From: Romanomermis culicivorax
Taxonomy: Eukaryota; Nematoda; Enoplea; Mermithida; Mermithidae
Reading direction: 5' to 3'
Assembly (NCBI GenBank): GCA_963922205.1
Contig: CAWUHX010000096.1
Coordinates: 496,001 to 560,000, forward strand
Length of the DNA stretch: 64,000 bases
Positions 1-64,000 of the stretch are shown piece by piece. A program made the position numbers and the translations under genes. A model generated the notes under the pieces. It did not search any database. It was given only the letters and a program-made list of their open reading frames with translations, and was not told where the DNA came from. Every line of letters begins with the position of its first letter. Positions within the stretch are counted from its first letter, which is position 1.

Positions 1-19
1 CCCCCCAATTACATGTATA

Positions 20-215
20 CATATAATGTATAAGGTATGACATATAACATATAACATATAAAATATAAAATATAAAATATAAAATATAACATATAACATA
101 TAACATATAACATGTAACATATAACATATAACATATAACATATAACATATAACATATAATATATAACATATAACATATAACATATAATATATAATATATA
201 ACATATAACATAAAC
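20..215. repeat. 7-bp ACATATA satellite tract
   Basis: Near-perfect head-to-tail copies of ACATATA, with occasional variants such as AAAATAT and a TATATAAT run. The repeat reads open on the minus strand as a Tyr/Ile/Leu/Met-rich peptide, which is only a translation of the satellite. Confidence 0.93.
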
Positions 216-221
216 TAGCAC

Positions 222-1240
222 GTTAGTGCTAGACTATAATATGTTTCATTTTGGGCACGCCAATTTTCACATTCAAGACAAGATTTCTAAGAAACTTTAA
301 AACATCCAGAGTTGGAATTTGGCAACAATATAGAACTCAATGCGGGCTACAATATGGTACCACTTAGAATACTGTAGACATACTGTAGCTAAAGTTATGA
401 GACAAACAAGAGTACTGTTTTGCCACCTTTTCATGCCTAAGGATTATTCTAACCGATTAGCTTGATTGTGGTGTATCTTCAGTAGGGTCATATCTGGGGA
501 TCACCAGGAAATTTTTTCCCAATATGCAAATGCGAACTTATTTCAGTGTAAAGAAAAATCTCGAAACTCCGATCAGTAATAACTTTGCGAATATTTAGTC
601 TCTCTAGACGATCCTTGTTCCATTGGATGCAGCTCCTCGAGTTGTACAAGATACGGACTGGCAGTTTGAAAATTTGCATTGTAAACTTGATCATCATAGA
701 AAATATGCAAGTTGGGGTAGATGACCGCACAAATATCTCGAGTTGTATAAGTCAGAGAAAGCTAATTGCTTTTTTGTTCGATAGCTGAGTAAAATGTAAA
801 CCACCTTAAGATCTAGTATAAGCAGTGCAAAGAAAGTGTAAACAAAGCGAAAATGTCCATTTAAAATTTTTTTTGCGATTTCCAGATCTTTTGTTGCACA
901 ACTGAAACGAGCTTCTTTTTCTACCCGCCAGTTTTGATATTTGGTTTTTGTAAAAATGTATAGTACGTTAGAAATTTGCATAAATATTGTTTACAAAAAA
1001 ATTTTTTTCGATTCATCGATTTTAAGTAGCGCCGTTGCAAAGAGCGTACTTTGTTGTCCCTGATGCATATTTTTGTTTTTCGAAATATCTCAACGTTGGT
1101 TAAAAATATGCATAAATGATATATGCCAAAAAATGTAAAATTCGCCGCATTTTAGTGACGTTCCTACTATACTTCGAAAATACACTTTTTCAGTAAAAAA
1201 TTTTTTACACGTTCCTTGCAGGAGCTTGAAAGTGCAATAT
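222..1240. other. Non-coding stretch, no gene recognised
   Basis: AT-rich sequence with short overlapping frames on both strands at about 488-981. None has a recognisable domain, splice signal or signal peptide. Two TACTGTAG octamers occur close together near 370-388. The wording between 600 and 1200 looks like old dispersed-repeat sequence, but I could not find a second copy in the window. Confidence 0.5.
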
Positions 1241-3251
1241 TTATCTGAAAATGCCAGGAAATGGCAAAAAGGAGAAAACGTTTTTCCTTTTTGCTTGTTT
1301 CACTGGCTTAAAAGTTCGATATTAGAGGGGGCCCCATGATTTCATTTCACCAAAATTCAAACTGAAAAAAAAACTTTCCATTTCCTGAGAAACTTATACG
1401 TGCCCAGTTTTTTAAAAAACAAAACGTTTTTAAGCCTCTGCGCATGAAATTCACTTGTCTTGTAGCAATTTTTAGAATCTACATGATTACTGCATGTACA
1501 ATACGTACTTCGTTTTCATGATAGAACACACGTGATGCTTCTAACTGCATGTATAAAATTCATTATAGGCTTGACAAAAAAAGTGCTATAATTGACAAAA
1601 ACTATACAGAACAATAACCATTCTCTAATACTAGGAAGTGGCAAAAGATGAGTATGTTTCTCCTTGTCCCATATTTCACTGAGCATAATACTATACTTCC
1701 TTTCCGAGAACCTGGTTGTAAACTTGTAACGTACCTGCTAACGCAGTACTGTAAATATATAGCATACTGTATGTGATAGTCATTTATTAAATATTAATTC
1801 ATTTTCGTATTTTATCATCTCAAGGGTGTCTGGGATTCACACCCAAACATTCCTCTAAAATTACATGAAGTACTTTATTTTGATCCATTCAGACCCCGGT
1901 AGCTCAATTAAGATGCCCCAATTAATTTGCACAAACGGCAGCTGGTCCCCTAGAACCTACAGTAAACCACACATTCCACAGCTACCATAATCCCCCGTAA
2001 AAATCGTACACAACATCTGCACACAGTAAAATAAGTAAAAGCCCCCCCAGACAGTAGTCTCAAGTGTGCAACAGTAGGGATGGCCCCACAAAACATGTGT
2101 ATTCAGAGAAACAGATACAGGAAGCATGAACAGAAGCACAGAGGTGTGGCTAAGCCCACCATAGGAAGCAAGCAAGACACGAAAAGCATGCCATACTAGG
2201 AAAGCCTTAAAGGGCGTGACTAAATAAGCATGAATAGTAAAGCAGGAAGTGACGATTGGTGGAAGAAGATGGACAGAAGCACGACCTCCCTCAACGCCCA
2301 GGGAGTGGCCAAAAACGCCGTTGTTTAAGAGAAGCAAAGCGTGATTTTATTATTATTGTTGTAATTCTCCGTTTTTCGACCCACGCCCATTTCATTCGCA
2401 AGCATTTTTGTATTGTGAGCGAGCATTTTTTTATTCAGAAGCAGTTAAGCTGTTGTTGTACTCGCCGCTTTCCCCCGTTTGTCGTGTCGACGTCTCAAAG
2501 CAGCCGTCGATTGTTATTACCCGTATCGCCCGTATTACACGCCCCGCGCTCCGTTTTGTCCGCCGTAACGTCCAATTGGTTGAAGTAAAGTGCTTCACAA
2601 AATCTGGTCGTTACAAAGTCACCGTATTCTTGATTGACAGGTATTGTTTCTTCCGAGTTTAAAACGCGGGAATTTTAATTTCTAATACGATTAATGCTTG
2701 TTCAAACTTATTTGAAACTATGCTTTAGCTAATTTTACTCAAATAATGTTCGCCGGTCTCTCAAAAATGGCCGTCAACAGAAATTTTCTGTTTTCCACCA
2801 ATTAATTTTTCGAATTTGTTTCAAATTGTGTAAATTTATTGTCTTGCGAATCAGGAATACTGTGAATTTACCACTTGCTTTTCGGAAACAAAGTTTTTGC
2901 AACTGCATTGTATACAGTGATGAAAAATTCTAACAAAGAATGGCGCATAAGTAATTACAAAGATTTCGGGTTTTTCATTAAACCAAAGTTTTTTCTTCTG
3001 TAAAAATCAACTTTAATAACTGATACTGAAATTTTTCAAACATTTGTCCATTTTTGCGCAGAGGCATTTTCAGAAATGACTAAAAACAGGGCGCGTATAT
3101 GTTTCTCAGGAAATGAAAAGTTTTTTTCAGTTAGAATTTTGCTGCAATGAAATGATGGGGAGGCCTCTAATATCCAACTTTTAAGCCAGTGAAACAAGCA
3201 AAAAGGAAAAACATTTTCTCCTTTTTGCCATTTCCTGGCATTTTCAGATAA
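1241..3251. mobile_element. 2-kb element bounded by ~200-bp inverted repeats
   Basis: The left arm (1241-1445) and the right arm (3055-3251) are imperfect reverse complements. Both begin at the outer edge with TTATCTGAAAATGCCAGG. They share a run on through GGAAATGGCAAAAAGG and a final GCCTCTGCGCA at the inner edge. The interior of about 1.6 kb shows no recognisable transposase, so this would be a non-autonomous or foldback DNA element. I see no clear target-site duplication, so the exact ends are inferred from where the arms stop matching. Confidence 0.72.
2256..2662 (+). other. GC-richer open stretch inside the inverted-repeat element, unidentified
   Basis: Two overlapping plus-strand frames run through a patch of markedly higher GC than its surroundings. 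The downstream part is basic and Val/Arg-rich and ends near a possible donor (GACAG/GTATTG at about 2640). I recognise no family. It could be a cargo remnant of the surrounding element or chance. Confidence 0.15.
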
Positions 3252-3599
3252 ATAACATAACAGCTGACTGGTTTTGACCTTGTCAGATAACAGCTGGCAG
3301 GGTTGCTAAGGACTGTATTCTGGAAAATTGGGTGGGATAAAGTAGGGACAGCAACTAGCAACTGGGGAAAAAGTTTTAACATTGAAAATGTAAAGTAAAC
3401 TTATTTTCTCTATCTTGTATTATTGGTTGCATGTTTTTAACAAGTCTGCAAAAAATGAAATTAATGCGGAAAACTTACTTACTCATTCAATGTGTTGCTT
3501 AAAAAATCGATATTCTGGAAATCAAACAAACTGATTCAGTTTGAAATGTTGCAAAAAAGGCTTGGAAAAGTATTTGAAAAAGATCTGAATTCAATCAAC

Positions 3600-4620
3600 T
3601 GTTCAATTTGTTGGGGATGTGCCTTTCAAAAAAAAAAATCTCATTTTTTGGCCAAGCTCATCGCTTGAGTCCACATTTTTGGTTTAAATTTCTTTCACTT
3701 ATTTTGCATTTGTTATTATTTTTTCTCGTATTTCAATCTTGTCAAATTTTGCCTCATATTTTTTCTTGTCGTTTTTCGGTGCCTTGTAAAGTATTTTTTC
3801 TTGTCATTTGTGCCTCGTATTTTAAAATTTTTTGCTTAATATTTTTTCGCCCTACTAGTTTTGTAAATACTTATTCGTCATATCTTATTTTAAATTTTTC
3901 GTATGAAAAATCGACGGCGAACCGAAAGGGGAATGGTGCAGACGAAAGTAGCCGATGACTGCAAGGATTGGGACGCTGTTACCAAAGACACTCCACATCA
4001 CTCAATGGGATGAAACGATCAACTGTGGAGGAAGGTACCTAGGAGCCACAAGGCACGCTGGCGAAGCCAGGGAAAAGTCAAGCCGATGCAGAGTCGTCGA
4101 TCCATCAGGTGCTGGATCAGTGATTGATCGTGTCGCGGCATCTCAGTGGACAGACCTGGGTAACCTTGTAAAAAGACTTGACGTTGGAGGTGGTCTTGAC
4201 CCGTACATCCTTGGGGTCAGGTCAGGACGATTATGACCTGTACACCCTTCGGGGTCGGATCAGAATCTTTTTATTAAGTTGGGATCCAGTAGTAGGTCAC
4301 ACTGTAAAAGGTAAAAGTCCTGCTCACGGTTTCCTTCTTCACCTCCCATTGGTCAGTTTCAAGGCCCGAGGGATGTTGGGGATGTGCTTACGGCAGTAGC
4401 AATCCCACATCTATGCAAAATTGGTGAATCGACGAAGTTACGATTCCCCAAAAAAAGAGAAAAATAGTCATTCCTTATTACTCCTCGCAATTTTGGTGTG
4501 TCGCGGGCGAGTCGCGTCCGTTGTATATTGTATTGTTTTGCTTCGCCTAGTAAAGGCAAACGTCGACAGCCCGACACCCAAATTTTCATATTATTAGTAA
4601 TATTATTATTTATTTCTTAC
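3600..4620 (+). other. Possible retroelement remnant (weak)
   Basis: The stretch 3900-4370 is GC-richer than its neighbours and reads open in more than one frame without a recognisable domain. A 16-bp word TGTTGGGGATGTGCxT occurs at about 3609 and again at about 4374, which recalls the first bases of some BEL/Pao LTRs. The two copies do not match beyond that word, so this is not a demonstrated LTR pair. Confidence 0.2.
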
Positions 4621-5051
4621 ATTATTATTACTCGCTCATAAAGCGGAAGGAGGGAGCCGCATTACACGGGAGCCAAGCCAAGGTAAAGCCCCTGCTCCTT
4701 TGGATATTATTATAGTGAGTTTTGTGTACTTGTGTAAACCTTTAGGAGGCATCTGGGGAGACCCTGAGTGCCCTTCGATTGCAAGAGTTAGAGTTTCCAG
4801 TTACTTATAAGTGACTGAAGGTTGTGTTTATTTCTGCTTAAGGACTGTTGCACTGTGTTTAGTCGATTGCTAATAGGAGGCTCCTTTGAGTGACCTACAG
4901 TAGTCGATTGAGTACAAGCCAATAGGACTTGAGTTATATTGCTGACATCTTCGGACTTCAGCAGAGATATAAACATAACAAATTCAAAATTTAGAAGCAA
5001 AGTGGAAATTGCTTAAAAAAGTAACATTTTAATTTCCCAATCAAAGTACTG

Positions 5052-5264
5052 CTATGTAAAGTAGTTGTCAATAGTAGCCCTTCTTTCCATCTTTCCTTTG
5101 ATGTTTGGTTCAACAATCATTTCTTCATTATAATATTCCATAATTTGTGATTCGGAAGTCATGGTTTCATCTTCTTTTGCATCTAGCATTGTATGGAGAT
5201 TATGCAACACTGCACGAGCTATGATAATGTTTCCAAATTTTTTGGAGCTTCCAATCTGAGCCTG
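5052..5264 (-). pseudogene. C-terminal fragment of a PIF/Harbinger-like transposase
   Basis: Read on the minus strand, about 70 codons stay open to a TAG at 5052-5054. They encode a peptide beginning around FGNIIIARAVLHNLHTMLD and ending RRATIDNYFT. The 'IIxAxxVLHN' motif and an Arg-rich 'R..xIxxYF' tail are the usual end of PIF/Harbinger (DDE_Tnp_4, HARBI1-like) transposases. The rest of the enzyme, including the DDE catalytic residues, is missing, because the frame runs back into the ATTAA microsatellite at 5262. It is too short to be a functional gene. The family call rests on remembered motif shape. Confidence 0.5.
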
Positions 5265-5520
5265 AATTAAATTAAATTAAATTAAATTAAATTAAATTAA
5301 ATTAAATTAAATTAAATTGAATTAAATTAAATTAGATTAAATTAAATTAAATTAAATTAAATTAAATTAAATTAAATTAAATTAAATTAAATTAAATTAA
5401 ATTAAATTAAATTAAATTAAATTAAATTAAATTAAATTAAATTAAATTAAATTAAATTAAATTAAATTAAATTAAATTAAATTAAATTAAATTAAATTAG
5501 ATTAAATTAAATTAAATTAA
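5262..5520. repeat. (ATTAA)n pentanucleotide microsatellite
   Basis: About 50 head-to-tail ATTAA units with only a few single-base interruptions (ATTGA, ATTAG). It interrupts the transposase-like fragment on its low-coordinate side. Confidence 0.97.
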
Positions 5521-5682
5521 ACAGGATGTTTGATCCACGACAGTGTATACGTATGTATTCAATTTATTAAAGTTATTCATAATATGTTCAATATTGTATA
5601 TTAAATTTATAATATAATTTACTTTCGTGGCAGTATGAATTTCTTCAATTTTATAAATTTAATACACTTCAAGATATATACT

Positions 5683-6060
5683 ATCGATTGGTGTAAACAG
5701 CAATCATCCTCATTTACTGGTTGTTGGATAGGGCTAATTCCGACAGGACTTTACACAATGATATGACAATTCTTAATAAGCGTAAAGTTCGATCAATTTT
5801 GCACACTTGTTACACTTTGAAGTATACAATCGATTATTGTTAATGAGAATAATCCTAGACTATCGGTTCTAGTGTTGTAGAAGTGGGAAAATTCCGACAC
5901 GACTTTATACTATGAGAGGAGAATTTTTAGGAAGTGTAAAGTGCGATCGATTTTGTACACTTTACACTATAATATCGATTGGTGTAAACGATAATAGCTT
6001 TAAATTATCGGTTCTAGAGTTATCGAAGTGAGGAAATTCTAACCCAACTTTTCACCTTCT
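5683..6060. repeat. Diverged tandem repeat, unit about 145 bp, ~2.6 copies
   Basis: Units start with ATCGATTggTGTAAAC-like sequence at 5683, 5829 and 5974. Each carries a 'AATTCCGACACGACTTTA'-like block about 60 bp in. Spacing is 146 and 145 bp. The sequence between 5520 and 5683 is plain AT-rich. Confidence 0.75.
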
Positions 6061-6224
6061 ATAGCCAGTATTTGCCAGGTTAGGTTAAATAGCAGGTTGA
6101 GAGGAAATAGCCCTAGCTTCAGTACCACGCCCATGGCCTCTTATTTTGGTGCCCTATCTCTCGTACGGGGACATGGGGCTATAGTTCAAATAAGATGGCT
6201 TAGCCAAGGCTACCTCTCTGCAAT

Positions 6225-6336
6225 GTGTGACACATCTTTCTTGGCTACACTAGTTTCCTCTTTCACAAATTTTTCTATGGCTCTCAATAAACTTATAAAT
6301 TGGAAGAGAATTAGTTGCACATCTTTTTTGCCATGA
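6225..6336 (-). other. Possible orphan coding fragment
   Basis: On the minus strand about 38 codons (KKDVQLILFQFISLLRAIEK followed by a charged helix-like segment ending HIAER) run up to a possible donor GAGAG/GTAGCC near 6225. The composition looks like real protein rather than repeat translation. It is short, joins minisatellite on its upstream side, and matches no family I recognise. Confidence 0.22.
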
Positions 6337-6342
6337 CCCGAC

Positions 6343-6425
6343 AGTTGAGCGCTGGACAATTGAGAGCCGACAATTGAGCGCCGTGACAACTGAGCGCCGA
6401 CAACTGACCACTGACTATTTAATGT
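6343..6425 (-). repeat. Left inverted arm of GGCGCTCAATTGTC minisatellite
   Basis: Four to five units in the orientation GACAATTGAGCGCC, followed by CAACTGACCACTGACTATTTAATG. The right-hand array at 6900-7170 is the reverse complement, including the unique ACTATTTAATG edge, so the two are arms of one inverted structure. Confidence 0.8.
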
Positions 6426-6466
6426 CAGATAAATAACCAAATCAGTTTGAAGTAACTATTTTGCAT

Positions 6467-6748
6467 TTAGGCTTAGGCTTAGGCTTAGGCTTGGGCTTAG
6501 GCTCAGGCTTAGGCTTAGGCTTAGGCTTAGGCTTAGGCTTAGGCTTAGGCTTAGGCTTAGGCTTAGGCTTAGGCTTAGGCTTAGGCTTAGGCTCAGGCTT
6601 AGGCTTAGGCTTAGGCTTAGGCTTAGGCTTAGGCTTAGGCTTGGGCTAAGGCTTAGGGGCTTAGGCTTAGGGGCTTAAGCTTAGGGGCATAGGCTTACGG
6701 GCTTTGGCTTAGGCTTAGGGGCTTAGGCTTAGGCTTAGGCTTAGGCTT
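6467..6748 (+). repeat. Interstitial nematode telomeric repeat (TTAGGC)n
   Basis: About 280 bp of TTAGGC units, the telomeric repeat of most chromadorean nematodes. It is nearly perfect to about 6640, with TTGGGC and CTCAGGC variants, then degrades to TTAGGGGC-type units before recovering to perfect copies at 6715-6748. Unique sequence lies on both sides, so the tract is internal rather than a chromosome end. It reads open as Leu-Gly repeats, which has no coding meaning. Confidence 0.96.
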
Positions 6749-6899
6749 CGTCATACGAATCAAAAATGACCATATTTGTTTGATTCATAATATTAGACGT
6801 ATGGATATATATACATTACGGTAGATAATCATTACGGTAGATAATCACTGAAATGCTAGTATTCCGTAGCGCTCAGTAAATGAAAAAAACGCTCAATCA

Positions 6900-7170
6900 T
6901 AATGCATTAAATAGTCGGCGCTCAGTTGTCAGCACTCAAATGTCTGGGGCTCAGTTGTCTGGCGCTCAGTTGTCGGCGCTCAATTGTCGGCGCACAATTG
7001 TCCGGCGCTCAGTTTTTGGCGTTCAGTTGTCACGGCGCTCAATTGTCCGGCGCTCAGTTGTCGGCGCTCAATTGTCTGGCGCTCAGTTGTGGGCGCTCAA
7101 TTGTCGGTGCTCAATTGTCCAGCGCTCAGTTGTCAGCGCTCAATTGTCGGCGCTCAATTGTTGGTGCACC
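6900..7170 (+). repeat. Right inverted arm: GGCGCTCAATTGTC/GGCGCTCAGTTGTC minisatellite
   Basis: About 15 units of 14-17 bp alternating GCTCAATTGTC and GCTCAGTTGTC. It is the reverse complement of the shorter array at 6343-6425 and begins with CATTAAATAGTCGGCGC, which mirrors the edge of the left arm. Three frames stay open through it only because the unit lacks stops. Confidence 0.9.
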
Positions 7171-7374
7171 CTTTTTTGCATCATTTTCATATAATCATTT
7201 CTGCACGTATCTGTAAAAATCTGGTATCTAAGTTTTGATGTGCTTCCTGTCTGGAGGAAGAAAATTGAAGGTCATTTCCTGAGCTCTAATTACTAGAAGC
7301 ATTTCATTAGCATAATTTCATTAAACATAAAAAGGTTAATGATGAAGACTGATGGTGCTTATTTTCCCAATTAT

Positions 7375-7500
7375 CCAAGGAGGCTTAGCTGAGCGATAGT
7401 TCTAACTAGTTCAAACCTATCTTTCTTCAAACCCTAAGGAAAGACCTGCACAACAGAAATACAGTCTCTCTTTGTTGAATCTTGTTTAGAGGATTTTTTC
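7375..7500 (+). repeat. Possible tRNA-derived SINE head
   Basis: GGCTTAGCTGAGCGATAG resembles a Pol III A box and TTCAAACCCT, about 40 bp later, resembles a B box. No second copy was found in the window, so this is a weak call. Confidence 0.25.
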
Positions 7501-8152
7501 TCAAATCTGCGTGCAGTGAAAATTGGCCTAACATTTATGAGGTGCCTTTTCTTAATTTTTCTATGCTTTTGTGTGTATGTCTGCTATGCAAATGTTCCCC
7601 TTATGTTTTGTGTTGGTATACAAGCAGAAAATAACCTAATCTAGACTTTTTTAATCTTTTACTCTATAGGTGATATCTGGTAATATATCACCGGGAAGTA
7701 ATATTTTTCTATTTAAAAAAATGAGAATTAAATGTATTTTCCATCATAGAATTGATATTGTTGCTATTTTCATCAACAACCAAATAAGCTTGATAATTGC
7801 GTATTGGAAAAAAGTTCCTAAATATTGTTGTCTAAAATGTTCTTATAAAGTGAAACGTTTGAAAATTTGATTTTTTCCTCTATTTTGGCTTTACTTGGGT
7901 TATTTTTTCAAACAAAACGCTATTTTTGTCCAACAGGGTAGGGTGTTTATGTAATAGAATATCTCAATTTTAAGCATTTCTAGCACTTTTGAATTGTTGA
8001 ATATTGCGTGAAAATCTCAAAAAATTGTTGATTTAATCATCTGCATCTTTAATTTCTTTGATTTTATGTTTCACTTTGTACAATTTAGCGAAGCTGTAAA
8101 TATTATCCAAAATCTTATATTGGGTGTAATAGCTTTTAGAATTCCATCGACA
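7501..8152. other. AT-rich sequence upstream of the receptor gene
   Basis: No recognisable gene. A 66-codon frame at 7670-7870 has no domain and no usable context. Presumably it contains the receptor promoter, but no specific element can be named. Confidence 0.4.
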
Positions 8153-9250
8153 ATGACGAGCAATTATTCGTACAATTATAGTCAAATTTGTGAGACATTC
8201 AATCAAGGTTTGATGGATGGCGTTTTGGTATTCCAAAATTATATTCTCATCTATATGACGCCTTTGCCAGTAATTTTCAGCCTGACAGCCATTTACTATT
8301 TATGGAAAGTTGGACTATTTGATGTAAATTTCAAACTTTTATTTGGCAGCTTCTATTTTTTCAGTTTATTATACTCAATGGGGGTATTTGCCAATAGTGT
8401 ACGGATTATTATCACCTACAGAAGCAATGATCCATGCCGAATAATAATGTCAAGTACAGATTGTAGAAAAATTAACCTGTTATATAGTCCAATGGGTGGC
8501 GTACATATTGTTATTTTTGCTTTATCAATGGAAAGACTGTGTGCGTCAGTTTATTACAAACATTGTGATTATTTGAAACGTATAGCTCTACCCATGATAC
8601 TATTCTGCGGTGCTATGATAATCATGATTGTCATGCTGGTGCTAGTTTTTTTTATTATACCAGATGATGAACAGACAAAAATGTGTCCATGCGATAGAAT
8701 CCAAAATTCCGGAAGCATTGTCTATGGAGCAATTTTCACAATTGGCGTGGAAAAGATAGCGACTATTATCTACGTATTCATACATTTCTCGGATAGAAAT
8801 AAATACCATCATTTAACAATGAAGCAAGCTCAAAATCGTTTAATGATCAGATTCCAGTTGTCGTTCAATTTGCAAATCAACAAAATATTGTTACCATCGA
8901 CTATAGTCAGTTTAGTTTGTTTTATAATTGCCGATCTAGGTCCATTCGTACGTGGTTCGACTTACAAACAACTAGCTTTTTATTCCAATTTTACGCTGTT
9001 TTTTGCAAATTTGAACATAACCCTACAACCCTTGATATTATTCTTATTTAACAAATGGTTGAGGAAGCTCCTTCTAGATGACGTACAACTTTTCACCAGC
9101 TATTGCACCAGAAATAGAGTTGGATGTATCGAACGACAACTGAAGAATGATTTTGCAGATGCCGAAAGAAGAAAGGAAGCTGATGCCACTACTAAAATAT
9201 ATTTCGATAATTTGAGTGAAATATGGAATCAAGATGAATTATGCATATAA
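8153..9250 (+). CDS. Nematode seven-transmembrane chemoreceptor, SRA/SRAB-like
   Basis: Single-exon gene of 365 codons from ATG 8153. The frame is open back to an ATG at 8066, which would add 29 residues. I prefer 8153 because it places a short polar N-terminus with one Cys (residue 13) before the first membrane helix, as in this family. Hydrophobic segments follow at about 30-50, 62-88, 112-135 and onward, with seven in total expected. A conserved Cys precedes helix 3 (CRIIMSSTDC, residues 95-104), and a MERLCAS motif at 126-132 sits where SRA-superfamily receptors carry 'xERxxA'. The C-terminal tail is charged and cytoplasmic. A likely poly(A) signal AATAAA lies within 15 bp of the stop. 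Such receptors are expected in sensory-neuron cilia membranes and bind external chemicals; the ligand cannot be inferred. The assignment to SRA rather than SRAB or SRE is from motif shape only. Confidence 0.82.
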   Translation: MTSNYSYNYSQICETFNQGLMDGVLVFQNYILIYMTPLPVIFSLTAIYYLWKVGLFDVNFKLLFGSFYFFSLLYSMGVFANSVRIIITYRSNDPCRIIMSSTDCRKINLLYSPMGGVHIVIFALSMERLCASVYYKHCDYLKRIALPMILFCGAMIIMIVMLVLVFFIIPDDEQTKMCPCDRIQNSGSIVYGAIFTIGVEKIATIIYVFIHFSDRNKYHHLTMKQAQNRLMIRFQLSFNLQINKILLPSTIVSLVCFIIADLGPFVRGSTYKQLAFYSNFTLFFANLNITLQPLILFLFNKWLRKLLLDDVQLFTSYCTRNRVGCIERQLKNDFADAERRKEADATTKIYFDNLSEIWNQDELCI

Positions 9251-10044
9251 TTTTGAAAATAAAAAAAAAATTCAAATTTTTTAATGCAAATTTGAAAAAG
9301 TTTAACTTTCCATAAGCAAATAAATGTCAAACTCTCAAATTGAGTTTTTGCAAACTTTTCTTGAAAGTTCAGAATTGAATTTTCCGGGTGAATTTTGGAT
9401 TTTTTGAAGAGTGCATTATTGAAAAATGTGAAATTGTAAATAGAAAAGAATTAGAAATTTCGACTTTAAATTTTCAGTTTTTGAAAAGTATAAATCAAGA
9501 AAAATGAGCAATTTTAAAATTTTATGAAAAAAATCATCAGAACTTAAAATTCTTAGACGAAAATTTTCAATTTTCGCAATGTAAAAATTGGAAAATTGTC
9601 TGCAAAAAGCGTGGGAATCACAAAAAATGTAAGTCCTGAAAGTTGATGCAAGAAAACCAATTTAAAATTTCTATTTTATAGTTTTCAATCTTTAGAAATA
9701 AAAAATTCTGAAAAAAGTGAAATTCTACTGTTGTAAAATGAGAATTTCAAATTTTCATCTGTTTTAATGTTGTTGTTTTTCTGTCACAAAGTTTAATTTC
9801 CAGCTACACTTATTCAGATGTAAAATTTTTTTTAGATTTATTGAATTGTTTATAAGTTTATAAAAAAGAATTAGCAACAAAATGTTTATATTTGAAAATT
9901 AGAACACATTCCACATTGGGTGCTCTCATTATATTCATACTTTTATTTTCAAAGAGTAAAAATCTGAAATTCTCAAAAATCAAGAAAAACAAGAGAATCT
10001 GAAATTTTTGAGATAAAATTGATTTAAAAATTTAAAAGTTATTG
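9251..10044. other. AT-rich intergenic sequence, nothing recognised
   Basis: Low-complexity A/T-rich sequence with recurring AAAATTTTC-like words. No coding potential, RNA gene or mobile element was seen. Confidence 0.6.
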
Positions 10045-10750
10045 ATTTATAACTGAGGAGTAAGTGATCTGTAACTGACAAGTAACTGGTTCCTAACTGA
10101 CAGATAACTGATGTGTGACTGATGTGTAACTGATCTATAACTGATCTCTAACTGACATGTAACTGACAAGTAACTGACAAATAATTAATGTGTAACTGAC
10201 AAGTAACTGATCTGTAACTGACAAGTAACTGATCTGTAACTGATCTGTAACTGACAAGTAACTGATCTGTAACTGACAAGTAACTGATGTGTAACTGATC
10301 TGTAAGTTATCTGTAACTTATCTGTTACTTAGAAGTAACTAATGTATAACTGATCTGCAACTGACAGGTAACAGATGCATGCGTAACTGATCTGTAACTG
10401 AGCTATAACTGATCTTTAACTCACCTGTAACTGACAAGTAACTGATATATACCTGATCTATAACTGAAAAGTAGGTGATCTGTAAGTGACAAGTAACTGA
10501 TCTGTAATTGATAGGTAACTGATGTGTAACTGATTTGTAACTGATCTGCAAATGACAGGTAACTGATATGTAACTGATCTGTAACTGACCTATAACTGAC
10601 CCTCAACTGAAAAGTAAGTGATCTGTAACCAAAAAGTAACTGATGTATAACTGAACTGTAACTGAGAAGTCTGAAGTATGACTGATCTGTAACTGATGTG
10701 TAGCGGATGTGTAACTGATCTGTAACTGACAAGTAACTGATCTGTAAATG
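10045..10750. repeat. 11-bp minisatellite (TAACTGATCTG / TAACTGACAAG)
   Basis: About 60 tandem units of 11 bp alternating mainly between TAACTGATCTG and TAACTGACAAG, with scattered variants. Because 11 is not a multiple of 3 the array reads through different phases, giving minus-strand open frames rich in SVTDQL. These are artefacts. Confidence 0.95.
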
Positions 10751-11194
10751 ATAAAAATAACTTTGTAAAAGTAAAAATTGGTCAGAAATTTATAATTCCA
10801 GATTATGAAAATTAAAATTTTTTTTCACATTGATGAAAAATTTTAAAAAAAAATTCTAAATATTTTTATACATGTTGAATTATCCTTAGTGTTCGATGCT
10901 TTCGATCTAATTTTTAGAATATTTTCGAATATTTTCCTAGTTTTTTCTCCACATTTTCAGCCAATTTTTCTTCTTCCACATTCAATGTAGCTAGAAATTG
11001 AATTTTTGGCTACAGTAAACAGCGATAATGTAATGTCATTTCATTTTTAAATTAATAACTTGTTGATCAAAACTTCTGGAAAGAAATCGAACATCGTTGC
11101 TGCCAAGAAAATTTTGGGCAAATTTCGCAACGTTTTCAACCTTTGGGTGAAGAATTCTTTGTTGTAAACATTGGTCGTCAAGAATTATTGTTGC

Positions 11195-11560
11195 GTTAGT
11201 TATAGTGTGTTTCTGCAGATTTCATTGGACTTTATTGTCATTTTTGAAGAAGCGCCTGCAGGCACGCCTTTGACCAAATGAAGCGGACCATTCAAAGCTG
11301 TTTACTGTATGTCTCAGATTTTGTAGGTGTGTGTGTCTGAGTTTTTTATTATTGTTGGATGTGGCTCCACGTGCCTTTAGTTTTGTGGGAGTATCTTATT
11401 GACCACGCTCACTACCCATCTTTTATATTTTGTACCAGTTGTTATTGCGTAATCGTTTGGTAGAGTAAGCATGTATTTTTAGATTAGGTAAAATTATAAG
11501 GACTTTTTTTGAGATAGTATTTGGTTTGGAGTCAAATTGGGAAACCTTTATAGTGTTATT
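11195..11560 (-). repeat. Dispersed repeat family B, copy 1
   Basis: It matches 22340-22690 throughout in the same orientation: TAGTGTGTTTCTGC, GAAGAAGCGCCTGCAGG, CTGTTTACTGTA, TTATTGTTGG, TATTGCGTA and GATTAGGTA blocks occur in order. The other copy carries a tRNA-like head on the minus strand, so the family may be a tRNA-derived SINE. This copy lacks that head. Confidence 0.65.
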
Positions 11561-12450
11561 TGCTGTATATGGCAAAAAAAGTAGGTGAGCTAGCGCCAGT
11601 CACGCATGGCAAATAATTTCCTGGTGGGAGGGTCATTGGACCTTTTATCCAGCAGGTAGGGGGGGGGGGTTGGTGAACGAAAAACGAAAAAAGTCCTGAA
11701 AGCTTGTTTTTCATACAAAATATGCACAAAAATCATCAAAAAAGCAGTCTCGAAAAAAGATCCTGGGGGTGTTTGACGATTTTTTGGGTCAGGGGGGATG
11801 ACCAGGGTCTCAGGTACCCCCCTACCTCCTATTTGCATGTATGGCTAGCACTCTGTGAATGATACAACTCGCTTTAATCAATCGACAAAATCAATGAAAA
11901 TTTTCTGCTCCAAAAAGGATTTTATGATTGATGAAAAATTTTTCAGTGTCTATAAGACCTAATGTGAAAAAAGAGCAAATAAGCTTGCCTTCTTTTTGGG
12001 CCCACTTTTGATTTCAAACATTATATTGCACTGCTAATAGGCCTGTAATACAAAAATTGAATATGAGACCTACAATGAAAAAATTTTCCAAGGGGCATCC
12101 AATAAGCTATACCCAGTCACCATGCTTCTACATGATAAGAGTAGTTTTTGAAATTACTTTCAAGCTTCGCTCCCTGGTTCGAGAGATAGAGCGTTTGAAA
12201 ATCACATCTTGTAAAATAAACATTGACAGAAAATTTGCCATATATGCTGAAAACATTCATGTTCCATTCATACTGGAAATTAATTTTTCTAATCGTCGAT
12301 ATGAACGGTACAGCATTGCTGGCCTTTTTGCTTATTATAGTGAAAGTTGAGATATTGGAATGCTCCACAGTAAGTTAGTCAAGTCATGCAAGAGGCTAAT
12401 TTCGAATCAATTTTCCTTCTATTATTAAGCCAGTTTCACATGGTCGATCC
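11561..12450. other. Intergenic sequence without recognisable gene
   Basis: It contains G- and C-homopolymer runs near 11660 and 11790-11830, and a 97-codon frame at 12057-12350 with no recognisable domain. The block GCTCCCTGGTTCGAGAGATAG near 12170 looks like dispersed-repeat text. Confidence 0.4.
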
Positions 12451-12844
12451 GTACGAGCAATTGGAGAAGATACAGTGCCCCATTCTAGGCCTTGGCTATC
12501 ATACGTGCAGGTATCACATTATCCATGCCATGGTTTCCTGATTGATCCAAACTTTGGTGGTTCAGAGAGTGTCATAGAAAGATCATCAGACATCGTATAA
12601 ACTGCCGCACATTGCTTCAAGTATGTTGCATGATTTGTAAAATGTTGATTTCTTTTATGAGTTATGGGATATAGAAAGATTTTATTATGATAACCGCATA
12701 AGTAGTTATACTGGCCCATACAGGGGTTACAGGAAATATACCCAAGTACAAAACATCAAAAAATTCCACCTTAACTGCGCAGGGTGATATAGGGGGTCTA
12801 GGAACTCCAGTAGGGGATAGGCATAGTGATATAGGGGGTGTGTA

Positions 12845-13160
12845 GAAAGTATGTAAAATGTAAAATTCATTTCTTTTCTACTTTATCATAGAAAGTACAC
12901 CCAAAGCTTCAAAATGTAAAAAAAATTGCCTGAATGTTAGTTGCAGCTGATTGTAATAACTCATTTTGGCTGTCTGCTTTTTGGCCTGTACAACTGCATA
13001 AAAATGGTGAAACGCTTTATTATAACACATAATATAATACAACAATACAATATGTAACAAAACAATATGGATAAGCCACATTTCGGCACTAATCCTACTA
13101 ACTTTCTCAGGCTTTCTACATTGTCTGAAGTGTCCATGTGCACCAGCCTTTGAGAACAAC
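12845..13160 (-). repeat. SINE-like repeat family A, minus copy
   Basis: The reverse complement reads GTAGAAAGCCTGAG..AGTAGGATTA, CATATTGTATTGTTGTATTA, TTATGCAGTTGTACAGGCCA, AAAAGCAGACAGCC. These blocks recur in order and plus orientation at 13440-13680. The tRNA-like head is worn away in this copy. Confidence 0.75.
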
Positions 13161-13365
13161 AAGATATTGGCTCAGGAAAGTCACAACTTCAAGAGAAAAA
13201 TGAGAGAGACAATGGAAATGGAAGCACCAGGCCCTAGTAATGTAAGCATCAAAAGCATAGAAATCCGTCATATATGGAACAGAAGTTTCATCACATGCGC
13301 TATAGGCAGGGAAAACCACCCCTGTACCAAGCAACATATATAGAAAATCTAGCCATATAAAAATT

Positions 13366-13680
13366 GGCTCAGATGGCCCAGTGGATAGTGCTCTTGACTC
13401 ACTAACTCAAAGGTCACAGTTCAAACCTTGCTGCAGTCAAAATTTGATAAAAAGTTGTAGAAAGCCTGAGGAACATAGTAGGATTACTGCTGACACGTCG
13501 CTCATCCATATTGTCTTGTTACATAAGTTGTATTGTTGTATTATATCGTGTATTATTGTGCGTTATAGTAAAGCATTCCACTGTTTTTATGCTGTTGTAC
13601 AGGCCAAAAAGCAGACAGCTAAAATCACTTCAACATGTAAAATTACACTTCAATGTAGAAAGTATGCATCAGCCTTACTT
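13366..13680 (+). repeat. SINE-like repeat family A, plus copy with tRNA-derived head
   Basis: The head (13366-13440) has a Pol III A box, TGGCCCAGTGGATAGTGC, a CTTGA...TCAAA anticodon-stem-like pair with a loop too long for a real tRNA, and a B box, AGTTCAAACC. The body matches the inverted copy at 12845-13160. The acceptor stem does not pair, so it is not a functional tRNA gene. Confidence 0.7.
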
Positions 13681-13849
13681 GGGCATTAAAATTGATGGCA
13701 CTATGTTTCTGAGGTCAAAATTCCAAAATTTTATTGTAGAAACTGAATAAAAAATTTTTCAACAATGAAGAATGTGCCCTGAAAACAGCACTTGAAAGTA
13801 GCGAATCAATGAAAAACATGCCCCAGCATCCGTATTGGAGCCTATGTCT

Positions 13850-14060
13850 TGTATATGGGTGTCTCTTGCGTATCCCGTAGATGGTCCTGTAAACTACTTG
13901 CATATTTCCAGCTGAGTGTCCTAGTTCAAAAAATAGGGTATAGCCAGGAGTTGAACCAGGGGTTACCAGCATTCCCAGTTGACGTCTCCACCACCACACC
14001 ACCACACCACAAAGTGAACCCAGATTAAGATGCTCCCTAAGGTGCTTTTTCAAATTTATT
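13850..14060 (-). repeat. tRNA-derived repeat (third SINE family)
   Basis: The minus strand carries a perfect B box, GGTTCAACTCC (about 13950), preceded by a TGGTGTGGTGGTGG A-box-like block and CAACTGGGAATGCTGG. The T stem has a mismatch, so a decayed tRNA-derived element is more likely than a working tRNA. Confidence 0.5.
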
Positions 14061-16177
14061 TTTACACCAAAAATTCTATACAATTTTGAGAGTCATAGTT
14101 ACGAGAAGCAAATTTGAGAAAAAAAGATGTAGATCCATCGAATCTTCATGCTCAAGAAGAGCATAAATTTATTCTTTTTCCAGTAACCAGAGGCCAGGTA
14201 TATAGGGAACAAACATATACAGCGAACATCATAGACTATTTTTGGGTAAACACTACCTTTCTTCGAACGAATCAGGACAAGTTCGAAGAAAACTAGTTGC
14301 AGTGATTAAACATGAACACTACTATATGAATAAAACTGATGCTTTCTACGATATTGCCATGTTGCTCCTCGATTCTCCAGTCACATACGATAGCCGCATT
14401 AGGGGCATAGCATTGTCCAACAAATCATTCGATGAATTAACAAACTGCTCAATATCAGGCTTGGCAGAAACAGAAGATTTGGGTATTTCCCGAATGCATC
14501 AACATTTTACCAAATGCATCAACACTTTACCACATTCTAGGTCTCAAAAGCGTGAATTTTCACAAATTTACTGTCGACCGTGAAATATACTGGGGTGAAT
14601 CAAGAACAAACACTTCAAAGCCTGTGAAAGTAAGTTTTCACCATCCAATTCTGCTTCTTTTTTCCATCGAGTTTACTTGGAGTGAGATTTTTCAGGGAGA
14701 TTCGGGAACGGCCCTCATTTGTTTTGATGGGTTAATGCCAGTTGCTAAAGGTGTTTTCACCGGTGTATCAGAAAAGACCAAAAAATGGCATTTTATGAGC
14801 ACAGTTCATTTATTCCATTGGAGAATCGAAACATACAATCGAATCAGGCCGCACAATTTCCACAATTTGGACCTAGCATTCTATGATACTAAAAAAAGGT
14901 TTGATGATTGCCGACCATTAGCATATGTCAAATATTACATGAAAAGCTTGGCAATTAGTCAACCGGAACTAGTTGACAAAAAATTGGATTTCAAACTTGA
15001 TGAGAATCAAACCGTCTATTGGAACATTTCTATGCTAGCAAATATTGAAGTTCAACGAGGAATATTTTGGTTGCATAACATTCAAGGATATTCAATTGTT
15101 AAAGATGCCCATGAATGTGCCATGATTTGCTATCAAAAGTTTAGGAAAGGGACGTGCAGCTATTTGTCTTCTCTCAAGGGTTGTTATTTTTCGACATCAA
15201 TGATTTTGAAAAGTTATAATTTGGGTGTGCCAAATTGCGCTAAAATTTCATTCTATTATCAAGATGAAGGGCATCACTTTGAAGGTTAGATCTATATTTA
15301 GTCCCAAAGATAACCAATTTTACACTGATCATTCTTTATAGGCATGGAAACTCAAACCAAAACCAATTTAGCAATGTTCTGGCCTACGTGGAATGTCAGC
15401 ATTCAATACAAAAATCAACCTTTCCAGTGCATTGGCAACATGACTTTATCTCAAAAACTAGCCAAAATTGAAGCCGCATCGAGTTGTCTGGAAAAATTAG
15501 GGTATTTTTTTTTGAAAGTTTAATAAAAGATTAATTAATTGAAGATATATGCTTCAGGAATGGCAGTACAAACTTCACAGCTTCCATTACATTCGTGTTC
15601 CAGTTACTAAAAAAGATAATGATTTTTGATATGCCAGTGTCAGGCTCAACGACCATCGGTGACACTGTATTCAAATTTAAAATATTGAGCAATGTAACAG
15701 CTGGTGAATTAATTACGCAATATCCAATTGTACGAATGTACGAACCAAAGACTGGAGCATTCCTGTCTGAGCGGCATACTATGCCTTGGCTGGTTTTTTT
15801 CCAAATACCAAACAAGACATGTACTGGGGTTCTATTGAACGAAACTGAATTCCACAAACAAGGCAGGCATGATGCAACAAGTTTCATTCTAACCCCGCTA
15901 AACTGTGCACGCTATTCAACGTAATTTGATTTCAGAGTTGGAATTTCCAATAAGTAGTTTGTTGCGAGCATCTATATTTTGAGTAGAGATGGGATTTTTA
16001 GGTGCTGCACCTAGAAAAGTATGCTCTAGAAGCATGAAAGTCATGAAATAAAGTGCTTCTAGAACTACTGTTTGCACTTTTTTGGCCTTTCCAGATCCCC
16101 TTGCACATGATTTAGATTTTTTTAAATTTTCACTTAATTTAAAAGTTTTTTCACACTTTTTTTGGCACCTAATCCTT

Positions 16178-16422
16178 AAGCTTTAGCTTAACTCTATATG
16201 TTATACAATTATTGTTCAGCTGAAGCTTACCCACAAAACATATTGGGGAAGTTAAGCTGCAGATGAGCTGTGCCTTAACGATCATGTTAGAGCATACAGA
16301 TTTAAGCTACAGCTCATGCCCAGCTTAACTTTCTCAATATGTTTTGTGGGTATGAGTTAAGCTGGAGGCGAGCTACCAGCTTAATTGCAATGGTATAGCA
16401 TGTAGAGTTAAGCTGCAGGTCA
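16178..16422. mobile_element. Foldback/MITE-like palindrome in a protease intron
   Basis: ACCCACAAAACATATTGGGG at 16229 and its near-perfect reverse complement ending at 16351 form 31-bp arms around a 61-bp loop. Weaker pairing extends outward, with AGCTTAACTCT..ATGTTAT at about 16188 mirrored by ..AGAGTTAAGCT at about 16410. The whole is about 245 bp, lies inside the intron and codes for nothing. Confidence 0.72.
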
Positions 16423-16909
16423 TATGTAGCTTAGGTCTCTTTGATAACACTGGCCCTGAATCTCTGATTATGATTCAGCTTACAATGTTTTTTCAGCATA
16501 TCAGGATTCAATTATATTTACACCGGATCTTACTTTGGCGCTCACTGGGATTCTCTGGCACGAAGAAACATGTTCAACAAATTTCATGCTGATCATAGTA
16601 ATGTCGATTCGAAAAAATCTACAGTAGAAAAAGTTGCCATAATCGAACTATTATACAATATTAAGTTTGATCAACACATGCAACCAATCTCATTGTTCGA
16701 CCAAAATTTAGAACAGCTTTCCGAATTTAAACTTTTTGTGGCCGATTGGAATACAAGTATAATTATGCATTTTCCTTCTTTCCACATGTTTTAATTGTTG
16801 ATTTGTTTTTTTATTCAGCAAATCATCTATCTAAACCATTATCTATTATTCCGGTAGAATTGAACGGATATATATATATTTGGGGCTTTGAGTTTCAGGC
16901 AGGTTTGGG

Positions 16910-17385
16910 ATCCCAGGATTCATCCTTAATGTACGTATTTTTCACACCCACGCTTACCCGATTAACTTAATTAATAGTAGTTAAACCTGACACTAATAAC
17001 CCCTACTAATCAAGGAAAAGATACTTCTTAATTGTCTCCTGAATTAAGATAAATACGACAAAGAAGAGCTTTCTTCAATTTTATCTTACGCAATGAAAAA
17101 CACTTACTTAGAAACGTGGCTGGGTGAGAGTATAGGCAATTCACTCCCATGCACTGGGGACAAAACAAACAAAGACGAGCATGCGGGGAGGCAGCGAGTA
17201 TGACATATAACTAATAGAAAACGTACATTATAAAAACGCAAAGATAATGCACATGGAGAGAGCCAGCACACGCGTACCGACGTGCGCTACAGTAAGACGA
17301 CTGTTGATGGTCTGTGTTGCTCGCTTCACTTGGTACTTGCGGGCCTCATGCGTGGATTGACAAAAAATGAGAAAATCGGTGGAAA
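16910..17385 (+). repeat. Dispersed repeat family C, copy 1
   Basis: It matches 25125-25560 in the same orientation: ATTCATCCTTAATG, CACCCACGCTTACCCGATTAA, CTTCAATTTTATCTTA, ATGCGGGGAGGC and GTGCGCTACAGTAAGACG occur in order in both. It lies between the last two protease-like exons, so it inserted into the gene. Confidence 0.78.
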
Positions 17386-17730
17386 CACACTGCAACAAGC
17401 CGACTGGACACAAAGCATCTTCACCTCAAAGGCAGGCTTACAGATAAATTTGTGAGCTCTGATTTCCAAAGTGCTAATACCAAAGATACGTTTTCTAATT
17501 TTTGTAATTTGTACAGGTGGGCGACAATCCTTTAATAGCTTGCGATGATCGATCGACTGAAAATTGTCAACTTGTCAGTTTCTCTCAATTGTTGATCGGA
17601 AATGAGGCTGGCTGCTGATCAAAAGCCACATTACAGTTGAAAAGTTCAAAGGATGGATTGAAAAAGTTATTGATGATCACATCCAAGAGGAAAATGATAT
17701 CAATGCCTATGGAATGTTGGAATGAAGTTT

Positions 17731-19290
17731 AAAAGTTTTTATAGCATTGATGAATTCTAGAATTTGAAATATCAAAAAATGTGGCAAATTTGCGCAAGCA
17801 TGACAGTATTATAATAAATGAAAAACTTGGCTATTAATGACCCAGGCTTACATGCTGCACATTCTTCCAGACTGTTCGTCATGATGGGAATACTTTGAGT
17901 AGCATCTATGCCTGTTGTAGTGTGTTTCCACCGTTTTAGGCACTTTTCCTCATCTTTGGCCGTAATTCAAGTTGCCTGCAGGTTTGTGCCAAATTTGCCA
18001 TAGTAGACCATTTTATGCTAATTACTGTAGCCTTTGCTTTGAGTGCAAAATTTTCATTTTTTTAAATTTTAAATATCTGCGATGGAAAAAAATATTTTTT
18101 AAATATTTAAGGCAAAATTTTGAATTTTTGGGGGAGTAAAAATGTGAAAAATGTGAAATTCTGAAATTGTATGAAAAGAATAGAATCTGATATTTTTGAG
18201 ACAAAATTTCCAGTGAATGTAAAAATCACGAAAAATGTCCAATTCTAAAATTTTGTAGAAAAAACGTAATTCTCTAATTTTGAGTATAAAATTTTCAAGT
18301 GTTAGAAAATAAAAATTTGGAAAAAATTCAGAATTCTCAAATTCTATGAAAAAATCTAACTTAAAATTTTCAGCATAAAAATTCTAGTTTGCGAAAAAAG
18401 AAAAAAATGTAATAGAATTTCACATTTTTTGCAGTCAAAATTCAACCAAAATAAGGATATAGTGCATGATTTTTATGCAAATTTGTCTGCAGCTGCCCAA
18501 AGTCCATATTTGCATGTCGACTTCCCAATTGGACAATGGTAATGATGTGTTGACACCTGGGTATTATATCCATGAAACAAAAAGGATCATTCCTTAATTC
18601 CTTTTTGTTACCAAAATGACATTTAAAACCTGCAAAATACAAAAATTGATGAAAACAAACATTTCAAATATTGACTTTACATTTTTTGTGATTTATAATT
18701 CCCAAAAACCTCATATTTTACATTAAAAGTTTTAGTTTTTTGTTTTTATAGTATTTAAGATTTTTATCATTTTTTTAATTTTGAGTTTTCAAAAACTGAA
18801 AATTTCTACACTCAACTTTCCATATTCTAACTTTGCATATCTTAGAATTTTACTTTTTTGTTTATTTTTAGTGTATAAAATTGAAAAACTTTACGTTGAT
18901 AAGTTCAAATTTTGACTTTTTTGAAAATTTGAATTCAGAATTATAAATTTGTTTGCAATTCAATGTTGAAAAATTTAACATAAAAAGTTATTTCTAAAAT
19001 TTTTCAAAATTGAATTTTAGAATTTCACATTTTATCAAAACTTTCAATTTTATAAAATTGAAAATTTACACTCATTTTATGTGGTTTTTCAAATCAAAAG
19101 TACAAAAAGGCAAATATTTTTAGAAATATGCATCAAATAAAAAGTGACCTTTTTTGGCCCTAACCCCAGAGGTATATGGCCTACTCTAACTGAGGGGATT
19201 CTCAAAGGAAACCGGCTTAGGAAACGTCTTCCACAAATATACCCTCAACAACAATAATCCCCTGAGAAGACTTACCTAGTCCTTTTCTCA
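17731..19290. other. AT-rich sequence, mostly unassigned
   Basis: Low-complexity AAAATTTTC-type sequence at 18040-18430 and 18640-19130. The only coding-like island is the fragment at 18445-18610. Confidence 0.5.
18445..18610 (-). pseudogene. Retroelement-like coding fragment, copy 2
   Basis: On the minus strand, after an acceptor-like TTTTGCAG (about 18613), a frame reads NDPFCFMDIIPRCQHIITIV. It aligns with NDAFRSMDIMHTCRYVITMV at about 21150-21240, upstream of the gag-like remnant. About half the residues are identical, so the two are related. I do not recognise the domain itself; the retroelement assignment comes from the neighbour of the other copy. Confidence 0.35.
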
Positions 19291-19299
19291 ACTAGGACT

Positions 19300-20195
19300 C
19301 AGCATGGGGCAACAGGTTCACGGGTTCATGGATCCTGGGACAACGGGAATGGGGTGATGGTGGTCCAGTTTGGATTCCGTGGGGGGTGTACTTTAAATGG
19401 GTCGGCGGGTGATGCAAGTGATCCACTAATGGAGTCTCGGGGAAGGTACTAGGCAAGAAGGACGATGTATATCCTCCTATGCAGGAATGCAGGCGGCAAA
19501 CGCAGTGATGAATGTGAAGTCATATGCAAATTTTTTCGAAAATATAGGTGGGGGATGCAATGTATGTAAATTAATATACAAACAGTCAATGGATGCAAGA
19601 TGCAGAGCTAAACGCAAAAGGAAGTGATGTAGGCCCAAAAATGAGTACGAAACTAATGAAACAGGCCCTTTTAAAGGGCATCATAGACCTAGAGTATGCC
19701 CTGGGCGGAGTTAACAACACCCAAGCTAACTTCTGCAGCGGAAGATGCCTATGGTCACATAGACATTTTCCAGTTCGAACAGGTTAAGCATTGGGGTGAG
19801 TTTCACTCTCCATGCTAAACATATGAATGTCTTTTAGAGAGAATCTCCTAACTAGTCATTTCTCTTTGCGAAACATGGCTAATTTTTACTGATAAGAGGT
19901 GCACGTAATGCTCCAATTATGGTTATGAGCTCGTAGAGCTTATCTCGGCCGAAATCCTAACTAACGGGTTATATACCGTAATCCATGTGTGCAATGGAAA
20001 AATAACAAAATGCAACAGAAATGAAAACACAAAAATGAAACAGAAACAAAACACAAAAATGCACACAACAATGCATATAAAAATATAATGAACGAAACGA
20101 AAAATAAGAGTAAGTAACTGTTAAACAAAAAGTGACGAAAAACATAAAATATGAACATGATGTAAATCACGTGACTTTGGGCAAAATTGATTGGC
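19300..20195 (+). repeat. Dispersed repeat family D, copy 1
   Basis: It is diverged but collinear with 23950-24780: TGCCTATGGTCACATAGACATTTTCC, CCATGCTAAACATATGAATGTC and an A-rich tail with GAAACAGAAA and AACACAAAA words. The orientation is the same. The two copies flank the gag-like remnant and could be old LTRs, but the gag orientation does not fit a simple intact element. Confidence 0.65.
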
Positions 20196-20990
20196 ACGTA
20201 CACTGTCCTCTGCTTCACAATCTGGTGATTAATATGTATGATGTGTCCAACTGCAGCCCCAGCAATGCATTGACCTTGTAGGTGATTGTGGGTGCTTTGA
20301 CTGATTCTGTGATTGATCTTGACCATGATTGAGGTAGCTGTCACTATCGGGATGACTATTATTTTGTATGGCATGAATACTTTTCATATTCTTCTGCATG
20401 ACGGTAGATGAACTTTCAGCACTCTTGGCAGCTTGCATGATGTTGCCATAAACATCAAGCATGGAGGCCTGTGACAAAAATAAGTATTTTTGAGTGTCCT
20501 GTAAATACCAATTTTGGGCAAGCATATAGGCGAGGTCAGTGACGGCATTGAATTTATCATGTTTACAATCAGCTTGTAAATTTTGTGGCTGACTAAGGAA
20601 TTCCAACATTGATTCATCAGCTGCTCGAAAATTTTGACAATGGCATCGTAAAATTCATGGCGTGGCATCATCTGGATCTGATTCATCCCTGGCGAATGTT
20701 CCAACCATCATATAGCCTGGGGTCCAAGATGTGCGCATATGATCTGGTTCTTTTCAGCATCCTCAGTGGCACATTTGGTGTTGATCAAATCATACATGAC
20801 ATCACATTTTTGCTTCCAGCTTGATAGACCTCTAATTTCAGCGGATGGCTGCTCCCACAGTGGTGTAACTGGATGGACCTTTGGTAGATCGCACGTCTTC
20901 AAATTCCGTGTTGAATTTTGCATGTGGACCAGCATGATGTGCACATCCAAATACATCAGAAACCTGCGAAAAGTAAGAAGTTTTAACATG
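20170..20990 (-). pseudogene. gag-like polyprotein remnant of an LTR retrotransposon
   Basis: On the minus strand the frame from 20989 reads SSWKQKCDVMYDLINTKCAT, then EKNQIICAHLGPQAI, then a TGA near 20706, continuing in frame as MMPRHEFYDAIVKIFEQL. Near 20605 it shifts into a second frame (FLSQPQNLQADCKHDKFNAV) that runs to 20229 and ends in HCWGCSWTHHTY, which resembles a zinc-knuckle start. The pattern of charged helices, 'xxLGPxA', 'YDxIVxxF' and a late CxxC...H fits a gag capsid plus nucleocapsid. One stop and one frameshift show it is dead. No protease, reverse transcriptase or integrase was seen nearby. The gag call rests on general pattern. Confidence 0.48.
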
Positions 20991-21129
20991 AATAGAATTT
21001 CAAGTTATTATTTTTTCCATAAATTTGGATTTTTCTGTGATTCATACTTTTCAAAAAGAGGAAAGTGGTCCCTTCCATCCCTGCTGTTTTCAAAATTTTC
21101 CCTATTTTGAAACTCATTTATTACTAATT

Positions 21130-21255
21130 CAGATATACAGTTTTGCGTCCTTGAACCATGGTAATGACATATCGACAAGTGTGCATTATATCCATAGAAC
21201 GAAAAGCATCATTGCATCATTCCATTTTGGCTTTCGCAACCTAAAAGATAAAAAA
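21130..21255 (-). pseudogene. Retroelement-like coding fragment, copy 1
   Basis: A minus-strand frame after acceptor-like TCTTTTAG (about 21258) reads NDAFRSMDIMHTCRYVITMV following an in-frame TGA. It is related to the fragment at 18445-18610 and lies just upstream, in transcription order, of the gag-like remnant, so it is probably an N-terminal part of the same element. Confidence 0.35.
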
Positions 21256-21371
21256 GAGTAAAAGGTCATAACGTGGCATTTTTGGACCTAGTTACAGCAA
21301 TTTGTCGTATGTTAAAGATTTTTTCTGATGGTGTAGATGCAATTGGATGGAGTCTGTCATTTGAAATCAGT

Positions 21372-21764
21372 ATGAAGTTGTTGACTATGTTTTATTGTAT
21401 ACATGTTTTTCTCGCAATCTATATGGGAGCCAGTCCAGAAATCAATCTGGACAAGGAAAAAGTGCCAGGAGTTCTAATGGAAAATAATTGTGATTATTAC
21501 AGAAATGACTTGGCATATGCTGAGAATGTAACCAAATTGAAAATTTGTGTAGAAATGTGCTGGAATAATCAAAAGTAAGAAATTTGCGTGACTCAATCAT
21601 TAATTATTTTATATATTATATGTTTCAGTTGTACAAACTTCGTATTCAATCCAGACAAAAGGATTTGTCTTTTAAAGCATACCACCACCCTCAAAGCTCT
21701 TCTGGGTAATCGCACAAGCTACCCTAGGTCAGTTTGTGGTTATATTGAATCTTGTTTGCCTTAA
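21372..21764 (+). CDS. Small secreted PAN/Apple-like domain protein
   Basis: Two exons, 21372-21574 and 21629-21764, split by a 54-bp intron with GTAAGA...TTTCAG borders, encode 112 residues. The first 18 or so (MKLLTMFYCIHVFLAIYMGA) look like a signal peptide, which is why ATG 21372 is chosen over the upstream in-frame ATG 21309. The rest has the PAN/Apple layout: ENNCDYYRNDLAYAENVTKL, a second Cys pair (ICVEMCWNN), CTNFVFN, ICLLKH as the 'CxLK' core, and a final VCGYIESCLP. Such domains bind carbohydrate or protein partners outside the cell. The full gene is one domain long. It lies about 3.6 kb beyond a protease gene that also contains a PAN-like segment, which suggests a local family. Function beyond adhesion or binding cannot be stated. 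Confidence 0.7.
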
Positions 21765-22339
21765 TTGTAGTTTTGGAAAATTGTCACTTTTTACATTAAA
21801 TGGACAAGTTGTGGGCAGAGAAATTTTGACAAACGTATTATATTCCAATACAAACAAGTGATTCAATCATACACTTGATATTCTTTTTTCATATCTCATC
21901 TGTTTTTTTTATATTTTATGTTCATAAGAAAAAACTTTCAGTCAGGTTGATGGATGTGAGTAATAGAATCTGTAATGATGTGTGAATTTGGGTGCTACAG
22001 CTCTTGTTCTCTAATCTGTCAAATTAAAGCATTTTTATAGACAAAAATTTGAACAAATGAAAAATATGTGAAAGGTTTTTGTGGAAATCTGTTTTTATGT
22101 CATTGTTTTTTTATCACAATTTTCATCACAAAGTTATGCAAATAATGCTTTGTGTCCATCCACTCTGAATTCTTCTCTATCTAAATTTTGAGTCATTGAT
22201 GAATATTCCGTATTGCGAAAATTCTATCAATTTATTCTGATTAAAAACACTAAAATTTTTGCTTCTATAAAATTTGCAAAAATATTTCTTTTGATTGAAA
22301 AAATACTTACACTAATAAAACTACACATACTTGTGTTGT
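21765..22339. other. Intergenic AT-rich sequence
   Basis: 3' flank of the PAN-like gene. No gene, RNA or repeat was recognised. Confidence 0.5.
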
Positions 22340-22725
22340 AGTGTGTTTCTGCTGATTTTGTTTAAGATTGTCCTTTTTGAAGAAACATCCACAGGTACCT
22401 CTTTGACTGAGCATAGAGGACCATTCCAGGCTGTTTACTGTAAGTTTCAGATTTGCTGGGTATGTGTGTGAGCTCTAGTTCAGTATTATTGTTAGTCGCT
22501 TTTTCCATGCCCCTTGTTTTCATTGCTTCTCTCAGCACGAGAGAAAGCATTTATTAGCCCCACCCACGTACTTTCTATTGCGTACTAGCCACTATTGCGC
22601 AGTCATTCTCAGTTTAGTAAGTGTATTTTGGTAGATTAGGTAGAAACCTGTTTCTTTAAGATATTATTGGGTTAGACTCATATTGGAAAATCAAAGGCTC
22701 AACCACTTGGGCCATTGTTAGTGGG
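22340..22725 (-). repeat. Dispersed repeat family B, copy 2, with tRNA-like head
   Basis: It is collinear with 11195-11560. On the minus strand the right end (22725 to about 22660) carries an A box, TGGCCCAAGTGGTTGAGCC, and a B-box-like GAGTCTAACCC, placing the Pol III head here and the body to the left. It is probably a tRNA-derived SINE. Confidence 0.65.
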
Positions 22726-23949
22726 TTCAAGTACTTATCTTTTGGGTCCATCTCAGGTAATTATGTGAAATAAGGAAGCATGTGCATTAAGGTCAATCTC
22801 TGGCTACCTTTCCTGCTGATTCCATTCTCTTCTGACTTATGGACCCCGAGGGAGTCTTAACCCCTCATTTATTTAAAATGTAACACTTGGATGTAAAAAA
22901 ATTTGAATACATTGAATAGTTAAGGGCAGAAAACTGGCAAAAAAGCAAAAAAGAGCAAATTTTTTAAGACAAAAAAACTATTTTAGTAGAAAATCAGTTT
23001 ATCTATTCTACATTTAAAAATGTATTAAACATGACAAAGTTGACAATTTCAATATTTCAAAATGTGGAATTTTTATGCTGGTGAGTTAAGATACATTTAT
23101 ACTGTGAAAAAGATCGTTCTTCATCTATCGACACGATATTGGCGCAAATCGCAAAGACGTGTTTGACTCTTGCCGTCTGAACACGTCTCAAAAAAATGCC
23201 GTTCGCCTTTCAGAAGCAAATTTTATTTCGATAATACAACGCTGGTCAATTTAGAACCTGGAACTTTCGGCATTTTAAATCAATTTATTTAAAAAATAGA
23301 CAATGTCTGCAATGATGGAGAATTTGCTAGGCTGCTATGGGTATTGGATGATGGGACTGACCTTTTGGGTTTATACAAAAAAAGTTGCAACAGTTCAACC
23401 ATAGGCTAACAAAACACAAAGTCTACCAAAACTCTCTCCGGACTCTGAGATACCTGACCAGAAGCTCCCTAAGCCTCAGGCAGAACACTGTGACTTCTGA
23501 GTAAGAAGATCCTACCCTTATCTCCAATTTCCTAATCTTATTAAACCTTCACTGTGCTCACAAAACAAAGCCAGTTACCATGTTGGGCTTATATTGGGTA
23601 ACAAGATGATGATGCTAATATAAGTATAAAACCACAAAGTAGAAATATATGGTGACAGGTTAGGTGTTCAAAAACAATAATGAAAAATCACCAGAAATGT
23701 GGGAAACAGTGGCAACATAAAGCTATATAAATTTAGTATTTCAGCTATTTTCCCCTGAACACCTGTGCACCAACACCGGAAGTTGACATTTGCACCTACA
23801 GTAACCCCAACAAATCGAATTAAATTCAATCATGCAGTACTTTCATCAGGGAAGCTGCGTTATATGATAAACAAGTAAACATTCTACAAAATGCAATTTT
23901 GTGTATGTATTTTAGTTCAAATAAAGGCAAATTGATATGAAACTCATCT
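22726..23949. other. Intergenic sequence without recognisable gene
   Basis: Mixed AT-rich sequence. Short frames have no domain or splice structure. Confidence 0.45.
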
Positions 23950-24780
23950 AGTCCAGCCACCAACAAGGGATTTTGACAAACGACGGGCTCCCTGAGGGTG
24001 GCAGTGGACAACCAAGGGGTAATCCAATCCATTTCCTAAGACATTGAACACAAAAGGCTGGGGACGACTTTAATTGACTGTAGACGGTGATGTGGAACTA
24101 TATGCAAATCTGCAGTGGATGCAGCGAAATACAATAAAATGAAATTATTCAAATGAGGTGGTGGTAAGCGATGAAGCAAAATATGTAAAACAGTGGGACG
24201 GAGCACACTAAAAAGTGGAGAGCACCAAAACCCAAAAATGAGCACAACATGCCCTTTTAATGACCTTGTTGGCTATAGTAAGGTCTAGGTGGAGCTCACG
24301 ATGCTCAGGCTATATTCTGCAGAGATAACGGTGCAGAAGGTGCCTATGGTCACATAGACATTTTCCCAGTTCGAATACATTTAGCATTGAAGCCGACTTT
24401 AGTGCCCATGCTAAACATATGAATGTCTTTAATGAAAACTTCTCAGCTATTTGCTTTGCATCAGCAAGAGGGACACTAATTTTGTTGACACAAGGGGCAT
24501 GTAATGCGATGCAAATAACTGTGAGCACCTGGAGCTCTCCTAGAGGAAGTTTTCAGCTAAAGGGGCATACTGTAGCTGGCATGAAACAAAAACAAAATAA
24601 AATATAAGATACAACAAAATGAAACAGAAATGGGCATGAAAATGATAAATGAATCGGAATAAAGGTAGAATGACAAATAATTATAAAACAAGAGTGGCAA
24701 ACAATTAACAAAATGAAATATCAGCATGACGAGAATGGTGTAATGTTGATAATATGATCAGCACGTGACAACTTAAAGGT
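23950..24780 (+). repeat. Dispersed repeat family D, copy 2
   Basis: It matches 19300-20195 in order, most clearly over GTGCCTATGGTCACATAGAC, ATGCTAAACATATGAATGTC and the A-rich tail. It is diverged, with many indels. Confidence 0.65.
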
Positions 24781-24789
24781 ATGATGAGA

Positions 24790-26010
24790 CTGCACTAAAA
24801 ATAGGAAAGTTGAAACATACATGATTTGCACAAAATATATTGAAATTGTTCATTGAAAATAGAAAAAGTTCATATACTAAAAATACAAAGTTGTGTACTG
24901 AAAGTACAAAATTCTGCACTCAAAATAGGACATTTTGGGTAAAAATATGATATTAAGCATGGACTATACAACGAGACTGCACTAAAAATATGAAGCTTTC
25001 TGCTAGAATACATGATTTTCCACAAAATATACTAAATATCGCACTAAAAATGAAAAATGTTGTTCACTAAAAATACAAAGTTTTGTTGTATTTTAGATGG
25101 TCGGGATTTTGAGGGGGGTGGCAGGTGTGGATTCCAGAATTCATCCTTAATGCACATGTTTCCAACACCCAGGCTCACCCGATTAATTACTTAAACCCAA
25201 GGATACTTAACCCACAGACTAAGAAAACCTAGTTCCCTAATCTGTCTCCCAGTTACGTAATGAAAATAAAAGGAGAGTTTTCTCCAATTTTATCTAACAC
25301 AAAAAACACACTTACGCATACAAACGTGAGTTGGCGAGAAATAATATAAAACTCCCACGTGCTAGGGGAAACACACAATAGTCTTGGCGCATGGGGAGGC
25401 GGACCAATGCCAGAATATAACACTAATGATAAGAGAGAGAGAGAGAACCCAATGCACATGTGCCGATTTGCGCTACAGTAAGACGTCTCTCGATGGTCCG
25501 CATCACTCGCTCCACTCTGTACCTGCGTGCCTATTTGAGAAAATGACAAAATGACTCCTACAAATCGCACTGAAATCCTACAGATCAAAAAAAGGAAATT
25601 CTTCACTGAAAATACAAAATTTAGATAAAAAATACAATAGTAAGCATCAAAGAGATGACAAAATGGCACTGAAAATGCAAAAGATTTTCCAGAAGTACAT
25701 GATTTTGCACGAAATAAACTGAATTCCGCACTAAAAATGACAAATTTTGTTTACTAAAAATACAAAATTTCACACCGAAAATATAAAATTCTGCATCGAA
25801 GAAACAAAATTTTTCGTAAAAAATACAATATTTAGCATTAAAGAGCCAACGAGACTGCACTAAAATTACAAAACATTGTGCTAGAAATTCATGATTTTGC
25901 ACTAAATACACTAAATTCTGCACTAAACTAAAAAGTTTTGTGTACTAAAAATACAAAGTTTTGCGCCAAAATCATAATTTTACTGCGTCAAAAAAGCCAA
26001 AAAGCTGTAA
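24790..26010. repeat. Degenerate array of ACTAAAAATACAAAATTTTGC-like units
   Basis: Loose tandem units of roughly 30-40 bp built on 'GCACTAAAAATACAAAATTTTG', interrupted by dispersed repeat C at 25125-25560. The reverse-complement unit fills the third mL64 intron at 27853-29437, so the same satellite sits in both orientations about 2 kb apart. Confidence 0.7.
25125..25560 (+). repeat. Dispersed repeat family C, copy 2
   Basis: It is collinear with 16910-17385, including ATTCATCCTTAATG, TTTCTCCAATTTTATCTAAC, GGGGAGGC and TTGCGCTACAGTAAGACGTC. It also contains a GA microsatellite at about 25433-25446. Confidence 0.78.
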
Positions 26011-26914
26011 AAAACCAAAATTTAGGCTTTTCGACATGACCCACAGCGCAACAAACGAAACACTAATTGGCCTACAGTAACTGTTGGAAATGATTCAGTT
26101 GTGCAGCACTAGATTCCTCCTTGCGAATCAACTTCGCAATGTGACACAGAATACAAAATTGGCTTCTCATGGAGAAAAAATTACATATGACTGAAATATT
26201 GTTCCGATCGGCTACAGTATCCTCTCGGACATCTTTCTACTATGAACTCGAAAATTCAAACCTGAGGATCGACTTTGAAAGTGACAATTTGATTTTGCGG
26301 ATACTCACTAGTAGAAATGCGTATTTTTGCAATAGTACTGTGGGCAGCTGGATTTGTTAGAATGAATTATGTCGTTTTTTCACGTAAAATGCACGTTATA
26401 CGTTTCGCGCAAATCGCTCCAATGAGTTTCAGTTTACTGTAGGCATGCCGAACAGTCAATTTTTCGCCGGCCGACACGCCGCGCGCTTGAAATGACCGCA
26501 AATTTTCCGGTTATTATTCGCCGAGCCGTTTTTTTCGCCTTAAAAAGGCTTGCGTGTTATTTTGGGTTTCTTAGCTTATTTTATTATTTAAAAGTCGAAA
26601 TTTGAAACTTAAATCACTTTGTTTAAGGAATTTTACGTGAATTTTAGCTTTTTCACATTTCAAAATGTTGCAAAAATGAAATTTGCGCTAGGAAAATTGA
26701 GTTTTTTCGCGTTGCAATATTTTTTCCGCGCGACAAATTTTTGAAAAATTTAGGCTCGTTAAAGTCAAATTTAGCTACATATTTGCTACGCGAAATAAAT
26801 CGAAGATTGAAAATTAATAAAACATTATTTTAGACGATAATTTTCGTCTTTAAAACGCTTGATTTTCCAGCAAAATTTAATTTAATTTGGTTTTTTTTAC
26901 TCTATCGATAGAGA
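26011..26914. other. Upstream region of the mL64-like gene
   Basis: A short GC-rich patch around 26460-26540 (CGCCGGCCGACACGCCGCGC) and a TTTACTGTAG word at about 26433 precede the gene. It is probably promoter or 5' flank. No specific transcription-factor site can be named. Confidence 0.35.
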
Positions 26915-29900
26915 ATGCTACGCCGAACACGATCGAAAATTTTGATTTCTCCAAAGGTAAAATATAAATATTTTTTTTCAAAAAATAAGGTCCTAAGGAG
27001 TTAAAGCCCAAATTTTTGCTGTGGGGTACCAAATTTTAGTAGGTGGTCCCCTAAATCCCTAGATGCTGAGGGTTCCCCCGAACCCCTCCTTTTGGGTGGG
27101 GGCCACTCCCGCCGACCCAACCCTCCCCCTTTTTGGGGTGCGGGTCCTCCCTCAATTTCAGGTATTTACCATACCTGTAATTGGGGGGGCCCTTCCCCAA
27201 CTTGCCCAACCATACACCCAACCCCCCCGCCCCAGTTTGGAAAAGATTATAAAAAATTGGCAAAAAAGTGCATTTTTTTAGCCTTTTTTGGGAAAAATTT
27301 CACTTTTTTCGACCCCCTCCCCCAAAATTTCGGATTTACCCACCCCCCCCCCCCCCCAGCTCTTACAGGTATGGTATTTACAAAAATTTGCTATAAAAAT
27401 CGCATTTTTTACGCAGTCTCGAAGCGAAATTTTCTATTCAACGGCGGTAAAATCGGCCGAAAAAATTGAAACATCATCCATCGATAATGATTTCGATTAC
27501 GATAACGAAAATGCCGTCCAAAGTCTAAAAAATGTTCAATTAAAAAAATACGAAAATTTGAAAGATTTATCGAAATTACGTAGTTGGCATCGAGCCCAAA
27601 TTCGCGACGAAATGACGCCGCCCGATTTGTGAGTTTTTTAATTAATTAATTGCTAATTAATTAATTTTATTTATATATAGCTTTAAATGGCAAAAAGAAC
27701 GTTGGGCTTTGAAAGAACGTTACGCTAAATACGGCGAAGCGTCGGGCGTCGAACCGGGCGTTTTGTGGATGAACGCCCAGGAATTGGCGGAAAAACGAAC
27801 GTTAGATGCGCAATTTAATCCAAATTTAGTCGACACGATTAAAGAATTTATGGTAAATTTAGAATTTTGAATTTTTAGGGCGAAATTTTCGCTTTTCTGT
27901 ACAGAATTTTGTCTTTTTAGCAGAAAATTTTCTAATTTTAGTGCGAAATTTTGTTTTTATGAGCCCTAAATTTTGCATTCTTGTACTCATAAGGCAAAAT
28001 TTTTGTATTTTTAGTGCAAAATTTCGTCTTTTTAAGGCGAAATTTTGTATTACCAGCCCAAAATTTTCTATTTTTACTGCAGAATTTTGTATTTCTTGTC
28101 CAGGTTTTAGTGTTTTTACTGCATAATCTTGAATTTTTTGTGCAAATTTTGTAATTTTAGGGCAAAATTTCGAATTTTGAGCCCAAACATTTGCATTTTT
28201 ATTTCAAAATTTGGAACTTTGAGGGTAAAATGTTGTATTTTTAAAACAATATTGTGTACTTTTATTGCAAAACTTTGTATTTTTTGGGGGAAATTTTGTA
28301 TCTTGAGCCGAAAATTTTTCCATCTTTACTGTCTAATTTGCTATTTTTTGCCCAGAATCCAGTAATTTTACTGCAAAACCTTGTATTTTCTAGTGTAAAT
28401 TTTTGAACTTTCAAAGCAAAATTTCATTTTTAAGGCAAAATTCTGAACTTTTAAGGCCACATTTTGCATATTTACTTCAAAATTTTATACTTTTAAGACA
28501 AATTTTTTGTATTTTTAGGGCGAAGGTTTGTATTTTTTGTTCAGAATTTCGTACTTTTAAGGCGAAATTTGGGTATTTTTACGGCAAAATTTTATATTTT
28601 TGGGGCAGGATTTTGAATTATAGGGAAAATTTTTGTATTTTTAATGCAAAATTTTGTAGTTTTATTGCAAAACTTTGTATTCTGAGTCCGAAATTTTCTA
28701 TTTTGAGGAAAAGATTTCCTATTTTTAGCCCAAAATTTTGTGTTTTCACTTTTCAGTGCAGAATTTTGTAGTTCGGAATTTTGTATCTTTATTGCAAAAT
28801 TTTGTATTTCTAGCGCAAGATTTTCCATGGTCTAAAATTTTGTATTTTTGTGCAACATTCTCTATTCTTGACACCAAATTTTGTGTTTTTAGTTTAAAAT
28901 TTTGTATTTTTGGTGCGAAATGTACTTTTATTGCAAAAGTTTTTTTTCGAGTCTATAATTGTACATTTCAAGGGCAAAATTTTTGCTTTTTAAACTTTTT
29001 CACTTTAAAATTTTGAATTTTTAATGCGAAATTTTGTATTTCTAATGCAGAATTTAGTATATTTTTATCATAAAATTTTGTAATTTTAGAGGAAAATTTG
29101 TTATTTTGAGTGCAAAATTGTTCATTTTTAGTGCTTTTAATGCAAAACTGTGTTTTTTAGTGCAAAATTTTGTACTTCTAGTACAAAAATTGTGTATTTT
29201 GGGTACAAAATGTTGTATTTTTATCGTAGAATTTAGGATTTTGAACTCGAAATTTTGTATTTTAAATGCAAAAGTTTGTATTTAGAGTCCAATGTTTCGT
29301 AGTTTGAACCTAAAATACTGTGTTCTCGGCCAAAATTTTCAATTTATTTCATTTAAAATTTTTCAATTTGATGCAAAATTTTGCGTTTTTAGAGAAAAAT
29401 GACGTTTCTTTCGACTCCAATTTCTTTTTTTCCACAGGCCAAAAACGAAGCCGTCGAAAAATCCAAGTTGGAAAAAATTAAATTGGTCGATGAAAATTTG
29501 AAAATTTACCCCAAATTGATGAAAGAATTTTTAAAGAAAAAAGAAGATAAATATTTAGAAATCGAAAAAGCTCAAGAATTGAGAGCCAAAAAATTGAAAG
29601 AAGTTCGAGTAAGTTTTTTTCCAGTGTAAAATTTGATATTTTTTGTTGTTTTTATGTAAAATTTGATATTTTTTGTTGTTTTTAGGATTCTTTCGGTTAT
29701 AAAATCGACGAATCCGATCCCAGATTTAAAGTCAAACTTATGATGAAACAAGAAGAAGAAAAAGCGGTAAATTTTCTTTTTCAAATTTGAATTAGTTTAC
29801 TGTAGCTTTTAAGCAAAATTTTAGGTGACCAGAATAGCTAAAAAGAAAGAAAAACAGGCCAAAATGTTAGAAAGGTTGCAAGCGATGACTGCGTCGTTGG

Positions 29901-29950
29901 CGGCTCAGATGCCCGACGCGACCGATAGAAGCGAAGGAAATTCTCAATAA
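26915..29950 (+). CDS. Mitochondrial large-subunit ribosomal protein mL64-like (CRIF1/GADD45GIP1 family)
   Basis: Six exons with consistent phases: 26915-26956, 27417-27628, 27681-27852, 29438-29608, 29686-29766 and 29825-29950, giving 267 residues. The ATG at 26915 starts an Arg-rich presequence (MLRRTRSKILISPK) typical of mitochondrial import. The body has LSKLRSWHRAQIRDEM, then FKWQKERWALKERYAKYGEA with EPGVLWMN, then a long Lys/Glu-rich helix (EKSKLEKIKLVDENLKIYPK onward to KKKEKQAKMLERLQAM). That order of a Trp-containing region followed by a long charged coiled helix is the mL64/CRIF1 plan, and the length is close to the human protein (222). The protein would sit near the mitoribosome exit tunnel. 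AATAAA overlaps the stop codon. Intron 1 carries a C-rich repeat, intron 3 a 1.6-kb satellite, and intron 4 a 30-bp tandem duplication. The gene ends 152 bp before EARS2. The family call is from recognised pattern, not from an alignment. Confidence 0.75.
26957..27416. repeat. C-rich dispersed repeat in mL64-like intron 1
   Basis: Poly-C/poly-G blocks, ACCATACCTGTAATTGGGGG, and a TTTTTCGACCCCCTCCCC block. The same blocks, re-ordered, recur in EARS2 intron 1 (30285-30712). Pro/Gly-rich open frames on both strands come from the C runs. Confidence 0.65.
27853..29437. repeat. Degenerate satellite filling mL64-like intron 3
   Basis: About 45-50 loose units around 'TGCAAAATTTTGTATTTTTAG', 28-35 bp each, covering almost the full 1585-bp intron. 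It is the reverse complement of the unit at 24790-26010. Repeated TTTTTAG/TTTTTAGT words mimic 3' splice sites. Confidence 0.75.
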
Positions 29951-30039
29951 ATTGTTGATATTTGAATTTTTGGATTTTTAGAACAACGTGTCCAATTTGT
30001 GTTGTTTTCGTAATTTAAAACGCAAGTTTGTATTTTTGA

Positions 30040-39049
<9,010 letters not shown>

Positions 39050-42000
39050 TTTTATGCAAGTTATAAAAATTTTCTGAAAGTAAATTTAAAATTTCTTTTA
39101 TGAAGTTGAATTTATAAATTTTAATTGAATTTACAAAAAAATTGAAAAACTCTGAAATTATTTGCAGCAAATTGAAATTCGGAATTTAAGATTAGCTTCA
39201 TTTTCCTGAAATTCTGAAATTTTTCAAAAAAAATTGAAAATATAGAATTTTCAAAAAATTTTGGAAACGTAAGACTTCCCAGCAAAAAAACTGCAAAATT
39301 TGTCATTTTCGAAAAAAATTCCAAAATCTAGCACTTCCAAAAAATTTCTAAAATTTGCAAAATGTAGAATTTTTCATAAAGTTTTCAATAAAATTCGGAA
39401 TATTTACGATTTTGAAAAAATTTGTGGAAGTCTAGGATTTTTAATAAATTTCTGAACATATAGAATTTTAAATGAAATATTCGAGATTTCGAATTAAAAA
39501 AAAAATTGATACCTTTGAGATTTTTAAGAAACTTCGAAAATGTAGAATTTTAAGTAAAATTTTGAAAATTAAGGATTTTCCTATTTTTTGAATTTTAGAT
39601 TTTTTCATAAAATTCTGAAAATGTAGAATTTTTAATAAATTTTCGAAAATTTAAAATTTTCAAAATAAAATTTTCAAGTCGAATTTCGATGAAATTCTTT
39701 AAATTCAGAATTTTCCATCAAATTTCGAACATTTAGAATTTTTAATGAAAATTCGGAATTTCAAAAAAAATTCGCAAAATTGACAATTTCCAAAATTTTG
39801 CAAATTTGAGAATTTTCAATAAAAATTTGGAAAATTGTGAATTTTCAATGAAATTTCGAAAATGTAGGGTTTTCAATAAAATTTATTTCGAATTTTCTAT
39901 AAAAACTTTCAAATTTTCAATAGCTAATTGAAGAAAATGTGCACTTGAAACTACACCATCTTGTAGAAAATTAAAATTGTTTAATAAAATTCCGAAAATT
40001 TGAAATTATCCATAAAATTTTGAAAAATTGGAATTCCCAAAAAAATTAAAATTTTCAATATAATTCTGAAAATCAAGAATTTTCAAAAAATTTTGAAACG
40101 TGGCGTGCCAATTAAAGATTTTTTCCAACTTTTGGGCCAATAAAAAATTTTGAAACGTTTAAAAATGACGCGTGAAATTTGCCAAATTTCAACTTTACAA
40201 ATTTGTTTTTTGAAGTTCAAAAAAAAATTGAAATTGTACAATTTTCAATAAAATTTCAAATTTTAGAACTTTCAATTAAATTTTCGATAAAATTTTTAAA
40301 AATTTAGAATTTTTCATAAAATTTCGAGAAATATTAAAAATTTAGACGAATTTTTAAAAAATGATATTTTCGATAGAGTTTTAAAATTTCAAAAATTTAA
40401 AATTTATTCAAAAATTAATTTTTGTATTTTGAAAAATCCAAAATTTTCAATTTTTAAGTCGAATTTAACTTAAAATTTGGAAAAATTTAACTTTACGACT
40501 CATGGCAAAAAATCGAAATGGAATTTGAACGAATTTTGAAATTTTTAATAGAATATCAAGATTTAAATTTTTTGATTCAAAAATCTTTCGACTAAAAATC
40601 GGGCTAAAATTTTGAAAAATTCAAATCTGTGTCAACAAATCGATCAAAAGATCGTAATATATCAAAAAAATCAAATTCATTCAAAATTTTTGAAAATTTG
40701 GAATTTTTTCTGGCAAAAAACATCAAAATTTTTTAAATTTCGCAAAATCCAGAGATAAAAGTTTCAAAATTTTTGTGTCTACGAAAAAATGAAAATGTTA
40801 AAATTTTTGTTCCAAATCATAAAAATTAATACTCGATTATTTGAAAAGTTCAAATTCGAATTTGAAAAAAATTCAATTTTTTCATGATTCGAGCTAAATT
40901 AGCTCAGCTGCTAAATGAAAAAAATTTTTTAAATTTAGAATTTTAGGAAAAAATTTGGAAATTTCATTAAAATATTGCAAGTGTGAACGAATTTCGGTTA
41001 AAAATTAACTTTTTGATAGAATTTCAAAATTTTAAGTCAAAGTTTAAATTTTCGTTCGAAAAATCTTTAGTTTTTATGTTTTGAGCCACATTTCACCAAA
41101 AAATTGAAAAAATGCATCAAATCAACAAAAAAATCAATCAAATTCGAACGAAAATTCAAATTTCGATAAAATTTCATAATTTGAATTTTTTCAATTCAAA
41201 AATTCCAATTTTTCATTTTTCGAGTTAAAATCGAGCTAAAATTGTGAAAAATTCAAATATGTGTCAACAAATCGACTTGAATATCATAAAAATTTCTTAG
41301 AATTCTTATCAAATTTAAGAAAAAATGTTTGAAAATTCAAAATTTTCAATAAAATTCCGAAAATTTTGAATTCTCAAGAAATTTAGAAACTTTAGAATCT
41401 TGAATGAAATTTTATAATTTTCAATAGATATTCGAAAATTTAGAATTTTGAATACTTTTGAAATAAAGGCTTTTTAAAAATTTTTGAAAAAGTAGAATTT
41501 TCAATAAGTTTTTAAAATTTTCAATTGAAATTTTAAAAATACAGAATTTTTAATCGAAAATTCAGAATTTTGAAAATTTTCTTTCAAATTTAGAATTTAG
41601 AATGTCAAAAATTATGGAAAATTCTTCTAAATTCAAAAAGTCTGGCGTCGATGTCCAAAAATTCAATAAAATTATGAAATTTGCTTCTCAAACTTCTAAA
41701 ATTTTTCAAAAAATATGAGAATTCTCTTTAAAATTTTGATTTTTATTGGAGGTGTTTTTCAAAATGTTATCAGGAAAAAAATTTTCGATTTTCGGTCTAA
41801 AATTGTGCAAAATGCTCCAAAATCCTAAAATCCTGTATTTGATGCTCGAAAATACCAAAAAATATGAAAATTCTCTTCAAAGTCCGTATTTGAGATTGTT
41901 ATTTTTAGAGCTGCTGAAGATATTCTTTAAGATTATTAGAAAAAAATGTAAATTTTTGAAGATTTTTTTTGCAAAAATTACGGAAAATGCTCCAAAATCT

Positions 42001-42469
42001 GGAAATTTTGGATTTGATATTCTAAAATTTACTCTCAAAATTTTAAAATTTTTCGAAAAGCATGAAAAATTTCTTCCAAATACGGATTTAAGATCATTAT
42101 TTCAGAAAGTGTTGGGAATATTCTCCAGAATTATTAGAAAAAAATGCTTTTTGTCTAAAATCATCCAAATTCCAAAAATTCTAGATTTGATGCTCTGAAA
42201 TTCTAAAATTTACTCCTTCAAGTTCAATAATTTTTCAAAAAAAAAAGGAAATTGTCTTCAATATTCGGATTCGAGAGATTATTTTTCGAGGTGCTGAAAA
42301 TATTTTCCAAAATTTTTTTAAAAAATCTATAATTTTCAATAGTTTCTGCCAAAAATTGTGGAGAAAGCTCAAAAATTCCGAAATTTAAAATAAAAATAAA
42401 AATTCTCTTTCAAATTCGGATTTAAGGTTTTGGAGGCGTCAAATTTTTTTCAAAATTATTAGACGATGG
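39050..42469. other. Low-complexity sequence between the duplicated copies
   Basis: A mix of AATTTTCAATAAAATTTCGA-type degenerate repeat (39050-41580) and the ~200-bp higher-order repeat (41590 onward). No gene was recognised except an exon 5 fragment at 40095-40190. Confidence 0.6.
40095..40190 (+). pseudogene. EARS2: Fragment of EARS2 exon 5 (3' end)
   Basis: About 95 nt matching exon 5 near residues CGTGCCGATCAAAGAATTTT through ACGCGTGAAATTTGCCAAA, with a stop (TAA) replacing a GAA. It lies about 1.05 kb past the true exon; a shorter trace recurs at the end of the right copy (47505-47545). Confidence 0.85.
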
Positions 42470-42509
42470 AATATAAGTTTTTAGAGATTTTCGGTGGAAA
42501 ATTCTGGAA

Positions 42510-42597
42510 GATTCTTATGTGGAATATTTCAAAAATTGCGGTTATTATCCCCTAGCTCTAATCAATACGGTTTGTTCGACGGCTAAAGGATTTAAGG
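42510..42597 (+). pseudogene. EARS2: Fragment of EARS2 exon 4 (3' end), decoy 2
   Basis: It matches the last ~88 nt of exon 4, and here the donor AAG/GTGAT is kept. The preceding sequence is repeat rather than the rest of exon 4, so on its own it cannot encode the KMSKS region. Confidence 0.85.
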
Positions 42598-45500
42598 TGA
42601 TTTTTTTGGAGGTGTTGAAATTTAATTATTGAAAAAATTCTAAATTTTGAATATTTTTCCCAAAATTACAAAATGCCCCATGGTGTAAAAATTCTGGATT
42701 TGATGCTTGAAAATTCCACAAAATTCATTATAAAATATGAAAATTCTACTCGAAATTCGAATTTGAGGTCATTATTTTTGAGAGGTGCTGAAAATTTTTT
42801 CAAAGATTTTCTTCTAATAATGACTTAAAATGCTCTAAAATCCGAAAATTTTGAAGATTTTTGTCAAAAATTATAGAAATGCTGTAAAATTCAAAAATTC
42901 TAGATATGATGCTTTAAAATTCTAAAATTTACTACTTGAAATTCAATGATTTTTCAAAAAATATGTAAAATCGTATTCGAAATCTGGATTTAGGGTCATT
43001 TTTCGGAAGTGTTGAGAATTTTTTCAAAATAATTAAATAAGAATCTCTTTTCAGAAAAAATTATGCGAAATGCCTTAAAATACAAAAATTCTATGCTCCG
43101 AAATTGTGTAAAATTTTAAAATCTTTCACAAATAGGGAAATTCTCGTAGAAACTCGAATTTAGGATCATTCTTCTTGAAAGTGTTGAGAATATTCTCCAA
43201 ATTTATACTTAGGCCAAAAATTATGGAAAATGCTCTAAAATTCTGAGAATTCTGGATTTTATACTCGAAAATTCTAAAATTTACCATACAAAATGTTAAA
43301 ATTTTAAAAAATATAAAAATTCTCTTTTAAATTCGGATTTAAGGTCATCTTTTTCGAGGTGTTGAGAATATTTTCCAAAACAGTTTCAGAAAAAATTTTT
43401 TTAGATTTCTGGTGAAAAATTATTAATAATGCTTCAAAACTCATAAATTCTATTTTCAAAAAATATGAAAATTCTCTTCAAAATTCAAATTTAAGATTTT
43501 TCCGGGGTATAGTGTTTCATGATTTATAAAGATTTTCTGTTAAAAAAATATGTAAAATGCTCTAAAATCCAAAAATTTTATCCTGAAAATTCTAAATATT
43601 TTTATAAAATATGAAAATTCTCTTTCAAATCCGGATTTTGGAAAATATGTTCCAAAATGGTATTTTAAAAAAATAGATTTTCCGTCATGGAAAATGCTCC
43701 GAAGTCCAAAACGTCTGCCTTTGATGCTTGAAAATTTGCCAGAATTCTCCAAAAAGATAAGGAAATTCTCTTCAAAATTCGAATTCAAGATCATTAGTTT
43801 TGGGGGTGCTGAAAATATTTTGCAGAACAATTAGAAAAAAATCTGTATTTTGGAAGAGTTCCTGTCAGAATTTTATGGAAAACGCTCTGAAATTCTGCAT
43901 TTCACGCTCGAAAATTCTATAAAATTATGAAATTTAGTCGTCAAAATTCCAAAATTTTCCAAAGAATATGAAAATTCTCTTTAAAATCCAGATTTTTAAG
44001 GTCATTATTTTCGGAGATGTCGAAAATTTCAAAAATCAAAAATTTGCGAAGATTTTTGTCAAAAATTATGGAAAATGTTCTAAAATCCAAAAATTATGCA
44101 TTTAACGCTCTAAAATTGCATAAAATTCCCAAACTTACTCCTCAAAATTCTACAATTTTTCAAAAAAAAAATGAAACTTCATCTTTGGAATCGTTAAATT
44201 TTTTTCAAAATTAAAAAAGAAAATTTCGGCGATTTTGCATAAAAAATTATGAAATCCCAAAATTCCGCATTCCATGCCCGAAATTTCTATAAAATTTCAA
44301 AATTTGCTCCACAAAATTGTAAAATTTTCAAAGAAATATGGAAATTCGTTTTAAAATCCGAATTTTTAAGGGTCGTTATTTTTTGAAGTGGTGAAATTTT
44401 TTTCCCAAAATTATTGAAAAAAATTGAAAATTTTGACGATTTTTGTCGAAAATTGTGTGAAAGGGTTTAGCACCTAAAACTCAGTTATCACATTTTAGGC
44501 ACGAAATGAGGAGTAGGATTCTAGGTGCTAGAGATCAATGGAGTTGCGTTTAGCACCTAAAATCCGGTCGCCGAAAAAAGGCACCTAAAATTCGTAGCGG
44601 CTAAATTTCAGTGTCTATTTTTTAGGGTGCTGAAAAAATTCCGTGCGATTTTACTAGCACGAAATCGTCTCCCGCGTTCTCAAAATATTAATCATATTCT
44701 TTATGTACTAAATCGTAAAATTGCGTCTTGACGGGCTTGGAAAGGAAAAAAAATTTTAGCACCTCAAATCCGGTCACCTTGAAAAAAAGGACCTAAAATC
44801 CAGTGTAGGATTCAAGCTGCTAAATTTCGAGGTGTTAAAAAAATTTTCAAAATCTTTATGAACTAAATCGCTAAGTTGTGTTTAGCACCTAAAATCCAGT
44901 CCCCCAAAAAAAGGCACCTAAAATCCGTAGCTGCTCAATTTCAGGGTGTCTATTTTTGAAGGTGCTTGCAAACTATGGAATCAGGTGCTAAATATGTAGA
45001 ATGCTTTTTTGCTGGCGAAACACGAACTAAGATTTTAGGTGCTAAACAAAGACAGTGCTTAATATAGAGGTTGTGATCGGATTTTAGGTGCTAGAAAAAA
45101 TACTTGAATTTTGAGAAAAAAAATTTCATGAAATTTTTGGAGGTGCAGATTATTTCATTATGTGGTGAAATGCTATAATTCAAAGTCGGAAATTAGGCGC
45201 TGATCATATTTGAGTCTGATTTTTAGATGCTAAATGAGAAAGCTTCGTGGTGAACATTCAAAAATTCGTTTCTGACCGGATTTCGGGTGCTCAAGGCAAA
45301 TTGGGATTTAGATGCTCAAGTATTAAAGCCCGATCGGGTTTAAAAAATTACGTTGTGTTCGGATTTCGGGTGCTATTGATGAATTAGAATTGGAATTTTT
45401 AAATGCTCAAATGGTGTCTTTCGGATTTCGGGTGCTGAAGAGCAATTTGGATTTTAGGTGCCAGAGCCTGGAAAAGATTTTAAATTTCCAGAGCAAGTTT

Positions 45501-45802
45501 TAAAAATTTTCTAAGGATCGGATTCCGGGTGCTGTCGACGAGTTTGAATTTTAGGTGCTAAAGACTAACAAGGATTTTGAATGCTTGCTAACGACGAACT
45601 GGGATTTTAGGTGGTGAACACAAACGAAGATTTTCAATCCTCACTTTTTAACTTAAACTCGGATTTCGGGTGATAGAAGAACTATGATTTGAGGTGCTAG
45701 AGACATACAAGCATTTCAAAACGCAACAGAAAACATTTGAAAATTGTGTCAAGGTCGGACTTTAGGTGCTATTCTAGGTGCTAATTATACGCTTTTTTCT
45801 AG

Positions 45803-46474
45803 GACAAAGAAAAAGAAAAATTGTATTCGATGGACGAATTGATTTTCAAATTTGACGTTTCTTTGATATCTAGACAATCGACCATTTTCGAACCGGAATG
45901 GCTAAATTTCTATAATAAAATATGTTTAGAAAGATCGGACGACAAATTTTTGATCCAACAATTAAAATTTATGTTGAAAAATCGTTACGAAAAAGAAAAA
46001 AATGAAATTTTTTTCCAAGATATTTTAAACGACGATGAATATTTGGAAAAATGTTTACGATACGCAAAAAATCGTTTAACGACATTGGGCGATATTTTCG
46101 AAAAAGATTTAGCTTCCTTATGGTCGTTACCGGATTTAAATTTTACGAATTTTCGAGAAGAAGCCGGCCAAAATTTGGCCGCTTGGTTGGAAATTTTGCA
46201 AATTTTACAAGATTTTATAGAAAAAGGCCAAATTCAACCATTTGATAAAGAAAATATCGGCCGAAAATTGCAATTGCTGGCCCAAAATCACGGTTGGCAA
46301 CACGCCAAATTGCTGGGAATGCTGCGAGCGGCCTTGTGTAACGTGAAACGGGGCGTGCCGATCAAAGAATTTTTCCAACTTTTGGGCCAAGAAAAAGTTT
46401 TGAAACGTTTAAAAATGACGCGTGAAATTTGCCAAAAATTTTTAAACGACGATGAAAAATGTGTGCAAATTTAA
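45803..46474 (+). CDS. EARS2: Second intact copy of EARS2 terminal exon
   Basis: 672 nt after an acceptor TTTTTTCTAG, coding for the same 223 residues plus stop as 38378-39049. The only coding difference I see is in the penultimate residue (GAA to CAA, Glu to Gln). It encodes the anticodon-binding half of the synthetase, so it cannot work alone, but it could serve as an alternative last exon if transcription passes the first copy. Near identity of the exon against several percent difference in the flanks suggests selection, conversion, or two haplotypes placed in tandem. Confidence 0.8.
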   Translation, partial: DKEKEKLYSMDELIFKFDVSLISRQSTIFEPEWLNFYNKICLERSDDKFLIQQLKFMLKNRYEKEKNEIFFQDILNDDEYLEKCLRYAKNRLTTLGDIFEKDLASLWSLPDLNFTNFREEAGQNLAAWLEILQILQDFIEKGQIQPFDKENIGRKLQLLAQNHGWQHAKLLGMLRAALCNVKRGVPIKEFFQLLGQEKVLKRLKMTREICQKFLNDDEKCVQI

Positions 46475-47718
46475 TTTTACATAAGTTATAAAAGTTTTCT
46501 GAAAGTAAATTTAAAATTTCTTTTATGAAGTTGAATTTATAAATTTTAATTGAATTTAAAAAAAAATCGAAAAATTCTGAAATTATTTGCAGCAAATTGA
46601 AATTCGGAATTTAAGATTAGCTTCATTTTCCTGAAATTCTGAAATTTTTCAAAAAAAAAATTGAAAATGTAGAATTTCCAAAAAATTTTGGAAACGTAAG
46701 ACTTCCCAGCAAAAAAACTGCAAAATTTGTCATTTTCGAAAAAAATTCGAAAATCTAGCATTTCCAAAAAATTTTTTAAATTTGGAAAATGTAGAATTTT
46801 TTATAAAGTTTTCAATAAAATTCGGAATATTTTCGATTTTGAAAAAATTTGTGGAAGTCTAGGATTTTTAATAAAATTCTGAACATATAGAATTTTAAAT
46901 AAAATATTCGAGATTTCAAATTCAAAAAAAAAATGATACCTCTGAGATTTTTAAGAAACTTCGAAAATGTAGAATTTTAAGTAAAATTTTGGAAAACTTT
47001 GCATTTTCAATAAAATTTTGAAAATTAATGATTTTCCTATTTTTTGAATTTTAGATTTTTTTATAAAATTCTGAAAATGTAGAATTTTTAATAAATTTTC
47101 GAAAATTTTTATTTCGAATTTCGATGAAATTTTTTAAATTCACAATTTTCAATCAATTTTTAATGAAATTTCAAAAAAAATTCGGAAAATTGACAATTTC
47201 CAAAATTTTGCAAATTTGAGAATTTTCAATAAAAATTTGGAAAATTGTGAATTTTCAATGAAATTTCGAAAATGTAGGATTTTCAATAAAATTTATTTTG
47301 AATTTTGTATAATAATTTTCAAATTTTCAGTAGCTAATTGAAGAAAATGTGCATTCAAAACTACATCACCTTGTATGAAATTAAATTTTTAATAAAATTC
47401 CGAAAATTTGAAATTATCCATAAAATTTCGAAAAATTGGAATTCCCAAAAAAATTAAAATTTTCATATAATTCTGAAAATCAAGAATTTTCAAAAAATTT
47501 TGAAACGGGATGTGCCAATTGAAATTTTTTCAAACTTTCGCGCCAATGACGGAAATTCTAGAGAATCGGATTTTTTTGGAAAATTTGAAAATTCCAACTT
47601 GTGACAATAACAATTTTCGAAAATTGCGAGAATTTTTTCTTTTATTTTTAAACTAGCGAATTATAATTAGGAAAAAAAGAACAAAATTTGAACGCAAAAA
47701 ATACAAAAGAAAAAAATT

Positions 47719-50700
47719 TCAATCCAAAATCACTTCTTCGATAAATTTTTTTTCTCCATTTTTCGTCTCGAAATTGGAAATTTTCGATTGTTTTTCGCCA
47801 TTTTCCAGTTCTAAAGTTGGAAAATTTGGCCCAAATTTGCATTTTTTGCATCGGTCGACGCGGCAAAGTGGAATTTTCAGACGTTTCAAATGGCGCCGCG
47901 CCCAATGCTCCAGAACGTCGGCGTAAAAATCGAATTTCAACTGGCAAGGATTGCAACAATAAGTCTTTTTTTTGCTCTCCAACTTTTTGGGCGAAGATAC
48001 GGTTTTTTTTTGCCTGACGATTCCGGCTTACTGTAGCCGCCGTCGAATTTTGGCCTACTGTAGCCGTCGTCGAATTTTGGCCTACTGTAGCCGCCGACTT
48101 TTGACTTACTGTAGCCGTCAAGTTTCGGCTTACTGTAGCCGCCGGGTTTTTTTGCTCGTGAACGTTTTTCAAATGCCATTGCAGAGCGGCGAAGGAGTAC
48201 AAACGTTGGCGGCACAAGTCGCAAGTGTACAAAATTTCGGCGGCGTTCAATTGAAATTTGTGCGCGTTCGACAAATGTTGTAAAATGTTGAAACCGAAAA
48301 TCTGGAAAATTTATTTTTCTGCAGAATTTAGAATTTTAAATTTATTCGAATTTTGAAATTTTTATGAGAAAATTCAAAACTTTTCTAATTTTCGAAAGAC
48401 AAATTTCGGAAAAATAAAAATCTTACAAAAATTTTGGGATTTTCCAGAAAAATTGACATTTTTCAGAATTTCAAATTTGATGAAATTTTCAAGTTTTCAC
48501 AAGAAAATTGAAATTTTTTTCGAAATTTCTGAAAATTAACAAAAAATTGTAAATTTGACAGAATTTTGAAAAAATTCTATGAATTTTCATGTAAAATTTT
48601 CATTGGAATCGTCAAATTTTTACGAGAAAAATTTTCAAATTTGGACATTAAAATTTCAATATTTCTAGAAAAATTAGAAACTTTTGAAAATTTCAATTTT
48701 TTCAAATTTCCTATTTTATCATTTCAGCACATTTTCAAGTATTTGGAAATTTCGAAATTCACAACTTTTTTTCAATTTTACAATCTTTTAAGAAATTGCA
48801 CAAATTTTCCTACAAAATTGACATTTTCACTAGAGAATTTAAATCTTAAAGTTTTTACGAGCAAATTCAAAATTTTTCCACGAAATTTGACACTTTTTGA
48901 GAATTTTGGCACAATTTCTGCGAATTTCAATTAATAAAAGAAACTTTTTCAAAAATTAATCACTAAAAAATTGCAAAATTTTAAAAATCGAATTCGAATT
49001 TCACGAAAATCCGAAGCAGAAAAGACTGAAAAAAATGTGAAAATTCCAAAATTCGATTTCGGATTTCACGAAATTTCGAGGAGAAAAAGTTCAAATTTTC
49101 AAGCAAAAAAAGCTGAAAAATTTCGAATTTACTAAATTTCCCAAAAAATTCAAATTTTCAAGTTGAAAAAATGTCTAATTCTTTGAAAGTCAATTTCGAA
49201 TTTCGAGAAAAAAATTCCAAATTTTTGAAGGAAAAAAGATGAAAATTTCAAAAATTGAACTCAAATTTGACGAAATTTCAAGCGGAAAAAATTGAAAATT
49301 TTAAAATAGATTAATTCTTGGAGAAAAAAATCAAAAAAATCTGAAAATTTTGAAATCAATGCTGAATTTCAAGAAATTAGCAAAAAAATTCAAATTCCCA
49401 AGCAAGATAAGATTTTAAAAATCGAATTCGAATTTTGCACGATAGATAACAAAATAAATTTTAAATTTGACGGAATTCCTTAAAAAAATTTCAAATTTTC
49501 GAATCGAATTCAAATTTCACGAAATTTCGTAAAGAAATTCGAATTTTCAAACAAAAACGCATTTTTCAACAGAAAGAAGCTGGAAAATTTGCAAATTTTT
49601 AATTGAGAAATTTTGTGAGAAATTCAAATTTTCACAAATTCAATCAAAAAAGAATTTTTTTTCAAATGATCAATCGGAGAAGTTACAAAATTTCCAAAAA
49701 TATTCAAATTTTCAAGTAAAAAAGGTGAATAATGAGAAAATTTCGAAATCGAGTAGGAATTTCATAAAATTTTCAACAAAATCCAAATTTCGAAACGAAA
49801 AATGTAAAAATTTCCAACTTGAACTTGAATTTCACGAAATTTCCAAGAGAAAAAACCAAATATTCAGCCGAAAAAAGTCAACAAATTTGGAAAATTTCCA
49901 AAATAATTTCGAATTTTCAAGCAAAAAAAGCTGCAAAATGTCGAAAATTTCAAAAAATAAATTGCAAATTTCACCAAATTTTCGAGAATTTTTGAAGGAA
50001 AAAATGTGAAAATTTCAAAAATTGAGCAAATTTCGAGCAGAATTGGCCAACGTGTTCGAGTATTTTAAAAATCGAATTCGAATTTCACGAAATTTATGGG
50101 AAGAAAATTCAAGTTTCCAACAAAAAAGCAAAAAAAAATTGAATAAATTTTAGAAAAATCCAAATAAAACTGAAAAATGTCGAAAATTGAAGAAATTTCA
50201 CGGAATTTGCAGAAAAAATTAAATCTTGAAGCAGAAAAAGCAGAAAAATGAGAGAATTTTCGCAAAAAAGCTAAAAAATGTGGAAAATTTCAAATTTCAC
50301 CAAATTTTCAGAATTCAACGAAATTTCGAGCAAAAAATTCGAATTTTGCAACAAACCTTGCGACAATGCTTGCACTTGCCGCCGTCCTGCTTGCGGCCGG
50401 CCTTGGCCAACATGTCCGAGTCGACCAGGCCGTGGTCCATGAGCAAATGGCGCTGGAGGCCCTCGTTGGAGAAAAAACGCCTCGAACAGCGGCTGCAGGA
50501 CAAAAAGGGCGGATTTTGCAACAAGGAATTTAAATTTCGATCCAACAACAAATTGTGATTCGATTTCAAATGAACGACGTAATTTTCTTTGTTAATCAAA
50601 TTTGTGTCGCATAATTCGCATTGAAACGACGTCGATTGGCTTAAAATTCGAATTTTTTATGAAATTTCGAATTTTTCATGAAATTTCGAAAAATTATTGA

Positions 50701-53700
50701 AATTTAAGAAAACGTTGAAATCTACAAATTTTTCGAAATTCAAATTTTTAGCAGCTAGATTTTTCCTAGTCAAAATTTTCCATAAATAGAAATTATTTGG
50801 AAAATGAATGAAACATTGAAAATTCTAATTTTGGTCAAAATTTCAATTTTTTCATTGAAAAATTACAATTTTTCACTACTTGGCTAAAAACCAAACTGAG
50901 ATTTTTTAACAATTTCGATCAAATTTTTTTCCAAAAATTCCATAAAATTTAAAATTTTCTATAAAATTATGGAAAATAATGCAAATTTTCGAGAAGAAAA
51001 TTTTAAAAAACTCCGTTTCGAAACTTAAAAATTGCTTAGAAAGTTTCCCAAATCTAGAATTTAAAACAAAATTTGAAATTCTCAAGCAGCAAATTTTCAA
51101 AATTTTTTAAACTTAGGAGCTAAATTTTCGAAAATTTTGGAGAAATTGCGAAAATTTACAGTTTTCAATAAAATTGAATTTTTTTCATTTTTAGTACCTA
51201 AATTTCCAATTTTCTCTAATTTTTACCTGCTGAATTTCAACAAACTTCGAAAATGATTCGCTATAAAATTGACTATATTTTGAAAACTTTCCACAGAATT
51301 TAAAAATTCGTTTTCCAAATTTCCAGCAGCTAAATTTGAGATAATTACAAAAATTTAGAATTTTCGACAAAATTAAATTTCCAGCATGTAAATTTTCAAA
51401 AATTCAGAATTTTCGATAAAATTTACCTTTTTTTCATTTTTAGCAGCTCAATTTTCAATTTCTTCCAATTTTTAGCAGCTAAATTTGCAACAAATTTCGA
51501 AAATGTAGAATTTTCAATTAAATTGGATAAATTTAGAATTTAAGTTGAGGAATTTGGTTTTTTAAATTTCCAGCAGCTAAATTCTCAACAATGCAAAATT
51601 TAGAATTTTCTAACGAAAACAATGACAATGAAAAAAAATTTCACCAAAACTTAAATTTTCGAATCACATAATGAAATTTCGTCCTACAAATTTAGAATTT
51701 ACCCATTAGAAATATCAAAAATTGTAAAATTTTCCAAAAACGCTACAAAATTTTAAAATTTCGCTCGAAAATTCAAATTTTATTTCAACAACAACTTGAG
51801 GGGAATTTTAGAATTTCGTCGCAAAATTCCAATTTTTGAATCGCATTTCTTCCGAAAAATTCAGAATTTTTCAAGTATAAAACTATCAAAAATTCCCCAA
51901 TTTCTCAAAATCGAGGAGAAAATTTCAAATAAAAAAAAAAAAATTGGAAAATACTAAAAATTCCAATTTTCGACAGCATTTCTAAAAAAATGTCAAAAAA
52001 AAACAAATTTTTTACAAAATTAGGCTTAAATTTTAAAATGTCGACGCGAAATTCGAATTTTAGAATCGCAAATTTTCAAAAATTCTGAATTTTCCACCAA
52101 AACAATCAAAAAAGGTCAAAATTTTAGACCAAAAAATTCTCCAAACCCAATTTGCCGTCCGCCTAACGTCGCCGCGCCGCCGACCAAAAACGCCGGCGGC
52201 GGAGCCTTGGTCGTCGTCGGAAATGGCGAAACGACGTTGGCCGCCGCCGTCGACATCGTTTGCCGAACTTTATCGCCGTACAAACGTAAAATTTCCGCGG
52301 CGGAAATCGCTGGCGACAAAATATGCGTCGTCGACGGCGCCGCCGGACATAAAACGAAAGCCGACGGACGTACGGCATCTAGAGAAAAAAATTAAATAAA
52401 AATAAAAAAAAGGAAAAAAATAACATGAAAAAAAATCACATGGAAATAAAAAAAATTAAATAAAAATAAAAAAAGTAAAAATAAAAAACATAAATGAAAA
52501 AAATAAAAAAATAAGACGAAAATAAATAAAATAAAAATGAAAAAAATGAAACTAAAAAAAATAAATAAAAATATGAAAGAAGTAGAAATAAAAAAAAATA
52601 AATGAAAAATAAAAAAAATGGAAAAAATTTAAAAAATTCAACTAAAATAAAAAAAATAAATAAAAATTAAAAAAATGAAATAAAAAAAATAAAAAGCTTA
52701 CTAGCGACGATCTTATCGCCGACGACGACCGAATCGACGATGTCGTGGACGCTTTGGCGAACTTTCATTGGCGGATAGGGTTTAGGAGCGACGGAATTCT
52801 AGAAAAAAATCAAATTTTTTTTGGAAAATTTTTCTTTCAATTTTGCAAATTTAATTCAGAATTTAAATTTAAAAAAAATTCCAATTGATTTCAGAAATAA
52901 ATTAAAATTTTGAACTTTTTTGGAAAAAATTTCTTCGAATTCTAATTCAAAACTTTATAATTATATTGAAATTTATAGAATTTTCGTTGAAGAATTCATT
53001 TTTTCGAGATCAATTTTTCGAATTTTTGTACTCTAAATCGACTTTGCAGAATTTTAAACTCAAATTTGAGCTAAAATTAAGGAAAAACTAAAATTCATAA
53101 ACCAAAAATGTCGAATTTTTGATGATTTACAAAAAAGATAATCAAATTATCATTTGAATTTTTTCAAAATTAAATTTGAATTATTCTAGCAAAAAAGCTA
53201 AATTTTCATGGAAAATTCCAATTTTGTAACAGAAAATTCTATGTTTGACCAAAAATTTCAAAATTTCCAATTTTTGGTGATTTTAACCACAATTTTTTTT
53301 TATTTTTAACCACACAAAAAAAACATTTTTTTGAAACTTTTGTTGAAATGTTGAAAATTTAATTGAGAATTTAACTTTTAAAAATTTCTTTCAATTCTAA
53401 TTCGAAACTCTGAGAATTTTATCAAAATCGAGTCAAAATTCCTAAAATTTTCAACGAAATTCAAATAATTAAAAATTGAAATTCATAAGAAAAAATTTGA
53501 ATTTTTTTTCAAAAAATTCAACTCTTTGATATTAATTTTATCAATTTCGAAACTTCTTAAAATTCGGATTTTCAATTTTTTACTTTAAATTTAAGCTAAA
53601 ATTACAAAAAATTTGAATTTACTAATCTTCCGTGATTTTTAAACAGAAAATTGAATTTTTTAAAAATTAAATCCGAATTATTTTACCATAAAATATAAAT

Positions 53701-56660
53701 TTTTCACTTTGAATTTTGCAACATAAAATTCTAATTTTGATCAGAAATTCGAAAATTTCAAATTTTTGGTGATTTTTAATCACGAAACTATTAATTTTTT
53801 GAAATTTAAAATTTGATATCAATTTTTCTACCAAAAAACGCGAAATTTTTAAACAAAAATTATAAAATTCTATTTAAATTTTTCCGAAGAAAATTCTGCT
53901 TGATCAAAAATTTAAAAATTTACAATTATTGGTGATTTCGAATTCGAACTATTCCATCAAAAAATCTCAAATTTTCAGAGAAAATTCTAATTTTGTAGCA
54001 GAAAAATTCTATTTATGACAAAAATTTAAAAATTTGGTGATTTTCATTCAGAAAAACTTCTTTCTTGAAAATTTTTTGAGATTAAATTTGAATTATTCTA
54101 CCAATAAATTCCAAATTTTCAAAGAAAATTCGAAAACTAGTAGAAAATTCCACATTGAAAAATTCCAAATTTTTGGTGATTTTAACCACTTTTTTTTAAA
54201 ATTTTTGTTCAAATTTGACTCAAAATTTAAATTCAACAATTTTCAACAAAAATTTAATCCAAAAAATTAATTAAACTTTCAGAAAAACATCAAAATATTG
54301 AATTTTCTTGAAAATATTTTTCTTTGAATTATAATTCGAAACTTTTAGAATTCTATTAATTTGGACGCGAAATTGCTAAAATTTTGAATATTTTCTCGAA
54401 ATTTCCAAAGAAATTCGAATTTTGCTCAAAAAATTATTTCTTTTCTACACTAAAAATTCGAATTTGCAGATTTTAACCTCAAATTTCAGCTATAACAAAT
54501 CAAAATTTGGGTCAAAAAATTCGAATTTTTCCGTTTTTCAAATAAAATTTCAAATTTCTAGTGATTTTCAATCGGGAAACTTTTAGTTTTTCGGAAAAAG
54601 TTTTTAAAATTAAAAAATTGGCGAAATTTTCTGAGAAAATTCTAATTTTTGTTCAAAAATTCTAAAATTTCGAATTTTTAGTGATTTTTAATCGGGAAAT
54701 GATATTATATTCGAATGTTTTTTTAAAATTAAATTCCAATTATAATCTACCAAAAAATGCCAAATTTTCATACAAAATTTAACTTTAGCGATAACAAATT
54801 TTATGTTCGATCAAAAACTTAAAAATTAATTTGTTTTATTGAAAAATTTTCAAAAATTTAAATTTGAATAATTCAACCAAAAAAATTAAAATTTCCATAG
54901 AAAATTCGCATTTTGAAGTAGAAAATTCTACTTAATTTCGAAATTTCAATTTTTTAAACAACTTTTAATCTACGAAAAAATGAAATTTGGAATAATTTTC
55001 CTGAATTTCAAAATTTTTTTCCTTTGAAATTCCCAAAATTTTGAATTTCTTGAAAATTCGAATTTCCAAGTTCGTTTATTAATCCGAAAAAATTAATGTT
55101 TCAATTATTTCATCAAATTTTGAATCGGAAATTAAAATTTTGAAATTTCGTTCATAAAATTGGAGAATAGTCGTCTAAAAAAATTCGAAATTTGGCCGGA
55201 AAGTCCACTTTTTGAAATTAATTTTAACAAGTTTCTGTGTTTTTCTTCAAATTTGAGCTAAAAATGTCAAATTTTTGACAGTTGTCAGCTATCAGTACTC
55301 TGCGTTGATACCACTGCTNNNNNNNNNNNNNNNNNNNNNNNNNNNNNNNNNNNNNNNNNNNNNNNNNNNNNNNNNNNNNNNNNNNNNNNNNNNNNNNNNN
55401 NNNNNNNNNNNNNNNNNNACACACTCTATCAGATTAAGCAGTGGTATCAACGCAGAGTACTGGAAACTTTTAGTTTTTCGGAAAAAGTTTTTAAAATTAA
55501 AAAATTGGCGAAATTTTCTGAGAAAATTCTAATTTTTGTTCAAAAATTCTAAAATTTCGAATTTTTAGTGATTTTTAATCGGGAAATGATATTATATTCG
55601 AATGTTTTTTTAAAATTAAATTCCAATTATAATCTACCAAAAAATGCCAAATTTTCATACAAAATTTAACTTTAGCGATAACAAATTTTATGTTCGATCA
55701 AAAACTTAAAAATTAATTTGTTTTATTGAAAAATTTTCAAAAATTTAAATTTGAATAATTCAACCAAAAAAATTAAAATTTCCATAGAAAATTCGCATTT
55801 TGAAGTAGAAAATTCTACTTAATTTCGAAATTTCAATTTTTTAAACAACTTTTAATCTACGAAAAAATGAAATTTGGAATAATTTTCCTGAATTTCAAAA
55901 TTTTTTTCCTTTGAAATTCCCAAAATTTTGAATTTCTTGAAAATTCGAATTTCCAAGTTCGTTTATTAATCCGAAAAAATTAATGTTTCAATTATTTCAT
56001 CAAATTTTGAATCGGAAATTAAAATTTTGAAATTTCGTTCATAAAATTGGAGAATAGTCGTCTAAAAAAATTCGAAATTTGGCCGGAAAGTCCACTTTTT
56101 GAAATTAATTTTAACAAGTTTCTGTGTTTTTCTTCAAATTTGAGCTAAAAATGTCAAATTTTTGACAGTTGTCAGCTATCCGCGAAATCTATATTTAAGA
56201 TTATTGATCAAAAAATATATTAAAATTTTGAAGTAGGAGATTCAAATATTATTTAAAAATTCAAATTTCAAATTTTATTTGCTTCAAATTTTTATCCGAT
56301 TTTGATAGTTTCCGAAATTTTAATTGTGAAATTTTAAAAAAAAATCAATCACTTATATAAATTATAATTAAATTTTAAAATTTTAATTTTAATTAAATTT
56401 TAAAATTTGAATTTTAATTAAAATAAATTTTTCAAATTTGAAAAATTGTCATACTTGTGTTTCATTGATAGGTTTTAATTTAAAATTTTCCAATAAATAA
56501 TCTCGTTCTTTTCTGAACGACGAAGCCATCTTATTCGACGCTTCTTTCCTCGAAGTGGCCAACGGCAGCGGCGGCGGTTTCCCCGACGGCGCCGGTAAAG
56601 GCATGGGAGGAGTCCATAAGTGACGATTTATAATATCTTGGTCTTGAAACGTACAAAATC
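47719..56660 (-). CDS. C2H2 zinc-finger protein, multi-exon (copy A; frame broken in last exon)
   Basis: Five exons join in phase on the minus strand: 56455-56660, 52702-52798, 52147-52378, 50357-50639 and 47719-48301. The first exon found starts mid-codon, so a more upstream start exon is missing. The N-terminal part is Pro/Ala/Ser/Thr-rich (PMPLPAPSGKPPPLPLATSR; TTTKAPPPAFLVGG) and probably disordered. Exon four has two C2H2 fingers, CELC-x12-H-x4-H and CSRC-x12-H-x4-H. A third starts with CKHC and is completed in the last exon as HLSNAH, with atypical spacing. The last exon has CDLC-x12-H-x4-H, an Ala-Thr-Val-rich repeat linker, CNPC-x12-H-x4-H and CKKC. It is probably nuclear and nucleic-acid binding; target unknown. 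A T run of nine at 48003-48011 (eight in copy B) shifts the frame after the linker, so as sequenced this copy stops early in the wrong frame at 47648. This may be a homopolymer error. Confidence 0.7.
47998..48150. repeat. Coding 27-bp repeat built on TACTGTAG (copy A, 5 motifs)
   Basis: The unit is GGCCTACTGTAGCCGTCGTC plus GAATTTT on the plus strand, with five TACTGTAG octamers. Being 27 bp long it adds nine residues per unit (ATVGQNSTT in the zinc-finger frame). Copy B has six. Confidence 0.85.
48302..50356. other. Intron of the zinc-finger gene, low complexity
   Basis: Degenerate AAATTTCGAATTTCACGAAA-type sequence. No other feature was recognised. Confidence 0.6.
52385..52695. repeat. A-rich simple repeat (AAATAAAA-type)
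   Basis: About 300 bp of AAATAAAAAA-type sequence filling the intron between two zinc-finger gene exons (52378 and 52702). Confidence 0.9.
52799..54574. other. Intron of the zinc-finger gene, low complexity
   Basis: Degenerate sequence with recurring 'AATTTTTGGTGATTTTTAATC' and 'CCAAAAAATGCCAAATTTTCA' words roughly every 150-250 bp. No gene was seen. Confidence 0.55.
54575..55293. repeat. 719-bp sequence, left copy, abutting the gap
   Basis: It starts GGAAACTTTTAGTTTTTCGG and ends GACAGTTGTCAGCTATC. The same 719 bp recur at 55462-56180 with no difference I could find. It is probably one genomic sequence represented twice by an assembly join. Confidence 0.9.
55294..55318 (-). other. Adapter (SMART-type oligo), reverse orientation
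   Basis: AGTACTCTGCGTTGATACCA followed by CTGCT is the reverse complement of the common SMART cDNA amplification oligo (AAGCAGTGGTATCAACGCAG...). It is not genomic. Confidence 0.95.
55319..55418. other. Assembly gap, 100 N
   Basis: Exactly 100 N, the conventional placeholder for a gap of unknown size. Confidence 0.99.
55419..55461 (+). other. Barcode-like bases plus SMART-type adapter, forward orientation
   Basis: AAGCAGTGGTATCAACGCAG and AGTAC at 55436-55460 are the SMART oligo in forward orientation. The 17 bases before it (ACACACTCTATCAGATT) look like a sample barcode left attached. They are not genomic. Confidence 0.93.
55462..56180. repeat. 719-bp sequence, right copy, abutting the adapter
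   Basis: The same sequence as 54575-55293. After its end, unique intron sequence continues (CGCGAAATCTATATTTAAG), so the true intron probably runs from 54574 through one copy into 56181. Confidence 0.9.
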
Positions 56661-58162
56661 CTGCAAAATTTTTTGAAAATTTAAAATATTTTTAAAATTA
56701 AATTTTTTGAATTTGAAAATAAATTTTTAAATTATTCTAAAAATTTCCTTCAAAATTCTAATAGCAAAAAATGACGATAAATTCTAAAAATTTCAACGCT
56801 AAAAGTTTGAAAATTCAATTTTTTCGAAATTTAAAATTTTTTAGAATTGAGTTTTCAAAATTTTGAATTTTATTCTAGGAAACTTTCGTTGAAATTCTAG
56901 TTATTGAAGAAAAAAAAGGAAAATTCTCTCAAAAAATCTGCCAAATTTAAGATTTGCAAATTCTCAAAATTCAAAATTTTGTGCTGGATTTTGGAATTTA
57001 GAGTTTTCCGTAAAATTTTCAAAATTGGGAATTTCTAATAAAATTTTGAAAATTAAAAATTTTCAATGAAATTTCCAAAATTAAAAATTTTCAATTAAAT
57101 TGGTAATGAAGAGCTTACAAAATTCCATTGAAAATTCAAGATTTTCGATAAAATTTTCAAAATTTAGAATTTTGAATTGAATTTAAGGATTTAGGGTTTT
57201 CTATGAAATTTTTCAACAATATTTTGTAAATTTGGAATTTTTCATGAATTTCAAAATTTAAAATTTCAATAAAATTTTTAAAATTTAGAATTTTCTTCAT
57301 TTTCAATAGCTAAATTTTCGATCCTTTTTTTATTTTCAACAGCTATATTTCGAACTTTTTTTTGAATCTAAAAATTTCGATAAAGTTTTCGAAATTTCAG
57401 CAGCTAAATTTCAGAAAACTTTGATATGAAACTTCGCAAATTTCCAAAAACTTCCAATGTTTTGTTATTGTAATTTTCGAAAATTTTAATTTTTTTTTCA
57501 ATTAGAATTGAAAAAATTTTTCTTCGATAATTTTCCAAAATTTCATTTTAATTTTTGAACAAAATAAAAATTTTCAAAAGCTTAATTCAACTTGGAATTT
57601 ACAAAATCCTGAAAAGAAATTTAAAAATTAAAAAGTTTTTCAAATTAAATTTTTTTTTAATTTTAAAATTTTAAAAATTATTCTAAAAATTTGTTTTGAA
57701 ATTCTAATAATTTGATCAAAAAATGACGACAAATTCTAGAATTTTGATGCCAGATGTTCAAGAATTCGACGTTTATTATTAAATTCGAAAATTTTCAAAT
57801 TAAATTTTTAAAATTTTGAATTTTATTTTAAAAATTTTGTCGAAATTCTAAGTATTACAGCAAAAAATAACGATGAATGCTAGAATTTTGATGGAAAAAC
57901 CCTAAGAATTACTATTTTCGAAAATTTTAAAAATTTTTCAAATTGAATTTTTAAATTTTGTATTTTATTCTTAAACTTTTCTATTGAAATTCTAACAATT
58001 TTAGCAAAAAATGGCGATAAATTCTAGAATTTCAAGTATTTGACATTTTTTTCAAAATTTAAAGATTTGTCAAATTAGATTTCTAAACTTTGAAAATTTT
58101 TGAAATTTGAAAATTTTGAATTTTCGCTTAAAAAATTTTCATGGAAAATTCGACAATTTTAA
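56661..58162. other. Sequence upstream of the first recognised zinc-finger exon
   Basis: Low-complexity sequence with 'AAAATGACGATAAATTCTAGAA' words in loose tandem. The missing start exon of the gene was not found here. Confidence 0.45.
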
Positions 58163-61100
58163 CCAAAAAATGACGGAAATTCTAGAGAATCGGATTTTTT
58201 TGGAAAATTTGAAATTTGGAAATTTAGTATTTTCAGAAAATTTCGATAATTTAGAGCGTTCGACTTTCAATAAAATTTTTTGAATTTACACTTTGCAAAA
58301 ATTTTGAAAATTTAGAATTTTCAATAAAATTTCGATAATTCAGAACTTTCATGAGGAATTTTTAATTGAGAAGGTTTAATAAAATTTTTAAAATAAAAAA
58401 ATTGGAAAATGCACAATTTTCAATAACTTTTTAAAATTTTTAAGTTTAGAATTTTCGAAAAAATTTAAAAATTTTAAAAAATTGCGATAATTTTTTCCTT
58501 TTATTTTCAAACTAGCGAATTATAATTAGGAAAAAAGAACAAAATTTGAACGCAAAAAATACAAAAGAAAAAAATTTCAATCCAAAATCACTTCTTCGAT
58601 AAATTTTTTTTCTCCATTTTTCGTCTCAAAATTGGAAATTTTCGATTGTTTTTCGCCATTTTCCAGTTCTAAAGTTGGAAAATCCCGCCCAAATTTGCAT
58701 TTTTTGCATCGGTCGACGCGGCAAAGTGGAATTTTCAGACGTTTCAAATGGCGCCGCGCCCAATGCTCCAGAACGTCGGCGTAAAAATCGAATTTCAACT
58801 GGCAAGGATTGCAACAATAAGTCTTTTTTTTGCTCTCCAACTTTTTGGGCGAAGATACAGTTTTTTTTGCCTGACGATTCCGGCTTACTGTAGCCGTCGT
58901 CGAATTTTGGCCTACTGTAGCCGTCGTCGAATTTTGGCCTACTGTAGCCGTCGTCGAATTTTGGCCTACTGTAGCCGCCGGCTTTTGACTTACTGTAGCC
59001 GTCAAGTTTCGGCTTACTGTAGCCGCCGGGTTTTTTTGCTCGTGAACATTTTTCAAATGCCATTGCAGAGCGGCGAAGGAGTACAAACGTTGGCGGCACA
59101 AGTCGCAAGTGTACAAAATTTCGGCGGCGTTCAATTGAAATTTGTGCGCGTTCGACAAATGTTGTAAAATGTTGAAACCGAAAATCTGGAAAATTTATTT
59201 TTCTGCAGAATTTAGAATTTTAAATTTATTCGAATTTTGAAATTTTTATGAGAAAATTCAAAACTTTTCTAATTTTCGAAAGACAAATTTCGGAAAAATA
59301 AAAATCTTACAAAAATTTTGGGATTTTCCAGAAAAATTGACATTTTTCAGAATTTCAAATTTGATGAAATTTTCAAGTTTTCACAAGAAAATTGAAAATT
59401 TTTCGAAATTTCTAAAAATTAACAAAAAATTGTAAATTTGACAGAATTTTGAGAAAATTCTATGAATTTTCATGTAAAATTTTCATTGGAATCGTCAAAT
59501 TTTTACGAGAAAATTTTTAAAATTTGGACATTAAAATTTCAATATTTACAGCGAAATTAGAAACTTTTGAAAATTTCAATTTTTCAAATTTCCTGTTTTA
59601 TCTTTCCAGCACATTTTGAAATATTTGGAAATTTCGAAATTTACAACATTTTGTCAATTTTACAATCTTTTAGGAAATTGCACAAATTTTCCTACAAAAT
59701 TGACATTTTCACTAGAGAATTTAAATCTTAAAGTTTTTACGAGCAAATTCAAAATTTTTCCACGAAAATTCACAGTTTTTGAGAATTTTGGCACAATTTC
59801 TGCGAATTTCAATTAATAAAAGAAATTTTTTCAAAAATTAATAACTGAAAAATTGCAAAATTTTAAAAATCGAATTCGAATTTCACGAAAATCCGAAGCA
59901 GAAAAGACTGAAAAAAATGTGAAAATTCCAAAATTCGATTTCGGATTTCACGAAATTTCGAGGAGAAAAAGTTCAAATTTTCAAGCAAAAAAGCTGAAAA
60001 ATTTCGAATTTACTAAATTTCCCAAAAAATTCAAATTTTCAAGTTGAAAAAATGTCTAATTCTTTGAAAGTCAATTTCGAATTTCGAGAAAAAAATTCCA
60101 AATTTTTGAAGGAAAAAAAGGTGAAAATTTCAAAAATTGAACTCAAATTTGATGAAATTTCAAGCGGAAAAAAATGAAATTTTCAAAATAAATTAATTTT
60201 TGGAGAAAAAAATCAAAAAAATCTGAAAATGTTGAAATCAATGCTGAATTTCAAGAAATTTGCGAAAAAATTCAAATTCCCAAGCAAGATAAGATTTTAA
60301 GAATCGAATTCAAATTTTGCACGTTAGATAACAAAATAAATTTTAAATTTGACGGAATTCCTTAAAAAAATTTCAAATTTTCGAATCGAATTCAAATTTC
60401 ACGAAATTTCGTAAAGAAATTCGAATTTTCAAGCAAGAACGCATTTTTCAACAGAAAGAAGCTGGAAAATTTACGAATTTTTAATTGAGAAATTTTGTGA
60501 GAAATTCGAATTTTTGCAAATTCAATCAAAAAAGAATATTTTTTCAAATGATCAATTGGAGAAGTTACAAAATTTCGAAAAATATTCAAATTTTCAAGTA
60601 AAAAAGCTGAATAATGAGAAAATTTCGAAATCGAGCAGGAATTTCATAAAATTTTCAACAAAATTCAAATTTCGAAACGAAAAATGTAAAAATTTCCAGC
60701 TTGAACTTGAATTTCACGAAATTTCCAAGAGAAAAACCAAATATTCAGCCGAAAAAAGCTAACGAATTTGGGAAATTTTTAAAATAATTTTGAATTTTCA
60801 AGCAAAAAAAGCTGAAAAATGTCGAAAATTCCATAAAATAAATTGCAAATTTCACCAAATTTTCAAGAATTTTTGAAAGGAAAAAATGTGAAAATTCCAA
60901 AAATTGAGCAAATTTCGAGCAGAATTGGCCAACATGTCCGAGTATTTTAAAAATCGAATTCGAATTTCACGAAATTTATGGGAAGAAAATTCAAGTTTCC
61001 AACAAAAAAGCAGAAAAAATTGAATAAATTTTAGAAAAATCTAAATAAAACTGAAAAATGTCGAAAATTGAAGAAATTTCACGGAATTTGCAAAAAAATT

Positions 61101-63210
61101 TAAATCTTGAAGCAGAAAAAGCAGAAAAATGAGACAATTTTCGCAAAAATTCAAATTTTGAACCAAAAAAGCTAAAAAATGTGGAAAATTTCACCAAATT
61201 TTCGGAATTTTTGAAGCAAAAAAATTTGAAATTTCAAGCAAAAAAATTCGAATTTTCCAACAAACCTTGCGACAATGCTTGCACTTGCCGCCGTCCTGCT
61301 TGCGGCCGGCCTTGGCCAACATGTCCGAGTCGACCAGGCCGTGGTCCATGAGCAAATGGCGCTGGAGGCCCTCGTTGGAGAAAAAACGCCTCGAACAGCG
61401 GCTGCAGGACAAAAAGGGCGGATTTTGCAACAAGGAATTTAAATTTCGATCCAACAACAAATTGTGATTCGATTTCAAATGAACGACGTAATTTTCTTTG
61501 TTAATCAAATTTGTGTCGCATAATTCGCATTGAAACGACGTCGATTGGCTTAAAATTCGAATTTTTTATGAGGAAAAATTTCAAAATTTTGAAATTTTCT
61601 AGTAAATTTGGAATTTTTTCAAATTTTGAAAATTTAGAATCTTATACAAAATGTGGAAAAATTATTGAAATTTTCGGGAGTTAAATTTAAGAAAAAGTTG
61701 AACAGGAAAACATTTTCTACAAATTTTTTTTTCATTTTCAACAGCTAGATTTTTGAAAAAATTTTATAGTCAAAATTTTCCATAAAATTTTGGAGAATAG
61801 AAATTATTTGGAAAATGAGTGAAATATTGGAAATTCAAACAATTGATATTTTCGATTGAATTTCGGGATATCTTTTGTTAGTCAGATTTTGCCCAAATTC
61901 TGCAAAAATTCAAAACTTGTATCAACAAATCGACAAAAAAATCAAATTTCAACGAATTTTGATGAAAATTCTAATTTTAGTCAAAATTTCAATTTTTTCA
62001 TTGAAAAAATACAATTTTTCACTACTTGGCTAAAAACCAAACTAAGATTTTTAAAGAATTTCAATCAAATTTTTTTTTCAAAAATTTCATAAAATTTAAA
62101 ATTTTCTATAAAATTATGGAAAATAATGCAAATTTTCGAAAAGCAAATTTTAAAAAACTCGGTTTCGAAACTTAACAATTGCTTAGAAAGTTTCCCAAAT
62201 TAAAACAAAATTTGAAATTCTCAAGCAGCAAATTTTCAAAATTTTTTAAACTTAGGAGCTAAATTTTCGAAAATTTTGGAAAAGTTGCGAAAATTTACAG
62301 TTTTCAATAAAATTGAATTTTTTTCATTTTTAGTACCTAAATTTCCAATTTTCTCCAATTTTTACGTGACGAATTTCAACAAATTTCGAAAATGATTCGC
62401 TATAAAATTGCCTATATTTTGAAAACTTTCCACAGAATTTAAAAATTCGTTTTCAAAATTTCCAGCAGCTAAATTTTCAGATAATTGCAAAAATTTAGAA
62501 TTTTCGACAAAATTAAATTTCCAGCATGTAAATTTTCAAAAATTCAGAATTTTCTATAAAATTTACCTTTTTTTCATTTTTAGCAGCTCAATTTTCAATT
62601 TTTTTTTAAATTTTGACTAGCTAAATTTGCAAAAAATTCCGAAAATGTAGAATTTTCTAACGAAAACAATGACAATGAAAAAAAATTTCAGCAAAACTCA
62701 GATATTGAAATTTCGTCCTACAAATTTACAATTTACCCATTAGAAATATCAAAAATTGTGAAATTTTGCAAAAACGCTACAAAATTTTAAAATTTCGCTT
62801 GAAAATTCGGATTTTATTTCACTCAAAATTTGAATATTTTTTTAAATTGAAAATTTACAACAAAATTCTAAAAAAATATTGAAAATTTCAACAATTTTTT
62901 CTCGAGTTTTCAGCAGTAAAATTTTCTAGAAAAACGAATTGTTCTTAAAAATTAGGCTGGAATTTTAGAATTTCGTCGCGAAATTCGAATTTTTGAATCG
63001 CATTGGTTCTGAAAAATTGCGAAATTTCTCAACATCGAGAAGAAATTTCAATTTTTTTCAAATATGTGATAATTTTAAAAATTTTCGACAGCAAACTTTT
63101 AAAAAAAATTCCAACAAAAACCAACTCTTTACAAAACTAGGCTGAAATTTTAGAATTTTGCCGCGAATATCGAACTTTTAAATTGTATTTGATCCAGAAA
63201 ATTCACAATT
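58163..63210 (-). repeat. Segmental duplication 2, right copy
   Basis: It begins TGACGGAAATTCTAGAGAATCG, as at 47546, and stays collinear to about 63210, with about 240 bp extra near 58220-58470. A further piece of the zinc-finger exon edge (CAACGACGTCGATTGGCTTA) recurs at about 63398-63420. Confidence 0.86.
58577..61548 (-). CDS. C2H2 zinc-finger exons, copy B (frame intact)
   Basis: Two exons, 61266-61548 and 58577-59185, equal to the last two exons of copy A. They carry the CELC and CSRC fingers, CKHC plus HLSNAH, the CDLC finger, an Ala-Thr-Val linker with six TACTGTAG-derived units, the CNPC finger and a C-terminal EKKFIEEVILD. Here the linker is followed in frame by ESKKKTYCCNPC, because the T run at 58861-58868 has eight bases. 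No equivalent of the Pro-rich N-terminal exons was found before the window ends, so this is either the 3' part of a second gene continuing beyond 64000 or a partial duplicate. It lies upstream of copy A's known exons on the same strand. Confidence 0.68.
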
Positions 63211-64000
63211 TTCAACAACAATCAAAAGTTGCCGAATTTCGAAACTTGTCGGGAAAAAAAGAGAACATTTTAGAATTTCGTTGCGAAATTCGAATTTCAT
63301 CACGAAATTGAAAATTTTGAACTTGAAAAAAATTTTTAATTCTCCAACTAAAACTATTAAAAAAATCAAAATTAAAAATTTCATCAAAATTCGCATTGCA
63401 ACGACGTCGATTGGCTTAAAATTTAGATTTTTTATAGAAAAAAAATTCAAAATTTCAAAAACTTTCTGGAAAATTTTCAGCATGTTTGTTTTGAAAAAAA
63501 TTTATAATTTTAAAAAATTTTTGAAAATTTATGATTCACAAAAAAAAATTTTTTTACATTTTCAGCATCAAAATTCTGAAAAACTTTTCAAAATTTCGAG
63601 TTTACCATAAAATTTTGGAAATAGTTGATAGAATTAGAATTCAGGACTTTTTTCCAATTTTTCAGCATCTTTCTCAAAAAATTTTGAGAATTTGAAATTT
63701 TGAACTTTTGGCAATTTAAATTTTTAATGAAATTTTGATAAATTTTAATTTTAACCAGGTAAATTTCCGATTTTTTACAAAATTTTAAGCAGCTGAACCT
63801 TCAAAAAATTGTGGGAATTCAGAATTTTCGATATATTTTTCAAATTTTCATCATCTAAATTCGAAAAAACTCAAAACTTGGATAATTTTTAGAAATTTAG
63901 AATTTTCTGTAAAACTCCAGAATTTAAAGCAGCCAAATTTTAACAATTTTCAAAAATTCAGAATTTTCCACAAAATATAGCAAAATTTTCAATTTTTGGC
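61549..64000. other. Low-complexity sequence to the window end
   Basis: Recurring 'TTTCCAGCAGCTAAATTTTC' and 'AATTTCGTCGCGAAATTCGA' words, partly shared with 50640-52090. No further exon was recognised. Confidence 0.55.

Follow-up and report, generated by a model that had tools for sequence, protein, structure and literature searches.

The 719-bp sequence printed before and again after a 100-N gap in the window (the 64,000 nucleotides of Romanomermis culicivorax DNA analyzed here, C96:496001-560000 in a genome of 359,112,060 bases and 595 sequences) is very likely not a duplication but an assembly artifact, in which two overlapping contigs were placed one after the other, separated by untrimmed adapters and a gap of filler N. 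On the evidence of the sequence, the 719-bp stretch is most likely present once at this locus and printed twice; the left and right contigs very probably do adjoin at these ends in the genome, while the gap and the second copy would be false. This is a known kind of assembly artifact with an unusually clear cause. Its value is in quality control for one reference genome, and it is no biological discovery.

We compared the two sides of the gap directly within the window and found 719/719 positions identical (0 differences), so that the sequence before the gap equals the sequence after it, end to end. The identity stops precisely at both adapters, and in the assembly nothing but adapter, tag, and N lies between the two copies. 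The initial annotation had correctly described the 719-bp identity, with the right coordinates, and the 100-N gap bracketed by opposite, inward-facing adapters, but its description lacked the 17-nt tag. The left adapter is the 26-mer minus its first A, and the gap is the sole N run within the window. In total, the excess sequence amounts to 887 bp, of which the second copy accounts for 719 and the adapters, tag, and gap for 168. The tag, which we take to be PacBio bc1019 plus a T, directly precedes the right-hand 26-mer, which is presumably the primer of a PacBio low-input library kit. The tag occurred in none of the literature matches listed for tag or adapter, and the matches listed for "bc1019" or "barcoded overhang adapter" likewise contained none for bc1019. 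In PMC12613986, the 26-mer is called adapter contamination and was removed from HiFi reads. The stretch from 52400 to 58576 has no open reading frame of at least 110 aa (stop to stop), and the artifact therefore sits in sequence without sign of a long coding exon.

Features at and around the gap, in window positions
Feature	Positions	Strand	Remark
Left flank	53775..54574	+	Continuous with the single 719-bp homolog in diverged copy L049
Copy 1 of the 719-bp sequence, left contig end	54575..55293	+	719/719 with 55462-56180; 21.6% G+C
Untrimmed PCR adapter, 25 nt, left contig end	55294..55318	-	Reverse complement of AGCAGTGGTATCAACGCAGAGTACT
Scaffolding gap, 100 N	55319..55418	.	RagTag default for "unknown" size (PMC9753292)
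17-nt sample-barcode-like tag ACACACTCTATCAGATT	55419..55435	+	Same tag + adapter 43-mer recurs genome-wide
Untrimmed PCR adapter AAGCAGTGGTATCAACGCAGAGTACT, 26 nt, right contig start	55436..55461	+	26-mer match
Copy 2 of the 719-bp sequence, right contig start	55462..56180	+	Read as the genomic place of copy 1
Right flank	56181..56927	+	Directly after the single 719-bp homolog in diverged copy L049

Chance occurrence of the adapter is not to be expected: its 20-mer has two matches in the window at up to 3 mismatches and none in 100 dinucleotide shuffles (mean, 0.00). Genome-wide, there are 565 exact copies of the 20-mer (257 forward, 308 reverse), 828 of the 25-mer (400 forward, 428 reverse), and 142 of the 43-mer formed by tag and adapter (60 forward, 82 reverse), and the reversed control of each gave 0. 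The initial annotation had proposed a search for adapter at contig ends, and the pattern it anticipated is what the 25-mers display, with all 50 exact copies in our sample lying at most 25 nt from a gap or scaffold end. With these counts, the 26-mer appears to stand at contig ends across the genome, directed into the contig. Our sample consisted of 40 fetched adapter regions (L009-L048) plus the window; eight further regions (L001-L008) were excluded from the gap and overlap counts as shorter cuts of places in L009-L015. The first 20 regions were taken in sequence from the first 100 adapter 20-mer places, on C1-C10, leaving out scaffold starts and three places on C6, C9, and C10, and comprise 18 gaps and 2 scaffold ends; the second 20 were hand-picked from 25-mer places on C13-C28 and are neither a random nor a complete set. 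Should all adapters lie at contig ends, as they do in this sample, simple arithmetic gives 828 adapter-bearing ends of 2622 (∼32%), with 595 scaffolds and 716 gaps contributing two ends each. On the 48 gap-facing adapters sampled, what remains outside the 25-mer is A alone (17 adapters), nothing (7), or the tag plus A, either whole (12), minus one base (11), or minus two (1). The 17-nt tag is the sole tag type among them, and its trimming is uneven.

All 39 sampled gaps, that of the window included, measure 100 N, the fixed size of a RagTag scaffold gap. RagTag uses 100 bp by default and also replaces inferred gaps that are too small by 100 bp (PMC9753292). Guiglielmoni et al. 2024 (PMC10879605) published a v2 assembly of R. 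culicivorax with which the present genome agrees, to the digits given, in total length (359.1 Mb) and scaffold number (595). That assembly comes from an amplified HiFi library with RagTag scaffolding and has 716 gaps and 70.6 kb of N, slightly below 100 per gap. The initial annotation had read a PCR-amplified, low-input library from the adapters, in keeping with the amplified ultra-low-input HiFi reads reported for v2 (PMC10879605). According to the same source, NextDenovo contigs from HiFi reads were purged and then ordered with RagTag on a hifiasm assembly of HiFi and Nanopore reads (the published Nanopore reads amount to 5.7 Gb). This ordering also speaks for the two contigs being neighbors, though not fully independently, because the second assembly shares its HiFi reads with the contigs. 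The main text of PMC10879605 uses "adapter" once, for Nanopore reads, with no mention there of adapter in contigs. Among the literature matches listed in a search for adapter in the R. culicivorax assembly, this paper alone names the species, and reports may exist.

These observations suggest how the artifact may have arisen. Genomic DNA would have been fragmented, given a PCR adapter, amplified, and HiFi sequenced (library type as in PMC10879605), with adapters and, in part, the sample barcode left on the HiFi reads. Because adapters were not removed from the reads, two contigs would end in adapter, at the ends of their terminal library molecules. These molecules would have 719 bp in common, yet the contigs stayed unmerged, presumably because the adapter tips blocked merging. 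The reference-guided scaffolder would then have set the two contigs side by side on the second assembly and inserted its fixed 100-N gap, leaving one genomic stretch of 719 bp twice in print and a surplus of 887 bp. While the present analysis itself shows the anatomy of the gap, the distribution of adapter over the genome, and the layout with one copy in a diverged homolog, the assembler and scaffolder in this account are those of PMC10879605, and we infer that they apply to the window.

A diverged homolog on the same scaffold, about 20 kb downstream (L049, C96:570900-573400), provides a view of the region free of both N and adapter. Among 46 listed matches to the 719-bp sequence (counts that are lower bounds), the near-full-length ones are the pair itself and C96:571709-572425 within this homolog (97%), while the other 43 reach at most 327 bp and at most 85%. 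The left contig aligns with it through the whole of copy 1 (53775-55293 versus C96:570900-572425; 96.5%, 1531 columns), and the right contig aligns with it from 55464 onward (95.5%, 1478 columns). The right flank matches C96:572426-573182 at 94%, directly adjoining the homolog of the 719-bp sequence. A layout with one copy aligns to C96:570900-573182 as a single piece (2290 columns, 95.6%), whereas the sequence as printed falls into two main pieces; short pieces of low identity (70 to 75%) accompany both layouts. The homolog, which is a place some 20 kb away and not the locus itself, thus holds one 719-bp copy, strong though indirect evidence for a single copy at the gap. The initial annotation had called the structure a false join. 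Because both flanks adjoin a single 719-bp copy in L049, which is continuous through both junctions, that is the wrong name, and the two contigs very probably stand in their correct order. Its underlying explanation, two overlapping contigs with untrimmed amplification adapters, agrees with the anatomy of the gap, the genome-wide adapter pattern, and the one-copy layout of the homolog.

At each of the 39 gaps, we removed the adapters and compared how the left contig ends with how the right one begins. A terminal overlap was present at 6/39, the window included, a figure that applies to adapter-bearing gaps, from which the whole sample was drawn. The overlaps measure 19, 74, 719 (window), 1306, 1868, and 2291 bp, so two of the six are short. 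For L009-L028 and the window, the own-pair comparison reached 4.5 kb into the left contig; for L029-L048, it reached 2.9 to 3.0 kb. As a control, the first 200 nt of each right contig were compared with the last 3000 nt of noncorresponding left contigs; 2 of 1482 such mismatched pairs had a terminal overlap, both at ∼96%, while under the same filter the own pairs again gave 6/39. In a stricter run (at least 97%), overlap was seen in 3 of 18 own pairs and in none of 306 mismatched ones. The remaining 33 of the 39 sampled adapter gaps lacked a terminal overlap within ∼4.5 kb or 2.9 to 3.0 kb of the left contig. Adapter by itself therefore does not imply overlap, and unmerged overlap leaves most of the sampled gaps unexplained at the depth searched. 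At one of the sampled gaps (L022, G000:C5:635900-645750, gap at 4833-4932), about 18 nt by the left end recur inverted near the right start, as judged by eye, which resembles the end of a chimeric or palindromic molecule; the exact end-to-end test for inverted sequence did not flag it. We also considered PCR dropout at low G+C as a general cause of contig breaks. The 719-bp site is itself low in G+C (21.6%), but across 18 adapter gaps the 500 bp by the ends average 35.3% versus 35.5% further out (Wilcoxon p = 0.52), which does not support low G+C as a general cause.

The perfect identity of the two 719-bp copies extends across 24 homopolymers of 5 to 7 nt. The two contig ends were assembled separately but may draw on common reads. 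Two overlaps elsewhere are less clean: in L009, 14 indels and 1 substitution make up 15 differences over 1878 columns, and L011 has 4 in 2295 columns, all indels. As contig ends from the same locus that differ almost entirely by indels, these two pairs indicate roughly how much consensus error to expect near the ends of contigs in this assembly. The initial annotation had cautioned that amplification bears on homopolymer frameshifts throughout the window; the caution is partly supported: the 719-bp overlap gives no example of it, whereas the contig ends of L009 and L011 do differ, mostly by indels.

Three other accounts of the repeated sequence have to be weighed. A real and very recent 719-bp tandem duplication, with the contigs breaking between its copies, would fit a region that has other repeated blocks (47608-50686 and 58466-61597, 94.6% identical). 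It would, however, have to combine 100% identity with boundaries that fall exactly at two library adapters, the diverged homolog has a single copy, and end overlaps of other lengths recur at five further sampled gaps. In the assembly, moreover, the copies are not joined by genomic DNA, and we regard such a duplication as very unlikely. Equally improbable is a haplotypic duplication that survived purging, with two alleles overlapping here, even though up to 10 individuals were pooled for sequencing and the authors' k-mer spectrum points to some remaining artifactual duplications (PMC10879605). Against this account stand the 0 differences in 719 positions, which do not fit a heterotype (allelic) false duplication, and an overlap that reaches the extreme tip of each contig. 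A wrong join, in which contigs from different places with a common end repeat were mistakenly put together, draws some plausibility from the 289 Mb of transposable elements in this repeat-rich genome (PMC10879605) and from the two mismatched contig-end pairs that match terminally, but it is extremely improbable, given that the near-identical matches listed for the 719-bp sequence are the pair and the 97% copy on the same scaffold only and that both flanks are adjacent in that copy.

The preferred reading, overlapping contigs that stayed unmerged, has close parallels. Like the homotype false duplications of Ko et al. 2022 (PMC9516828), the structure lies on one scaffold, repeats a sequence across a gap, and has no allelic difference between the copies, and gaps between duplicated pairs on one scaffold are described there as a hallmark of false duplication. 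The homotype kind is ascribed in that work to sequence errors in reads, whereas here a likely cause is visible in the adapters at both ends. The false duplications of Kelley and Salzberg 2010 (PMC2864568) are comparable but concern divergent chromosomes of diploids. A further parallel is PMC11536531, in which adapters were concentrated at the beginnings and ends of contigs, in opposite orientation, and trimming let some contigs merge; those were Illumina adapters in microbial assemblies, in contrast to a PacBio library amplification adapter in an animal genome that was subsequently scaffolded.

R. culicivorax v2 quite probably contains false tandem duplications bounded by adapter as a systematic feature, with ∼15% of adapter-bounded gaps (6/39 sampled, two of the overlaps being <100 bp) duplicating as much as 2.3 kb. 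If so, some apparent tandem copies by gaps in this reference are not real. Near-identical sequence flanking a 100-N gap should count as one copy until reads show otherwise, and the 26-mer adapter and the 17-nt tag should be screened for before tandem duplications are counted or primers designed. A cheap test that needs no reads is to look for adapter at the gap ends, compare end with end, and compare both ends with a diverged copy.

The larger duplications in the window are not unmerged overlaps. The initial annotation had extended its warning to every duplication in the window, but the two large ones, at 90.8% and 94.6%, are too diverged for unmerged overlaps, an argument that holds for the whole range of 91 to 95% seen among them. 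The tandem 6-kb duplication at 34171-40141 and 41669-47547 (90.8% overall) sits in gap-free sequence and was rejected as an artifact of this kind. Its identity follows a steep gradient, from ∼73% at 34.2 to 34.8 kb through 100% at 37.8 to 39.0 kb to 92% at 39.9 kb, a pattern that may reflect gene conversion or, alternatively, template switching during library amplification. An exon-like open reading frame in the identical core matches Anticodon_2, a domain of glutamyl-tRNA synthetases, and differs between the copies at 1 of 669 nt. The repeated blocks at 47608-51515 and 58466-62657 (94.6% and 93.7%) lie ∼11 kb apart as printed. We rejected the same artifact for 47608-50686 and 58466-61597 (94.6%), since the right contig begins with sequence that matches where the left contig ends, and does not match the place expected for an allelic contig. 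The stretch ∼20 kb downstream at C96:570900-573182 (L049) in turn resembles 53775-56927. Within the second repeated stretch, the open reading frame at 61194-61565 reaches the Pfam cutoff for a C2H2 zinc finger, and that at 58580-59194 falls below it. The nematode SL1 spliced leader, used as a possible marker of the host, gave 0 matches, a result of little weight because this species may lack SL1. Elsewhere in the window, a 412-aa stop-to-stop open reading frame at 8012-9250 matches the Sre chemoreceptor family (Pfam, E = 4.8e-7), a match that fits a nematode and is notable for a mermithid host.
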